Below, one piece after another: positions 1 to 64,000 of a stretch of 64,000 nt of DNA. The DNA is taken from the NCBI GenBank assembly GCA_902537615.1, contig CACBBU010000005.1, forward strand, positions 1 through 64,000, written 5' to 3'. The DNA is from an uncultured Alphaproteobacteria bacterium. Lineage in GTDB: Bacteria; Pseudomonadota; Alphaproteobacteria; Methylaequorales; Methylaequoraceae. The notes beneath the pieces were generated by a model that ran no database searches, was not told the origin of the DNA, and saw nothing but the letters and a program-made list of their open reading frames with translations. The translations under genes and the position numbers were made by a program. Position 1 is the first letter of the stretch, and each line of letters opens with the position of its first letter.

Positions 1-540
1 TTAAAAGAAAAAAGAAGATTTATAGAGAATGACAAGTCTTTGACAAAATTTGAAAGAAAAAATGAGCTTAAAAAGTTGGAAAGACAACTTACACTGGGTG
101 TTCCATTTGACTCTATTATAGTGGCTTCAGATGGAGACAGGTTAACAGAAATTTTATCACATCTTGCATTTTATGACATTAATGCAAACAACACGTTTAT
201 TTATGGAACAAGTTTGTGGGAAGATACAAATAAAAAAGATAAAGTTTTTGAGAACACATATTTTGTTAGTAATTTAAAATCTAAAGAATCCTCTTTTTTA
301 AAAAACTACAAAGATGTATTCTCCAGAGACCCCTCCTCAGTAAGTTTTCACCTTTTTGATTTAATTGATTTGGTTAACGATTCTAAATTCTATGATACTT
401 ATCCTGAGGATAAGATTTTTTTCGGAGAATATACAAACAGTCTTCTTAAATCTGGTTATGTCAAAAGAGAAACTTTTATCAAGCAAAATAGAGCCGGAAA
501 GTCAAAAAATGTTTTTAGTTGTCAGCTAGATGAAATTTAG
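1..540 (+). CDS. C-terminal part of a CDS open at the left window edge; possibly penicillin-binding-protein activator / periplasmic-binding-fold protein
   Basis: Frame is open from base 1 (LKEKRRFIENDKSLTKFERKNELKKLERQ...VPFDSIIVASDGDRLTEILSHLAFYDIN); the motif resembles LpoA/ABC-type periplasmic binding proteins; position next to rdgB. Confidence 0.45.
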   Translation, partial: LKEKRRFIENDKSLTKFERKNELKKLERQLTLGVPFDSIIVASDGDRLTEILSHLAFYDINANNTFIYGTSLWEDTNKKDKVFENTYFVSNLKSKESSFLKNYKDVFSRDPSSVSFHLFDLIDLVNDSKFYDTYPEDKIFFGEYTNSLLKSGYVKRETFIKQNRAGKSKNVFSCQLDEI

Positions 541-1114
541 CCATTTTTTTGAAAGCTTTAAACCTATGATCCAATAGAATTTTTTTCATGTGAGGCAATT
601 CACCAAAGGTCTTCTTCAAATTTGAAGGAATAAAAAAAGGGTCATAGCCGAAACCATTTTTTCCGCTTGGAGGCCATACTATTTTTCCTTCCACTTCCCC
701 TTTAAAAATGCTTATTTCCGAACTTTCTGACTTTAATGCTAAAGCACAGTGAAATGTGGCAGCAAAGCAATTTTTTTGTTTTGCCTCAAAATATAATTTT
801 TCCATAGCTTTAAGCCATCCACCATGTTTTTTTGCATATCTCGCTGAATAAATACCGGGGGAATGTCCTAAACTTTTTATACACAGGCCTGAATCGTCTG
901 AAAGACCAATAGAACCATCTGGAACAGTTTTAACTTTAATTATGGCATTTTCTTCAAATGTTTTTCCTGTTTCCTCAATTTCCTCAATTCCAAGCATTGA
1001 TATTGTTTGGATCTTTACACCATAATTTGAGAATAAAACTTTGAACTCAGCAATTTTTCCATTGTTGTGAGAAGCAAGGACTATTGTTTTGTTATTTAAT
1101 TTGAATTTTTTCAA
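515..1114 (-). CDS. rdgB: Non-canonical purine NTP pyrophosphatase (RdgB/HAM1)
   Basis: IVLASHNNGKIAEF, LSDDSGLCI, GFGYDPFFIP motifs; overlaps rph. Confidence 0.93.
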   Translation of the reverse strand: MKKFKLNNKTIVLASHNNGKIAEFKVLFSNYGVKIQTISMLGIEEIEETGKTFEENAIIKVKTVPDGSIGLSDDSGLCIKSLGHSPGIYSARYAKKHGGWLKAMEKLYFEAKQKNCFAATFHCALALKSESSEISIFKGEVEGKIVWPPSGKNGFGYDPFFIPSNLKKTFGELPHMKKILLDHRFKAFKKMAKFHLADN

Positions 1115-1851
1115 ATTTTTCCTATTATTTTTTCTTGCAAACTAACGATTTCTTTGGCGGACTCAAGACCTAATTCAAGCATTTTATTTATTATTCTTAA
1201 ATTAAAGGTTGTTTTCTCTCCTGAAATTTGAACTTCTGAAATTCCTGTTTTTTTTGCAAAGACAAAATTTGCGTCAACATCTGCCATTGAATCTTCTTTG
1301 TAGTCAAGATCAACCATGATATTACCACAAACAACACCACAAGAAATTGCTGATAGGGAGTCTTTTAAAGGATTTTTTGAAAGAACTCCTATTTTCAGAA
1401 GTTTTTTGACCGCTAATGCTAATGCTACATATGCTCCAGTTATACTTGCTGTTCTTGTTCCTCCATCAGCTTGTATAACATCACAGTCAATTACAAATTG
1501 TCCTTTTGGAAAAACTTGAAGATCTAGAACTGTTCTAAGTGAGCGGCCAATTAATCTTTGTATCTCAATTGTTCTTCCAGTCTGTTTCCCTTGCCTTGCT
1601 TCCCTTCTGTTTCTTGAGTCTGTTGACGTTGGTAGCATTCCATATTCTGCCGTTAGCCAACCAGAATCTTTATTTTTAAGCCACGGAGGAACTTCAGTTT
1701 CAAATTTAGCTGTACAAATAACCTTTGTATTACCAAGACATATTAAACAAGAACCATCAGCATTCATGCTGAAATCCTTTATAATTGAAATTGGTCTAAT
1801 TTGATTATTTTTTCTATTAAAATTTCTCATTGTTAAATATAATTGAGTCAA
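1111..1851 (-). CDS. rph: Ribonuclease PH
   Basis: RQGKQTGRTIEIQRLIGRSLR, DCDVIQADGGTRTASITGA motifs. Confidence 0.95.
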   Translation of the reverse strand: MTQLYLTMRNFNRKNNQIRPISIIKDFSMNADGSCLICLGNTKVICTAKFETEVPPWLKNKDSGWLTAEYGMLPTSTDSRNRREARQGKQTGRTIEIQRLIGRSLRTVLDLQVFPKGQFVIDCDVIQADGGTRTASITGAYVALALAVKKLLKIGVLSKNPLKDSLSAISCGVVCGNIMVDLDYKEDSMADVDANFVFAKKTGISEVQISGEKTTFNLRIINKMLELGLESAKEIVSLQEKIIGKI

Positions 1852-1876
1852 ACATTATGATAAACTAATAAACATT

Positions 1877-2977
1877 ATGAGGAAAAAAGACAATCTAAAA
1901 TTCTCTAACATTTTATCTTTTCAAAAAAAAACCTCCAAGATTCTTGAATTAAATCAAAGGTCACGAAAAATTTTTAAGCTTATTGTTGATGACTTTTTGA
2001 AAGACGGAATGCCTGTTGGTTCGCGAAAGCTTTCTATAAAAATGGGAGAGAGGCTTTCTCCAGCATCAGTAAGAAATGTAATGTTTGACTTACAAGAAGC
2101 CGGTTTATTAAAATCAAACCACTCATCAGCAGGAAGAATACCCACTGATCTTGGATTAAGGTTTTTTGTTGATGGTTTGCTTCAAGTAAAAAAGATTACT
2201 TCTTCACAAAGTAAAGAGATACAAGAGACTATTAGTAAAAATTCAGCAAATCCTGATCAAATTTGTAATGATGCAGCAACAATGCTGTCAGGTTTATTAG
2301 ATTGTGCTGGTATTGTCATAGCTCCAAAATTAGACGGATCACTCAAACATATTGAATTTGTTCCAGTTAGTAAAGACAAGGCACTTGTAATTTTAATTAC
2401 AGATGATGGAATAATTGAAAATAGAATTATTTCTTTACCTAAGGGATTACCCGGGTCTTTACTCACCGAAACAACAAACTATTTAAACTCAATCATCAAG
2501 GGGAGGACTTTAATTCAAAGTAAAAAGATGATTAGTGAAGAAATAAAAAATGACAAAATTAGAATAGATAAGTTGGCACAAAAGTTAATTGATGACGGAA
2601 TAGCTTGTTGGGATGATGCAAGCAAAAAAACTAAGCTAATTGTCACAGGCACATCAAAATTATTGGATGATGTTCATGCTATTGACCAGCTTGAAGATAC
2701 AAGAGAATTGATAGAAAAATTAGAAAATAAAAAGAATTTAATGGGAATAATTGATGAGACTAATGAGGCTCGTGGTCTTCAAATTTACATTGGTTCAGAA
2801 AACAATTTATTTGGTTTAACAGGTTGTACAACCATTATAAGTCCCTTTAAAAATAAAGACAAAGAGATAATTGGTGCAATTGGTGTTATTGGACCAATGC
2901 GACTAAACTATGCTAAGATAATCCCGGTTGTTGATTACACAGCAAATATGATAAGTAAAAAGTTTCAAATCACTTAA
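1877..2977 (+). CDS. hrcA: Heat-inducible transcription repressor HrcA
   Basis: PVGSRKLS, SPASVRNVMFDLQEAGLL, SSAGRIPTDLGLRFFVDGLL motifs; upstream of grpE. Confidence 0.94.
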   Translation: MRKKDNLKFSNILSFQKKTSKILELNQRSRKIFKLIVDDFLKDGMPVGSRKLSIKMGERLSPASVRNVMFDLQEAGLLKSNHSSAGRIPTDLGLRFFVDGLLQVKKITSSQSKEIQETISKNSANPDQICNDAATMLSGLLDCAGIVIAPKLDGSLKHIEFVPVSKDKALVILITDDGIIENRIISLPKGLPGSLLTETTNYLNSIIKGRTLIQSKKMISEEIKNDKIRIDKLAQKLIDDGIACWDDASKKTKLIVTGTSKLLDDVHAIDQLEDTRELIEKLENKKNLMGIIDETNEARGLQIYIGSENNLFGLTGCTTIISPFKNKDKEIIGAIGVIGPMRLNYAKIIPVVDYTANMISKKFQIT

Positions 2978-2987
2978 GAATTAGGAG

Positions 2988-3599
2988 GTGTCAATGAACG
3001 AACAAAGTAAAGATAAAAAGAAAGAAAGTCCAGATTTTAAGAAACCAGAAAATTTAGCTAAAGAAAAAAAATCATCAGATAAGAATGCTCAGAAAAAAGT
3101 AAAAAGTAGCCAGGACTTGTTAATTGATGAACTAAAGTCAAAACTAAATGATGTTGAGGATAAACTTTTAAGATCATTGGCTGATAATGATAATCTTAGA
3201 AAGAGGCATGAAAAGGAAATTGAAGATAATTCAAAATATGCAATCAAAAATTTCTCTTATTCATTACTAAATGTAGCTGATAATTTGCAGCGAGCATTAG
3301 AATCTATACCTGATAGTAGAGAAACTGGCTCGGATAATAATGTTTTAAAAAATCTAATCATTGGAATCCAAGCTGTAGAGAAAGAACTTATTAACTCTTT
3401 AGAAAAGCACGGAGTTACAAAATTTGAATCAATTAACCAAAAATTTAACCCTGAAATTCATCAGGCAGTTTCTAAAGTTCATAATGAAAAAGCCAACGGA
3501 ACTATTGTAGAGGAAATGCAGAAAGGTTTTAAAATAGGTGAAAGACTTTTGAGACCTGCCATGGTTGTGGTATCCATGGGACCAGAAATAAAAAAATAG
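2988..3599 (+). CDS. grpE: Nucleotide exchange factor GrpE
   Basis: ADNDNLRKRHEKE, HGVTKFESINQKFNPEIHQAV, GFKIGERLLRPAMVVVS. Confidence 0.94.
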   Translation: MSMNEQSKDKKKESPDFKKPENLAKEKKSSDKNAQKKVKSSQDLLIDELKSKLNDVEDKLLRSLADNDNLRKRHEKEIEDNSKYAIKNFSYSLLNVADNLQRALESIPDSRETGSDNNVLKNLIIGIQAVEKELINSLEKHGVTKFESINQKFNPEIHQAVSKVHNEKANGTIVEEMQKGFKIGERLLRPAMVVVSMGPEIKK

Positions 3600-3618
3600 A
3601 GGAAAGCTAATTTTCCTC
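3599..3618 (-). terminator. Hairpin GAGGAAA-N6-TTTCCTC followed on the minus strand by TATTTTTTT; putative terminator for the alkB-like gene
   Basis: Inverted repeat read directly; T-tract on the minus-strand side; between convergent stops. Confidence 0.45.
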
Positions 3619-4218
3619 AAATCTTCTTAGTGTTATAGATACTCTTCCTTCTTTTGGAAGGTCAACATTTTTACTATTAAAAAAAATATTCTTGTCGCTT
3701 TTATAAACTTTACTTATTGAATGGTAGTATAATCTAGACTCGTTTTTTAAAACAACCACTGAGCCAGAGGGTAAACATACTTTTTTTAAATTTTTCCTTG
3801 AACTACCGTAATTAAAAATTGCTTTATTGCCAATGGAAATTAAAACAACCGGATAGGAAAAGTTGTTTTCATCTTTATCTTGATGAAGACCAAGGGTGGC
3901 TTTTTCATTTTTGTAAACATTGATTAAAGAACAATTAGGTGGAATTAATGAGGAACTATACTTATTCCAAGTTTTAAGTAAAGTGATGGGAATGGGAGGC
4001 CATTTTTTTTTGGTAAACGGGTGAAATTTTACATATTTGTAACCTTGTTTATCAGATAACCAACCCCACGCTCCGGCATTCGTTATACTAACTTTTAATT
4101 GGTTATTCCAAATTGGAGTTAAGGGGGTAAATAAAGGAGCTTTATAAATTATATCAGATATTTCGTGTACAATTTTTTTTTGGGTATAGTTGCTTAGTTC
4201 ACTGATAAGAATTTTCAT
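3607..4218 (-). CDS. alkB: AlkB-like 2OG-Fe(II) dioxygenase (alkylated DNA/RNA repair)
   Basis: NVYKNEKATLGLHQDKDE (HxD), LPSGSVVVLKNESRLYYHSI, RVSITLRRF. Confidence 0.85.
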   Translation of the reverse strand: MKILISELSNYTQKKIVHEISDIIYKAPLFTPLTPIWNNQLKVSITNAGAWGWLSDKQGYKYVKFHPFTKKKWPPIPITLLKTWNKYSSSLIPPNCSLINVYKNEKATLGLHQDKDENNFSYPVVLISIGNKAIFNYGSSRKNLKKVCLPSGSVVVLKNESRLYYHSISKVYKSDKNIFFNSKNVDLPKEGRVSITLRRFEEN

Positions 4219-4353
4219 TTTTTTCTTGATTTAAAGGTTATATTCATAATATAAGATAGTAGCTTTAATAACATTTTTTTGATAGTGCCTTTCAGAGGGC
4301 TATTAGATAAATTCTGTCCAATTTAATATTTATAGGAAGAAAAGGAGCTTTAT

Positions 4354-6333
4354 ATGTCAATTATTGGAATAGATTTAGGTACAACTAATTCGTGTGTTGC
4401 CATTATGGATGGCAAATCCCCAAAAGTTATAGAAAACGTAGAAGGTACTAGAACAACACCTTCAATGGTGGCTTTCACCGATAACAATGAAAACCTTGTC
4501 GGCCAATCAGCTAAAAGACAAGCAGTAACAAACCCAGAAAAAACGCTGTTTGCCATTAAAAGGCTAATTGGGCGTAGAATGGATGACCCCGCTGTAAAAA
4601 AAGATATAGAGGTATTACCTTACAAAATTGTAGCTGGTGATAATGATGATGCGTGGGTTGAGATCGCCGGAAAAAAACATTCTCCTAGCCAAATTAGTGC
4701 AATGATTCTTCAAAAAATGAAAGAAACTGCAGAAAAGTTTTTAGGAAAACCGGTCAAAGAAGCCGTTATTACAGTTCCTGCATATTTTAATGATGCTCAA
4801 AGACAGGCTACTAAAGATGCTGGAAAGATAGCTGGCCTTGACGTTAAAAGAATTATAAACGAACCGACAGCAGCTGCTCTTGCCTATGGACTGGATAAGA
4901 AAAAAGCAGGCACGGTAGCAGTTTATGATTTAGGTGGAGGTACGTTTGATATCTCTATACTTGAAATTGGTGATGGTGTATTTGAAGTTAAAGCAACAAA
5001 CGGAGACACAAAATTAGGCGGAGAAGATTTTGATAATGTTTTAATAGATTATTTTGCTGCTGAATTTAAAAAGGAACAATCAATAGATCTCAAAAACGAT
5101 AAATTAGCGTTACAAAGACTTAAAGAGGCAGCAGAAAAAGCTAAAATTGAGTTGTCAACGTCTGCTCAAACAGAAGTAAACTTGCCTTTCATAACTGCGG
5201 ATTCCTCTGGTCCCAAGCACTTAAACATAAAACTTTCTAGATCAAAGTTTGAATCATTAGTTTCTGATCTTGTGGACAGATCAATTGAACCTTGCAAGCA
5301 GGCATTAAAAGATGCAGGGCTTAGTGCCGGTGAGATAAATGATGTTATCCTTGTTGGTGGTATGACCAGAATGCCAAAGGTGATTGAAGCTGTCAAAAAT
5401 TTCTTTGGAAAAGAACCCAACAGAAGCGTTAACCCAGACGAAGTTGTGGCACTCGGGGCAGCTGTTCAAGGTGGTGTTTTGTCGGGAGATGTTAAGGATG
5501 TTCTTCTGCTTGACGTTACTCCGCTTTCTCTTGGCATTGAAACATTAGGTGGGGTTTTTACTAAGTTAATTGAGAAAAATACAACTATTCCGACGAATAA
5601 GAGCCAAGTATTTTCTACAGCTGATGATAATCAATCTGCGGTCACAATTAGGGTTTTTCAGGGTGAAAGGCAAATCGCAACAGATAATAAATTGTTAGGT
5701 CAATTTGATTTGGTAGGAATTCCTCCAGCACCAAAGGGCACCCCCCAAATTGAAGTTACCTTTGATATAGATGCCAATGGGATTGTTAAAGTTTCAGCAA
5801 AAGATAAAGCAACTGGAAAAGAGCATCAGATCCAAATAAAAGCATCAGGTGGTTTGAGCGAAGAAGACATTGAAAAAATGGTTAAAGACGCTGAAGCTAA
5901 TGCTGAGTCTGATAAGAAAAAACTTGAGGCTATTGAAGCTAGAAATAATGCAGATTCAATTGTTCACAGCACGGAAAAAAGCCTTAAAGATCATGGTAAT
6001 AAAGTTCCAAAAGAAGACAAAGACAAAATAGAAAAATCTTTAGAAGAGCTTAAAAACCTTCTCAAGGATGAAAAGGCAGAAACTACCGCTTTAAAGGAAA
6101 AAACAGATGCCTTAATTCAGAATTCTATGAAATTAGGTGAAATTATGTATAAGGAAGCTCAAGAAAAAGCTGAGAAAGAAAAAAAGGCCTCTGAAGATAG
6201 TGGTAAAGGCAAAGCCGACACCAAGGCGAATAAAGCTAAAAAGGCTAAAAAAGATGAAAAAGTTGTAGATGCAGACTTTGAAGATGTTACAGATAAAAAA
6301 GACTCTGATGATAATAAAGAAAAATCAGCTTAA
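4354..6333 (+). CDS. dnaK: Chaperone DnaK (Hsp70)
   Basis: [41 protein letters not shown]. Confidence 0.99.
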
Positions 6334-6353
6334 TTAATTATTTCGAATGCGCC

Positions 6354-7478
6354 ATGTCAAAGCGAGATTATTATGATGTCTTAGGTGTTTCAAAAGATGC
6401 TGATTCTAGTAGTCTTAAATCAGCCTATAGAAAATTAGCAATGCAATACCATCCGGATAAAAACCCTGGAGACGTAGAATCAGAAAAAAAATTTAAAGAA
6501 GTTTCTGAGGCCTATGAAATTCTTTCAAACTCAGAAAAAAGACAAGCCTACGACGCTTACGGTCATGACGCATTCAACCAAAGTGGTGGTGGCGGTTTTT
6601 CCGACGGTTTTAGCGGTTTTGGAAGTTTTTCAGATATCTTTGAAGATTTTTTTGGTGATATGGGTGGAAGCGGGTCTTCAAGAAAAAAACAACAACGTGG
6701 CCAAGACTTAAAATATGAGGTCGACGTAGATTTACGTGAGGCATATACTGGTGTTAAAAAAGAAATCTCATTTGATACACTCGTAAGGTGCGATTCATGT
6801 AATGGCTCTGGTTCAGAAAAAGGTTCGGGATTAAAAAGTTGTGGTGCATGTGGTGGTTCTGGAAGAACGAGAGCCTCACAAGGTTTTTTTACAGTTGAAA
6901 GAACTTGCTCGGCATGTGGTGGGGCAGGCCAAGTTATAACAGATCCCTGCGGAAATTGTAATGGAGAAGGAAGAAAAAGAAAAAATAGAAAGATAGAAGT
7001 AAACATTCCTGCGGGGGTTGAAGATGGAAGTAGAATAAGATTACAAGAAGAAGGTGCCGTTGGTCCTCATGGAGCAGCACCAGGCGACTTGTATTTATTT
7101 GTGAGCATGGTAGACCACCCTATATTTGACAGAGACGGTCTAAATATTTTTTGTAATGTACCCGTTTCTATTGTTGATGCCTCATTAGGTGGTTCAGTAG
7201 ATGTTCCCACTGTTTCAGGTGGAAAGGTTAAGGTTAAGATTCCCTCAGGAGCACAAAATGGAGATCAGTTTAGATTAAGTGGCAAAGGAATGCCAACTGT
7301 GAGGTCAACTCACTTTGGTGATATGATTATTTCTTTATCTGTTGAAATACCAAAAAACCTATCAGAAAAACAAAAAAAGTTGTTAAGGGAATTTAATGAG
7401 GAATTAACTCAAAAAAATAGTCCAGAAAGCTCTGGTTTCTTTTCTAAGGTTAAAGACTTCTGGGAAGGATTGACTTAG
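6354..7478 (+). CDS. dnaJ: Chaperone DnaJ
   Basis: J-domain with HPD, G/F region, four CxxCxGxG zinc repeats. Confidence 0.98.
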
Positions 7479-7486
7479 GGATTCTA

Positions 7487-8266
7487 ATGAAAAAAATCAA
7501 AATAGGTATCTTTGGACCTAAAGGAAGAATGGGTAAAAGCATTCTGGAACAAATTAAAAATTTCAGTGAGTTAAAACTTTCCAGCTTATGCGAGAATAAA
7601 ACACATTCAATTGTAGGCAAGGAACTTGCGGGAATTTTAGTTCACTCTGATTTAAAGAAATTAGTTAATGAATCAGACGTAATTATTGATTTTACTATTC
7701 CTGAGGCAACAATAAATTTATTGGAAGAATTAAGAAAAAGTAGGAAGAAAACAGCAGTCGTTACCGGAACAACTGGATTTACAAAAAGTCAGGAAAAAAA
7801 GTTTTTAAAATTATGCAAAGGTTTAAAAATTCTTCAATCATTTAATATGAGCTTAGGAATTAATATTCTTAAAGAATTAGTAAAAAAAACAGCAAAAATC
7901 ATCTCAGAAGAATCCGACATTGAAATTAGTGAAATACATCACAATATGAAAAGGGATGTACCATCTGGCACAGCATTATCACTCGCAGATTCTGTTAATG
8001 AAGGAGTTAAGGTGAAAAAAAAAAATAGCTATAGATTACAATCAACTAATTTACTTAGAAAAAAAAATGAAATAGGGTTTTCTTCGGTAAGAGGCGGAGA
8101 TGTTGTAGGAGAACATTCAGTTTATTTTTTTATGGATGGTGAAAGAATTGAATTAACACATAGGGCAGTAGATAGAAAAATATTCTCAAATGGTGCTTTA
8201 AAAGCTGCAACCTGGATTTTTAACAAAAAACCTGGTATGTACTCATTAGTAGATATGTTAGGTTAA
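7487..8266 (+). CDS. dapB: 4-hydroxy-tetrahydrodipicolinate reductase
   Basis: GPKGRMGKSI, VVTGTTGF, EIHHNMKRDVPSGTALSLA, FSSVRGGDVVGEHSV. Confidence 0.96.
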   Translation: MKKIKIGIFGPKGRMGKSILEQIKNFSELKLSSLCENKTHSIVGKELAGILVHSDLKKLVNESDVIIDFTIPEATINLLEELRKSRKKTAVVTGTTGFTKSQEKKFLKLCKGLKILQSFNMSLGINILKELVKKTAKIISEESDIEISEIHHNMKRDVPSGTALSLADSVNEGVKVKKKNSYRLQSTNLLRKKNEIGFSSVRGGDVVGEHSVYFFMDGERIELTHRAVDRKIFSNGALKAATWIFNKKPGMYSLVDMLG

Positions 8267-8270
8267 TTTT

Positions 8271-8819
8271 ATGAAAAAGTTAAAGTTATTTTGTGTTCTT
8301 GTTTGTTCTTTATTTGTCTTCTCTTGTGAAGAGAAAATATCACAGGAAGATCTTAATTCATACAAATCAATAATGGATATAAGGCTTGGTCATCTAGGTA
8401 ACGCTATAATAATTCAAGGACGTTTATTAGATGCATTTAACCTCAGAAACGACAGAGCAGACGAAGATCATTTTAAAGAAGCTGAGGAGTTGGTAAAAGG
8501 AAACCTTGAGCTATTTGGAAGACCTGACGAGCTTAAGAAATTATCTATTCCAAGCTCTGGAAAGCTGAGAAAAATTCACAGTTCACTGATAGAAGCATCT
8601 GAGCTTCTAATTCAAGCTAGCAATGCGTTAGAAGATAATGCATGGTTAGGTGGTTCAGTGAGCTACGCTGAGAGAAATCTTGAAATTGCGCGAGTAAATT
8701 TTCAAACCGCAATTAAAGAAATATACGCTATTGAAGATGATAAAGAAATTAAACCAGCCATAGAACCTCAAGAATATGAAGTAGGCGAAAAACCAGAAAG
8801 ATTTGATTTTAAAAAATAA
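8271..8819 (+). CDS. Putative lipoprotein of unknown function
   Basis: Signal peptide with lipobox-like LFVFSC at the N-terminus; downstream of dapB. Confidence 0.7.
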   Translation: MKKLKLFCVLVCSLFVFSCEEKISQEDLNSYKSIMDIRLGHLGNAIIIQGRLLDAFNLRNDRADEDHFKEAEELVKGNLELFGRPDELKKLSIPSSGKLRKIHSSLIEASELLIQASNALEDNAWLGGSVSYAERNLEIARVNFQTAIKEIYAIEDDKEIKPAIEPQEYEVGEKPERFDFKK

Positions 8820-9707
8820 TTATTTTAGCTGTCTATTAACTAAAAAACCACCAATTACGATTAATAGAAAACCAGCTATTAAATTTAAAGTAAACTCCTC
8901 CTCTAGAAAAATGTATGACCAAAGGAAACCAAAGCAGGGTATTAAATAATTACTCTGACTTGCAAAAACAGCCGACTTACTCTCTATAAGCTTAAAGAAA
9001 ATTGAAATAGCTAAACCGGTACATAAAACTCCTAAGAAACTTGCTGAGATAAAGCTTTTTAATGTTATATTTGAAAGAAGGACGGAAACTTGGTTATCAC
9101 CCATAAAAAAAAGAAAAATGGGTAAAGGAATAGAAAAAAAAGCGGCAACTCCAATGGAGGAACAAGCTAACTCAAATGAGGCGTTTTCTTTAACAGTTTT
9201 AACCCAGTTTGCTGAGAAGGCATAAAATATTGAAGAAAATATTATAAGTAGTGGATAAAATAAATTACTATTTGGAATTGATTCATGGTTAGGTTTTAAA
9301 AAAATGATCATGCCTAAAAAACCCAAGACTAGACCGTTTATTGTTTGAATTTTAAACTTTTCTTTAAAAAAATTAAAAGAAATTAATAAAGTAAAAAGAG
9401 GCATAGTTCCTATCAATGTAGAAGCAATTAAGCTGTCTACATATAATTGACTCCAGCTTATTAAATTGAAAGGCAAAACATTTCCAAATAAAGCTATAAT
9501 AATTAGGTCTTTTTTATTATTTTTAAAAAGTTTCTTAATCTTATTTAAATTACAAAAAAAAAGAAGAATTGCGGATGCGATTATTAATCTATAAGACGTT
9601 AATAAAACGGGATGAATTGAATCAACACTTAACTTTATAAATATGAAGGAGCTTCCCCAAATAGCAGATAATAAAAAAAGACCAAAATAGCTAAGATAAA
9701 ATTTCAA
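8820..9707 (-). CDS. EamA/DMT-superfamily transporter
   Basis: About ten hydrophobic segments; SAIWGSSFIFIKL and the two-repeat pattern of EamA proteins. Confidence 0.88.
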   Translation of the reverse strand: MKFYLSYFGLFLLSAIWGSSFIFIKLSVDSIHPVLLTSYRLIIASAILLFFCNLNKIKKLFKNNKKDLIIIALFGNVLPFNLISWSQLYVDSLIASTLIGTMPLFTLLISFNFFKEKFKIQTINGLVLGFLGMIIFLKPNHESIPNSNLFYPLLIIFSSIFYAFSANWVKTVKENASFELACSSIGVAAFFSIPLPIFLFFMGDNQVSVLLSNITLKSFISASFLGVLCTGLAISIFFKLIESKSAVFASQSNYLIPCFGFLWSYIFLEEEFTLNLIAGFLLIVIGGFLVNRQLK

Positions 9708-9724
9708 ATTAATGTTTGTTAGAG

Positions 9725-10198
9725 TTATGCCTTAGCAGCTGTTTTATAGGTTAGAAGAGCGTCATTTATTCTTTTCATTAATTTTTTTTTATCATTTAAA
9801 TTTAAGAATGCTCCTAATAAAACAACCTTCTCTTTAGATTTAAGAACAAGTTTATACTCATTCGGTGAAGTATTTAATAGATCTACTTTTGTCCAATAAG
9901 GCTCAAGACTCCATTTTTGAGATTTTCCTGAAGGAAAAACTCTTGTTATAATTAGGTTAGATTTTAAAAGCTTTAGATTTTCAAAAATTTCTCCTTTTTT
10001 ATAATTTATTTTAAAGGCTAAATATAAAAGAAGCACATCTAAACCAAGAAACCCAAAAACAGGCCAAGCACCAAGGCTCCAAAAAAAAACTCCAATAGAA
10101 AAGAAAATGATGCTCACAATTATCATAAGGTTTCTAAAGTTTTTTTTTGATAAGCTTCTGTATGGGAGAACAGTTATATCTAGAAAATTATTAGTCAT
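9725..10198 (-). CDS. DUF2244-like membrane protein
   Basis: YRSLSKKNFRNLMI, two TMs, WSLEPYWTKVDL; commonly next to nth in alphaproteobacteria. Confidence 0.7.
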   Translation of the reverse strand: MTNNFLDITVLPYRSLSKKNFRNLMIIVSIIFFSIGVFFWSLGAWPVFGFLGLDVLLLYLAFKINYKKGEIFENLKLLKSNLIITRVFPSGKSQKWSLEPYWTKVDLLNTSPNEYKLVLKSKEKVVLLGAFLNLNDKKKLMKRINDALLTYKTAAKA

Positions 10199-10246
10199 AT
10201 AATTATATAGAATTTTTTTTTTATATTTTAAAGCTATAATTTAAGA

Positions 10247-10891
10247 ATGGGTAAAGAACAGAATATAAATAAAATTTTTAAAATACTAAAAAAAGAAAAT
10301 CCATCACCAACAACTGAACTATACTATAAAGATGTGTTTACTTTATTAGTAGCGGTTGTTTTATCAGCACAGTCGACAGATAAGGGTGTTAACAAAGTCA
10401 CAGAAAAGCTATTTAAGAAAGCAGACACACCTGAAAAGATGTACAAACTTGGTATTTTGAAAATTAAAAATTTAATCAAGAATATTGGTTTATTTAACTC
10501 CAAAGCTAAGAACGTTTTTCTATTGAGTAAAAAATTAATTGAAGAATTTAATTCTATTGTCCCTGATAATCGTGATGAATTGATTAAGTTACCTGGTGTA
10601 GGAAGAAAGACAGCAAATGTAATTTTGAATACATATTTTAATAAACCTTTTATAGCGGTCGATACTCATTTATTTAGGCTCGGAAATAGAATTGGATTAG
10701 CAAAAGGGAAAAATGTTTTAGAGGTTGAAAATAATTATTTGAAAATAATTCCTAACTGGGCTATGAAAGATGCACATCATTGGCTTATTCTTCATGGAAG
10801 ATATGTTTGTAAAGCAAGAAACCCTGAATGTAATGTGTGTAAAATAAAAGAGTTTTGCGAATTTTTTAAAAAAGAGATTTATTATGGTTAA
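10247..10891 (+). CDS. nth: Endonuclease III
   Basis: LPGVGRKTANVIL HhH motif, VDTHLFRLGNRIGLA, Cys4 cluster CKARNPECNVCKIKEFC. Confidence 0.96.
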   Translation: MGKEQNINKIFKILKKENPSPTTELYYKDVFTLLVAVVLSAQSTDKGVNKVTEKLFKKADTPEKMYKLGILKIKNLIKNIGLFNSKAKNVFLLSKKLIEEFNSIVPDNRDELIKLPGVGRKTANVILNTYFNKPFIAVDTHLFRLGNRIGLAKGKNVLEVENNYLKIIPNWAMKDAHHWLILHGRYVCKARNPECNVCKIKEFCEFFKKEIYYG

Positions 10892-11852
10892 AAAAGTTTT
10901 AGGTATGGGTAATGCTGTACTAGATATTTTAGTTGAAACTTCAGATTCCTATCTACAAAAAAATAATTTGTCCAAGGGTTCAATGGTTTTAGTTGAGCAG
11001 GAAGAGTCAGATAAAATTGTTAATGACGTTACGCCAATCAAAAAAGATTCTGGTGGTTCAGTTGCGAATTCAATGGTTGGGATTTCTGTTTTAGGAGGAA
11101 GTGCATCTTTCTGTGGAAAGGTAAAAAACGACGAGCTTGGTCAAGACTTTGAAAAAAGAATGCAAATCACTGGAACTCAGTTTCTTTGCACAAAATCAGA
11201 CAGTGGCTTGCCAACAGCGAGATGTCTTGTGTTAGTTACTCCTGATGGAGAAAGAACTATGCAAACTTTTTTAGGAGCAAGTACTACTTTAAGTGAAAGC
11301 GATATAGAAGAAGATTTTTTTAATGATGTGAAGTTTTTATTTGTAGAGGGATATTTATGGAGCTCTCAATCGGCACAAAATGCAATTAGGAAAGCAGTTG
11401 AGTTGTCAAAAAAAAAAGACATTAAAGTTGTGTTTTCATTATCTGACCCAGGATTAACTAAAATGTATGCAAATGACTTTTCAAGCTTTATAGATAAATC
11501 AGTGGATATTTTAATTGGAAATGAGAACGAATTTTACGAAATCTTTCAATCAACAGACACAAATTCTATATTGAAACAAACTTCAAAGATGGTTGATATT
11601 GGTTTTATGACGCAAGGTAAAAATGGAGCTACATTATTTCAAAATAAACAATTTGATAAAATAAAAACCCCACCAGTAAATGATGTAGTTGATACAACTG
11701 GAGCTGGAGATATGTTTGCTGCAGGAACATTATTTAAGCTTCAAAACAATTCGTCAGCGAAAGACTCCGCTATTTTTGGATGTAAGGTGGCTGCTAGAAT
11801 TATCACCCAGTTTGGTGCGAGGCCAAACGATGACTTCAAATCTTCAATCTAA
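10884..11852 (+). CDS. PfkB-family sugar/nucleoside kinase (adenosine-kinase-like)
   Basis: GGSVANSMVGISVLGG and C-terminal VDTTGAGDMFAAG signature. Confidence 0.9.
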   Translation: MVKKVLGMGNAVLDILVETSDSYLQKNNLSKGSMVLVEQEESDKIVNDVTPIKKDSGGSVANSMVGISVLGGSASFCGKVKNDELGQDFEKRMQITGTQFLCTKSDSGLPTARCLVLVTPDGERTMQTFLGASTTLSESDIEEDFFNDVKFLFVEGYLWSSQSAQNAIRKAVELSKKKDIKVVFSLSDPGLTKMYANDFSSFIDKSVDILIGNENEFYEIFQSTDTNSILKQTSKMVDIGFMTQGKNGATLFQNKQFDKIKTPPVNDVVDTTGAGDMFAAGTLFKLQNNSSAKDSAIFGCKVAARIITQFGARPNDDFKSSI

Positions 11853-12061
11853 AAAAAGTAATTTGTAATACCGAATGCAAAAATTGGAATTTGGAATCCA
11901 AAGTTTGTCATTATAGCTTTGTCTTTACCTAAAAAACCAAAGGCTGTCCATAGAACAACTCCAAAACCATGAAAAAATATATTTAGGGGATAGATATTTA
12001 TATTGGTGAGAAGTATTCCTATTAAAACAAAAAAAGTTCCCAGCCACTTCAAGTTATTCAT
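11849..12061 (-). CDS. Small hydrophobic membrane protein, unknown function
   Basis: 70 aa ORF with two hydrophobic segments and a compact position. Confidence 0.5.
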   Translation of the reverse strand: MNNLKWLGTFFVLIGILLTNINIYPLNIFFHGFGVVLWTAFGFLGKDKAIMTNFGFQIPIFAFGITNYFF

Positions 12062-12103
12062 TACGTATTCTCCTTAGTTAAAAAATTCAAAAATTAGATA
12101 AAA

Positions 12104-13969
12104 TTAATCAATTATTGTCTTTATGGTTTCAATTACATCCCCAGTCTTGATCATGTTGATGTTATTATTTTTGTATAAATCCTGTGATGAGATGACAGTA
12201 TTCTTAGAGTTACCTACTGGAGCAAATTTATGATGATTTGTGGGTCCAAACAGTGAGATTAGAGGAATTCCACTGCTAGCTATTAAGTGACCGCAGCCAG
12301 TGTCATTTGCAATACCAAACTTACAATCTTTTGAAATATTTATAGTTTTTAAGGGGTTACTAGTTTCTACAATTTTTAGTCCAGGAAAGTGTTTTTTTTT
12401 TAGTATTGAATAAAGTCTTTTTTCTTTTGGGCCTAAAATAAAAATTGGAATATGTTTTTTTTCTTTTATAAATAACCCTATTTTTAAAAAATTATTAATA
12501 TCCCACATCTTCCAATTAACAGAGGCTCCTGGGCATATGACTACTTTTCTTGATGTGTTTGATTTATTCAATAAAGATTCTTTAAATTTTTCAGGAGAAA
12601 AAACATTAGCAAGATTAATTAATTGTTTTGTGAGATTTTTTTCGCCTCTATTTGAGGGAACAAAATCTGATAGCAGGTAATTTGCTGATGATGATATAAA
12701 GATTTTTGTAGGTATGGCTTTAAGTAAAAGTGAAGTAAGAAATCTTTTTTGAGTATCAATTACAATATCATAATTATCGAGTTTTTGTATTTTAAAAAAA
12801 TCTAAAATAGAAGAACCAAATTCTGTTTCATCAACTGAATGAATAATTTTTTCTGCTAATGGCTTTAATCCTCTTTTGAAAATTGAATATCCTTTTCCTG
12901 ACTTCCAAACTATTTCTGCTTGTGGAAATATGTTTTTAAGATGTTTTAAAAAAGGAAACTTTAATAAGGCATCACCAAGAAGGTCCAACCCGACATAGAT
13001 GAGAATTTTTTTTGGCTTATAGTTTAATTTTATTTTTCTAAGGGATTCACCTTTCCAAGTATCAAAGACTGTGAGTCTAAGTAACTCAAGAGATACGTTT
13101 TTCAATATTCTATTACTTATGTACGTTAAAAATAATCTATTAAAAACTGAAACTTTATTGTGTCTTCTTTGCCACGACCAGCATCGAGAAAGAATTTTTA
13201 TTTTACATTTTTTAACTAAACTTTTTTTTACAAATTTATGACTTTCCAAAAAGTTTATTGTTGCTATTGATAGATCATAAAGAAGTTGTCCGTTATTGCT
13301 TATAATTCTATTTTCAATAAATTCTGGAGCCACACATATTAATTTTTGACTCTGTCCAATCTTAAACTTTTTATTACCTTTATTTTTTAGGTGAAATCCT
13401 GCAACTCTCATTGGTAAAGAAAAGTCTTGAACAAAAACTTCATCATCACAACCACCAATAGATTTAAATACTGAGCTTTTAATCATTGAATTACTGGAGC
13501 CTCCCCATCCCCCTGGTAAGAATTTTTCAACAGGATTTTTAATAAGAAAGGCTGGTTGATTGTCCTTTTTAAATTTAAAATCGTTAATATTTTTTTGCCA
13601 ACCCCAATGACCATAGAGAAGATCAAGGTCTAATTTTTCCATTTCTTTTTTCATATAAACTAGTGCGTCAGGTGCAATAATGTCGTCACCATCAACAAAC
13701 TTTAAATAGGTATATTTTACAAATTTAAACGCAGAGTTTACGGCTTTACTAGGACCAGCATTTTTTTGTTTTATATATTTAATGTCTTTATTTTGTGACT
13801 TAATAAATTTCTTAATTACTAATTCTGACTTATCCGTTGATCCGTCATTGATAATAATAAGTTGAGAGTTCCCACTCATTTGTTTAGATATTGTTTCTAA
13901 GGTTTTAGAAATAAACTGTTCTTTATTATAGACAGTCACAATGATTGAGATGCCGTCTCTAAACTTCAT
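12104..13969 (-). CDS. Bifunctional glycosyltransferase: N-terminal GT2 + C-terminal GT9 (heptosyltransferase-like)
   Basis: N-term ISIIVTVYNKEQFISKTLETI...LIIINDGSTDKS...FVDGDD; C-term VVICPGASVNWKMWDI...GIANDTGCGHLIASSGIPLISLFGPTNHHKFAP. Confidence 0.85.
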   Translation of the reverse strand: MKFRDGISIIVTVYNKEQFISKTLETISKQMSGNSQLIIINDGSTDKSELVIKKFIKSQNKDIKYIKQKNAGPSKAVNSAFKFVKYTYLKFVDGDDIIAPDALVYMKKEMEKLDLDLLYGHWGWQKNINDFKFKKDNQPAFLIKNPVEKFLPGGWGGSSNSMIKSSVFKSIGGCDDEVFVQDFSLPMRVAGFHLKNKGNKKFKIGQSQKLICVAPEFIENRIISNNGQLLYDLSIATINFLESHKFVKKSLVKKCKIKILSRCWSWQRRHNKVSVFNRLFLTYISNRILKNVSLELLRLTVFDTWKGESLRKIKLNYKPKKILIYVGLDLLGDALLKFPFLKHLKNIFPQAEIVWKSGKGYSIFKRGLKPLAEKIIHSVDETEFGSSILDFFKIQKLDNYDIVIDTQKRFLTSLLLKAIPTKIFISSSANYLLSDFVPSNRGEKNLTKQLINLANVFSPEKFKESLLNKSNTSRKVVICPGASVNWKMWDINNFLKIGLFIKEKKHIPIFILGPKEKRLYSILKKKHFPGLKIVETSNPLKTINISKDCKFGIANDTGCGHLIASSGIPLISLFGPTNHHKFAPVGNSKNTVISSQDLYKNNNINMIKTGDVIETIKTIID

Positions 13970-14019
13970 TTTCTCATAATAAGTTACAATGTTTTTTTAA
14001 CAAGATAAGGACAAAGATT

Positions 14020-14709
14020 TTATTCGTAGTCTATAGAGTATCCTGCTGCGCGGACTGTTCTGATAAAGTTTTTAGTTCCTTTAGTATTAATCGCTTTTCT
14101 AAGTCGTCGAATATGAGTGTCAACTGTTCTCGATTCAACATAAATACCATGACCCCAGACAGAATCTAAAAGTTGTTCTCGTGAATATACTCTTCCTGGA
14201 TTTTCCATTAAATGTTTTAACAGTTTATATTCTGTTGGGCCTAGGTGAATCTTTTTTTCTCCTCTGTAAACTTTATGTTCGTTCAGGTTGATTGATATGT
14301 CTTGAAACTCAATTATTTCGGTTGTATTGGAAGATGATCTCCTTAAGAGAGAGTTAATTCTTGCAACGAGTTCAGCTGGGCTAAATGGCTTTGTTATGTA
14401 ATCGTCAGCTCCTGTATCCAGGCCACGTATTTTATCCTCTTCTTCACCTTTTGCTGAAAGAATAATAATTGGAATAGATGAAGTTTCTTTTTTTCTTCTC
14501 AATATTCTGCAAACCTCTAATCCTGAAGGCGCAGGAATCATCCAATCAATTATAGCTAATGATGGTATTTCTTCTTTTACAAGTAACAAGGCTTCTTCAC
14601 CATTTGTTGCTTCTTTAACTGAAAACCCGTTTTTTTGAAGATTATAAGAAATCATAGGAAGTAAAGCAGCATCATCTTCAACTACTAAAATTCTTTTTTT
14701 TTCACTCAT
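14020..14709 (-). CDS. phoB: Phosphate regulon response regulator PhoB
   Basis: Receiver and winged-helix domains (LGPTEYKLLKHLMENPGRVYSREQLLDSVWG); adjacent to phoU/pst. Confidence 0.95.
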   Translation of the reverse strand: MSEKKRILVVEDDAALLPMISYNLQKNGFSVKEATNGEEALLLVKEEIPSLAIIDWMIPAPSGLEVCRILRRKKETSSIPIIILSAKGEEEDKIRGLDTGADDYITKPFSPAELVARINSLLRRSSSNTTEIIEFQDISINLNEHKVYRGEKKIHLGPTEYKLLKHLMENPGRVYSREQLLDSVWGHGIYVESRTVDTHIRRLRKAINTKGTKNFIRTVRAAGYSIDYE

Positions 14710-15377
14710 CTTTTTACTAATTTACCCTTTAAGTTGTAAATTACTTCTTTTGAAATAACTTTTGATAAGTCTCCAATTCTCTCTAGCTCTTTGGCAATAA
14801 ATAACATTTGGGTACAAAAACCTAGAATCTTTGGTTCTTCCATCATCAAGTGTAAATGTTCTCTAAAACAAGTTTCATAGACAGAGTTAATTGTAACATC
14901 CTCTGCAGGGACTATCTGAGCAATTTTTTGCGACTCTTGATCATATGAGCTTAAGGCTTTTGAAAAATTTTTTAGAACCAATTGACCTAATTGATATATT
15001 GAATCTGTTAAATAATTTTCTGGAGCTTTTTTTACATGAAGAATTCTACCTGCAATATTTGAGGCATGATCTCCTATTCTTTCTAAAATACTAGAGATTT
15101 TAAGTGAAATTATTATTTTTCTAAGATCATCTGCAAGAGGCTGCCTTTTACTAAGGGTTATTGTTGCAAGCTCTCTTATTTTTGTTTCCTGAGCATCAAT
15201 TTCATCATCATTCGTAATGATTTCATTGGCTTTTGCTATATTAATTATTCTAGTGATATTTATTGCATGGAATAACTGTTTTTCACAATTCAAACCCATT
15301 TCAACTAAATTAGATTTAAGTGAATTAAGATCCTCATCATAGTTTGAAACTATATGTTCTTTCATTAATTTATCCAA
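14706..15377 (-). CDS. phoU: Phosphate signalling protein PhoU
   Basis: [15 protein letters not shown] and [16 protein letters not shown]; pst operon context. Confidence 0.94.
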
Positions 15378-16158
15378 TCTTTCCTGTTATATAGTCCTGA
15401 GTTTTTTTTTCTTTTGGCATTGAGAAAACGTCTTCGGTTTTTCCAACTTCTATAAGACTACCCATGTGAAAAAAAGCAGTTTGGTTGGACACTCTGGCTG
15501 CTTGTTGCATTGAATGGGTCACTATTACAATTGTATAATTTTTTGATAATTCGTCAATTAGCTCTTCGATTTTAGCTGTTGCTATCGGATCAAGAGCAGA
15601 GCAAGGTTCATCCATGAGGATTACTTCAGGGCTAACAGCAATAGCTCTTGCAATGCATAATCGTTGCTGCTGTCCACCGGATAAAGATGTTCCAGGTTCA
15701 TCTATTCTATCTTTTACCTCATCATAAAGACCAGCTTTCTTTAAGCTTACTTCGACTAAGTTGTTAAGTTCATCCCCACTGTTTGCTAACCCATGTATTT
15801 TTGGCCCGTAGGCTACATTTTCAAAAATTGATTTCGGGAAAGGATTGGGTTTCTGAAAAACCATACCAATTCTTGCTCTCAGCAAAACTGGATCAAGGTT
15901 TTTTTCATATATATTTTGTTCGTCTACAAAGATTTGACCCTCTACCTTACATATTTCAATGCTATCATTCATTCTATTTAGACAACGAAGAAAAGTGGAC
16001 TTACCGCATCCACTAGGACCGATAAGAGATGTTACTTTTCTTTCAGGGATTTCCAAGTTTATGTTAGAAAGAGCTTTTTTTTCTCCATAAAAAACATTAA
16101 GTTTTTTACTCTTAATTTTGACAGTTTCTTTCATGATATTACTACCATTTCTTTTCAA
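15370..16158 (-). CDS. pstB: Phosphate ABC transporter ATP-binding protein
   Basis: [52 protein letters not shown]. Confidence 0.97.
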
Positions 16159-17455
16159 ACTTTTGTCTAACGAAAACTGCTACACTATTCATAATTACTA
16201 AAAATGTCAAAAGAACCATTATTCCAGCTGCGGTTAGTTCCACAAAACCTCTAGCTGCAGTACTTTTCCATAAGTAAATTTGAACTGGTAGAACTGTTGC
16301 TGAATCAGTAAGAGATCCTGGAATATCTACAATAAAGGCAACCATACCTATCATTAAAAGAGGAGCTGACTCCCCTAAGGCTTGTGACATACCAATAATG
16401 GTTCCTGTAAGTATTCCAGGCATAGATTGTGGTATAACGTGATGAGTTACTGCTTGGAATTTTGTTGCACCTAGTCCAATAGCCGCTTCTCTGATTGAAG
16501 GGGGAACAGCTTTTAGTGATGCTCTTGTAGAAATAATAATTGTTGGTAAGGTCATGAGAGCCAGAACCATCCCTCCTACAATTGGAGCTGATCTTGGTAA
16601 ATGCATTACGTTTAAAAAAATAGCTAAGCCCAAAAGCCCAAAAATTATTGAAGGAACTGCCGCAAGATTATTGATATTAATCTCAATAAAGTCTGTAAAT
16701 TTATTTTTGGGAGCTAGTTCTTCTAAGAACACACCCGAGGCGACAGCAACAGGAAAACATAATAATAATGTAACAAGTAATGTAAAAAAAGAACCTAACA
16801 TTGACCCTAGAATACCTGCTTGCTCAGGTTCTGTTGAGTCCGCATTTGATAAGAAATTCGTATTTAACCCAAATTTTATATCTCCATTTTTCTTCAAGGC
16901 ATTAAACCAGCTCATTTGAATGTTATTTATCAATCTATCTTCTTCTAAAAAATTTTCCATCTGAGGGTTTTTATGGATAACATCAATTGTAGATGATGCT
17001 AATAACCAAATTTTTTTTGATTCTCCAATTATTTCAATATTTTCCATAGCAAGCTTCATAAGATTTTGCTCTGCTGCTGATGAAATAAAAACAGAAAGGT
17101 CCCTGAAAGTTTTTCTATCTTTTACTTCGGGAAAATAGTTTTTTAAAGCGTCATTTATTAATAATTTATAATTTGCAAACTTAAATTCTTCGGGGTTATT
17201 GGTTTTGTTGGGATCAATGATTTCTTGGTCAAAATTAATCTCTAATTGTATAAAAGTACTTTTGAATGCACCTTTTCCTTCTACGAAAATTGAAGACAGA
17301 ATCGTTATTAAAAATATAACAGCAGTACCAATTCCCAGAATTCCAAAAAATCTAAATCTTTTTTCACTTCTATGCCTTTTTTCAAGCGATTTGCTTATTA
17401 ATTCAGTGTTTTTACTCATATCTTTCTCTGTATTTTTGGACAATTTTAAGTGCAT
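16142..17455 (-). CDS. pstA: Phosphate ABC transporter permease PstA
   Basis: Permease motif [30 protein letters not shown]; operon context. Confidence 0.95.
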
Positions 17456-18797
17456 ACAAATTCAATAATAAAGTTACAAAAAATAAAGTTATTCCGAGAG
17501 CAAATGCAGCGAGGGTTTTTGCACTATCAAATTCTTGGTCGCCTACTAATAGCGTTACAATTTGAACAGTTACAGTGGTTACTGCCTCTAAAGGATTCGC
17601 AGTAAGATTTGCTGCAATACCTGCAGCCATTACAACAATCATTGTTTCCCCAATTGCACGTGAAATCGCTAATAAAATTGCTCCTACTATTCCTGGGAGT
17701 GCAGCAGGTAAAATAACTTTTTTAATAGTTTCTGATTTAGTAGCACCCATAGCATATGATCCATCTCTAAGTGACGTCGGAACAGATGTTATTACATCGT
17801 CTGATAATGAAGAAATAAACGGGATGATCATTATTCCCATAACCCCTCCTGCTGCCAATGCACTTTCTGAAGCCATTGACAACCCTAATGATGAAACAAA
17901 ATCCTTCAAAAATGGACCAACTGTTATTGCAGCAAAAAAACCGTAAACGACTGTTGGAACTCCAGCTAATATTTCAAGAATTGGCTTGAAGGTTTTTCTT
18001 ACAGTTGGTCTGGCGTATTCTGCCAGATAAATTGCTGATAGAAGGCCAACAGGGATAGCAACTGCCATTGCAACTAAGGTAATTAAAAGTGTTCCTGTGA
18101 AAATTGGTATCGCTCCGAATGAACCCTGGCTTGCTATCTGATCTTCTCTAATAGCAGTTTGAGGGCTCCAAGCTAAACCAAATAAAAAATCAAAAAAAGG
18201 GACTCTTTCAAAAAACCTAACGGCCTCAAAAATTAATGAAAAAACAATTCCTATAGTTGTAATAATTGCAATTACTGAACAAAAAATTAAAAGGTTTATA
18301 TTTGCTTTTTCAACTGCTTGACGTGCCCTGAAAAAAGTAGAGACTTTTCTCAGTGAAACCAAACTTGAAATTAAACCTACAACCAGTACTAAAAGAAAAA
18401 CATATGAATCAGAATTAGTTGTTAATGTCTGATAATAAGCCGCGGAATCAATAATTAAAGGATTAGTCCCTGGAAAAATTTTTTCTGGGTTTGTTGCTTT
18501 TATTGTATCCATGAGCATCGATGGGTTGCCTTTGAAGTTATCAACAAGGCTTAGTGGAATAGATTCTTTAAGGAAGATGTCAATTATGTAAGGTTTAAAA
18601 AAAAACCAACAAATAAGTATTATTGAACTGGGTAACAACAACCACAAAAGAGAATATGTTCCATAATAAGAAGGAAGGGAAGGAAGTTTTGATCCTTTTG
18701 TAATATCTTCGTTAATTTTAAGAGCTTTTGTAGTTCCATACCAATGGATGTAAAAGCTAAGAAAACAAAAGATGATTAAAAAGGACCAAAACCCCAT
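17412..18797 (-). CDS. pstC: Phosphate ABC transporter permease PstC
   Basis: LEILAGVPTVVYGFFA, SYAMGATKSETIKKVILPAALPGIVGA; operon context. Confidence 0.95.
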   Translation of the reverse strand: MGFWSFLIIFCFLSFYIHWYGTTKALKINEDITKGSKLPSLPSYYGTYSLLWLLLPSSIILICWFFFKPYIIDIFLKESIPLSLVDNFKGNPSMLMDTIKATNPEKIFPGTNPLIIDSAAYYQTLTTNSDSYVFLLVLVVGLISSLVSLRKVSTFFRARQAVEKANINLLIFCSVIAIITTIGIVFSLIFEAVRFFERVPFFDFLFGLAWSPQTAIREDQIASQGSFGAIPIFTGTLLITLVAMAVAIPVGLLSAIYLAEYARPTVRKTFKPILEILAGVPTVVYGFFAAITVGPFLKDFVSSLGLSMASESALAAGGVMGIMIIPFISSLSDDVITSVPTSLRDGSYAMGATKSETIKKVILPAALPGIVGAILLAISRAIGETMIVVMAAGIAANLTANPLEAVTTVTVQIVTLLVGDQEFDSAKTLAAFALGITLFFVTLLLNLYALKIVQKYRERYE

Positions 18798-18806
18798 ATT
18801 TAAAGC

Positions 18807-19859
18807 TTACTTCTTCTGAAGAACTTTTGCATCAAATTTTGCCAAAGATTTACCATCTTTTTCAAATTTTGCTCTTTCACCTTCAGGGAGTGGTATTAGG
18901 CCTTTGGGGACTAAATAACCATCATTTCCTATTGCCTTACTTGCTGTAAATTCTCTTACATATTCTTTAACACCTGGAATTACAGATGCATGAGCATTTT
19001 TTACATAAAAGAATAAAGATCTCGAAACAGGATACTTTCCAGAGGAGATTGCTTCAAATTCAGGAAAAACGCCATCAACCTTGGCGGCTTTCACTTTATC
19101 TCTATTTTGATCTAAAAAAGAATAACCAAAAACTCCTAATGCATTTGGATCAGCAACTAATTTTTCAATGATTAAATTATCATTTTCACCAGCCTCAACG
19201 AATGGACCATCTTCCCTAACGCTTCTACACTGCTTTTTATAAAGTTTTTTGTTAGATTTTTTTAAAGCTTTTCTTCCGGGAAACTTTTTACAGCCTCTTT
19301 CGATAGCAAGCTCGTTAAAAGCATCTCGCGTTCCAGAAGTTGGAGGCGGTCCAATAACTACAATAGGCTTGGCAGGAAGAGCTGGGTTAACTTCATTCCA
19401 CATTTTGTATGGGTTAGGTTTAACTGTGTTTCCTTCAGGGTCAGCTGGAACATCTTTTGCTAAAGCTAAGTAAACATCTTTTAAAGTTAGCTCTAACATT
19501 GGTGCAGATTTAGCATTTGCCATTGCAATACCATCGAAACCAACTTTAATTTCAGTAATGTCGGTAACACCATTTTTAGTACATTTTTTTACTTCTTTCA
19601 TCTTAATTCTTCTAGAAGCATTAGTTATATCTGGATGTTCTGTACCTAATCCAGCACAAAAAAGCTTTAATCCGCCCCCTGAGCCAGTTGACTCAATAAC
19701 TGGCGTTTTAAAACCACTTGTTTTTCCAAATCTTTCAGCAACAACTGTTGCAAAAGGATATACCGTTGAAGACCCAACGATTTTAATTTGATCACGTGAA
19801 CTGACCTGGCTAGATAAACCAATAGTCAGAGCAGCTGCGACTAACATAGTTTTTTTCAT
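18807..19859 (-). CDS. pstS: Phosphate-binding periplasmic protein PstS
   Basis: Signal peptide, KIVGSSTVYPFATVVAERF, ESTGSGGGLKLF, SGTRDAF. Confidence 0.96.
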   Translation of the reverse strand: MKKTMLVAAALTIGLSSQVSSRDQIKIVGSSTVYPFATVVAERFGKTSGFKTPVIESTGSGGGLKLFCAGLGTEHPDITNASRRIKMKEVKKCTKNGVTDITEIKVGFDGIAMANAKSAPMLELTLKDVYLALAKDVPADPEGNTVKPNPYKMWNEVNPALPAKPIVVIGPPPTSGTRDAFNELAIERGCKKFPGRKALKKSNKKLYKKQCRSVREDGPFVEAGENDNLIIEKLVADPNALGVFGYSFLDQNRDKVKAAKVDGVFPEFEAISSGKYPVSRSLFFYVKNAHASVIPGVKEYVREFTASKAIGNDGYLVPKGLIPLPEGERAKFEKDGKSLAKFDAKVLQKK

Positions 19860-19920
19860 TATTTTCCTCTCTTTGTTGAAAAGTTAAGATTTAAAAATAA
19901 AGAATAATGAGGAAACAAAT

Positions 19921-19948
19921 ATTACAGAATTGTTACAGTTTTATGACA
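19921..19948 (-). promoter_or_regulatory. Pho box upstream of pstS (three 11-bp-phased half-sites)
   Basis: Minus strand TGTCATAAAAC|TGTAACAATTC|TGTAAT; matches the CTGTCAT-N4-CTGTCAT PhoB consensus; about 60 bp upstream of the pstS ATG. Confidence 0.85.
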
Positions 19949-19956
19949 TAATTTTT

Positions 19957-21402
19957 TTAATTATTTTTGTATATGTTAGATATGTTTTCAATTCCCCTAT
20001 TAAGAGATTGACTGAAAACTAAATGAGGATCTTTATTAATTTTCAAGGATACTTTATTTTTTTTTGTCATACTAATTTTACAAAGCTTAAGAACTTTGTA
20101 GTTTAGTCTTCCGGTCAAATGATGGACTATTCTAAGCAACTGCCCAAGAACTTTACAACTTTCCAATTCACGCGGTGAAACTTTGTTTGTGTAAGTTGTT
20201 ACAAAATTATCTTTTATAGAGTTTGAATATCTGAAATAAAGAATTAAAGATAAAAGATACCTATCTTTTCTTTCTAAATGATTGAATGGATAATATAGAA
20301 TCTCTTCTAATGCAAAAACACGTCTGTGCTCTGGATGAATGTTGGCCCCTATATTCATCAACCAACAAGCTGCTTTGACAATTCTGTCGCACAATTTTAT
20401 GTTACCATCAAATGATTTTACCCAGTCGAAAATTTTTTTTACATCCCTGGTCTTTGCTAAATTTGAGATTTTCTTAACCTGCGAAAAAAAGGGATCACTT
20501 TCCTTTTCACTTATGTTTTTGTAAAGTATTCCTTCTCTTATTCCTGTATTTGTAAAATAGATATTTTTTATTTTAAATTTTTTTACAATTTTTTCTAAAA
20601 TAACAAGGCTGTAAGGAATTATCTGACACCTAGACTTAGAAATTTTTTTTAGGAAATTTTCGTTAATTGTACCCTCTTTAAATATTACTTTTCTGATTGA
20701 GTGAATAAAATTTTCAGCATTAACTGAGTAGTCTTGAATTATTTTAATCTCATCATTTTCGATATGCATGTGAACTTTTGCTAATGCCCTAAAGGACCCA
20801 CCTATTGCATAGAAATTTTTAAAGTTTTTAGATTCAATTTTTTTTAAATTTCTATCTATAAAATTTGAAACAATGACTCCATCTGGCTGACCTAAACCTT
20901 GAAGTACTACATGACCTAAATTTGATGACCCAAGAAATTCCGATTGGTCTCTTTTTTTTACTTTAACTAACTCTAGGCTTCCTCCACCAAAGTCTCCAAC
21001 TAATCCATTAACTATATTTCTTGAAAAAAATAAACCTTTTGCAGCGAGAAGGCCTTCTTCCTTTTCACTTAAAACTTTTAATCGAATTCCAAATTTTTTT
21101 AAAATTAAGTTTACCAATATTTGCTTATTTTTTGCTGTTCTTACAGCTGCAGATCCAAAAACAATGATATTTTTTTTCTTTATGTTTTTTGAAATCTCAA
21201 AAAATCTTTTTAAAACAATTATTAACTCCTCGATCATTCCTTTTGAAAAAGATCGATTAGAACATATAATTTTTCCTAAATTCATAACTACCTTTTCGTT
21301 GAAAATTGTATTTGCTGAATAACTAACTGAGTCAAAGATAACTAATCTAACTGAAGATGATCCAATGTCTATAACAGCGAAAGGAGATTTATTTTTTTTC
21401 AT
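19957..21402 (-). CDS. ppx: Exopolyphosphatase / Ppx-GppA phosphatase
   Basis: FAVIDIGSSSVRLVIFD, GSAAVRTAKN, GLVGDFGGGSLELVKV; overlaps ppk. Confidence 0.92.
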   Translation of the reverse strand: MKKNKSPFAVIDIGSSSVRLVIFDSVSYSANTIFNEKVVMNLGKIICSNRSFSKGMIEELIIVLKRFFEISKNIKKKNIIVFGSAAVRTAKNKQILVNLILKKFGIRLKVLSEKEEGLLAAKGLFFSRNIVNGLVGDFGGGSLELVKVKKRDQSEFLGSSNLGHVVLQGLGQPDGVIVSNFIDRNLKKIESKNFKNFYAIGGSFRALAKVHMHIENDEIKIIQDYSVNAENFIHSIRKVIFKEGTINENFLKKISKSRCQIIPYSLVILEKIVKKFKIKNIYFTNTGIREGILYKNISEKESDPFFSQVKKISNLAKTRDVKKIFDWVKSFDGNIKLCDRIVKAACWLMNIGANIHPEHRRVFALEEILYYPFNHLERKDRYLLSLILYFRYSNSIKDNFVTTYTNKVSPRELESCKVLGQLLRIVHHLTGRLNYKVLKLCKISMTKKNKVSLKINKDPHLVFSQSLNRGIENISNIYKNN

Positions 21403-23491
21403 TTGCTTGTAAGTGTGAACCTCTACCAGATAACGATGGATTATTTATAAAAAAATTATGTGCAGAAAAAACATTTCTTTTTTTAATTTTTTTATATACA
21501 CCATTATGATCTAAAACCCAACTGTTTGTATTGTCTTTTAAATAACTAATCATTATCTGTTCTAAAACTTGCTTATGGACAGTATCATTGATAATTGGAA
21601 TAAAAGTTTCGACTCGCCTATCGAGATTTCTTGTCATCATATCAGCAGATGAAATAAAAATTTTATTTTGTCTATCTGGCATTTTTTTTCCATTTGCAAA
21701 GCAATATATTCGACTGTGTTCTAAAAATCTACCTACCAAGCTTTTAACAAAAATATTTTCAGATAAATTTTTAACACCAGGACGTAAACCACATATTCCT
21801 CTAACTATAAGAAAAATTTTTACTCCTGCTTGAGAGGCTTCATAAAGTTTATCGATGATTTCATCATCAATTAATGAATTAACTTTAATCCAAATTTCTG
21901 CTGGCAATTTTTTCTTTGAGTTAATTATTTCGTTATCAATGAGCTCTATCATAAAGTTTCTAAGTAAAGTTGGCGAATATGAAACCAACTGCATTTTTTG
22001 AGGTTTTGTATAACCTGTAATAAAATTAAAAATTTTTAAGGCATCATTCACCAATTCTTCGTTACAAGAAAAATACGATAGGTCTGTATAAATTTTAGCT
22101 GTAATCGGATGATAATTTCCAGTTCCAAAATGAACATAAGAGGTTATATCATCATCTTCTTGTCTTGAAATCAAAGAAATTTTTGCATGTGTTTTCCATT
22201 TGAGAAAACCATAAACAATGTTTACCCCTGATTTTTCAAGATCCTTTGCCCACTGTATATTTTTTTCCTCATCAAACCTTGCTTTTAATTCAACTACTGC
22301 TGTTACAGACTTCCCATTATTTGATGCTGTCTTTAATGCCTCGATAATTGGTGATTCAGAACTAGTTCTGTAAAGAGTTTGTTTAATTGAAATAACCTTA
22401 GGATCTTTTGATGCCTGTTGTAAAAAGTTAACTACAACATCAAAACTTTCGAATGGATGATGTATAAGTATATCCTTTTTTTTAATGGCAGAAAAACATT
22501 TTCCTTTAAAATCTAGTATTCTTTGCGGGTATCTTGATTTAAAAGGTTTGAAGCAAAGGGATAATTTTTTTTCATCAATTAGTTCATTAAGAGAACTAAC
22601 ATCTAAAATTGATTTTAAGCGAAAAATACTTTCATCTTTAACCTTTAAAGATTTTCTTAGAAAGTTTAGTAATTTCTTTTCTACTCTACCTTGAACGTAT
22701 AAACCAACAACCTCACCACGACGTCTTTTTTTTAATGCTGTTTCGAATGATAGAAGAAGATCCTCAGCTTCCTCTTCGAAATCTATATCACTATCTCTGA
22801 TTATTCTGATAAATGTATAATGAGCTAGTTTATAATCAGGAAAAATAGATTTTAAATTTTGTAAGATTATATTTTCAGAGCTTACGAAAATATCTTCTTT
22901 TTTACTTATTTTAAAAAACCTTTTTAACTTGGGAGGCAGAATAACTAAGGAATAAGAGGTTTTTCCAGCTTTATTTTTTAATGAGCAAACTAAGCTCAAA
23001 CTCAGATTTGGTAAGAAAGGAAAAGGATGCGCAGGATCAATTGCTAGGGGTGTTAGTGTTGAAAAGATTTTTTTCTCAAAGATTGTATAAATTATTTCAC
23101 GTTTTTTTTTTAAATTTTTTGGGGAATCAATGATTCTTATTTTTTCTTTCTCTAACTTTTCCCTCAAATCAGTTAAGATTAATTGTTGTTTTTTTAGAAG
23201 TATTTTCATAGATTTAGCAACCTCTTGGTATTGCTGTCTTGTAGTTCGTCCATCAGAGGTTCGGATAAAAATTTTTTTTTTGAGTTGCCTAAATAAACCA
23301 GCAACTCTTACCATATGAAACTCATCTAAATTATTTCCCGAAATCGATAAAAATCTTAATCTCTCAAGAATAGGGTTTTTATTATTTTGCGCTTCTTTTA
23401 GAACTCTTTCATTAAAATTTAACCAGGATAATTCTCTGTTAATAAATCTTTGGGGACTTTTTTTAATATTATTTTTATTTTTCCTTACCAT
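21389..23491 (-). CDS. ppk1: Polyphosphate kinase 1
   Basis: FINRELSWLNFNERVL, IDPAHPFPFLPNLSLSL, KARFDEEKNIQWAKDLEKSGVNIVYG. Confidence 0.97.
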   Translation of the reverse strand: MVRKNKNNIKKSPQRFINRELSWLNFNERVLKEAQNNKNPILERLRFLSISGNNLDEFHMVRVAGLFRQLKKKIFIRTSDGRTTRQQYQEVAKSMKILLKKQQLILTDLREKLEKEKIRIIDSPKNLKKKREIIYTIFEKKIFSTLTPLAIDPAHPFPFLPNLSLSLVCSLKNKAGKTSYSLVILPPKLKRFFKISKKEDIFVSSENIILQNLKSIFPDYKLAHYTFIRIIRDSDIDFEEEAEDLLLSFETALKKRRRGEVVGLYVQGRVEKKLLNFLRKSLKVKDESIFRLKSILDVSSLNELIDEKKLSLCFKPFKSRYPQRILDFKGKCFSAIKKKDILIHHPFESFDVVVNFLQQASKDPKVISIKQTLYRTSSESPIIEALKTASNNGKSVTAVVELKARFDEEKNIQWAKDLEKSGVNIVYGFLKWKTHAKISLISRQEDDDITSYVHFGTGNYHPITAKIYTDLSYFSCNEELVNDALKIFNFITGYTKPQKMQLVSYSPTLLRNFMIELIDNEIINSKKKLPAEIWIKVNSLIDDEIIDKLYEASQAGVKIFLIVRGICGLRPGVKNLSENIFVKSLVGRFLEHSRIYCFANGKKMPDRQNKIFISSADMMTRNLDRRVETFIPIINDTVHKQVLEQIMISYLKDNTNSWVLDHNGVYKKIKKRNVFSAHNFFINNPSLSGRGSHLQANEKK

Positions 23492-23494
23492 TCT

Positions 23495-24754
23495 TTAAAA
23501 AGCCTCTTTGTTAATACTCAATTTATTTGTAAAAAAGACATTAATCATTATCATTATTGTTGAAGTTGCTAAGCAAACAATTATGCCTCCAAATTGATAT
23601 GAAATTCCAGAAAATAGTGTTCCAAAGAATCTTCCAAATGCGTTTGCCATATAATAAAAACCTACATCTAAGGCAACCCTTTCTTTTTTCGTGAATTTTA
23701 AAATTAAATATGAATGTAAAGACGAATTTACGGCAAAGATAAATCCAAAAGTAATCAACAGAATAATAGTAATTATTAATTGTATTTGTTCGGATTTGCT
23801 GACTAAGTAAATTAAAAAAGTGAATATTAACAATGTTATAAATAAAAACTTACACCATTTTTTTGATTCATTTACTAATGATTGTTCAGATTTTATTTTT
23901 AAATTTATTATAGATGGTCCCATAGCTTGAACAATACCGTAGAAGATAACCCAAATAGCCATTAGGCTACCAACTATAAAAAATGGTGTTGAATTAGTTT
24001 GCTGTTCAGAAACTGAAAAAAAACTATAAAAATAAACAGGAACACCAACTACAAACCAAACATCCCTAGAGCCAAAAAGGAAAACTCTTGCTAAAGATAA
24101 ATAATTTATATTTCTTGATTTTGATCTAATATCAGAAAGCCTTACCTTTTTGTTACCGCTTGGTAGTTCAGAGGAGATAGAAATCATAACTATTGTTAAT
24201 ATTCCAACTAATAAAAGAATCATCAGAGTTAAAGAAGGTTCAAAACCAATAGTTGAAAGTAATAAGCCTCCAACAAGAAAACCTAACCCCTTTAAGGCAT
24301 TCTTTGAGCCAGTAAGAAATGAAACTAATTTAAATAAGTTTCCCTTTTTTTTTGATGAAATAAACTTTACAACTGATTTTGACGACATTTTTGTGAGATC
24401 TTTTGCAATTCCACTAAAGCCCTGTACGATCATAACATAGATAATTGACAGCTCTAAAGCCCAACTTTTATCAAGCATTAAAAGTAGCGTTAAAGAGACT
24501 ATTTGAATTGACAAACCAGAAAACAACGTACTCTTTAGACCAAATCGTGAAGCTAACCAACCTCCGAAGTAATTCGTAATAATCCCTGCTAACTCATAAA
24601 CAAGAAATAGGTAAGCTAGTTCAATGGGTGTAAACCCCATAGAGTGAAAATGTAATAAAACTATCATTCTCAGAGCACCATCGGTGAGCATGAAAGACCA
24701 ATATGAAAGTGTTATTAAAAAGAAAGTTTTCTGTTTTTGATAAATATTTTTCAC
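23495..24754 (-). CDS. arsJ: MFS organoarsenical (1-arseno-3-phosphoglycerate) efflux transporter ArsJ
   Basis: YWSFMLTDGALRMIVLLHFHSMG, GFSGIAKDLTKMSSKS, LTGSKNALKGLGFLVGG, ARVFLFGSRDVWFVVGVPVY; overlaps a GAPDH gene as in known arsJ-gap pairs. Confidence 0.88.
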   Translation of the reverse strand: MKNIYQKQKTFFLITLSYWSFMLTDGALRMIVLLHFHSMGFTPIELAYLFLVYELAGIITNYFGGWLASRFGLKSTLFSGLSIQIVSLTLLLMLDKSWALELSIIYVMIVQGFSGIAKDLTKMSSKSVVKFISSKKKGNLFKLVSFLTGSKNALKGLGFLVGGLLLSTIGFEPSLTLMILLLVGILTIVMISISSELPSGNKKVRLSDIRSKSRNINYLSLARVFLFGSRDVWFVVGVPVYFYSFFSVSEQQTNSTPFFIVGSLMAIWVIFYGIVQAMGPSIINLKIKSEQSLVNESKKWCKFLFITLLIFTFLIYLVSKSEQIQLIITIILLITFGFIFAVNSSLHSYLILKFTKKERVALDVGFYYMANAFGRFFGTLFSGISYQFGGIIVCLATSTIMIMINVFFTNKLSINKEAF

Positions 24755-25749
24755 AAAAATGACCCTACCATCTGGGATACATCTATTAGTCGCTCAGCAT
24801 AACCAATTTCATTATCATACCACGCATAAATTTTTACCTGTGTTTCGTTAATAACCATTGTACAATCAGCATCAATTATTGCTGACCTTTTATCACTTAG
24901 GTAATCAGTAGAAACGAGTGGTTTTTCCTCATAACCTAATATTCCTCTAAGTTCTTGTTCAGAAGCTTTTTTAAGAAGATTATTTATTTCTTTCTTGTTT
25001 GTTTTCCGAGAAACTTCAAATACACAATCAGTTAAGGATGAATTTAAAAGAGGTACTCGTACGGCTTGACCATTTAATTTTCCTAGTAATTCAGGATAAA
25101 TTAGAGTAATTGCTTTAGCGCTTCCTGTGGTTGTTGGAATTAGAGAATTCAGTGCAGATCTTGCTCTTCGAAATTCTTTATTTGCCTTATCAACTATTGT
25201 TTGGGTATTCGTTGGGTTGTGAATTGTTGTAATTGACCCGTGTTTTATACCTATATTCTCATGAATTACTTTAACAATCGGTGCAAGACAGTTAGTAGTA
25301 CAGCTTGCAGCAGTAACTATATCGTATTTTTTGGAATCGTAGATATCTTGATTAACCCCGTAAACAATGTTAGCTATATTTTCATCTTCAATGGGAGCAG
25401 AAACGACAACTTTTTTAACACCCATGTTAAAGTAATTCAAAAGTTTAGATCTTGATTTATAATAACCAGTACAATCAATAATAATATCAACATCTTCCAA
25501 CTCAATATTTTCAATAGTAGAGCTTGTTTGAAAGATTATTTTTTTATCATTTATAGTGATAGATTTCTCATCATTACTAAAATCAGCATCCCATTTTCCA
25601 TGAACTGAGTCATATTCAAGAAGATGACGATGTAAATCAATCGTTCCCGAAGAATCATTTATCCAGGAAACTTTAGCCTCTCTCTCAATAAGTGCTTTAA
25701 GTGCAAACTTTCCAATCCTTCCAATTCCGTTGATTCCGTATGTAACCAT
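24751..25749 (-). CDS. Glyceraldehyde-3-phosphate dehydrogenase (ArsJ-associated type)
   Basis: YGINGIGRIGKFALKAL, ASCTTNCLAPIVKVIHE, ARSALNSLIPTTTGSAKAI, WYDNEIGYAERL; 4-bp overlap with arsJ. Confidence 0.93.
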   Translation of the reverse strand: MVTYGINGIGRIGKFALKALIEREAKVSWINDSSGTIDLHRHLLEYDSVHGKWDADFSNDEKSITINDKKIIFQTSSTIENIELEDVDIIIDCTGYYKSRSKLLNYFNMGVKKVVVSAPIEDENIANIVYGVNQDIYDSKKYDIVTAASCTTNCLAPIVKVIHENIGIKHGSITTIHNPTNTQTIVDKANKEFRRARSALNSLIPTTTGSAKAITLIYPELLGKLNGQAVRVPLLNSSLTDCVFEVSRKTNKKEINNLLKKASEQELRGILGYEEKPLVSTDYLSDKRSAIIDADCTMVINETQVKIYAWYDNEIGYAERLIDVSQMVGSFL

Positions 25750-25770
25750 TTGATATCGTTACTTTGAGAT

Positions 25771-25790
25771 TGTTACAGTTTTATGACTGT
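25771..25790 (-). promoter_or_regulatory. Pho box upstream of gap-arsJ
   Basis: Minus strand ACAGTCATAAAACTGTAACA, nearly identical to the pstS and porin boxes. Confidence 0.8.
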
Positions 25791-25833
25791 TTTAACGGTG
25801 TTTTACAAACGTCCTATCAAATTAATAGTTAAG

Positions 25834-25871
25834 TCCACCATGTCCTAATTATACTTTTAGGTCATGATGGA
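25834..25871. repeat. 15-bp imperfect inverted repeat with 8-nt loop (TCCACCATGTCCTAA-N8-TTAGGTCATGATGGA)
   Basis: 13 of 15 positions pair; just 3' of the lysine-rich gene. Confidence 0.7.
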
Positions 25872-25879
25872 TTTAAACA

Positions 25880-26536
25880 CTATTGTTGACTAGGTTCCTC
25901 TTTTTTAGTTGCACTAGTAGGAGATGTGATATCAGTTTTTATATTTATATTTTGAGCGGAAACTTTATCAAGAGAACCATTTGGCTTTGTAGCTTTTAAT
26001 TTGTTTGATTTCGATGGTTTCTTGGGTTTCATCAAACTGATTTTTTTATTCAACTTTTTATTGTTATTTTTTAGTTTGCTTATCGTCTTTTTTGGTTTTT
26101 TTAGTTTGCTCACTAATTTTTTATTAGTATTTTTGAGCTTACTAATTGTCTTTTTTGGTTTTTTTAGTTTGCTCGCTAATTTTTTATTTATATTTTTGAG
26201 CTTACTAATTGTTTTTTTTGGTTTTTTTAATTTACCCTCTAATTTTTTTTTTGACTTTTTTAATATATCAAGTTTTTTAAGAGGTTTGTTTAACTTTATA
26301 ACTTTAGCTTTTAAGTTTGCATTCTTTTTTTTTAAACTTTTAATAGCTTTTTTTGCATCAGATTTCTTTTTGACGCTTTCAATTGCTAAGCAACTTAGAC
26401 CTACAAATTTTGGCAATTTCTTAGATCTTTTTAACTTTTTTGGATCTAGACCAGTTAATTTAGCAAATCTTTTATTTGATATTTTGTTTTTTTTTTCCCA
26501 GCGTTGAAGCTGTTTAGGTTTTGTTAATAATTTCAT
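25880..26536 (-). CDS. Lysine-rich repeat protein with degenerate XRE-like N-terminus
   Basis: 218 aa; LQRWEKKNKISNKRFAKLTGLDPKKLKRSKKLPKFVGLSCLAIESVKKK resembles the nearby XRE protein; central SKLKKPKKTISKLKN repeats. Confidence 0.75.
   Translation of the reverse strand: MKLLTKPKQLQRWEKKNKISNKRFAKLTGLDPKKLKRSKKLPKFVGLSCLAIESVKKKSDAKKAIKSLKKKNANLKAKVIKLNKPLKKLDILKKSKKKLEGKLKKPKKTISKLKNINKKLASKLKKPKKTISKLKNTNKKLVSKLKKPKKTISKLKNNNKKLNKKISLMKPKKPSKSNKLKATKPNGSLDKVSAQNINIKTDITSPTSATKKEEPSQQ
26045..26233 (-). repeat. Three tandem 63-bp (21-aa) in-frame repeats, KLKKPKKTISKLKN[ITN]NKKL..
   Basis: Read from the translation, residues 102-164 of the 25880-26536 CDS. Confidence 0.9.
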
Positions 26537-26578
26537 TAATTTCCTCTCTTTAAATAGTTAAATTATCAGTGCTTATTG

Positions 26579-26595
26579 TACGCACTTATTGCGTA
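26579..26595. promoter_or_regulatory. Putative operator: TACGCA-cttat-TGCGTA palindrome
   Basis: Perfect 6-bp arms; about 43 bp upstream of the lysine-rich gene ATG. Confidence 0.6.
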
Positions 26596-26613
26596 ATGTC
26601 AATATGTTATTAC

Positions 26614-26913
26614 TCAGAAATTCTTAATTATATTATTAATTTCAATTCGATTGAATAATTTGTCATTGGAGGTTTTCTTGAAGTAATCAAGCTGACTATG
26701 GGTTAAGCAAATAGTAATCTTTTTTTCTAGAGTTATCCCATTATTTTCAAAATTACTAGAAGCTTTTAACTTTCCATTAATAATTCTCGAAGTGTACGTA
26801 CAGACTACTTCTGAATTGTGTCTAAAAGAATTATCTGCTTCAATATCTTTAATAAAACCCTCAGAATCATAGAGTGGTCCAATAAAGGTTATGAAAACTA
26901 ACACCCAATTCAT
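26614..26913 (-). CDS. Orphan small protein, possible signal peptide, unknown function
   Basis: 99 aa ORF MNWVLVFITFIGPLYDSEGF...; no recognisable family. Confidence 0.4.
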   Translation of the reverse strand: MNWVLVFITFIGPLYDSEGFIKDIEADNSFRHNSEVVCTYTSRIINGKLKASSNFENNGITLEKKITICLTHSQLDYFKKTSNDKLFNRIEINNIIKNF

Positions 26914-27014
26914 TTATTAACTTTTTTTTTGTCCTGAGTTTTTTTTTTGTTTAATACAAATTGCCAATATACTAAATGTCCAAGCATATAAATCCTTTCA
27001 AAGTTTTATCCACA

Positions 27015-27027
27015 CGCAATATTTGCG
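27015..27027. promoter_or_regulatory. Putative operator: CGCAA-tat-TTGCG palindrome
   Basis: Perfect 5-bp arms in the XRE upstream region. Confidence 0.45.
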
Positions 27028-27040
27028 CACTATAATTAAT

Positions 27041-27063
27041 AAATACGCACCAATTGCGTATTT
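27041..27063. promoter_or_regulatory. Putative operator: AAATACGCA-ccaat-TGCGTATTT palindrome
   Basis: Perfect 9-bp arms with 5-bp spacer, same core as 26579-26595; about 70 bp upstream of the XRE ATG. Confidence 0.65.
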
Positions 27064-27129
27064 GTCAATATTATTTTTTATATTTGTTTGTTTTTATTAT
27101 TTATCTATACTTAAAAACTGGTCGAATTC

Positions 27130-27333
27130 ATGAATAACGAGCAATTCAAAAAATGGAGAAAAAAGCACAATTTGTCTCAATCAGAGGCTGCTATTACCCT
27201 TGGTTTAAAAAGGAGGATGATTCAGTATTATGAAAAAGGAAAAAAGGGGGAGAAAGATGTGAAAATTCCAAAATATATCAAATTAGCTTGTGAAGCCATT
27301 GATCTTAAGAAAAAATTAAAAAAAATGATTTAG
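27130..27333 (+). CDS. Small XRE-family HTH transcriptional regulator
   Basis: FKKWRKKHNLSQSEAAITLGLKRRMIQYYEKG...IPKYIKLACEAI. Confidence 0.85.
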   Translation: MNNEQFKKWRKKHNLSQSEAAITLGLKRRMIQYYEKGKKGEKDVKIPKYIKLACEAIDLKKKLKKMI

Positions 27334-27351
27334 TTAAAAGGAGTAAAATAA

Positions 27352-27894
27352 ATGAGTAAGAGTTTTGTAATGAAAATTGGGGAGTCTTTAGTTGCAGGAG
27401 GGCCTCCAGGAACCGCAGCGGAGCCAGAAGTAGTTATTGGTGAATTAGACGGTCCCTTTGGGACTGCTTTTGCTACTCTTATTGGAAACCAGATCAAAGG
27501 CCATACTAAGGTCCTGGCAATAATGAATACTGATGTTATGGTAAAGCCCGCAACCCTTATGGTTAGCAAAGTTACAGTTAAGGATGATAAATACACCAAT
27601 ATTTTAATGGGAACAGTACAGGGCGCGATTGCTAATGGTGTTTTAGATTCAGTTAAAGAAGGATATATACCCAAAGATAGGGCAAATGATTTGGGAATAA
27701 TAGTTTCTGTCTGGTTAAATCCCTTAGTAGCTAAGGATGAGAGTCTAGATCATAAAATACTTTTTGATATTCATAGGAAGGCAACAACTAATGCTATTAA
27801 AAAAGCTATGACCAATGAACCTTCTATAGATTGGTTGTTAGAAAACCAGGACTCGATTATTCATAAATACTATCAAAAAGAACTAGATAAATAA
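27352..27894 (+). CDS. Formaldehyde-activating enzyme (Fae) family protein, probably non-canonical
   Basis: MKIGESLVAG...VVIGELDGPFGTAFATLIGNQ, VKPATLMVSKVTVK, GAIANGVLDSVKEGYIPKDRANDLGIIVSVWLNP, HRKATTNAIKKAM match the Fae layout; RBS AGGAG upstream; 18 bp after the XRE gene. Confidence 0.8.
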   Translation: MSKSFVMKIGESLVAGGPPGTAAEPEVVIGELDGPFGTAFATLIGNQIKGHTKVLAIMNTDVMVKPATLMVSKVTVKDDKYTNILMGTVQGAIANGVLDSVKEGYIPKDRANDLGIIVSVWLNPLVAKDESLDHKILFDIHRKATTNAIKKAMTNEPSIDWLLENQDSIIHKYYQKELDK

Positions 27895-27895
27895 T

Positions 27896-28008
27896 AGTGT
27901 ATATGCACTTATAATATGTAAGCACAAATTATTATTTAAGTGCATACGCACATTTTTTTCTTTTTATATAATAACTAGTGGCGATTTAAATAAGTGTATA
28001 AGCACTTA
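27896..28008. repeat. Cluster of three related near-palindromes (consensus AGTGYATANGCACTTA)
   Basis: AGTGTATATGCACTTA at 27896, AGTGCATACGCACAT at 27939, TAAGTGTATAAGCACTTA at 27991; between convergent genes. Confidence 0.65.
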
Positions 28009-28009
28009 C

Positions 28010-29407
28010 TTAGATTAGATGCTTTGTGATTATGACTGTGAAGGTTATTAAAACCAAAAGCAAAGAAAGAAAAACGGCAGCACTTCCAAGATCCTTGGCA
28101 CGCTTAGATAAATCATGTTGAGAAAAAGAGATCCTATCAATAGCTGCTTCAACACTAGAGTTAAGAAGTTCAACTATTAATAAAATTAACAAGCTACCAA
28201 TCATTAATATTTTTTCAATTGGAGATGTAGGAAAAAAAAATATGGAGGGAAAAAGAAGTACACTCAATAGAAGCTCTTGCCTGAAAGCGCTTTCCTCTTT
28301 AAAAGCAAAAACAAAACCGGACAGACTATTTATCAATGCAAAAAAAAGTCTTTTAAATCCAGTGTTCTTTTTGTGAGGATTATCATTAAAAATATAAGTT
28401 TTCGGATTTCTTTTAGATGCGATTTGTAAATTTGATTCAAATATACTAGCCACTCGTTCCCACTTAAATTTCTTTGCATGGTTAATTGGCACTGAGGGTT
28501 TAATTTGAATTGCCTTCTCGCAAGCTTTTTGTAAACTTTTATCCAAAACTCCAGCACCACTGTTACCAATTACATTTAGAGGACCTGAAACGGGAAAAGC
28601 TGCTACAGGAAGCCCACATGCCATAGCTTCAAGAATAACAAGGCCAAAGGTATCAGTTTTACTAGGAAAAACAAAAAGATCGGCTTTTCCATAAAGATTA
28701 GGAAGTTCTTTGGGCGACTTTTGTCCAAAAAACCTAACATTAGGGTATTTTTTTTCCAATTTACGTTTATCCGGACCATCACCAACTACCCATTTGTCAC
28801 AATTAATATTGAGACTAAGGAATTCTTCAAGATTTTTTTCAACAGCAACGCGTCCAACATTTATCAAAATTGGCCTGGAATTTTTAATTTTTTTTTTTGG
28901 TGGCTTAAACAAGCTTGTATCAACTCCTCGAGGCCATTCTGTTGTGTTTTTAATACCCCAATCACTTAATTCCTCCATAATAGATTTAGTTGGTGTTAAA
29001 ATTTTGTAAGCTTTATTGTGAAACCATCTCAAGTAGCTGTAACTTAAAGAAAGTGGTAATCTTGACCTTTCATAAATATATTCCGCAAATCGTGTATGAA
29101 AAGATGTCGTATAAGTAAAACCATTTTTTACAACAAAATTCCTAGCAGCAAGGCCAAGGGGACCCTCCGTTACAATATGAATAGCATCCGGTAAAAAGTC
29201 TTTGATCATTTTTTTTACTTTATTGTAAGGAAATAAAGCAAGACGAATCTCCGGATATGTGGGACAGGGAAAAGTATTGAAAAGGTTTGGAGTAATCATT
29301 TGAACATGGTGGCCTCTTTTTTCTAGTATTCTTTTAGTATGACTTAAGGTGTGAACAACGCCGTTGACTTGGGGCATCCACGCATCTGAAATTATGGATA
29401 TTTTCAT
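28010..29407 (-). CDS. GT4 glycosyltransferase (Agt-like, diacylglycerol-glycosylating) fused to C-terminal DgkA-type diacylglycerol kinase domain
   Basis: N-term SIISDAWMPQVNGVVHTL...GRVAVEKNLEEF...SKTDTFGLVILEAMACGLPVAAFPVSGP; C-term FKRLFFALINSLSGFVFAFKEESAFRQELLL...IVELLNSSVEAAIDRISFSQHDLSKRAKDLGSAAVF. Confidence 0.88.
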   Translation of the reverse strand: MKISIISDAWMPQVNGVVHTLSHTKRILEKRGHHVQMITPNLFNTFPCPTYPEIRLALFPYNKVKKMIKDFLPDAIHIVTEGPLGLAARNFVVKNGFTYTTSFHTRFAEYIYERSRLPLSLSYSYLRWFHNKAYKILTPTKSIMEELSDWGIKNTTEWPRGVDTSLFKPPKKKIKNSRPILINVGRVAVEKNLEEFLSLNINCDKWVVGDGPDKRKLEKKYPNVRFFGQKSPKELPNLYGKADLFVFPSKTDTFGLVILEAMACGLPVAAFPVSGPLNVIGNSGAGVLDKSLQKACEKAIQIKPSVPINHAKKFKWERVASIFESNLQIASKRNPKTYIFNDNPHKKNTGFKRLFFALINSLSGFVFAFKEESAFRQELLLSVLLFPSIFFFPTSPIEKILMIGSLLILLIVELLNSSVEAAIDRISFSQHDLSKRAKDLGSAAVFLSLLLVLITFTVIITKHLI

Positions 29408-29414
29408 TGCTCTT

Positions 29415-30218
29415 TTAAATTTTCGAGTGTGTTAAAATTAATTTGTTGTGTTGTTGCTTAACTTTCTCAGACCAATCAATTATCTCTAGTGTCCCATCAT
29501 AATTCTCAACCAAAGCAGTTAGGGATTCAACCCAATCACCATCATTAGCATAGATTATCCCATCAATTATTTTTAACTCTGCTTTGTGTATATGACCACA
29601 CACAACCCCATCATAGCCTCTTCTTTTTGCCTCTTTAGCCATTATCTGTTCGTAAGCTGTAACAAATGATACAGCTTTTTTTACTTTATGTTTTAAATAC
29701 TGAGATAGAGACCAATAGGGTAACTTAAAGAATCTTCTGAACTTGTTAAATAGCGTATTAATTTTTATTAAGGCTACATAGCCCTTATCACCTAAATAAG
29801 CAAGCCATTTGGCATGTTTTATTATGCCATCAAATTGGTCACCATGAATAGTCCAAAGTTTTTTTCCTTTAATTGTTTTATGAATAGCGTATTTCATAAT
29901 TTTTATGTCACCAAAGTTTACACCAATATATTTGCGGGCAGCCTCATCATGATTTCCAGGTATAAAAATAACTTTGATACCTTTTCTAGCTTTTCTAAGA
30001 AGTTTTTGAACAACGTCGTTGTGCGATTGTGGCCAATACCATTTTTTTTTAAGTCTCCAACCATCAACAATATCACCGACCAAGTATATAGTTTCAGTTT
30101 TAATTTGTTTAAGAAAGTCTAATAACAGTTCTGACTTGCAACCAGAAGTTCCAAGGTGTAGGTCAGAAATCCAAACAGTCCTGTATCCTTTTTTTATTTT
30201 GGTGGAATATCCATCCAT
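29415..30218 (-). CDS. plcP: PlcP-like calcineurin-fold metallophosphoesterase (phospholipid-remodelling phospholipase C / LpxH-like)
   Basis: WISDLHLGTSGCKSELLLDFLK, LVGDIVDGWRLKKKWYWPQSHNDVVQKLLRKARKG, IPGNHDEAAR, VCGHIHKAEL; upstream of an Agt-like gene. Confidence 0.82.
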   Translation of the reverse strand: MDGYSTKIKKGYRTVWISDLHLGTSGCKSELLLDFLKQIKTETIYLVGDIVDGWRLKKKWYWPQSHNDVVQKLLRKARKGIKVIFIPGNHDEAARKYIGVNFGDIKIMKYAIHKTIKGKKLWTIHGDQFDGIIKHAKWLAYLGDKGYVALIKINTLFNKFRRFFKLPYWSLSQYLKHKVKKAVSFVTAYEQIMAKEAKRRGYDGVVCGHIHKAELKIIDGIIYANDGDWVESLTALVENYDGTLEIIDWSEKVKQQHNKLILTHSKI

Positions 30219-30240
30219 GTTAAATTAATAACAATATTTT

Positions 30241-30258
30241 GTGTCAAAATTATTACAA
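30241..30258 (-). promoter_or_regulatory. Weak candidate Pho box upstream of plcP
   Basis: Minus strand TTGTAAT-AATT-TTGACAC, partial matches to both half-sites; between porin terminator and plcP. Confidence 0.35.
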
Positions 30259-30275
30259 AAAACTATATATAGTAA

Positions 30276-30297
30276 AAAAGGCCCCGAAGGGCCTTTT
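30276..30297 (-). terminator. Rho-independent terminator of the porin gene
   Basis: Minus strand AAAAGGCCC-TTCG-GGGCCTTTT followed by TTAC; UUCG tetraloop plus T-tract. Confidence 0.9.
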
Positions 30298-30325
30298 ATT
30301 TAGGGTAAGGAAAGGAAATTAGCGA

Positions 30326-31753
30326 CTACCATTTCAGGTGTAGTCTTGCTTGTATGGTAGATATGTCAGATGGTGTACCTCTAGCATTATCATAATCATA
30401 TTCACCGTAAGCATACTCAAGCATGGCTCTAACATTGGAATTAAAGTAGTGGTTAAAACCAACAGTATGAACTTGTCCAGCTCCACCGCCACCATCACGT
30501 GAACCTACGCCTGTGCCAACATTGTCAAAGTCATTAGCGTCAATCCATTCATACTGATACTTAGGAACAAAACAATGCCTTTTACATTTTAGACCACCGA
30601 CGGCTCCTTTTTTTCCGCTATGCTTATACTTACCAGTAATCGCATAAGAAAGACTAGCCGAACCACCATAAATATTGTAATCATCACGAGTCCCAAGACC
30701 ACTATTGCGTGGATCAAATGTATATTTACCGATTTGATATTCGGCTTGAAACAATAAAGCATCATTAAAAATCATGGACAATTGAGGACCATGAAATGTA
30801 TGACTTTCTGCGCTTGTTAAATTACCAATATCAATAGGCTTATCAACAAAAGTATGAACACCGTTGGCCCTAGCACTGTTTGTATCATAGGTTTCAGAAC
30901 CAGACATATTTAAGTATCCAAAATGATACCCAAATAGGGTAGATAAAGGACCACCTACTAATGGCGTGTCACTTTTATAATGATAGTGAGCAGCGATACT
31001 AGCTCCGTAATGTTCACTTTCATTATCACCATTTCCTGGTACACCACTATCACCGATGGGTTGAACCAAACCTGACTCTAGACCACTAAAAATACCCATT
31101 TTAGCGTGAAATTGTTTACCAAGAGCCCCAGAAGTATCATAAACTATACCCATTCTTTGAGCAAAATTCATCATCTCGTTATGAAGAGGTCTTTCCATGA
31201 AGATAAGGTTGTTAGAACTCGTATTCTCATAAAGACCTTGACCACTTTTTACGTTACCGAAAGAAAGTTTACCAACTCCTTTAATGCTTTTAGAGATAAA
31301 GGCATCTTTAATAACTACATTTCTAACCTTGGAGTTGTTAGTTCCTTCAGCAAAATCAGGTTGGATAACCCAAGCCCATCCATTACCAATTTTACCTTTA
31401 ATATCAAATCTCAGCCTTCTGAATTCAGCACCAAAACCGTTTCCAGTTTCATGCTGAGTCATGTTACTATTACCTGATTCATAATCTATCAATTGGGTTA
31501 AATCATACATCATACGACCACCAATTTTAAATTCGTATTTTCCATCTGAACTTTTGATGCTCAGCCCTTTACCTTTTTTAAAATAAGCTTTGCTATCTCC
31601 AGAACCTTTAGACATTTCTTGTTTCATTTTTAGAACTTCATTTTGCAAAGCATCGATTTGTGCACCATAGTCTTGAGCACTTGCTGTACCAATGAAAGCT
31701 CCTGTAGCCATTACAGCTAATCCAGCATAATATTTATTCATTTCTTTCCTCAT
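30326..31753 (-). CDS. Phosphate-selective porin (OprO/OprP family)
   Basis: Signal peptide, N-terminal coiled coil, YEFKIGGRMMYDL, EFRRLRFDIKGKIGNGWAWVIQPDF, C-terminal aromatic-rich strand QARLHLKW; Pho box upstream. Confidence 0.88.
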   Translation of the reverse strand: MRKEMNKYYAGLAVMATGAFIGTASAQDYGAQIDALQNEVLKMKQEMSKGSGDSKAYFKKGKGLSIKSSDGKYEFKIGGRMMYDLTQLIDYESGNSNMTQHETGNGFGAEFRRLRFDIKGKIGNGWAWVIQPDFAEGTNNSKVRNVVIKDAFISKSIKGVGKLSFGNVKSGQGLYENTSSNNLIFMERPLHNEMMNFAQRMGIVYDTSGALGKQFHAKMGIFSGLESGLVQPIGDSGVPGNGDNESEHYGASIAAHYHYKSDTPLVGGPLSTLFGYHFGYLNMSGSETYDTNSARANGVHTFVDKPIDIGNLTSAESHTFHGPQLSMIFNDALLFQAEYQIGKYTFDPRNSGLGTRDDYNIYGGSASLSYAITGKYKHSGKKGAVGGLKCKRHCFVPKYQYEWIDANDFDNVGTGVGSRDGGGGAGQVHTVGFNHYFNSNVRAMLEYAYGEYDYDNARGTPSDISTIQARLHLKW

Positions 31754-31797
31754 TTAATAAAATTAATAATGTTAAAGAAAAATTAGTATAATGATTC

Positions 31798-31815
31798 TGT
31801 AACAGTTTTATGACA
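31798..31815 (-). promoter_or_regulatory. Pho box upstream of the porin
   Basis: Minus strand TGTCATAAAACTGTTACA followed by TATACT (-10 like). Confidence 0.85.
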
Positions 31816-31853
31816 AATTAAATTTGAAAAAAAATTTAAGGATTTGTGTTGTA

Positions 31854-33122
31854 TTATTGCAACAAGTTAGGGCTATTAGTTTGAAATGTAACTAAAAATT
31901 TAGAACCTTTTCCGATTTCTGATTCAATGTGAAAATTAGCATTATGACGATTTAAAATATGCTTAACTATCGATAAGCCAAGACCTGTATTACCTGAATT
32001 TCTTGAACGAGAGGGATCGACTCTAAAAAATCTTTTTGTTAAAAGAGGAATATTTTGAGTTGTAACACCAATGCCAAAGTCCTCAACGGTTAAATTTACA
32101 ACGTCTTTAATAATCTTGATACTTACCTCTATTGGTTTCTTTGATTGACTATGTGTAATGGCGTTTTCAATAATATTAAAAAAAACCTGATTAAGCTCTG
32201 ATTCATCGCCGGTTATAAAAATTTCTTTTTTTGGAATTAAAAACTTACAATCAATTCGTTTAAATAATTTTCTTTCCTTACAAATTTTTTGAACGTTTTT
32301 AAGAATATCGGTTAAATTTACTTTTTCATCAGGTGGACTAAATTCAGTTCTCTCAATTCGCGATAAAGATAGTAAGTCATTCACAAGTCTTGACATTCGC
32401 TCAGCTTCGTTACCCATAGTTTTTAAAAAACTTTCTTTTATATTTTTTGTAGTGTTTTTTTCTGATAGAAGAGTTTCACAATACCCAATAATCACAGAAA
32501 TAGGGGTTTTTAGCTCATGACTGGCGTTAGCTATAAAATCTTTTTGCAGGTTTTGTAAATTATGTTCTGCAGTTGTATCAAAGAGTCTAATAAAACTTAA
32601 TTTATTTTTACCCACATCTCTGCTCCCAGAAATCCAAATTTTATAAATTCTTTCGGATGGATAAATCAAGTCTACTTCTTTTTCAATTGGTTTTTTCTTT
32701 TTTTGTGATTCATCAATAAGATCACTAAGTTCAGGTATTCTGAGAACAGAAAAAATATTTTTGTTTTTAATATTTTCTCCAAGAAGTTGTCCACTTGCTG
32801 AATTAAACTCTATAACTTGAAGACGCTGATCTATAATTAAGAGGGGATCGGGAAAATGTTGAAAAAAATAATTAAAGAAAAAAACCCTTAATTGTTCAAT
32901 CCTGTAGTTATCCTGATATTTTTTTAAAATACTATTTAAGTTAAAAATTATGGGTTCGTATAATTTAAAAAAAAATAACCGAGAGCTTTTGATTGGTTTG
33001 CCTGAAAAATTCTGTAAATTTTTAATTACACTTCTAAGATCTTTTAAGAAAAGAAAGATAAAAAGTAGACATACTAGTAATATAAATATGAATACGATAA
33101 TTATATCTTTATGAACAAACAT
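31854..33122 (-). CDS. phoR: Phosphate regulon sensor histidine kinase PhoR
   Basis: PAS region, FIANASHELKTPISVIIGYCETL, NIIENAITHS, GNTGLGLSIVKHILNRH. Confidence 0.87.
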   Translation of the reverse strand: MFVHKDIIIVFIFILLVCLLFIFLFLKDLRSVIKNLQNFSGKPIKSSRLFFFKLYEPIIFNLNSILKKYQDNYRIEQLRVFFFNYFFQHFPDPLLIIDQRLQVIEFNSASGQLLGENIKNKNIFSVLRIPELSDLIDESQKKKKPIEKEVDLIYPSERIYKIWISGSRDVGKNKLSFIRLFDTTAEHNLQNLQKDFIANASHELKTPISVIIGYCETLLSEKNTTKNIKESFLKTMGNEAERMSRLVNDLLSLSRIERTEFSPPDEKVNLTDILKNVQKICKERKLFKRIDCKFLIPKKEIFITGDESELNQVFFNIIENAITHSQSKKPIEVSIKIIKDVVNLTVEDFGIGVTTQNIPLLTKRFFRVDPSRSRNSGNTGLGLSIVKHILNRHNANFHIESEIGKGSKFLVTFQTNSPNLLQ

Positions 33123-33158
33123 AGAAATGTTTATATAGAAAATTAATGTTAAAGAAAA

Positions 33159-35819
33159 ATGAAATTAAAACAACCTGATATAAATGGATTGTTAAAAAAA
33201 AGTCACAAAGTTTCAAAACCAACACCTATGATGGCCCAATACCTTGAGGTTAAAGAAAGGCATAAAGAGTATTTATTATTTTATAGAATGGGTGATTTCT
33301 ATGAACTGTTTTTTGAAGATGCAGAAGTTGCAGCCTCTAACTTAGGAATAGCCCTAACCAAAAGAGGAAAAATTGGAGACAAAGATATTCCAATGTGTGG
33401 TGTTCCCTATCATTCAGCTCAAACTTATTTATCACGATTAATAAAACAGGGCTTTAAGGTGGCAATTGCCGAACAGTTAGGGGAAAGTGAGGAGGAATCA
33501 AAAAGTCAAAAAATTTTTAAAAGAGATGTGGTACGAATAATTACTCCTGGAACCATAATAGAAGATTCACTTCTAGACTCCAAAAATAATAATAATTTAC
33601 TAAGTATTTTTTTGAATAAAGGCCTAATTTCTATTGCTTGGGTTGATATGACTTCTGGACTTATTAAGCTTGAACGAATTGAAGGGAAAAACTTTCTTCA
33701 GTATCTTACAGAATCAATACATAAGATTGAGCCCGGTGAAATAATTGTTTCTGAGGAAATAAAAAACTCAAAAATTTTAAATGAAAAACTGGGTATTTTT
33801 GATAAGCAAATTTCTTATATCCCTCATACTTTTTATGATCACAGAAATAATACGGACGTAATAAATAATTTTTTTGATATAAAAAAAATACAATCTCTTG
33901 CCGATCTCAATCAGACCGATATAGCTGTTATTGGCGCACTTATAAATTACCTTAAATTAACTCAAAAAAATAACATTCCAAAAATAAGAAATGTAGAAAT
34001 TATCTCTAGAGAAAAATTTATGCAAATAGATATGTTTACTTTAAAAAGCCTGGAAATATTTGAGCGTTATGATGGAGTAAAAAAAGGAAGTCTCATTGAT
34101 ACAATTGATAAAACACAGACAGCTTGCGGTGCCCGAATGCTTCGATATTTTTTAAAAGCTCCATTAATAGATAATAAAGAAATAGAGTTTAGGCATAATT
34201 TAATAGAATCATTTCTTTATAATTTCAGTACGCTAGAAATTATCATAAAACTCTTGGCAAGTGTTCCTGATCTTGAAAGAGCGTTAGCAAGAGTTACAGC
34301 AGGGACTAATAATCCAAGAGATTTAATTTTAATAAAACAGTTTATAAATTTTACAAAAAAAATTTTTCGTGAGCTGGAAAATCTCAAAGAAAAAAATTTA
34401 CATAAATTAATTCCTGATAAAAAGGTTATTGATAAAGCAACGACAATTGAAAAATTAATTGATAAAAACATTGAAGATACTCCTCCCATTAATCTTAACG
34501 ATGGTGGTGTTATAAAGAGTTCAGTTGATAAAAGATTAGATGAACTCAGAAATATAAAACAAATAAAAACTGAAGAAATTATTAAACTTCAAGAAAAATA
34601 TAGTCTTGAGACTAATGTTAATAATTTAAAAATTAAATTTAATAATTTTCATGGCTACTTTATTGAAGTTACAAAAAAACACACATCAAATATTGATAGC
34701 TGTGAAACTATTGATTTTATAATGATACAAAACACTGTTAATGCATCAAGATATCAAACAGAGGAACTGAGAAAAATTTCACATGAAATAGAATCATCAG
34801 TTGATGAATCAATCCAATTAGAATTGAAAATTTATGAAGAAATTTGTTTAACAATACTTAAGGCCTCAGACGACTTATCTATTTTGACTGAAAAAATGGC
34901 GTTCGTTGATGTTATAAGTAATTTTGCTCATCTTGCAGAATTAAGAAATTATATTAAGCCTAAATTATTAGCTAGCAATTCAATTAATATTCTTAATGGT
35001 AGGCATCCTGTAGTGGAGGAAGGATTAAAAAATAAAGGAGAAGAATTCACCCCTAACAATTGTGAAATGAATGAACATGAAAACATATGGTTGATGACAG
35101 GACCAAATATGGCTGGGAAAAGTACTTTTTTAAGACAAATAGCGATTATTGCTCTGTTAAATCAAATTGGATCTTATGTTCCCGCAGAAAAAGCAAGTAT
35201 AGGAGTTTTTGATAAAATTTTTACAAGAATTGGAGCATCAGATAATCTTTCTGAAGGCATGTCTACATTTATGATGGAGATGATTGAAACCTCAAGAATT
35301 GTAAATGAAGCTACAAAATCCTCCTTAGTTATCTTAGATGAGCTAGGAAGAGGAACCTCATCAGAGGATGGTCTGGCCATTGCGTATTCAGTTCTTGAGT
35401 TTATAGCTTTAAAAATAAAATGCCTTACATTGTTTGCAACGCATTATAAAGATCTATGTGAAATGAGTGATAAGCACTCCGAAATACTAAACAAGACGTT
35501 AGCAATCAAAAAGTGGAATAATGAAATAATTTTTCACTACAAGGTAATTGATGGTATTTCAGAAGGATCATTTGGTATCCATGTAGCAAATCTAGCCGGA
35601 ATAAATAAATCAATAATTTCACGTGCAAGCCAGGTTCTAAAATCTATTGATAAAAAGGATGTAGAATTAGGTAAAGAAGATTTTGATTTTAATGATCAAG
35701 ATGAAAAAAAGGACAATGAAATATCAAAGTTTTTACAAAAGCTTGACCTGGACAATCTGTCTCCAAAAGAATCATTAGATATTTTATATGCACTAAAAAA
35801 AAATTATTTCATTGAATGA
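33159..35819 (+). CDS. mutS: DNA mismatch repair protein MutS
   Basis: TPMMAQYLEVK, YRMGDFYELFFEDA, TGPNMAGKSTFLRQ, ATHYKDLCE. Confidence 0.98.
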   Translation: MKLKQPDINGLLKKSHKVSKPTPMMAQYLEVKERHKEYLLFYRMGDFYELFFEDAEVAASNLGIALTKRGKIGDKDIPMCGVPYHSAQTYLSRLIKQGFKVAIAEQLGESEEESKSQKIFKRDVVRIITPGTIIEDSLLDSKNNNNLLSIFLNKGLISIAWVDMTSGLIKLERIEGKNFLQYLTESIHKIEPGEIIVSEEIKNSKILNEKLGIFDKQISYIPHTFYDHRNNTDVINNFFDIKKIQSLADLNQTDIAVIGALINYLKLTQKNNIPKIRNVEIISREKFMQIDMFTLKSLEIFERYDGVKKGSLIDTIDKTQTACGARMLRYFLKAPLIDNKEIEFRHNLIESFLYNFSTLEIIIKLLASVPDLERALARVTAGTNNPRDLILIKQFINFTKKIFRELENLKEKNLHKLIPDKKVIDKATTIEKLIDKNIEDTPPINLNDGGVIKSSVDKRLDELRNIKQIKTEEIIKLQEKYSLETNVNNLKIKFNNFHGYFIEVTKKHTSNIDSCETIDFIMIQNTVNASRYQTEELRKISHEIESSVDESIQLELKIYEEICLTILKASDDLSILTEKMAFVDVISNFAHLAELRNYIKPKLLASNSINILNGRHPVVEEGLKNKGEEFTPNNCEMNEHENIWLMTGPNMAGKSTFLRQIAIIALLNQIGSYVPAEKASIGVFDKIFTRIGASDNLSEGMSTFMMEMIETSRIVNEATKSSLVILDELGRGTSSEDGLAIAYSVLEFIALKIKCLTLFATHYKDLCEMSDKHSEILNKTLAIKKWNNEIIFHYKVIDGISEGSFGIHVANLAGINKSIISRASQVLKSIDKKDVELGKEDFDFNDQDEKKDNEISKFLQKLDLDNLSPKESLDILYALKKNYFIE

Positions 35820-38365
35820 TGTTAAAATTATCCAACGACAATTTAAAAAATATTGATTCTGTTAAAAAATTTTTTTTAACGAAAAAAAATAAAATTAAAG
35901 AAGAATTTTATTACAATCATAAAGGAATAAAATGTTGTAAACTTAACTCAGACCTTACTGATGTATTAATAAAAAAAATTTTTCAATTAACAAATCCTTT
36001 AAAGTTAGCTAATCACGATTTTTTAATTTGTGCAGTAGGAGGGTATGGAAGAAGACATTTAGCACCCTATTCAGATATAGATTTACTTTTTGTATATAAC
36101 CAAAAAATTCCAGAAAAAGAATTAAAAAGAACAATTGAACAAATTCTCTATCCTTTGTGGGATTTAGGAATGAAAATTGGGCATGCTGTTAGAACTTTTA
36201 AAGAAGTAATATCTTTTTCTAAAAAAGAACAGATTATAAAAACTTCTATTTTAGATGCCAGATTAATATTAGGTTGTAATCAAGTTTTTAAAAATATTAT
36301 TGCACAATATACTCAGGAATTTTCAAAAAAAGCGCGAATTTTCTTAAAAGAAAAAGTTGATGAGAGAAAAAAAAATATTCAAAAAATTGGTTTTGACTAC
36401 TTTAAAAATGAACCAAATTTGAAGGAAAGTGAGGGCTCGCTAAGAGATATAAATTTAATACACTGGTGTCTTAAAATACTAAAAATTTCACAAAAGAAAA
36501 ACGTAAATAACTTTGATGATTATTTGAATCTTAATGAAAAAAAAAAAATTTCTAAGTCGCTCAATTTTTTACTTACCTTAAGATGTTTTACACATTACAT
36601 AAGCCAAAGACAAAATGATAAACTTACATTTGACTTACAAAAAACTATAGCTGACAAAATTAAAATCACAGGAAAAATTGATGAACAGAGTGCAACTGAA
36701 CTTTTGATGAAAGACTATTTTAAACAAATAAAGCAAATAAAAACACTCACTCAAGTTTTGTCAGAATCAGTAAATAATCAGATAAGAAATAAAAAAGTTA
36801 AAGGTGCTTCCATAATAAAAAATTTCCAAATGAATCTTTTTAAAAATATCTTTGAAAATAATTTTTCAGTTGAAGACCAACGATTTGTTTTAAACAATTC
36901 AAAAAAAATCAATAGAGAGGAATTATTTTCTAATATTAATTTAGAATTCTTTAAAAAAATATTTTTTTCAAAGTTAAACAACAAATTTTTATTTTTAAAT
37001 GATATTGGGTTATTGGAAAAAATGATTCCAGAGTTTTCAAAGATAGATACACTTCCACAATTTGATAGATTTCATTCTTTGAGTGTGGGTCAACATACAT
37101 TGAAAGCATTAAGTACATTAAAAAATTTGCAAGATAATAATGACGAATCTTACAAATTTGCTAATAAAGTTTTTAAGAAAGTAAAGAATAAAAACTCACT
37201 TTTTTACGCTGTTCTTCTTCATGATATTGGTAAAGGTCTTGGAGGAGAACATAACTTAAAAGGAGCTAAAAAGGCAAAAAAAATAATTCTTAATTTGAAT
37301 GAAAATAAAGATACTGCAAAAGAAACAGTTTGGTTAATAGAAAATCATATGTTGCTAAGTGAATTTGCTTTCAAAAAAGATATTGAGGACGACTCAGTTA
37401 TAAAAAAAATTTGTGAAAAAATAGATACTATTGATAGATTAAATAACCTTTATCTTCTAACCGTTTCAGATATTTCGGCCGTAGACCATGGAATTTGGAA
37501 TGACTGGAAAGCGAGACTTCTAAAAAATTTGTATGCTAAAATTCAAAGTGAAGTTTTAAAACCAGTCAAAAATAAAAGCTTGAATCATAAGATTGCAAAA
37601 ATAAAAGAAACTGTTCTTTTATCTTCAAAAAAAATTAATAAAACTGAGATTGAAAGTTTTTCAAAGATCACCTATCCAAATTATTGGTTACTGCAAAGCC
37701 ATGATTCAATAAAATTTCAAATTGAAAACTTTTTTTTGGGAAAGAAAGAAAAATTAAGATTTGATTATGTAATTAAAAAAATAAGCAGACAAAATTTTTT
37801 AGAAATTACTGTTGTAACAAACGATAGACCGTCTTTATTTTTAGATTTTATATCAATATTTTTGTTTGAAAATTTATCAGTTCATGAGGCGAGAATATTC
37901 ACATTTGATGATGGAACAGTGATAGATAGATTTGTAGTTTCGTCAAATGTAAAATTTAAACTTATAAAAAACGGTTCAAAAGGCAAAATCAACTCCATAG
38001 ATAAAAAGTTAATAGAATTGAAAAAAAATAAACCCTTAAAAATTTTACAAAGTAAAACAGCCCAGAAAAAAAGACTCTTAGAAAGAACAGAAGTAAAATT
38101 TGATAATAGCTCATCTGCAACTTATACCGTTTTGGAAGTAACAACTAATGACAGACCAGCACTTCTTTATGATATTTCAAGAATCTTACTAAATAAAAGA
38201 TTGGTTATATCTATGGCAAAAATTTCAACTAACGGTGACTTTGTTGAGGATAGTTTTCATTTAAGAAACGAATTCGGAATGAAAATTGATAATAAAAAAA
38301 TAATGTTAGAATTACAAAAAGAAATAATTAAAACTCTAAAAGAAGGGCTTAACAATGTTTCTTAA
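35816..38365 (+). CDS. glnD: [Protein-PII] uridylyltransferase GlnD
   Basis: GGYGRRHLAPYSDIDLLF nucleotidyltransferase motif, HDIGKG HD domain, two C-terminal ACT domains. Confidence 0.95.
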   Translation: MMLKLSNDNLKNIDSVKKFFLTKKNKIKEEFYYNHKGIKCCKLNSDLTDVLIKKIFQLTNPLKLANHDFLICAVGGYGRRHLAPYSDIDLLFVYNQKIPEKELKRTIEQILYPLWDLGMKIGHAVRTFKEVISFSKKEQIIKTSILDARLILGCNQVFKNIIAQYTQEFSKKARIFLKEKVDERKKNIQKIGFDYFKNEPNLKESEGSLRDINLIHWCLKILKISQKKNVNNFDDYLNLNEKKKISKSLNFLLTLRCFTHYISQRQNDKLTFDLQKTIADKIKITGKIDEQSATELLMKDYFKQIKQIKTLTQVLSESVNNQIRNKKVKGASIIKNFQMNLFKNIFENNFSVEDQRFVLNNSKKINREELFSNINLEFFKKIFFSKLNNKFLFLNDIGLLEKMIPEFSKIDTLPQFDRFHSLSVGQHTLKALSTLKNLQDNNDESYKFANKVFKKVKNKNSLFYAVLLHDIGKGLGGEHNLKGAKKAKKIILNLNENKDTAKETVWLIENHMLLSEFAFKKDIEDDSVIKKICEKIDTIDRLNNLYLLTVSDISAVDHGIWNDWKARLLKNLYAKIQSEVLKPVKNKSLNHKIAKIKETVLLSSKKINKTEIESFSKITYPNYWLLQSHDSIKFQIENFFLGKKEKLRFDYVIKKISRQNFLEITVVTNDRPSLFLDFISIFLFENLSVHEARIFTFDDGTVIDRFVVSSNVKFKLIKNGSKGKINSIDKKLIELKKNKPLKILQSKTAQKKRLLERTEVKFDNSSSATYTVLEVTTNDRPALLYDISRILLNKRLVISMAKISTNGDFVEDSFHLRNEFGMKIDNKKIMLELQKEIIKTLKEGLNNVS

Positions 38366-39923
38366 AATAATTTCAATTCTGGGTTCACTAACATTTTTAA
38401 GTAGGATTTTGGGTTATTTAAGAGATCTATTAATTGCGAAAATAATAGGTGCTGGTTTGGTGTCAGATGCATTCTTCATTTCTTTTAAATTACCTAATCT
38501 CTTTAGAAGACTTTTTGGTGAAGGTGCCATGAACTCAGCATTCATTCCTGTGATCTCAGGGACTAAGAGTAAATTTGGAAAAAATAAGTCAGATGAATTT
38601 TTTTCTTTAATTTTTTCCTCATTACTAATTTTTCTTTTAATTTTATTAATTATTGCAGAAATTTTTATGCCCCTCATTGTAAAGTTGATTGCACCTGGTT
38701 TTACAGATGATCCTAATAAATTTTTTCTTACTGTTGATCTATCACGGTTAACTTTTCCTTTTGTTTTTTTCATTTGTTTAACTTCATTAGCAGGGGCTTA
38801 TTTAAATACTTTAGGACGATTCGCTGCAATGGCACTAACCCCGATTATTCTTAATTTAACAATAATCTTTTGTTTGTTAATTTTTTTAAGAACTAATGAC
38901 AAAGTGATTGTGTCCAATTATTTAAGTCTATCCATTTCTGTGGCAGGTCTAATACAGTTGTTATGGATAATTTTTAGTTTAAAAAAAAACAGTATTAAAC
39001 TCAAATTTTTGTCTTTTCAAAATTCTGCTTTTAAAAACAGAAAAAAAGAAATAAAAAATTTTTTAATTTTGTTAGCTCCGGCAGTCATAGGTAACGGAGC
39101 TTATCAAATTAACCTTTTAATAGATATGATATTAGCTTCAACCTTGCCTGATGGTTCTATTTCATACCTGTACTTCGCTGACAGAGTAAATCAACTTCCG
39201 CTAGGTGTTTTAGGAATTGCGATTAGTACTGCTTTACTTCCTATACTTTCTAAACATGTAAAGGAGCGCAATGTAATTGAAGCAAATGAAAGTATAACAG
39301 AATCAATAAAATTTGGGATCTATTTTTCTGTTCCTGCATTAGTAGGAATTTTTTTATTATCCAACCAAATAATTAGTTTTTTGTTCTTACGAGGTGAATT
39401 TTCATTAGAAGACTCAAAACTTACATCATCTGCATTGACAGCTCTTGGTTTTGGATTACCAGCTTTTATTTTAATAAAAATCTTAGTTGTTCCTTTTTTT
39501 GCGAATGAAGATACAAAGACTCCAATTAAAGTTTCTGTATTTTCAATGTCGCTTAACCTCATTCTTAATTTAATATTAATAAAAGAGTTTCTGCATGTTG
39601 GGTTGGCAATTGCTACTTCAGCCTCAGCTTGGGTAAATGCCCTGATTTTATTTTATATTCTTATCAAAAAACTTGGATACAAGTTAGATAAGTCAATTAT
39701 AGATGATACCTTAAAAATTTTATTTTCAGTATTTGTTATGGCATGTTCATTATTTTTAATGAAATATCTTGAGACAATAGATTTTGCTGTTTTTAATTTT
39801 TCTGATAGAAATAATTTATTGTTAATAATTAAAATTCTAATTGGAGGTATAATTTACCTTTTTGTTAGTCATTTAATTGGTATCAAGTATATCGATTTAA
39901 AAAAATGGTGGAAAAAAAATTAG
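38355..39923 (+). CDS. murJ: Lipid II flippase MurJ
   Basis: SRILGYLRDLLIAKIIGAGLVSDAFFISFKLPNLFRRLFGEGAMNSAFIPV. Confidence 0.97.
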   Translation: MFLKIISILGSLTFLSRILGYLRDLLIAKIIGAGLVSDAFFISFKLPNLFRRLFGEGAMNSAFIPVISGTKSKFGKNKSDEFFSLIFSSLLIFLLILLIIAEIFMPLIVKLIAPGFTDDPNKFFLTVDLSRLTFPFVFFICLTSLAGAYLNTLGRFAAMALTPIILNLTIIFCLLIFLRTNDKVIVSNYLSLSISVAGLIQLLWIIFSLKKNSIKLKFLSFQNSAFKNRKKEIKNFLILLAPAVIGNGAYQINLLIDMILASTLPDGSISYLYFADRVNQLPLGVLGIAISTALLPILSKHVKERNVIEANESITESIKFGIYFSVPALVGIFLLSNQIISFLFLRGEFSLEDSKLTSSALTALGFGLPAFILIKILVVPFFANEDTKTPIKVSVFSMSLNLILNLILIKEFLHVGLAIATSASAWVNALILFYILIKKLGYKLDKSIIDDTLKILFSVFVMACSLFLMKYLETIDFAVFNFSDRNNLLLIIKILIGGIIYLFVSHLIGIKYIDLKKWWKKN

Positions 39924-40924
39924 ATAAAGGTTTGGTTTTTTCTGGAGTTCAGCCTACTGGTAACCTCCATTTGGGTAATTATTTGGGCGCGATAAAGAAC
40001 TGGGTTAGTTTGCAAAAAGAAAAATCCTGCATTTTTTGTATTGTAGATTTACATGCTATCACAGTTGCGGAAAATAGATCTAAGTTAAAAGAAAATACAT
40101 TAGAGGTAACGGCTGCTTATATTTCCTCTGGCATTGACCCAGAAAAAAGCAAGATTTTTGTTCAATCTAACGTCCCTGGGCACTCTGAATTAGCTTGGAT
40201 CTTAAGTTGTCATACCCCAATTGGATGGTTAAATAGAATGACACAGTTTAAAGATAAGGCTGGTAAAAATAAAGAAAAAGCACCTTTGGGTTTGTATTCA
40301 TACCCAGTTTTAATGGCTGCCGATATTTTGTTATATAAATCTGAATACGTACCTGTGGGTGAAGATCAAAAACAACATCTAGAACTTTCAAGAGATATTG
40401 CCCAAAGTTTTAACAGATTTCATAATAATGATTTTTTTCCAATACCAGAACCTTTAATAATGGGATTAGCTACAAGAGTAATGAGTTTAAAAGATGGAAC
40501 AAAAAAAATGAGTAAGTCCGACCCCTCTGATTATTCTAGAATTAATATGACAGATAACACTGATGATATTAGAAAAAAAATTCAAAAAGCAAAAACAGAC
40601 TCTCTTCCTTTTCCTGATAACAGCGAAAACTTAGAATCAAGACCAGAAATAAATAACCTTTTGAATATTTTCTGTTCGATGAGTGAAATGAGTATAGATA
40701 AACTTATAAGAGAATACTCAGGTAAGGATTTTAAAAAATTTAAAGAAGATTTGTTTGAGATCATTAATAATGAGATCTCAAGAGTTTCAGTAGAAATGCA
40801 TAAATTATTATCTGATAAATCTTACTTAGAGAATTTATTAAAAAAAGGAGCTGAAGAGGCAAGAGAAATTGCGAATAATAATATGCGAGAAATAAAAAAA
40901 TTAATTAATTTTTATGACCTATGA
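39905..40924 (+). CDS. trpS: Tryptophanyl-tRNA synthetase
   Basis: FSGVQPTGNLHLGNYLGAI (HIGH-type) and KKMSKSDP (KMSKS). Confidence 0.98.
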   Translation: MVEKKLDKGLVFSGVQPTGNLHLGNYLGAIKNWVSLQKEKSCIFCIVDLHAITVAENRSKLKENTLEVTAAYISSGIDPEKSKIFVQSNVPGHSELAWILSCHTPIGWLNRMTQFKDKAGKNKEKAPLGLYSYPVLMAADILLYKSEYVPVGEDQKQHLELSRDIAQSFNRFHNNDFFPIPEPLIMGLATRVMSLKDGTKKMSKSDPSDYSRINMTDNTDDIRKKIQKAKTDSLPFPDNSENLESRPEINNLLNIFCSMSEMSIDKLIREYSGKDFKKFKEDLFEIINNEISRVSVEMHKLLSDKSYLENLLKKGAEEAREIANNNMREIKKLINFYDL

Positions 40925-41838
40925 CATTTTATTTACCCATCGCTGAGATAGAAATAAATTTACTAATAATACTATTTTTTGGTTTTATTGTTGGTTTTAT
41001 GTCTGGACTATTTGGAGTTGGTGGAGGATTTTTAATGACACCGTTACTAATTTTCATGGGGATTCCTCCCTCAACAGCTGTTGGAACAGAATCAGTTCAA
41101 ATCCTGGGGTCTTCCGTTTCAGGAGCAATTGCTCATGGAAGGAAGAAAAATATTGATTATGAAATTGGAAGCTTCCTGCTGATAGGAGGAATATTTGGCT
41201 CCACCTTTGGAATAATGATTTTTAATTTTCTTAAAGAATCTGGAAACATAGACCTGATTATTAACATCCTATATGTAATTTTCCTGCTTGTTATAGGTGT
41301 TTTGATGTTCGTTGAAAGTATTTTTTCGCTAGTCAAAAAACCTACCGTTTTAAAAAAAACACACAAAAAAAAAAGAAATTTTTTAGATTATCTTCCTCTC
41401 AAATTAAGATTTAGACAATCAGGAATATATATGTCTGTGTTATTACCTGTACTTGTAGGTTCATTTACAGGTTTTTTAGCGTCGTTGATGGGAGTTGGTG
41501 GCGGGTTTGTAATGGTTCCAGCAATGATTTACCTATTTAGAATGGGAACAGTTTCTGCGATTGGAACTTCTCTATTTCAAATTGTTTTTGTGACATTAAA
41601 CGTTTCAATTCTTCAAGCTACATACAACTTATCAGTAGATTTAATACTTGCGGTTTTTTTATTGATTGGGGGTGTTATTGGTGCTCAATACGGATCAAAA
41701 TATACGTCAAAATTTAAAGGGGAGCAAATAAGAGTATTTTTAGCTATAATTGTTATTATTGTTTGTGTAAAGATGGGCTTAGAATTAATTAATGAGCCTC
41801 CAATGAATTCTAGAATAATTATTCAAGATGCGTTTTAA
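40921..41838 (+). CDS. TSUP/TauE-SafE family sulfite exporter-like permease
   Basis: GLFGVGGGFLMTPLLIFMGIPPSTAVGTESVQI repeated as LMGVGGGFVMVPAMIYLFRMGTVSAIGTSLFQI. Confidence 0.9.
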   Translation: MTFYLPIAEIEINLLIILFFGFIVGFMSGLFGVGGGFLMTPLLIFMGIPPSTAVGTESVQILGSSVSGAIAHGRKKNIDYEIGSFLLIGGIFGSTFGIMIFNFLKESGNIDLIINILYVIFLLVIGVLMFVESIFSLVKKPTVLKKTHKKKRNFLDYLPLKLRFRQSGIYMSVLLPVLVGSFTGFLASLMGVGGGFVMVPAMIYLFRMGTVSAIGTSLFQIVFVTLNVSILQATYNLSVDLILAVFLLIGGVIGAQYGSKYTSKFKGEQIRVFLAIIVIIVCVKMGLELINEPPMNSRIIIQDAF

Positions 41839-42547
41839 TTTTATAAAAATTATCTTTTTATTATTTTTCCTCCTTCACTCCTTTGGTGTTAAGTCAAACA
41901 TTTTAATTTTTGATGTTTCACAAAAAAAAGTTTCAGTATCTAATGATTTAAAAGATACTCATTTCACAATCTATGGATTTTCTGATTCCCCAACAAATCT
42001 AGTTTTGAAGATTACAGGACCAAATCAAAAGGTTGTTCTACAAAAAAAGAAAAAGGTATTTGGAATGTGGACTTGGAATAAAACAGGTGAATTTAGTTAC
42101 CCTAGTTTATTTCATTATTACACAAACATTAAAAGTAATGAGATTGATTTTCATGTTAAAAAAGATTTGGTAGATAATATCAAATTAATCGGAAAGGACG
42201 ATGATAACTTAAAAAAAGAATTAATTGAAAAAAAAATCTCAATTGATTTGTTTTCAATTAAAAATGAATCCTTTGAGCTATTGAGTGATGGGACTCCTGC
42301 ATTTTTCAAAATTCCAGTTAAGTTACCAAAAAACTCACCGCCTGGAAAATATTTGGTTTCAATGAATCTTATGGATCAAGGAAGTAAATTTGAAACAAAA
42401 AAAATACAAGTTTTTATAGAAAAACCTGGAATTAGTTCATTTATATTTGAGTTTGCGCATAAATTCTCATTTCTATATGGTGTTTTTTCTGCTATTATTG
42501 CAATTGGCTTAGGAATAACAGCAGGTTTTATCTTTAAAAAAAATTAG
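41828..42547 (+). CDS. TIGR02186-like membrane-anchored protein
   Basis: Signal peptide, C-terminal TM, position after TSUP permease. Confidence 0.65.
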   Translation: MRFNFIKIIFLLFFLLHSFGVKSNILIFDVSQKKVSVSNDLKDTHFTIYGFSDSPTNLVLKITGPNQKVVLQKKKKVFGMWTWNKTGEFSYPSLFHYYTNIKSNEIDFHVKKDLVDNIKLIGKDDDNLKKELIEKKISIDLFSIKNESFELLSDGTPAFFKIPVKLPKNSPPGKYLVSMNLMDQGSKFETKKIQVFIEKPGISSFIFEFAHKFSFLYGVFSAIIAIGLGITAGFIFKKN

Positions 42548-42551
42548 CATT

Positions 42552-43013
42552 ATGAGTAAGGAACTAACTTTTTTAGTAATTTTAGATGATACTCCTGAAA
42601 TGTATGATGCGTTAAGATATGCAGCGCAAAGGAGTGCTAGGAGCAACGGTAGGGTGGCAATTTTGTATACTTTTGACACTTTAGAATTTAGTCATTGGAA
42701 AGCCGTGGAAGATATAGCAGAAGCGGAATCAAGAGAGGAGGCAGAGTCAAAGATAAAAGAGTATGAAAATTTTATTCTTCAATTCACCGATAAGAAACCA
42801 AAAAAGTTTTTAATGAAGGGTGACAGAGTAGAATGCATTATAAATTTCTTATCGGACAATAAATTTATTTCAAATTTTGTCTTAGCTTCAAGCAATTCTG
42901 GCTCTGATACATTGATAAGCGCATTCACGGGAAAGCAAAGATCAAAACTTAAGGTACCGCTAACTATAATACCGTCAAACTTAAAAGAAGAAGAAATTGA
43001 CAAATTATCCTGA
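42552..43013 (+). CDS. Universal stress protein (UspA family)
   Basis: LVILDDTPEMYDALRYAAQRSARSNGRVAILYT, LKVPLTIIPSNL. Confidence 0.8.
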   Translation: MSKELTFLVILDDTPEMYDALRYAAQRSARSNGRVAILYTFDTLEFSHWKAVEDIAEAESREEAESKIKEYENFILQFTDKKPKKFLMKGDRVECIINFLSDNKFISNFVLASSNSGSDTLISAFTGKQRSKLKVPLTIIPSNLKEEEIDKLS

Positions 43014-43031
43014 ATTAATTATTTGTAAGAT

Positions 43032-43598
43032 ATGTTTATACAAACTGAAGAAACTCCTAACCCATTAACACTGAAGTTTATTCCAGGACAAGTTTTACTT
43101 GAAAGGGGTACTCAAGAGTTTAAATCAAAAAAGGCAGCTAAATCTAATACTTTAGCAAATATGTTATTTGAGGATGAAAACGTAGACGGTGTTTTTATTG
43201 GTAAAGATTTCATAACCATTACTAAATCCGATCAAGTTAATTGGGAATCACTAAAACCGTCTTTACTTTCAAAAATTCATGATTTTCTATCATCAGGAAA
43301 AAAAGTGGAAGGCCAAAATGATGATAAAAAAAAAATAAAAGAAAATTACAATAAAAAAGATTTAGAAATTGTTAATCAAATAAATGATCTTCTTGAAGAA
43401 AGAATAAAACCTGCTGTTGCTCAAGATGGAGGTGATATAAGTTTTGTAAAATTTGACAACGGAGTTGTGTATTTGGAGTTGCGAGGTGCATGTGCTGGTT
43501 GTCCAAGTTCTACGATTACACTTAAATCTGGAATTGAAAATATGCTTAAGTATTACATTCCAGAAATTGTATCAGTTGAAGCAGTAAACCAAAGTTAA
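43032..43598 (+). CDS. nfuA: Fe-S cluster scaffold NfuA/NifU-like
   Basis: MFIQTEETPNPLTLKFIPGQ and C-terminal LRGACAGCPSSTITLKSGIENML (CxxC). Confidence 0.95.
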   Translation: MFIQTEETPNPLTLKFIPGQVLLERGTQEFKSKKAAKSNTLANMLFEDENVDGVFIGKDFITITKSDQVNWESLKPSLLSKIHDFLSSGKKVEGQNDDKKKIKENYNKKDLEIVNQINDLLEERIKPAVAQDGGDISFVKFDNGVVYLELRGACAGCPSSTITLKSGIENMLKYYIPEIVSVEAVNQS

Positions 43599-44548
43599 TG
43601 CAAGAATCTAACATTACCCATAAAAATTTAGGGATCTTTTTAATTTCCCTGCTTCTTATTAACATAGCCGTGGGTTTCTATAACAGCTTTACAAAAAAAA
43701 AAGACTCTAAAGGTTTATCTGTTAACTATACAATAAAGAATACAAAAATTTTTGAAACAAATTCTTCTGATGTGACTGTTGATTATATCTCAGAATCTAG
43801 TGAGATGATTGCGATATTTAATAAATATCAATTTTCAGTAGATAATCTTTTAAATAATCAATCGGCAAACCTAGTAATTTTTTCTTCATTACCATTAGAT
43901 TTTATGGACATTCAACCTGTAATAGAGAGAAAAAGATTGTTCATAAATACCCTTATTCCTATTATTTACTCTGAGAACTTGCAGATTCTAAATGATAGAA
44001 AAAAAATACTAGATTGGTGGAGAGAATCGGACGGTGAAAATTTTTCAAGAGACTTTTGGCCACAATGGCTATTTGAGTTAAGCGAAAAATATGATTCAAG
44101 TGATTCTAATCTGGGGAATCTTTTGGTACGTGTTGATATAATACCTATATCTTTGGCTTTAGCACAAGCAGCAATTGAGAGTGGTTGGGGAACGTCACGC
44201 TATTCCAGAGAGGGAAATGCAGTTTTTGGTCAATATACCTTTGACGAATCCAAAGGTTTGAAACCTAAAAACAGAAATAAAAATGATGAATTTTTCATAA
44301 AAAAATTCTCCAACTTATCAGAATCGGTCAGGTCATACTTAAAAAATATTAATACTCATATGGCTTATGCAGATTTCAGAGAAGAGAGAAAAAAACTTAG
44401 AATGAGTGGAGAAAATCTTTCTGGATATAAACTTGTTAATTTTTTAAAAGATTACTCTGAAAGACGAGAGTTCTATATAAAGGATGTCAAAGAAATTATG
44501 AGTTCAAATAATTTTCAAAAATATGACAAAGGAAATATTCTGAATTAA
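43598..44548 (+). CDS. Bax-like glucosaminidase-domain protein
   Basis: LALAQAAIESGWGTSRYSREGNAVFGQYTF, SYLKNINTHMAYADFREER. Confidence 0.85.
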   Translation: MQESNITHKNLGIFLISLLLINIAVGFYNSFTKKKDSKGLSVNYTIKNTKIFETNSSDVTVDYISESSEMIAIFNKYQFSVDNLLNNQSANLVIFSSLPLDFMDIQPVIERKRLFINTLIPIIYSENLQILNDRKKILDWWRESDGENFSRDFWPQWLFELSEKYDSSDSNLGNLLVRVDIIPISLALAQAAIESGWGTSRYSREGNAVFGQYTFDESKGLKPKNRNKNDEFFIKKFSNLSESVRSYLKNINTHMAYADFREERKKLRMSGENLSGYKLVNFLKDYSERREFYIKDVKEIMSSNNFQKYDKGNILN

Positions 44549-44568
44549 TTTAAATAATTCATTTATTA

Positions 44569-45579
44569 CTAATATACTATAGATTCTTGGGTAATCTTTA
44601 TCATTTTTCCATACCAAAATAAGTTTCTTTTTTCGTCAAAATAAGTGCAATTAAGTCTATATCTTCTATTTTTTTTTAAATCAGTAATCTTTAGATTAAT
44701 AATTTTTTTCTTTGTTATTATTTTTTTAATTTTTGCATTATTGTTAATATAGCAGTTAATCTTATTTTCAATTTTGTCTGTACTAAATAAGATTTCAAAT
44801 TCCTCCAAATTTAAATCATCTTTCAAAACTTTTAAATCTGATAATATTAATGCTTTTGAGTTCACTATTTGAGCAAATCTTTTCATGCCTCCAAATTCAT
44901 CATTAATAGCGAACCTAGGAAGTGCAAATTTATTCTCATTGATATGTACAGGACTTGAGTGTTGAGAAAAACCAATATGATAACCCATTTTTTTGACTAG
45001 TTCTTGAATTTGAGGATTTGACTCTCCGTATGGATAGGATACAACTCTCTGAAGTCTTCCGATCTTAGACATTATTTTTTTTTCAGCTAAATCAAATTCC
45101 TTTTTTACATCATTAATTTGTAATTCTAAAAGTTTTGGATGACTATTCGTATGATTAAGAATTTCTCCATAATTTCTGGAGAGCTCTTTTATCATTTTCC
45201 AACTCATAAAATCACTTTTTTTTTCATTTGAAACAAATTTAGTAGAGAGAAAAAGAGAAAAAGGAATTTTATTCTTTTTTAATATTGGAAAAGCATGTTC
45301 ATAGAAACTTTTATATCCATCATCAATTGTAATAAAAATTGATTTCTCAGGAATATCATAATCTTCATTAAAAAAACTCAACAAATCTGAAATTGGAAGA
45401 ATGTTAAAATTATTTTCTTTGAGATATTTAATTTGATCTTGAAAGTTTTTTGATGAAATACTTGTTGATGGAAATCTTTCATCTTCAAATCTATGGTACA
45501 TCAACACAATAGCTGATTTTTCGCTGGCGAAACTTTCACGAATTAAAAGAAAGGTAAGAAGAAAAAAAATAATTTTCAT
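44569..45579 (-). CDS. Polysaccharide deacetylase (NodB/CE4 family)
   Basis: SAIVLMYHRFEDE, FITIDDGYKSFYEHAFPILKK, LNHTNSHPKL. Confidence 0.88.
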   Translation of the reverse strand: MKIIFFLLTFLLIRESFASEKSAIVLMYHRFEDERFPSTSISSKNFQDQIKYLKENNFNILPISDLLSFFNEDYDIPEKSIFITIDDGYKSFYEHAFPILKKNKIPFSLFLSTKFVSNEKKSDFMSWKMIKELSRNYGEILNHTNSHPKLLELQINDVKKEFDLAEKKIMSKIGRLQRVVSYPYGESNPQIQELVKKMGYHIGFSQHSSPVHINENKFALPRFAINDEFGGMKRFAQIVNSKALILSDLKVLKDDLNLEEFEILFSTDKIENKINCYINNNAKIKKIITKKKIINLKITDLKKNRRYRLNCTYFDEKRNLFWYGKMIKITQESIVY

Positions 45580-46115
45580 GATTCAATATTATCAACAATT
45601 TGGTAACTTTTTGAGTTAAAAAGCTGATAATGCCACCATTCATTTTTGTAAAAGTCCCAGCCAGCGTCAGTCATTATACCGAGTAAAGTTAATCTGTTCT
45701 GATAAGCCACTTTTGAAATATCTAAACAGCCATGATAAGAGAGTTTACTAAATTCATCAAACTCCGTACCCATATCAAGTTCCTTACCATTTTTAATTAA
45801 AGTTAAGTCAATTGCAACGCCTCTTGAATGTGGAGATCCTTTGTTAGGAGGAGTAATAAAGTTTGGATCTGGTAGGGTTTCCCACAATCGTTGTTGAACA
45901 TAGGTTGGACGGTATGCATCAAAGATTTTTATCTTGAGACCAATTTTTTTTGCAATATCAACAGCTATACAAAGATTTTCAAAAGCGACTTTGTGAATAA
46001 AACACGATTCAGAAAAATAAATTTTGTTACCCGTAAAATTATTTTTAGAAGCATATCTTAAGTCTATATCTACATCGAGTTGATTTTGATTTACTTTTAT
46101 AAAGTTTTGATTCAT
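45576..46115 (-). CDS. D-alanyl-D-alanine dipeptidase (VanX/DdpX family)
   Basis: DLRYASKNNFTGNKIY, DAYRPTYVQQRLWE, SPHSRGVAIDLTL, EWWHYQL. Confidence 0.93.
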   Translation of the reverse strand: MNQNFIKVNQNQLDVDIDLRYASKNNFTGNKIYFSESCFIHKVAFENLCIAVDIAKKIGLKIKIFDAYRPTYVQQRLWETLPDPNFITPPNKGSPHSRGVAIDLTLIKNGKELDMGTEFDEFSKLSYHGCLDISKVAYQNRLTLLGIMTDAGWDFYKNEWWHYQLFNSKSYQIVDNIES

Positions 46116-46130
46116 TTTATAGACTGAATC

Positions 46131-46760
46131 ATGTTAGCATTATCAATTTTTTGTTCAAGCCATAGAATATCAGTAGCTTTATCAGAGGGAAAAGAATTTC
46201 ACTTTTATCATGAAAAAAAAATTAAAAATGGAAAAGTTCAAGGACTTTTTGCCATCTTAACAAAATTAAGAAGTTATAATGCATTTAGCAACCTCAATTA
46301 CATACTGTTTACTAATGGTCCCGGAAGTTTTACAGGAATAAGATCAATAAAATCAATTTGCCAGGCACTTTCATTATCCAACAGAGCTAAGATTCGTTCT
46401 ATATCAACATTTTTTCCTTATTTAATAAGAGAATTAGATAATAATTGTGAAATTATTGTAATATATAGATCTTCAGGATTTAATTTTTTCTATAAACAGT
46501 TTGAAATAAAAAAAAGAAAAATAATAGAAAAATCAGAACTATTTGTTGATAATGTTAAAAAAATTGAATTTTTTTTTAAAAAAAAAAAAAAGCTGAATGA
46601 TAAAATTTACATTGTCACTGATGAGCAGGAGATAAAAAGATTTTTTAAAAATAATGTTAAATTCTATTCTATAAATGCAAAAGACTTAACTGAGTGCTTT
46701 TTAAACGGTTATTCTAGAAATAACCAAGATATATTTTATCATAATACATACTATGAATGA
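46131..46760 (+). CDS. tsaB: tRNA t6A biosynthesis protein TsaB
   Basis: FTNGPGSFTGIRSIKSICQALSLS; followed by rimI. Confidence 0.85.
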   Translation: MLALSIFCSSHRISVALSEGKEFHFYHEKKIKNGKVQGLFAILTKLRSYNAFSNLNYILFTNGPGSFTGIRSIKSICQALSLSNRAKIRSISTFFPYLIRELDNNCEIIVIYRSSGFNFFYKQFEIKKRKIIEKSELFVDNVKKIEFFFKKKKKLNDKIYIVTDEQEIKRFFKNNVKFYSINAKDLTECFLNGYSRNNQDIFYHNTYYE

Positions 46761-47217
46761 GTTTATTTTTAAAAATTTAAAAGAAAATAACTGTTCTTCT
46801 TTACATTTATTTCAAAAGGAATTTAAAGAGCTAAAAAATAACATTTGGATGATTGATGATCTTAAAAACTTAATTAGCAAAGAGGGTTTTTTTGGTAAAT
46901 TATGTTTAAAAAATAATTTAATTGCAGGGTTTTGCTTGGGGAATCAAGTTTTTGATATATTTGAGATTTATTCAATTTTTATCCATCCTCAATTTAGAAG
47001 AAGAGGTATAGGAAAGAAATTTTTAGAGGAATGTAAAATTTTTTGCCAAAAAAACAAAGTAAAAAGAATTATGTTAGAGGTAAATATAAAAAATAATGTT
47101 GCAAAAAAATTCTATACTTTTAATGAATTTAAAAATTGTGGTGTAAGAAAAGATTACTACTTTGATAATTCAGGAAGAAATGATGCTCAGCTTATGGAAT
47201 TGGAAATTATGAAGTGA
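46753..47217 (+). CDS. rimI: Ribosomal-protein-alanine acetyltransferase RimI-like GNAT
   Basis: IFIHPQFRRRGIGKKFLEECK, MLEVNIKNNVAKKFYTFNEFK. Confidence 0.85.
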   Translation: MNEFIFKNLKENNCSSLHLFQKEFKELKNNIWMIDDLKNLISKEGFFGKLCLKNNLIAGFCLGNQVFDIFEIYSIFIHPQFRRRGIGKKFLEECKIFCQKNKVKRIMLEVNIKNNVAKKFYTFNEFKNCGVRKDYYFDNSGRNDAQLMELEIMK

Positions 47218-47422
47218 GCGTGAGCTTGAAGATATCTTTTTTAATTTTTTTTGATGATATATGAAAATTTTTCTTTAAAGAATTTGTTAGTCTGTCAAGA
47301 TTTGTTTTCCCTTTAATAATAATTATTTTTTGATCATTAGTATTAGTTTTGATGAATTCTTTGGCCTTAATAAAAGTCATTGGGCAATCAAAACCTGTTA
47401 TATCTAAAACTTTTTTTTTCAT
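47207..47422 (-). CDS. TusA-family sulfurtransferase-like protein
   Basis: LDITGFDCPMTFIKAKEFIK matches the TusA CPxP-like motif. Confidence 0.75.
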   Translation of the reverse strand: MKKKVLDITGFDCPMTFIKAKEFIKTNTNDQKIIIIKGKTNLDRLTNSLKKNFHISSKKIKKDIFKLTLTS

Positions 47423-47531
47423 AATATCTTGGTTTGTGTTATATTAACTAAAAGATTGTAATTAACTGTTGATATAGAAATATAAACATTGTAACAAATC
47501 ATTAACAAAAACTATATATTTTTTTAAAGCT

Positions 47532-47945
47532 ATGTCTTCATTATTAGATAAATGTAACAAACTTGGTCTTAAAATGACCGAGCAAAGAAAGGTGATAGTT
47601 CAGGTGTTAGCCGATTCAAAGGATCATCCCGATGTTGAATTAGTTTATAAAAGAGCATCTGAGATTGACGCTAACATCGGAATTGCCACAGTCTACAGAA
47701 CAATTAGACTTTTTGAAGAAAATAATATTATTGAAAAGCATGAGTTTAAAGATGGAAGATTTAGGTACGAGGAAGTTCCTGATGAGCATCACGATCATCT
47801 TATAGATGTAAGAAATGGAAAAGTTATTGAATTTCAGAATGATGCTATTGAGGAACTTCAAAAAAGAGTAGCAAAAGAATTAGGTTATGAATTAGTTGAT
47901 CATAGATTAGAATTGTATGGTGTTCCAGCTAAAAACAAAAAATAA
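47532..47945 (+). CDS. fur: Ferric uptake regulator-family protein
   Basis: LKMTEQRKVIVQVLADSKDHPDVELVYKRASEIDANIGIATVYRTIRLFEENNII, HHDHLIDV. Confidence 0.95.
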   Translation: MSSLLDKCNKLGLKMTEQRKVIVQVLADSKDHPDVELVYKRASEIDANIGIATVYRTIRLFEENNIIEKHEFKDGRFRYEEVPDEHHDHLIDVRNGKVIEFQNDAIEELQKRVAKELGYELVDHRLELYGVPAKNKK

Positions 47946-48864
47946 ATCTGCTGTTAATTCTACCAATAAAAATTTTGGTAAATTTAAATCAATTTTACAT
48001 AAAGTAAAGTATGTTGCAAAAAACGTTATTTATGTGAAAAGATGGTCAAGTGAGATTAAGACAGAAAAACTTAAAGAAATAAACTACACGTCCGAGAAAT
48101 TTAATCATAGAAGAAAACAGAATCAATTAGATTTTTCTTTTAAAAATTACCAGATCAAAATTATTAGGCATCCTGACCCTTTACTTCTTAAAGCAAAAAA
48201 ATTAAGGCAAAAGATTTTTTTTGAAGATTGTAATGAACAAAAAATGGACTCTGATGAATTTGATGATTATTGTGATCACCTTGTCGTTATTGACAAATCA
48301 GTGGCAAGTGATTTTGTTGTAGGTACATATAGATTGCTCCTCAAAGGAAAAAATCAAAAATATAGAAGATTTTACAGTGAATCTGAGTTTGACATTTCAA
48401 ACCTATTTAAAAAAAATACTTCAATGTTAGAGGCTGGGAGATCTTGCGTTGATAAAAATTACAGAGATGGAAAAATAATAAAACTTTTATGGAGAGGTCT
48501 TGCTTTTTACATTATACAAAAAAAAGTGGATTTGATTTTTGGTTGTGCAAGCTTTCCTTCATCAAATTATTCTGAATTTGAAACTCAACTTTCTTATTTA
48601 AATCATTTCCATAAACCTCCACCAAAATATTCAACCTTTCCTAAAGAAAAGTTAAAGGCCGATACAAATATTTTATCACAAAAAAAGATCAATGAGTATG
48701 AAGAGTTTAGGTTACTTCCCCCTTTGATAAAGGCTTATATAAGAGCAGGTGCGTGGGTTGGTAAAGGTGCTGTTGTAGACAAGAAGTTTAATACGACGGA
48801 CGTATTGATAATTCTAAAATCCCAAAATATCATAAAAAAATACTCAAATTTATCATTTAAATAA
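47917..48864 (+). CDS. GNAT/hemolysin-like acyltransferase (OlsB-like)
   Basis: LRQKIFFEDCN, EAGRSCVDKNYRDGKIIKLLWRGLAFYI, GCASFPSS; start ambiguous (overlaps fur); followed by a PlsC-like gene. Confidence 0.8.
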   Translation: MVFQLKTKNKSAVNSTNKNFGKFKSILHKVKYVAKNVIYVKRWSSEIKTEKLKEINYTSEKFNHRRKQNQLDFSFKNYQIKIIRHPDPLLLKAKKLRQKIFFEDCNEQKMDSDEFDDYCDHLVVIDKSVASDFVVGTYRLLLKGKNQKYRRFYSESEFDISNLFKKNTSMLEAGRSCVDKNYRDGKIIKLLWRGLAFYIIQKKVDLIFGCASFPSSNYSEFETQLSYLNHFHKPPPKYSTFPKEKLKADTNILSQKKINEYEEFRLLPPLIKAYIRAGAWVGKGAVVDKKFNTTDVLIILKSQNIIKKYSNLSFK

Positions 48865-49682
48865 TGCTATACTCTCCAATTCTTTCTTGTCTAAGAATTT
48901 TACCTTTTTTTATTTGGACTATTCTTTGTGCTTTTTTTCAATCAATTTACCACTTTGTTTTAAGAAAAAATTTTTTCTTATTTTATAAAATTTTCTTCAA
49001 AGGGCTCGTAAAAATTTTTGGTATCAAAGTAAATATAAAAGGAAGACAATCTAAAAAAAAAGTTTTATTTGTATCAAATCATATTTCCTACCTTGATATA
49101 TTTGTTTTAGGTTCAAGTGCTGACGGCTTATTTGTTGCTAAATCAGAAATAGATTCTTGGCCATTTATAAATACAATGTGTGCTCTTGGTAGAACAATTT
49201 TTGTTAATAGAAATGACATAATAAAGGTCAAAGGCCAAATGAACAGAATTTTATCTACCTTAAAAAGTGGATACAGTGTTATATTATTTCCTGAGGGAAC
49301 TTCAAGTGACGGCTCTAGAGTACTGCCTTTTAAAACCTCACTTTTAGGAGTTATTGAAGATAAATATCGTCAGGAATTCCATATCCAACCAGTATCTATA
49401 TCTTACAGTAAGCTTGATGGAATACCCTTGGAAACAAAATTCAGACCTTTTTTTGCATGGTTTGGTAACATGGATCTTCTTTCGCATGCATGGAAATTTC
49501 TAGGACTTGGTTTTAGTGAGGTAAATGTAAATTTTCACCAGCCTAAAAAATTTTCACACTTTAAAGATAGAAAACATGCTGCTAAATACTGTCACGAGAT
49601 AATATCCTCGCAAATTAGTAAAGACTTTCAGAACATGGAGGTAGAAAAAAAAATCAGACTTTATGAATTTATGCTCTTGTAA
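48864..49682 (+). CDS. 1-acyl-sn-glycerol-3-phosphate acyltransferase (PlsC/OlsA-like)
   Basis: VSNHISYLDIFVLGS (HX4D-like), LFPEGTSSDGSRVLPFK. Confidence 0.9.
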   Translation: MLYSPILSCLRILPFFIWTILCAFFQSIYHFVLRKNFFLFYKIFFKGLVKIFGIKVNIKGRQSKKKVLFVSNHISYLDIFVLGSSADGLFVAKSEIDSWPFINTMCALGRTIFVNRNDIIKVKGQMNRILSTLKSGYSVILFPEGTSSDGSRVLPFKTSLLGVIEDKYRQEFHIQPVSISYSKLDGIPLETKFRPFFAWFGNMDLLSHAWKFLGLGFSEVNVNFHQPKKFSHFKDRKHAAKYCHEIISSQISKDFQNMEVEKKIRLYEFMLL

Positions 49683-49712
49683 TAAGTTTAAATTTCTTTA
49701 ATTATTTAAATT

Positions 49713-51048
49713 ATGTATCAATCTTTCTTTGTAAAAACATACGGCTGTCAAATGAATCAATATGACTCTGAAAAAATTGATGAGTTACTTGTTCATAATG
49801 GGTTTAAAAAAGCTCAAAACTTGGAGATGTCTGATGTTGCAATATTAAACACATGTCACATTAGAGAGAAAGCAAGTGAAAAATTTTACTCTGATTTAGG
49901 AAGATTATCAGTTTATAAAAGAAATAAAGAAAAGCTTGGAGAAAAAATGCAGATTGTTGTTATGGGATGCGTTGCCCAAGCAGAGGGTGAGGAGGTAATA
50001 AAAAGAAATACACTTGTGGACTATGTTATTGGACCTCAAAATATACAATCTATTCCTGAATTATTGAGGACAAAATCAAAAGAGACAATACATACAAACT
50101 TTTTGTGTGAACAAAAATTTAGTTCCTTTCCAAAATCTTTTCTTGGGGGGGGCCTCTAGGCAAATTACAATTCAAGAGGGCTGTGATAAATTTTGCTCTT
50201 TTTGTGTAGTCCCTTATACAAGAGGGAATGAATATTCCAGGTCAGTGGAGGAGATTTTTGCCGAAGCAAAAAATTTAGTTGAAAATGGTGCTTTAGAAAT
50301 AAATCTTCTTGGTCAAAACGTAAGTTCATACAAGTCATCTATTTTTGAGAAATCAGAAAAAAAGCAAGTAGATTTGGCGAAGCTCTGTAATATTTTATCA
50401 TCTTTGCCTGAGTTGAAAAGGATACGATATATAACCTCACACCCTTCAGATATTAACGATGAATTAATTTTAGAACATAAAAATAATAAAAAGTTAATGC
50501 CATTTCTTCATTTGCCTGTTCAGTCTGGTTCAAACAAAATTTTAAAAAAAATGAACAGGAAGTATTCCAAAGAAAACTATATTGACTTAATCAATAAAAT
50601 TAAATGTGAAGTAAAAAATATGGCCTTTTCCTCAGATTTTATTGTTGGTTATCCTGGAGAAACAAATAACGACTTTGAAGATACGTTAGACCTAATTAAC
50701 AAAGTGGGTTTTGCAAGTTCGTATTCATTCAAATATTCTCCAAGGCCTGGAACACCTGCTTCATTGATTAAAAACCAGATTAATGACGAAATTTTAGATA
50801 AAAGATTAAATAAAATACAAAAAATACTAAATGATCAGCAAAAAAAATTTAATGAGACCTTTTTAGAAAAGGAAATTGATATTTTATTTACAAATTTAGG
50901 AAAAAAAAATAACCAATATGTTGGCAGAACAGCTTTTTTGCAGCCTGTACATGTAATTTCTTCAAAAGATTTAGTAGGGAAAATTCTAAAAATTAAAATA
51001 GAAAGATTGACCTCTTTCTCATTTCATGGAAAAATTTTAAGTTCATAA
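49713..51048 (+). pseudogene. miaB: tRNA-2-methylthio-N6-dimethylallyladenosine synthase MiaB, split by a frameshift at a G8 tract (50145-50152)
   Basis: ORF 49713-50159 (KTYGCQMNQYDSEKI...) and ORF 50107-51048 (ITIQEGCDKFCSFCVVPYTRGNEYSR...) are the N- and C-terminal parts of one MiaB; removing one G restores SFLGGASRQITIQEGC. Confidence 0.85.
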
Positions 51049-51053
51049 AAGCT

Positions 51054-52064
51054 TTGAAAAAAAAATTGAAAAAAAATGAACTATTTTCAAGAATTATCTC
51101 TTTTGAAGATAACCTAATTCTTCCTGATTTTTTTGGAACGAATGATGAAAATTTAAAAAAGCTTGAAAATGCTTTTGGCGTTTGTATTCTTCCAAGAGGA
51201 AACTATTTGAAGATTGAAGGTTTGCAAGAGAATGTTAATCAGACAGATATTGTTTTAAAAAAGCTTTATGAGGGAGTGAAAAAAAATAAGTCTTTAAGTT
51301 CTTCCGATATTGATACTATCATTAAAATATTTAAAAACCAAAATTATGATAAGCCAATAAAGGAATACGAAGTGATTGAGTCCTTAAATATAGTAGCAGG
51401 AAGAAAGATCATAAAACCAAGGTCAAAGAAGCAACTAGATTATTTTAATTTGGTTAAAGAAAAGCAAATGGTTTTCTGTTGCGGTCCGGCTGGTACTGGA
51501 AAAACATATTTAGCTGTGGCTTATGCTGTTTCTATGTTAAAGTCAGGAGAAATTGAAAAGATAATTTTAACTAGACCTGCAGTTGAAGCGGGGGAAAGGT
51601 TAGGCTTTCTCCCAGGAGATATAAAAGAAAAGATTGATCCTTATCTTAGACCGATTTATGATGCATTGAATGATATGCTTTCATTTTCTGAGGTAATAAA
51701 AAAAATAGAATCTGGATTTATAGAAATTGCCCCTCTTGCATTCATGAGAGGAAGGACGCTATCTAACGCCTTCATAATTTTGGATGAGTCGCAAAACACA
51801 ACAGCTGTACAAATGAAAATGTTTCTCACAAGGTTAGGTGAAAACTCAAAAATGATTGTTACTGGTGATTTATCTCAAGTTGATCTTCCATCTGGTACAA
51901 AGTCTGGTTTGAGAGAATCTATAAATATATTAAAAAATGTTGAAGAGATCGGTTTTCTGGAATTTTCAGATAGTGATGTAGTGAGAAACCCTTTAGTATC
52001 AAAAATTGTAAAACAATATGAGAGGTTTGAGAAAGATAAAGGTGTTGGAAAAGAATATGTATAG
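51054..52064 (+). CDS. PhoH-like ATPase (YbeZ)
   Basis: FCCGPAGTGKTYLAVAYAV, LTRPAVEAGERLGFLPGDIKEKIDPYLRPIYDAL; upstream of ybeY; upstream start possible. Confidence 0.95.
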   Translation: MKKKLKKNELFSRIISFEDNLILPDFFGTNDENLKKLENAFGVCILPRGNYLKIEGLQENVNQTDIVLKKLYEGVKKNKSLSSSDIDTIIKIFKNQNYDKPIKEYEVIESLNIVAGRKIIKPRSKKQLDYFNLVKEKQMVFCCGPAGTGKTYLAVAYAVSMLKSGEIEKIILTRPAVEAGERLGFLPGDIKEKIDPYLRPIYDALNDMLSFSEVIKKIESGFIEIAPLAFMRGRTLSNAFIILDESQNTTAVQMKMFLTRLGENSKMIVTGDLSQVDLPSGTKSGLRESINILKNVEEIGFLEFSDSDVVRNPLVSKIVKQYERFEKDKGVGKEYV

Positions 52065-52074
52065 TCTTTAAAAA

Positions 52075-52548
52075 ATGATTGAGTTTAATTTTGAGTATCT
52101 AAATTCTTTCAATGAAAATGAAATTAAAAAGATTGTTGAAAAGTCAACATCATTAGTTTTGAAAGAAATGGACTTCAAAAAAAATTATTACTTATCAATT
52201 TTATTGACCAATGATGAAGGGATAAAAAAAATTAATAAAAAATATAGAAAAATAAATAAATCAACAAATGTCTTATCTTTTCCACAAAATGAACAAAGGT
52301 TAATAACAAAAAAAACGTCTAAAATTATCCTTGGAGATATAGTAATATCTCTGGAGAAGATTATGAAGGAATCTAAGTTGCAAAATAAAAAGTTTTCAGA
52401 TCACTTAACACATATGGTAATACATGGTCTTTTGCACTTATTAGGTTTTAATCACGAAAAATTAAAAGATTTTAAGATAATGAAAAAAAAAGAAATAAAC
52501 GTTTTATCTAAATTATCAATTTCTTCACCATACGTAATAAATGATTAG
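52075..52548 (+). CDS. ybeY: Endoribonuclease YbeY
   Basis: NKKYRKINKSTNVLSFP, HLTHMVIHGLLHLLGFNHE. Confidence 0.95.
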   Translation: MIEFNFEYLNSFNENEIKKIVEKSTSLVLKEMDFKKNYYLSILLTNDEGIKKINKKYRKINKSTNVLSFPQNEQRLITKKTSKIILGDIVISLEKIMKESKLQNKKFSDHLTHMVIHGLLHLLGFNHEKLKDFKIMKKKEINVLSKLSISSPYVIND

Positions 52549-53383
52549 AAATTTTTTTTACAAATTTAAAGGGTTGTTAAAATTCTCAGAAAAAGAAAAT
52601 ATTAAAGAGGTTCTGGAGGATTTAATTGAAGAAGATGTTAACGGCTCAAATAATATTGATGCGGGTACTCGTAATATTTTTAAGAACGTTATCAATCTGA
52701 GTGATAAGTGCATTGAAGATATAATGATACCACGAGCAGATATAGATGCAGTTTCAGTTGATACGACTTACAACGAACTAGTTCTTTTTATTGATAAAAC
52801 AAAACATTCAAGAATACCTGTCTTTGACAGTAATTTAGATAAAATTTTGGGAATGATACACATTAGAGATTTATTTGAGAAAATTCATAATAGCAGTACC
52901 CAAAAAAAGAAATTAAAAATTTCAAAAAAAATAATAAGAAAAATTTTGTTTTCTTCACCAACCATGAAAATTTTGGACCTTCTCTTAAAAATGAGGTCGG
53001 AACAGATTCATATGTCAATAGTAGTAGATGAATTCGGAGGTACGAACGGTTTAGTAACGATTGAAGATTTAGTTGAAGAAATAGTTGGTGAAATAAAAGA
53101 TGAACACGACTCTGAAGAAGCTGAGGAAATTAAAAAGGTATCTAAAAGAAACTTTGAGCTCCCAGCTAGGGTATCATTAGAAGAGTTTGAAAAAGAAATT
53201 GGCGTGAAACTTAAAATTGAAAAAAAAGATGAGATTGATACGATTGGAGGATTTATTTTTTTCCTAATTGGCCGAATTCCTGGTAGAGGTGAAGTTATTA
53301 GCTATAATAAAGTACTAGAATTTACAATAATAGAAGCAGATACCAGACGTATAAAAAAGATTTTAGTTACTTTAAAAAAATGA
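52541..53383 (+). CDS. CorC-like CBS-domain/transporter-associated protein
   Basis: CIEDIMIPRADIDAV, KHSRIPVFDSNLDKILGMIHIRDL, VDEFGGTNGLVTIEDLVEEIVGEI. Confidence 0.93.
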   Translation: MIRNFFYKFKGLLKFSEKENIKEVLEDLIEEDVNGSNNIDAGTRNIFKNVINLSDKCIEDIMIPRADIDAVSVDTTYNELVLFIDKTKHSRIPVFDSNLDKILGMIHIRDLFEKIHNSSTQKKKLKISKKIIRKILFSSPTMKILDLLLKMRSEQIHMSIVVDEFGGTNGLVTIEDLVEEIVGEIKDEHDSEEAEEIKKVSKRNFELPARVSLEEFEKEIGVKLKIEKKDEIDTIGGFIFFLIGRIPGRGEVISYNKVLEFTIIEADTRRIKKILVTLKK

Positions 53384-54900
53384 TTAAAACCCCATTATGG
53401 ATTTTCATAACTCTTGGAATTTTTCTTGGAGTTTCCCAATCCTTCTTTTTTCTAACACCAATTGTAATAATTACATATTTTTTATTTATTAAAAAAATTC
53501 TTCTAAAAGATAATCTTAAAGATTCTTTTTTTGCAGGATGGAGCTTTGGTATCGGTTTTTATATTGGTTCAATGCACTGGATAATTTCTCCTTTTTTAAT
53601 ATACGAAAAACATCTTTTTTTATCTCCTGTTTCAATTCTTTTCCCTTTATTGATGGGGTTATTTTTCTCTATTCCATCTGTTTTAATAACAATTCTAAAA
53701 AACTTTGTTTTTTTTCATAAATTGTCTCTTATTTCAAAAGCCTTTATGATAGCAACTTTTTTTTTTATTTCAGAGATTATTAAATCACAAATATTTGGAG
53801 GTTTACCATTAAATCTAACAGGACATTTGTGGGCATTCAATCACGAATTTATTCAAGTTTCTAAATTTATAGGGGTCATGGGACTGAGTTTTTTTACCCT
53901 CTTATGGATAAGTAGTATATCAATTTTTTTAATTGAAAAAAAATTCTCACATAGCCTTTTAACCTTTATTTTTTTCCCTTTATTTTTATTAAGCTTTAAT
54001 TTTTTTTCAAATTTTCAAAAATCTAAAGCTGTAAACAACCAAATAAGTTTTAGAGTAATTCAACCTAATATTCCTCAAATTGAAAAGTGGAATAAGTTAT
54101 ATTTTGAGAAGAATATTAATAAATTGTTAGAATTGACAAATAAAGAAAATCTTGAAGAAAAGGACAAGATTGTGGTTTGGCCGGAGGTAGCTCTGACCTA
54201 TTTTTTAACAGAAGAATCAGATGTTATAGAATATATAAAAAAAAATATTCCTAAAAATATAACGCTTATAACAGGTGGGTTAAGAAGGGAATTTAACAAT
54301 AAAAATTTCAAGATTTATAATTCTTTATATCTAATAAATAATGAGAATTTTGATTTTTACGATAAAAAAAAATTAGTACCATTCGGAGAGTTTGTTCCAT
54401 TAAGAGGAATCTTAAAATCTTTTAAGCTTGCGCCAGGTACTTCAGATTTTAGTGAAGGAGATAAGGTGAATCAAATGAGAATCAAATTAGAAAATAAAGA
54501 ATTTTTTTTTGAACCTTCTATTTGCTATGAAGCAATCTTTCAAACATTTTCAAAAAATAAATCATCAGTGTTTGTAAATATAACTAATGATGCTTGGTTT
54601 GGTAAAACTATTGGTCCTAGACAACACTTAGCATCACAGATTTTTAGATCAGTGGAAAAGTCTGTATTTTTTTTAAGATCAGCTAATTCTGGTATTTCAG
54701 TAATTGTCAATAATAAAGGGAAAATCTTAAAAAAAATTAGCCTCAATTCTGTGGGATACATTGAGATGAAAACTCAACTTTCGTCAGAGGAAACTTTTTT
54801 TGAACGTCATGGAAATATTACAGTTTTTTTTACAATTATTTTCTTAGGTTTATTATTTTACTTGATTGAATTTATAATTTCTTTAAAAAGATATAGATAA
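53380..54900 (+). CDS. lnt: Apolipoprotein N-acyltransferase
   Basis: Polytopic N-terminus, IVVWPEVALTYF, KKLVPFGEFVPLRGIL, CYEAIF, FVNITNDAWFGKTIGPRQHL. Confidence 0.96.
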   Translation: MIKTPLWIFITLGIFLGVSQSFFFLTPIVIITYFLFIKKILLKDNLKDSFFAGWSFGIGFYIGSMHWIISPFLIYEKHLFLSPVSILFPLLMGLFFSIPSVLITILKNFVFFHKLSLISKAFMIATFFFISEIIKSQIFGGLPLNLTGHLWAFNHEFIQVSKFIGVMGLSFFTLLWISSISIFLIEKKFSHSLLTFIFFPLFLLSFNFFSNFQKSKAVNNQISFRVIQPNIPQIEKWNKLYFEKNINKLLELTNKENLEEKDKIVVWPEVALTYFLTEESDVIEYIKKNIPKNITLITGGLRREFNNKNFKIYNSLYLINNENFDFYDKKKLVPFGEFVPLRGILKSFKLAPGTSDFSEGDKVNQMRIKLENKEFFFEPSICYEAIFQTFSKNKSSVFVNITNDAWFGKTIGPRQHLASQIFRSVEKSVFFLRSANSGISVIVNNKGKILKKISLNSVGYIEMKTQLSSEETFFERHGNITVFFTIIFLGLLFYLIEFIISLKRYR

Positions 54901-54911
54901 CTTCTAAATAA

Positions 54912-56096
54912 ATGAAAAATATCCAAGAAGATTTTGAATTTACAAGCGAGTCCGTTTCAGAGGGACATCCAGATAAAGTCTGTGATCAGATATCCGACAC
55001 CATTCTTGATCTGTTTATGGAAAAAGACAGTAACTCAAGAGTAGCATGTGAAACGCTAGCAACTACCAATAGGATAGTTCTAGCCGGAGAAATAAATCTA
55101 AAAAAAAAAAAAGATGAGATTAGTGAAAGCTTAATTGATGAGGTTGTTAGAAAAAAAGTTAAGGAGATTGGATATGAACAAAATGGCTTCCATTGGAAAA
55201 ATTTAAGAATAGAAAATTTGCTTCATGACCAATCAACAGATATCTCACAAGGAGTTGATAAAGATGAGTCAAATGAATTTTATGGTGCTGGTGATCAAGG
55301 TATTATGTTTGGTTATGCATGTGATGAGACAGAAAGCTTTATGCCTGCGCCGATAGATTATAGCCATAAGATATTAAAAACGCTTGCTAATTATCGACAT
55401 AATAACGATTCTTTTTTTGGTCCTGACTCTAAAAGTCAAGTCAGTGTAGTTTACAAAAACAATAGACCAAAAAATATAAGCTCTATTATTGTGTCTAGCC
55501 AACATTCAGAGTCTGCTAACAATGACGAAATAAGAAAAAAAATTTTAGAGATTATTGAAGAAGCTATGCCAAATGTCGTGCTGCCTGCAGAGAAAAAAAT
55601 TTTAATAAATCCAACTGGAAGATTTGTAATTGGTGGTCCTGACGGCGATGCTGGATTGACTGGAAGAAAAATTATAGTTGATACATATGGTGGTGCCGCA
55701 CCACATGGTGGAGGAGCATTTTCGGGGAAGGATTATACAAAGGTTGATAGATCAGCAGCATACATGGCAAGATATTTAGCAAAAAATATTGTAGCAAGTG
55801 GAGTTTCTAGCAAATGTTTAATTCAACTCTCATATGCCATAGGTGTTTCAGAACCGATTTCAATTTTTGTTCAAATTGATGAGGAAAAAAGTATAAAAGT
55901 TCAAGAGTTAATTGATATCATAAAAAATAACTTTGATTTGTCGCCTTTTGGTATTAAGTCATTTTTAAAACTTGATAAACCAATCTTTGCAGAGACTGCT
56001 TCATATGGTCATTTTGGAAGGAAATATGATGAATCCAAAGGAACTTTCACATGGGAATCACTCTCTAGCGTAGATTTATTTAGAAAAAATTTTTAA
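54912..56096 (+). CDS. metK: S-adenosylmethionine synthetase
   Basis: TSESVSEGHPDKVCDQISD, GAGDQGIMFGYA, GGAFSGKDYTKVDRSAAY. Confidence 0.98.
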   Translation: MKNIQEDFEFTSESVSEGHPDKVCDQISDTILDLFMEKDSNSRVACETLATTNRIVLAGEINLKKKKDEISESLIDEVVRKKVKEIGYEQNGFHWKNLRIENLLHDQSTDISQGVDKDESNEFYGAGDQGIMFGYACDETESFMPAPIDYSHKILKTLANYRHNNDSFFGPDSKSQVSVVYKNNRPKNISSIIVSSQHSESANNDEIRKKILEIIEEAMPNVVLPAEKKILINPTGRFVIGGPDGDAGLTGRKIIVDTYGGAAPHGGGAFSGKDYTKVDRSAAYMARYLAKNIVASGVSSKCLIQLSYAIGVSEPISIFVQIDEEKSIKVQELIDIIKNNFDLSPFGIKSFLKLDKPIFAETASYGHFGRKYDESKGTFTWESLSSVDLFRKNF

Positions 56097-56758
56097 TGCT
56101 TAATTTCTACGGAAGAAGGCATCCTAGGAACATAAAGAACAATAAACTTAAAAACTTAGATGACTCTAATTTTTTTCTTGATAAAAAAAATATAAAAAAA
56201 TTCAACTCTACAATAAAAAAGTTTAAGAATTTTAATTTAGAGATTGGGTTTGGTAGGGGAGAAAATATTTTTGCTCAATCTTTAAAAAATACTAATGATT
56301 TATTCCTGGGTTGTGACCCGTATCTTAGTGGTTCTTTTTACTTATCAAAAAATATAAAAGCTAGTGGGTTAAAAAATCTTTTTTTTACAACCCTAGATTT
56401 TTTAGAACTATTTAAATTTTTAAAGGGTATTACCTTTAAAAGAATAATTATCATGTTCCCTGACCCGTGGCCAAAGATAAGGCATAAAAAAAGAAGATTG
56501 ATTAACTCTAATTTTGTTAATCTTTTGGATTTAATAACTTTTGAAAAAACCAAAATAGTAGTTGTAACTGACCATGAGGACTATTTAAATCAAATACTTT
56601 ACGAGTTTTATAAAAGTAAATTCTTTGAACTTTCAACTGAGATTGTTAACTATGAGGTTGGAGTTTCTTTTGATATTGCTTTTACTAAATATTACAAGAA
56701 AGCAAAAAAAAGTAACAAAAAAGTATATTTTCTGCTTTTCGAAAAAAAAAAATCTTAA
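56096..56758 (+). CDS. trmB: tRNA (guanine-N7-)-methyltransferase
   Basis: LEIGFGRGENIF, IIIMFPDPWPKIRHKKRRLINSNFVNLL. Confidence 0.94.
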   Translation: MLNFYGRRHPRNIKNNKLKNLDDSNFFLDKKNIKKFNSTIKKFKNFNLEIGFGRGENIFAQSLKNTNDLFLGCDPYLSGSFYLSKNIKASGLKNLFFTTLDFLELFKFLKGITFKRIIIMFPDPWPKIRHKKRRLINSNFVNLLDLITFEKTKIVVVTDHEDYLNQILYEFYKSKFFELSTEIVNYEVGVSFDIAFTKYYKKAKKSNKKVYFLLFEKKKS

Positions 56759-56845
56759 AAAATTTTTTTAAAATCATTTAAGTTTCTTTAAAGTATTGGT
56801 ATGAATTAACCTTAAATATTTGAAATAGTCCGAATTATTTAAATA

Positions 56846-58378
56846 ATGGAAGAAAAATTGGAAAAAAATGAAACAATAATAGGCAAAAACCTTGAGATTC
56901 TTGATGTTGCTAAAACCATTGCGAAAGAGAAGGGAATTAGCGCGGAAGAAGTATTAGAAGCTATGGAGGTTGCAATAGCAAAAGCTGGAAGAACAAAGTA
57001 TGGTTATGAATTAGATATTAGAGCACAAATAGACAAAGATTCAGGCTATATAGGTTTATTCAGATACAGAGAAATAGTTGAAAGTATAGAAGGTTTAGAA
57101 ACCGAAGAAAATAATAACAAAATACTGCTAACTGATTTGCCTAAAGAAAAAAAAACAATGAAGATTGGAGAGTTTTTCGTTGAAGAACTCCCTCCTTTAG
57201 ATTTTGGGCGCATTGCTGTTCAAACTGCAAAACACGTGATTTTTCAAAAAGTTAAAGAGGCTGAGCGTGTTGTTCAATTCAATGAATTTAAAGATAAAGT
57301 TGGCGAAATAGTTAATGGGATAGTTAAAAGAGTTGAATTTGGAAATTTGATTGTTGATTTAGGTAAAGGAGAAGCTATCTTAAAAAAAGATGAGCTTCTA
57401 AATAGAGAAATTTTTAGGCGTTCTGATAGAATAAGAGCTTACATTACCGAAGTTAAATTTGATCTTAAAGGTCCCCAAATTTTTTTATCAAGAGCACATA
57501 ATAATTTTCTCGTAAAGCTTTTTGAGCAAGAAGTTCCAGAAATTTATGACGGAATAATTGAAGTTAAATCCGTAGCTCGCGATCCTGGAAGTAGAGCAAA
57601 AATTGCTGTTTTTACAAAAGAAAAAAGTATTGACCCGGTCGGAGCGTGTGTTGGTATGAGGGGTAGTAGAGTTCAAGCAGTTGTTAATGAATTACAGGGT
57701 GAAAAAATTGACATAGTTTTATGGTCCGAGGACATTGCAACTTTTATTGTTAATGCACTGGGGCCTGCGGAAGTAGAAAAAGTTGTAATAGAAGAGGATT
57801 TGAAAAAAATTGATGTGATAGTTCCTGATGAACAACTCAGCCTTGCGATTGGAAGAAAAGGCCAAAACGTTCGTTTAGCCAGTTCTTTGTCAGGATGGAG
57901 CATTGATATTCTTACAACCTCTCAAGAGTCAGAAAAAAGAAGTGAGGAGTTTAAAACTTTATCTCAAGGTTTTATTGATAACTTAGACGTTGACGAAGTG
58001 ATTGCACACCTTCTGGTGACTGAGGGTTTCTCTTCAATTGATGAGGTGGCAATGGTGTCAACTGATGAACTGGCGTCTATAGAGGGTTTTGACCAAGAAC
58101 TAGCTAAAGAACTTATAAATAGAGCTAACAACTTTATAGAAAAAGTTAAAAAAGAAAATTTAGAAGCATTGAAATCCTCGGGAGTTGAGGACTATTTACT
58201 AAATCATAACTTACTAACTACCGATCAACTATTAAAATTAAGAGAAAATGATATTATTACAAGAGATCAACTTGCTGACTTATCAAGCGACGAATTGATT
58301 GATATATTAACTGACCTAGAGGGTGACAAGGCAGACAAGATAATTTTAGAATCAAGGGAACACTGGTTTAAAGATTAA
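56846..58378 (+). CDS. nusA: Transcription termination/antitermination factor NusA
   Basis: S1/KH domains: RDPGSRAKIAVFTKEKSIDPVGACVGMRGSRVQAVVNELQGEKIDIVLWS. Confidence 0.97.
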   Translation: MEEKLEKNETIIGKNLEILDVAKTIAKEKGISAEEVLEAMEVAIAKAGRTKYGYELDIRAQIDKDSGYIGLFRYREIVESIEGLETEENNNKILLTDLPKEKKTMKIGEFFVEELPPLDFGRIAVQTAKHVIFQKVKEAERVVQFNEFKDKVGEIVNGIVKRVEFGNLIVDLGKGEAILKKDELLNREIFRRSDRIRAYITEVKFDLKGPQIFLSRAHNNFLVKLFEQEVPEIYDGIIEVKSVARDPGSRAKIAVFTKEKSIDPVGACVGMRGSRVQAVVNELQGEKIDIVLWSEDIATFIVNALGPAEVEKVVIEEDLKKIDVIVPDEQLSLAIGRKGQNVRLASSLSGWSIDILTTSQESEKRSEEFKTLSQGFIDNLDVDEVIAHLLVTEGFSSIDEVAMVSTDELASIEGFDQELAKELINRANNFIEKVKKENLEALKSSGVEDYLLNHNLLTTDQLLKLRENDIITRDQLADLSSDELIDILTDLEGDKADKIILESREHWFKD

Positions 58379-58379
58379 A

Positions 58380-60746
58380 ATGGAAGAGAATAAAGATAAA
58401 AAAACAGAAAATACAGGTAAACTTCAACTTAAGAAAACATTTAATGTTGGACAAATTAAACAAAGTTTTTCTCACGGGCGAACTCGGTCTGTTTCTGTTG
58501 AAGTAAAAAAAAAAAGAGTTCTCCGAGGCTTAGATGAAAATAATGAATTAACAAAAAAGGTGTTTAAAGAAGATAATGATTTGGAAAAAATCAGCAAAAA
58601 TGAAAAATTAGATTATCAAAAAGATCAAAAAAAAAATGATCATAAGTTCAAGAGAGCAGCTACTGAAAAGCCAAATTTGGATAAGCAAAAAGAAAAACTT
58701 GATCAATCTGATAAAAAAAATTTAAAAAAATTTTCTGGTAATCAAAGTGATAGACCTAATTTTTCAAATCCTCAAAATGAAAAAGAAGAAAAGTTTAAGT
58801 CCCAAAAGTTTGCTAAAGTTCCAAAAAGTTTTGAAAATAGAAGACAAGGAAAACTTACAATTTCTCAGGCTCTGAATGAAGAGAACGAGAAAGTACGGTC
58901 TCTTGCAGCCGTAAGGCGCGCAAGAGAAAAAGCAAAACTGAGGAATCTTAATAATTTAGAAAACAAAGATGCCTTAGAAAGCAAAGAAAGAAAGAAAAAA
59001 GAAATAATAATTCCTGACTTGATAGGTGTTGGTGAGTTAGCGTCAAGAATGGCTGAGAAGTCATCAACTCTTATAAAAATGCTTATGAAGTTGGGTGTAA
59101 TGAGCACAATTAACGAGACAATTGATGGTGATACAGCAGAACTTCTGGTTATTGAGCTAGGCCACACCCCAAAGAGAGTAAGTGAATCTGACGTTGAGTT
59201 GGGGCTGGGTGGAAAAGAAGATACGGACAAAGATCTTGTATCTAGACCTCCAGTAGTTACTATAATGGGTCATGTTGACCACGGTAAAACATCAATACTA
59301 GATGCAATTAGAGAGAAAAAAGTAGCATCAACAGAGGCAGGAGGAATTACTCAACACATAGGCTCTTACATAGTTGAGAGTAGAAAAAAAAAAATTACTT
59401 TCATTGATACACCTGGTCACGCGGCATTCAGTCAAATGCGAGCTAGAGGGTCAAATATAACCGATATAATAATATTAGTAGTTGCAGCTGATGATAGTGT
59501 TAATGAGCAAACAGTTGAAGCAATAAGTCATGCAAAAGCTTCAAAGTGTCCCATAATTGTTGCAATAAATAAAATTGATCTTGAAACATCAAATCCCCAA
59601 AAAGTTGAGAATGATTTGATGAAACACGAAATCATAAGTGAAAAAATGGGTGGAGAAAACGTTTTTATAAATGTATCTGCAAAAACGAAAGAGGGATTAG
59701 ACGAACTTTTAGATGCCATACAACTGCAGGCAGAAATCATGGAGTTAAAAGCAAATCCAAATAGGTCAGCCGAAGGATCGGTTATTGAATCCAAAATTGA
59801 AAAAGGAAAGGGTACGGTTGTTTCTATTTTAATAGAAAAAGGAACACTAACTGTAGGAGATGTTGTTGTTGTGGGAAAGGAATGGGGAAAAGTAAGAGCT
59901 TTGTATGATGATGAAGGAAAACGATTACAAATGGCTTTACCAAGTTATCCTGTTGAAGTAGTCGGTTTGTCAGGTGCACCTGAATCTGGAGAAAAACTTG
60001 TTGTTGTTGAGAGTGAAGCAAGAGCAAGAGAAGTTACTCAATATAGATCAAGAATGAAAAGAATTGAAGAAAATTCAACTGTTAAAAGAGTATCAATTGA
60101 TCAAATGCTTCAAGATAGCTCAGGAGAGCAGAAGGTTCTTATTTCAGTAATTATAAAAACAGATGTTCATGGATCTAAAGAAGCAATTGAACAAAGTTTA
60201 AAAAAAATGAATTCTGAAAAAGTTGAAATAAAAATAATACACTCTGGTGTTGGTGAAATTAACGAATCAGATGTTACCTTAGCTACGGCATCTGAAGCGA
60301 GAATTTTTGGTTTTAATGTCAAAGCAAATGTTCAGGCAAAAAGTTTGTCTAAAAGAGAGAAAATATCTATTAGATACTTCAGTATTATTTATGAAGTCAT
60401 TGATGAAGCTCAAAAAATAATTGAAGGAATGTTTGAGGAAGACTTTAAAGAGGAACTAGTTGGCAAGGGAACAATAAAAAAAGTGTTTGAGATGTCTGAT
60501 TCTTCCAAAGTTGCAGGATGTTCAATAGATGAAGGAAAAGTAACAGCAAAATCTTTTGTTAAAATTTTTAGAGAAGAAAAGTTAGTTAGCGAGGTTGATA
60601 TTGAAAGTTTGAGAAGAGAAAAGAACCAAGTCAAGGAAGTTTTATCAGGTTTAGAGTGTGGAATAGCACTTTATAAATTTAATGAAATTCAAGAAAACGA
60701 TAAATTACAATTTTACCTAAGAGTTAATAATGATAAGGCAAAATGA
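58380..60746 (+). CDS. infB: Translation initiation factor IF-2
   Basis: RPPVVTIMGHVDHGKTSILDAIR, FIDTPGHAAFSQMRARG, NKID. Confidence 0.98.
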   Translation: MEENKDKKTENTGKLQLKKTFNVGQIKQSFSHGRTRSVSVEVKKKRVLRGLDENNELTKKVFKEDNDLEKISKNEKLDYQKDQKKNDHKFKRAATEKPNLDKQKEKLDQSDKKNLKKFSGNQSDRPNFSNPQNEKEEKFKSQKFAKVPKSFENRRQGKLTISQALNEENEKVRSLAAVRRAREKAKLRNLNNLENKDALESKERKKKEIIIPDLIGVGELASRMAEKSSTLIKMLMKLGVMSTINETIDGDTAELLVIELGHTPKRVSESDVELGLGGKEDTDKDLVSRPPVVTIMGHVDHGKTSILDAIREKKVASTEAGGITQHIGSYIVESRKKKITFIDTPGHAAFSQMRARGSNITDIIILVVAADDSVNEQTVEAISHAKASKCPIIVAINKIDLETSNPQKVENDLMKHEIISEKMGGENVFINVSAKTKEGLDELLDAIQLQAEIMELKANPNRSAEGSVIESKIEKGKGTVVSILIEKGTLTVGDVVVVGKEWGKVRALYDDEGKRLQMALPSYPVEVVGLSGAPESGEKLVVVESEARAREVTQYRSRMKRIEENSTVKRVSIDQMLQDSSGEQKVLISVIIKTDVHGSKEAIEQSLKKMNSEKVEIKIIHSGVGEINESDVTLATASEARIFGFNVKANVQAKSLSKREKISIRYFSIIYEVIDEAQKIIEGMFEEDFKEELVGKGTIKKVFEMSDSSKVAGCSIDEGKVTAKSFVKIFREEKLVSEVDIESLRREKNQVKEVLSGLECGIALYKFNEIQENDKLQFYLRVNNDKAK

Positions 60747-61128
60747 TTTAAAACTATTTAAAGTTCCACGAAAAAACTCTAGGATTGAAAAATTAACTCA
60801 GCTAATTAAAAAAACTTTAGGTGAGATTTTCTTGAATCAAGATTTTAGAGATAGTGAAGGAAATAACCTGCTGATTTTTATTGATGAAGTAGTGCTTTCA
60901 AAAGATGGAAAAATTGCTACAGTTTTTTTGACCAACTTTTCTAAACAAAATAATTTAAGTGAAAATCAATCTCTAAGACTAATTGACGATAATTTGATAA
61001 AGGTAAAAAAAGAATTCTCAGAAAAAATTGTCTTACGATATACCCCTAAATTGAAATTTCGTTTTGATTATTTGAGAAAAAAATCTTTTGAAATTGATAA
61101 AATTATTGATGACTTATCAAGACCTTAG
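60730..61128 (+). CDS. rbfA: Ribosome-binding factor A
   Basis: RIEKLTQLIKKTLGEIFLNQ, RYTPKLKFRFD; between infB and truB. Confidence 0.92.
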   Translation: MIRQNDLKLFKVPRKNSRIEKLTQLIKKTLGEIFLNQDFRDSEGNNLLIFIDEVVLSKDGKIATVFLTNFSKQNNLSENQSLRLIDDNLIKVKKEFSEKIVLRYTPKLKFRFDYLRKKSFEIDKIIDDLSRP

Positions 61129-61137
61129 AATGTTGTT

Positions 61138-62037
61138 ATGAAAGAAAACAAATTTAACGGATGGATTTTTTTAGACAAGCCAGTAGGGATTTCCTCAAAT
61201 AAAGCTTTACAAAAAGTAAGAAAAATCTTTCATTACTGTAAAGCAGGTTATGTTGGTACACTAGATCCTCTTGCATCTGGGTTTCTTCCTATTGCGTTGG
61301 GAAAATCAACAAAAACAATAAAATATTTATCTGATATCAACAAAGAGTATGTTTTTGAAGTTACCTGGGGTACACGCACATCCACGGGTGATCTTGAAGG
61401 TGAAATAACGAAGATTAATAAAACATATCCTTCGCCAGAACAAATCAGAAGTACGGTTAAAAGTTTCATTGGAGATTATAATCAAGCTCCACATAAATTT
61501 TCATCAAAAAAAGTAAATGGAATGAAGGCTTATGAACTTGCCAGAAAAAAAATTAATGTTGATTTAAAAAAAGAAAAAAAGAAGATAATAGATCTTAAAA
61601 TCATTAATCAGGTTTCAAATTCTAAAACGTTATTTTATGTTAAATGTAGTGCTGGCACTTACATAAGAAGTTTAGCAGAGGATATGGCTAAGACTTTAAA
61701 CACATTTGGTGTAATATCGTCATTGAGACGTGTTGGATTTGGTAATTTGGATAAAAAACTTATTTCACTAGATTATTTGTTGAGTTTAGTGCATATTGAG
61801 TGTCTTTTGAGTATATTAAAACCTGTTGAAAAGGTTTTTAACGAATTTAACCAGATTCATTTGGATATGAATGAAGTTGCTCTTATATTAAATGGAAGGC
61901 CAATTGAAATGAGTAAAATTAATGATTTTTGTGGACAACTTACATTAGCCAAATTTAAAGATAAATTAGTTGCAGTGGGTTATTTAAAAAACGGTAATTT
62001 TTATCCAAAGAATTTGTTGAATAATTTTTTTGTTTGA
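61138..62037 (+). CDS. truB: tRNA pseudouridine(55) synthase
   Basis: GWIFLDKPVGISSNKALQKVRKIF, KAGYVGTLDPLASGFLPIALG, CSAGTYIRSLAEDMA. Confidence 0.96.
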   Translation: MKENKFNGWIFLDKPVGISSNKALQKVRKIFHYCKAGYVGTLDPLASGFLPIALGKSTKTIKYLSDINKEYVFEVTWGTRTSTGDLEGEITKINKTYPSPEQIRSTVKSFIGDYNQAPHKFSSKKVNGMKAYELARKKINVDLKKEKKKIIDLKIINQVSNSKTLFYVKCSAGTYIRSLAEDMAKTLNTFGVISSLRRVGFGNLDKKLISLDYLLSLVHIECLLSILKPVEKVFNEFNQIHLDMNEVALILNGRPIEMSKINDFCGQLTLAKFKDKLVAVGYLKNGNFYPKNLLNNFFV

Positions 62038-62291
62038 AAGGATTTAGGACTGTGGCAAAAAAAGATGAAATTACAAATAAAAACGTTGGTGGGAGTGAAT
62101 TTCAGATTACCTTGTTTACCAATAGAATTAAAAAATTAACTGAGCATCTTAAGCTTAACAAAAAAGATGAAAATACTAGAAGAGGTTTAATGAAATTAGT
62201 TGGGAAGCGAAAAAGACTTTTGAGCTATGTTAAAAGAAAAAGTAACGATAATTATGAGTCGCTTATTAAATCTCTGGGCTTAAGACGCTAA
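62034..62291 (+). CDS. rpsO: 30S ribosomal protein S15 (start may be GTG at 62052)
   Basis: GGSEFQITLFTNRIKKLTEHLKLNKKDENTRRGLMKLVGKRKRLLSYVKRKSNDNYESLIKSLGLRR. Confidence 0.94.
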   Translation: MKGFRTVAKKDEITNKNVGGSEFQITLFTNRIKKLTEHLKLNKKDENTRRGLMKLVGKRKRLLSYVKRKSNDNYESLIKSLGLRR

Positions 62292-62309
62292 ATTACTGGA
62301 GATAATAAG

Positions 62310-64000
62310 ATGTTTAATGTATCAAGTGTCCAACTAGACTGGCAGGGACTCAACTTAAAATTAGAAACAGGTATGATTGCCAGACAATCCGATGGAGCTG
62401 TTTTAGCCACGCTAGGTGGCACAAGTGTTTTGTGCACTGTCAATGCTTCAAGAGAATCTGATCCGAGTAAAGATTTTTTTCCCTTATCTGTTCATTACAT
62501 AGAAAAAGCATATGCTGCTGGAAAGATTCCTGGAGGTTTCTTTAAAAGAGAGGGGAGACCGTCAGAAATAGAGATTTTAAACTCAAGGCTTATTGATAGA
62601 CCAATGAGACCTCTTTTTCATAAAGACTTTAAAAATGAAACGCAAATAATATGTACAGTACTAAATTATGATGGGGAAAACGATCCCGCAATTTGCTCTT
62701 TGATAGGTGCATCGGCGGCAACAACTATTGCTGGTTTACCCTTTCTGGGACCTATTGCAGCTGCGAGGGTTGGTTTCTCTAACGGTGAATTTATTTTAAA
62801 TCCTACAAGAGAGGAACTAAATGAAAGTGAACTAGATTTAGTTGTTTCAGGAACAAAAAGTGGTGTTTTGATGGTTGAGTCAGAAGCAAAAGAATTATCT
62901 GAAGAAATAATGCTTGGAGCTGTCCAATTTGGTCACAAGGAGTCTCAGTGCGTAATAGATAAAATTATAGAACTCGCTGAAAAATCAGCTAAAGATTCAT
63001 GGGAAGTAAAGTCTAAAGAAAAACTTACGTTTCACTCTGATCTTGAAACATTAACTAGAAAAACTTTTGAACCTCTATATAAAATTAAAGAAAAGAAGAA
63101 AAGAAATGATTCATTAAATGAGGCAAGAAGCCAAATAGTGAGTAAATTTTCAGAAGACGAAAGTGATTTACACGAAATTAATGATTCAATTAAAAATATT
63201 GAGAAAGAGATTGTTAGAGGGTCAATTCTGAAAACAGAGAAAAGGATTGATGGAAGAGACCTGGATACTGTGAGAGATATTGATGTTAAGGTTGATATTT
63301 TAGATAATGTACATGGAAGTGCTTTGTTTACAAGAGGAGAAACTCAGGCACTAGTTACCACCACTCTAGGTACAAGTTCTGATGAGCAGATGCTTGACAC
63401 TTTAGATGGTGACCTTAAGGAAAAATTTCTTCTTCACTATAATTTTCCTCCTTTCTCAGTAAATGAAGTTGGAAGAATCGGTTCCACTGGCAGAAGGGAA
63501 GTTGGACATGGAAAGCTTGCGTGGCGTTCAATAAACCCAGTCCTAAGAGAAGTAAATGATTTTCCTTATACATTAAGAGTTGTATCAGAAATAACTGAAT
63601 CTAATGGCTCATCTTCAATGGCAACAGTTTGTGGTACATCCTTGTCTTTAATGGATGCTGGTGTTCCTATCAATAAACCAGTTGCGGGCGTAGCTATGGG
63701 ACTAATTAAAGAAGAAGATAACTTCGCTGTTTTAACAGACATCCTTGGAGATGAAGACCATCTCGGCGATATGGATTTTAAGGTCGCAGGCACTAGTGAA
63801 GGGATTACAGCACTTCAGATGGATATAAAAGTTGATGGTATAACCCAAGAAATAATGAATGTTGCTTTATCCAAAGCATTAGTAGCTAGAAAACATATAT
63901 TAAAAGAGATGAATAAAGTTATACAGAAAGCTCGAGATGGAACTAAGCCAAGTGCTCCTAAAATTTTCAATATAAAAATTGATAAGTCCAAAATTAGAGA
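62310..64000 (+). CDS. pnp: Polyribonucleotide nucleotidyltransferase, truncated by window end
   Basis: ATG at 62310; [44 protein letters not shown]..., [24 protein letters not shown]; open frame to the window edge. Confidence 0.96.

Follow-up and report, generated by a model that had tools for sequence, protein, structure and literature searches.

A mobile XRE-o99-LYS cassette with a shared set of putative operators in the phosphate-uptake region of an open-ocean methylotroph

Flexible phosphate islands have been described in HIMB59 (fGIp-A to H), where each keeps a fixed genomic position, contains the pst operon with phoBR and carries a low-phosphate cargo (ppk, ppx, SixA, diacylglycerol kinase, glycosyltransferase) that varies within genera (PMC10734472). 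TMED127/Methylaequorales are marine methylotrophs with small genomes; in one member, AG-892-F10 (G015), at a Sargasso Sea station, pstS, a proteorhodopsin gene, a DoxX-like gene and two hypothetical genes, CDS.256 and CDS.257 (34% lysine), all exceed 10,000 TPM (PMC12542740). The two hypothetical genes are among the seven most transcribed of that genome, and their homologs are confined to TMED127 (PMC12542740). Methylotrophs may also carry divergent Fae paralogs, Fae2 and Fae3, beside a true Fae (PMC5023235, PMC3728764), and in Methyloversatilis deletion of fae2 or fae3 caused no growth phenotype, fae3 being induced on methylamine (PMC5023235). Small XRE control proteins (HipB, the C-proteins of restriction-modification systems, Aca1, NE0471) are short HTH proteins with palindromic operators in their own promoters. 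Histone H1-like lysine-rich bacterial proteins, such as AlgP and Hc1, have lysine-rich repeats and are presumed to bind polyanions.

The window analysed here is a 64,000-nucleotide stretch of contig CACBBU010000005.1 (assembly GCA_902537615.1). Its host is a TMED127/Methylaequorales bacterium, an open-ocean methanol eater; we take the family of the analysed genomes (f1) to be TMED127 through its link with AG-892-F10. Within its phosphate-uptake region, an earlier note had described a 2.1-kb islet containing an XRE regulator, a Fae-like protein, a lysine-rich XRE-derived protein (here LYS) and repeated palindromes. The genes and sites lie where that note had placed them, and XRE-fae is indeed the sole plus-strand operon in the interval from the gene at 12104 to that at 33122; the gene list omitted a 99-aa ORF, o99, and a conserved 25-aa leader ORF (26910-26987). 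Pho boxes stand upstream of pstS, gap, plcP/agt and the porin gene, and none was found in 25860-28009. The islet is in fact three things: an XRE-o99-LYS cassette, a resident Fae paralog and a separate set of GTGYATANRCAC palindromes. The cassette spans about 1.3-1.5 kb, with LYS and the leader ORF-o99 pair read leftward and XRE rightward. The features are as follows.

25771-25788, minus strand: closest Pho box, with one mismatch and facing gap; the cassette is located between this box and fae.
25834-25871, no strand: inverted repeat just downstream of LYS, read from the sequence (arms 25834-25848 and 25857-25871).
25880-26536, minus strand: LYS, 218 aa, of which 34% lysine; a head resembling XRE but lacking the recognition helix is followed by a lysine-rich coiled coil and a disordered, conserved peptide at the C-terminus.
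26575-26602, minus strand: candidate LYS promoter, TTGACA-N16-TACAAT (11/12), whose spacer contains putative operator ACGCACTTATTGCGT (26580-26594), a site conserved in g1, g7 and g8.
26614-26913, minus strand: o99, a 99-aa ORFan known in this family only.
26910-26987, minus strand: leader ORF, 25 aa (MLGHLVYW...), its stop overlapping the o99 start; conserved in g1, g7, g8 and g10.
27009-27036, plus strand: candidate XRE promoter, TCCACA-N16-TATAAT, with putative operator O1 (27014-27028), conserved, in the spacer.
27040-27068, minus strand: candidate o99 promoter, TTGACA-N17-TATTTA, weak -10, with putative operator O2 (27045-27059) in the spacer.
27130-27333, plus strand: XRE, 67-aa HTH_3 regulator (Pfam HTH_3, E=1.8e-6), probably an autorepressor.
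27352-27894, plus strand: Fae-like gene (Fae2/Fae3-type), 18 bp behind XRE (PF08714, E=7e-60).
27897-27908, 27940-27951 and 27994-28005, no strand: three GTGYATANRCAC palindromes between the convergent fae and agt stops.

We compared the 24 family genomes whose assemblies contain all or some of a Pho locus with fae. These loci lie between pst and phoR-mutS, at the same genomic position across relatives and with variable cargo. XRE is present in 14 of them and absent from ten, two of which (G007, G013) still have a piece of the XRE 3' end immediately upstream of fae. On every contig long enough to show it, o99 accompanies XRE, and the pair is always divergent. LYS stands beside the pair in g1, g7 and g8, and in g10 its start falls at the contig edge. 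At the position of the inverted repeat downstream of LYS, g7, g9 and g4 have a stronger hairpin; an Rfam search gave no match. Within genus g7, dN/dS is low for XRE (0.05), o99 (0.13), LYS (0.17), the Fae-like gene (0.07) and the leader (0.23, from few changes), suggesting that all five are under purifying selection.

The islet had been thought to break the Pho logic of its surroundings. The comparison contradicts this: in g7 and g8 the cassette occurs alongside the low-phosphate genes ppk-arsJ-gap and agt-plcP, and in g2, where the XRE-o99 pair is inverted relative to fae, a triple Pho box points at XRE. With the same position across relatives, a pst operon and a variable cargo, the locus is best read as a flexible phosphate island like those of HIMB59 (PMC10734472). 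A link of the cassette itself to phosphate starvation is suggested mostly by position, as a Pho box adjoins the cassette in g2 only. Eight genomes lack both fae and phoR, but an all-or-nothing island was rejected as the explanation: mutS is also missing in seven and partial in the eighth, so the region is probably unassembled and these genomes are uninformative. Some observations concern the cargo and the window at large. In g2 a SixA-like phosphohistidine phosphatase gene and ppx follow the XRE-o99 pair, in place of LYS (L051, 3239-3763). The agt glycosyltransferase and diacylglycerol kinase domains share a single ORF here (28010-29407) and form two separate ORFs in g8. A miaB-like gene (49713-51048) is split into two overlapping ORFs (49713-50159 and 50107-51048) by a frameshift, either real or from the assembly.

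Does the islet move as a unit, as the earlier note had asked? Two g9 genomes contain a decayed cassette, in which the 3' part of LYS is joined to XRE sequence by internal deletions and which ends beside the 3' end of tRNA-Ser(GGA). Its DNA is 92-95% identical to that of g7 over most of its length, against 64-76% for the genes common to g7 and g9; MarC, encoded next to the g9 cassette, is about 50% identical as a protein between the two. Such a discrepancy indicates horizontal transfer between genera. The high identity starts just past the position of the gap Pho box and ends at the XRE end, limits that coincide with the cassette edges. By this comparison XRE-o99-LYS moved as a unit to a tRNA-Ser site, whereas fae has its place in the Pho locus whether the cassette is there or not. 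A weaker case comes from g4, where the 3' end of LYS is 96-99% identical to g7 and adjoins pstS; here the sequence stands at the end of its contig, and contamination of the genome is estimated at 4%. In g12, the XRE 3' end and fae are 95% identical to g7 over 639 bp (L046 8126-8764 versus L044 4077-4709) and the adjoining genes 64-69%, suggesting that this piece recombined between genera. Neither the cassette nor the edges of the g9 insertion showed a recombinase or terminal repeats, as would mark an autonomous mobile element; other genomes have no tRNA near MarC, so there is no empty tRNA-Ser site to compare. A viral origin was rejected: viral contigs contained no relatives of XRE, o99, the Fae-like protein or LYS, and phages none of o99.

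The earlier note had counted at least five related palindromes. Six sites are present, far beyond chance, but they represent two different motifs. One, ACGCA-N5-TGCGY, occurs at 26580, 27014 and 27045; ACGCANNNNNTGCGY gave five strand-matches (three sites) in the window and none in 100 shuffles. Each of the three sites lies in a -35/-10 spacer, and in g1, g7 and g8 they keep fixed distances from the fae start (LYS operator -761 to -772; O1 -332 to -338; O2 -301 to -307); in g10 they are degenerate. The -10 of the o99 promoter reads TATATT in g7 and g8 (TTGACA-N17-TATATT). Since a general scan of the region found promoter-like sites no commoner than chance, we give weight to the conserved -35/-10 geometry and not to any single match. 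This operator-in-spacer arrangement is what a repressor would use. XRE scores 28.3 bits against the HTH_3 cut-off of 23 and is 70-82% identical across genera with an almost invariant recognition region; as in autoregulated HTH_3 repressors, a palindrome (O1) overlaps its own promoter. Conservation of genes, sites and spacing across genera points to local autorepression, with XRE as the probable repressor. A perfect DnaA box, TTATCCACA (27006-27014, conserved in g1, g7, g8 and g10), was not retained as an element of its own: the -35 of the XRE promoter falls within it, and one copy per window is the chance expectation.

In a scan of the 1.23-Mb assembly, GTGYATANRCAC occurred at its three places only, and ACGCAN5TGCGY at the three islet sites and once inside an ORF of more than 1000 aa. 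The ORF concerned (G000:C1:158831, L060), giant and repeat-like, is open across a 3-kb locus and holds the only other exact copy. The second motif, GTGYATANRCAC, gave four strand-matches (three sites) in the window and none in 100 shuffles. It is kept after fae in XRE-less g3 and g7 genomes and missing in XRE-bearing g8 genomes; being decoupled from XRE, it would belong to another factor. RNA hairpins were discarded as an explanation, as variants such as GTGCATACACAC would break the stem, and a protein site is more likely. In several genera the motif stands 0-2 nt past the fae stop, between convergent genes (L085, L087, L089, around 1501), and in g7 a single GTGTATATACAC also occurs in the hemC-tsaD intergenic gap.

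The Fae-like gene is found in all 24 assembled loci and, where the flanks are readable, is bordered by pst (or gap/arsJ) and, at its other end, by porin-phoR-mutS. Because it is there with or without the cassette, we regard it as a resident of the Pho locus, separate from the mobile cassette. Its product passes the Fae models (PF08714, 202 bits; TIGR03126, 135 bits against a cut-off of 118). The histidine of the AHIDL motif is catalytic in Fae; the true Fae of the same genome keeps it, and the Fae-like protein has Glu at this position. Fae paralogs of this same GGPPGTAAEPEV type are widespread in beta- and gammaproteobacterial methylotrophs. In some gammaproteobacteria (L143, L145, L156, L174, L176) this type lies near phoB/phoR-like genes, which may reflect a common ubiA neighbourhood only. 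Several cassette-free genomes have Pho boxes 90-170 bp upstream of fae, but these face pstS or gap, and membership of fae in the Pho regulon is for that reason unproven.

What might LYS and o99 be? A profile alignment relates LYS to XRE (E=2e-6, 36% identity); nine residues, at the recognition helix, fall in a gap. In the structure model, an HTH-like head, whose best structural neighbours are HipB, C-proteins and Aca1, is followed by a long coil and a disordered tail that holds the conserved peptide GSLDKVS(T/A)QNINIKTDIT. LYS resembles an XRE paralog deprived of the recognition helix and extended by a lysine-rich coiled coil. Judging from composition and ancestry, its most likely function is bulk binding of DNA or polyphosphate, a proposal that we make tentatively. 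For o99, profile, viral and phage searches gave no convincing relative outside the family, and Foldseek, with a model of moderate confidence, no credible match; HMMER and Foldseek thus give no function, and no trustworthy Pfam, PHROG or PADLOC match links it to a toxin, effector or defence family. A weak o99 match in G244 was judged spurious, a short piece in a GC-richer unrelated coding sequence.

Both genes can be matched to the transcribed pair of AG-892-F10, a sister lineage. There, LYS (205 aa, 34.1% lysine; contig 1, 235001-235618) directly follows o99 (102 aa; 234606-234911) in contig order, is the sole ORF above 30% lysine (ORFs of at least 60 aa, first 240 kb) and has an ORF index of 248-251 when ORFs are counted roughly, with a minimum of 60 or 50 aa. 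On the basis of composition, order and position, though not by accession, CDS.257 is almost certainly LYS and CDS.256 o99. Histone-like or nucleoid-associated proteins are abundant, basic and DNA-binding; LYS is basic (34% Lys) and, if it is CDS.257, reported as highly transcribed, and might be of this kind.

Taken as a whole, the locus is probably an XRE-limited mobile cassette in a phosphate island, with LYS, more tentatively, an abundant polyanion binder and o99 an ORFan. XRE would bind the three ACGCA-N5-TGCGY operators, each in a -35/-10 spacer, and so limit its own transcription, with fae behind it, as well as the two strong promoters of o99 and LYS. LYS would derive from an XRE-type protein by loss of the recognition helix and gain of a 34%-lysine coiled coil, and would most likely serve, in large amounts, to bind DNA or polyphosphate irrespective of sequence; the LYS and o99 products would be made in bulk alongside pstS, as suggested for AG-892-F10 in the Sargasso Sea. 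A bolder proposal is that LYS is a new kind of abundant bacterial polyanion binder, spread among ocean methylotrophs on a phosphate island, under the control of the repressor from which it arose, and produced in large amounts when phosphate runs short, for polyphosphate or the chromosome; this we consider conceivable and rather speculative.

The main rival to bulk polyanion binding is that LYS is chiefly a regulator, forming mixed dimers with XRE that relieve repression and so create a switch with positive feedback. The same operator motif at LYS as at o99 and XRE would suit such an anti-repressor, as would an XRE-like head that lacks just about nine recognition-helix residues; yet 34% lysine over 150 residues and more than 10,000 TPM would be needless in a regulator, and the C-terminal peptide is conserved separately. 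We regard this role as unlikely. The unity proposed by the earlier note, with XRE, the Fae-like protein, LYS and all palindromes as one regulatory system, could draw on the 18 bp that separate fae from XRE here, on their closeness in g7, g8 and g10, and on the g12 segment, which implies that the two can move together. Synteny largely refutes it, since ten of the 24 loci have fae without XRE, g2 has XRE elsewhere than upstream of fae, and the GTGYATANRCAC class is kept without XRE, making this version very doubtful. What remains of the proposed self-contained unit is XRE, o99 and LYS with their own set of operators, a combination found in several genera; the Fae-like gene and GTGYATANRCAC fall outside it.

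Could the cassette be kept for reasons other than phosphate, as an accessory defence, exclusion or toxin-antitoxin-like unit under an XRE control protein? XRE is of the small control-protein type, the LYS head resembles HipB, C-proteins and Aca1, the leader peptide and o99 are small ORFans, and the cassette is mobile between genera, sits beside a tRNA gene and is decaying in g9. We nevertheless consider this improbable, because o99 matches no defence or toxin family, XRE and LYS give weak HTH/coiled-coil matches only, no viral or phage relatives were found, steady and very high transcription fits a toxin poorly, and the cassette travels with low-phosphate genes. Lanthanide scavenging for the XoxF methanol dehydrogenase, suggested in general terms for highly transcribed unknown genes (PMC12542740), would agree with the high transcription of LYS and o99 alongside xoxF5 (PMC12542740). 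It seems highly improbable, as the genes sit in a phosphate locus, a lysine-rich protein has the wrong charge for metal cations and, allowing for incomplete assemblies, many genomes of the same methylotrophic family lack them (e.g. G008, 93% complete).

Until now, nothing was known of the context of two genes reported as highly transcribed in an abundant order of surface-ocean methylotrophs. If the identity of CDS.256 and CDS.257 holds, both are placed in a mobile, probably XRE-controlled cassette in a phosphate island, with a likely regulator and operators named, and this placement speaks against their being central to the metabolism of lanthanides or methanol. The published account of AG-892-F10 gives the pair no context, regulator or mobility (PMC12542740). 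LYS also illustrates clearly how a relative of a repressor can become a lysine-rich protein of apparently structural role. It shares lysine-rich repeats and presumed polyanion binding with histone H1-like proteins and differs from them in its XRE-derived head, its coiled-coil repeats and the lack of a sequence family match. XRE resembles the small control proteins in its size and in the palindrome of its own promoter, but would control two more promoters, one of them that of its own recognition-helix-less paralog. Like Fae2 and Fae3, the Fae-like protein is a divergent paralog beside a true Fae, of either the Fae2 or the Fae3 type; unlike theirs, its gene lies in the Pho locus throughout this family. 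Finally, the island shares its fixed position, pst operon with phoBR and variable low-phosphate cargo with those of HIMB59 (PMC10734472), but belongs to another alphaproteobacterial order and carries arsJ-gap, plcP, the Fae paralog and the XRE-o99-LYS cassette.
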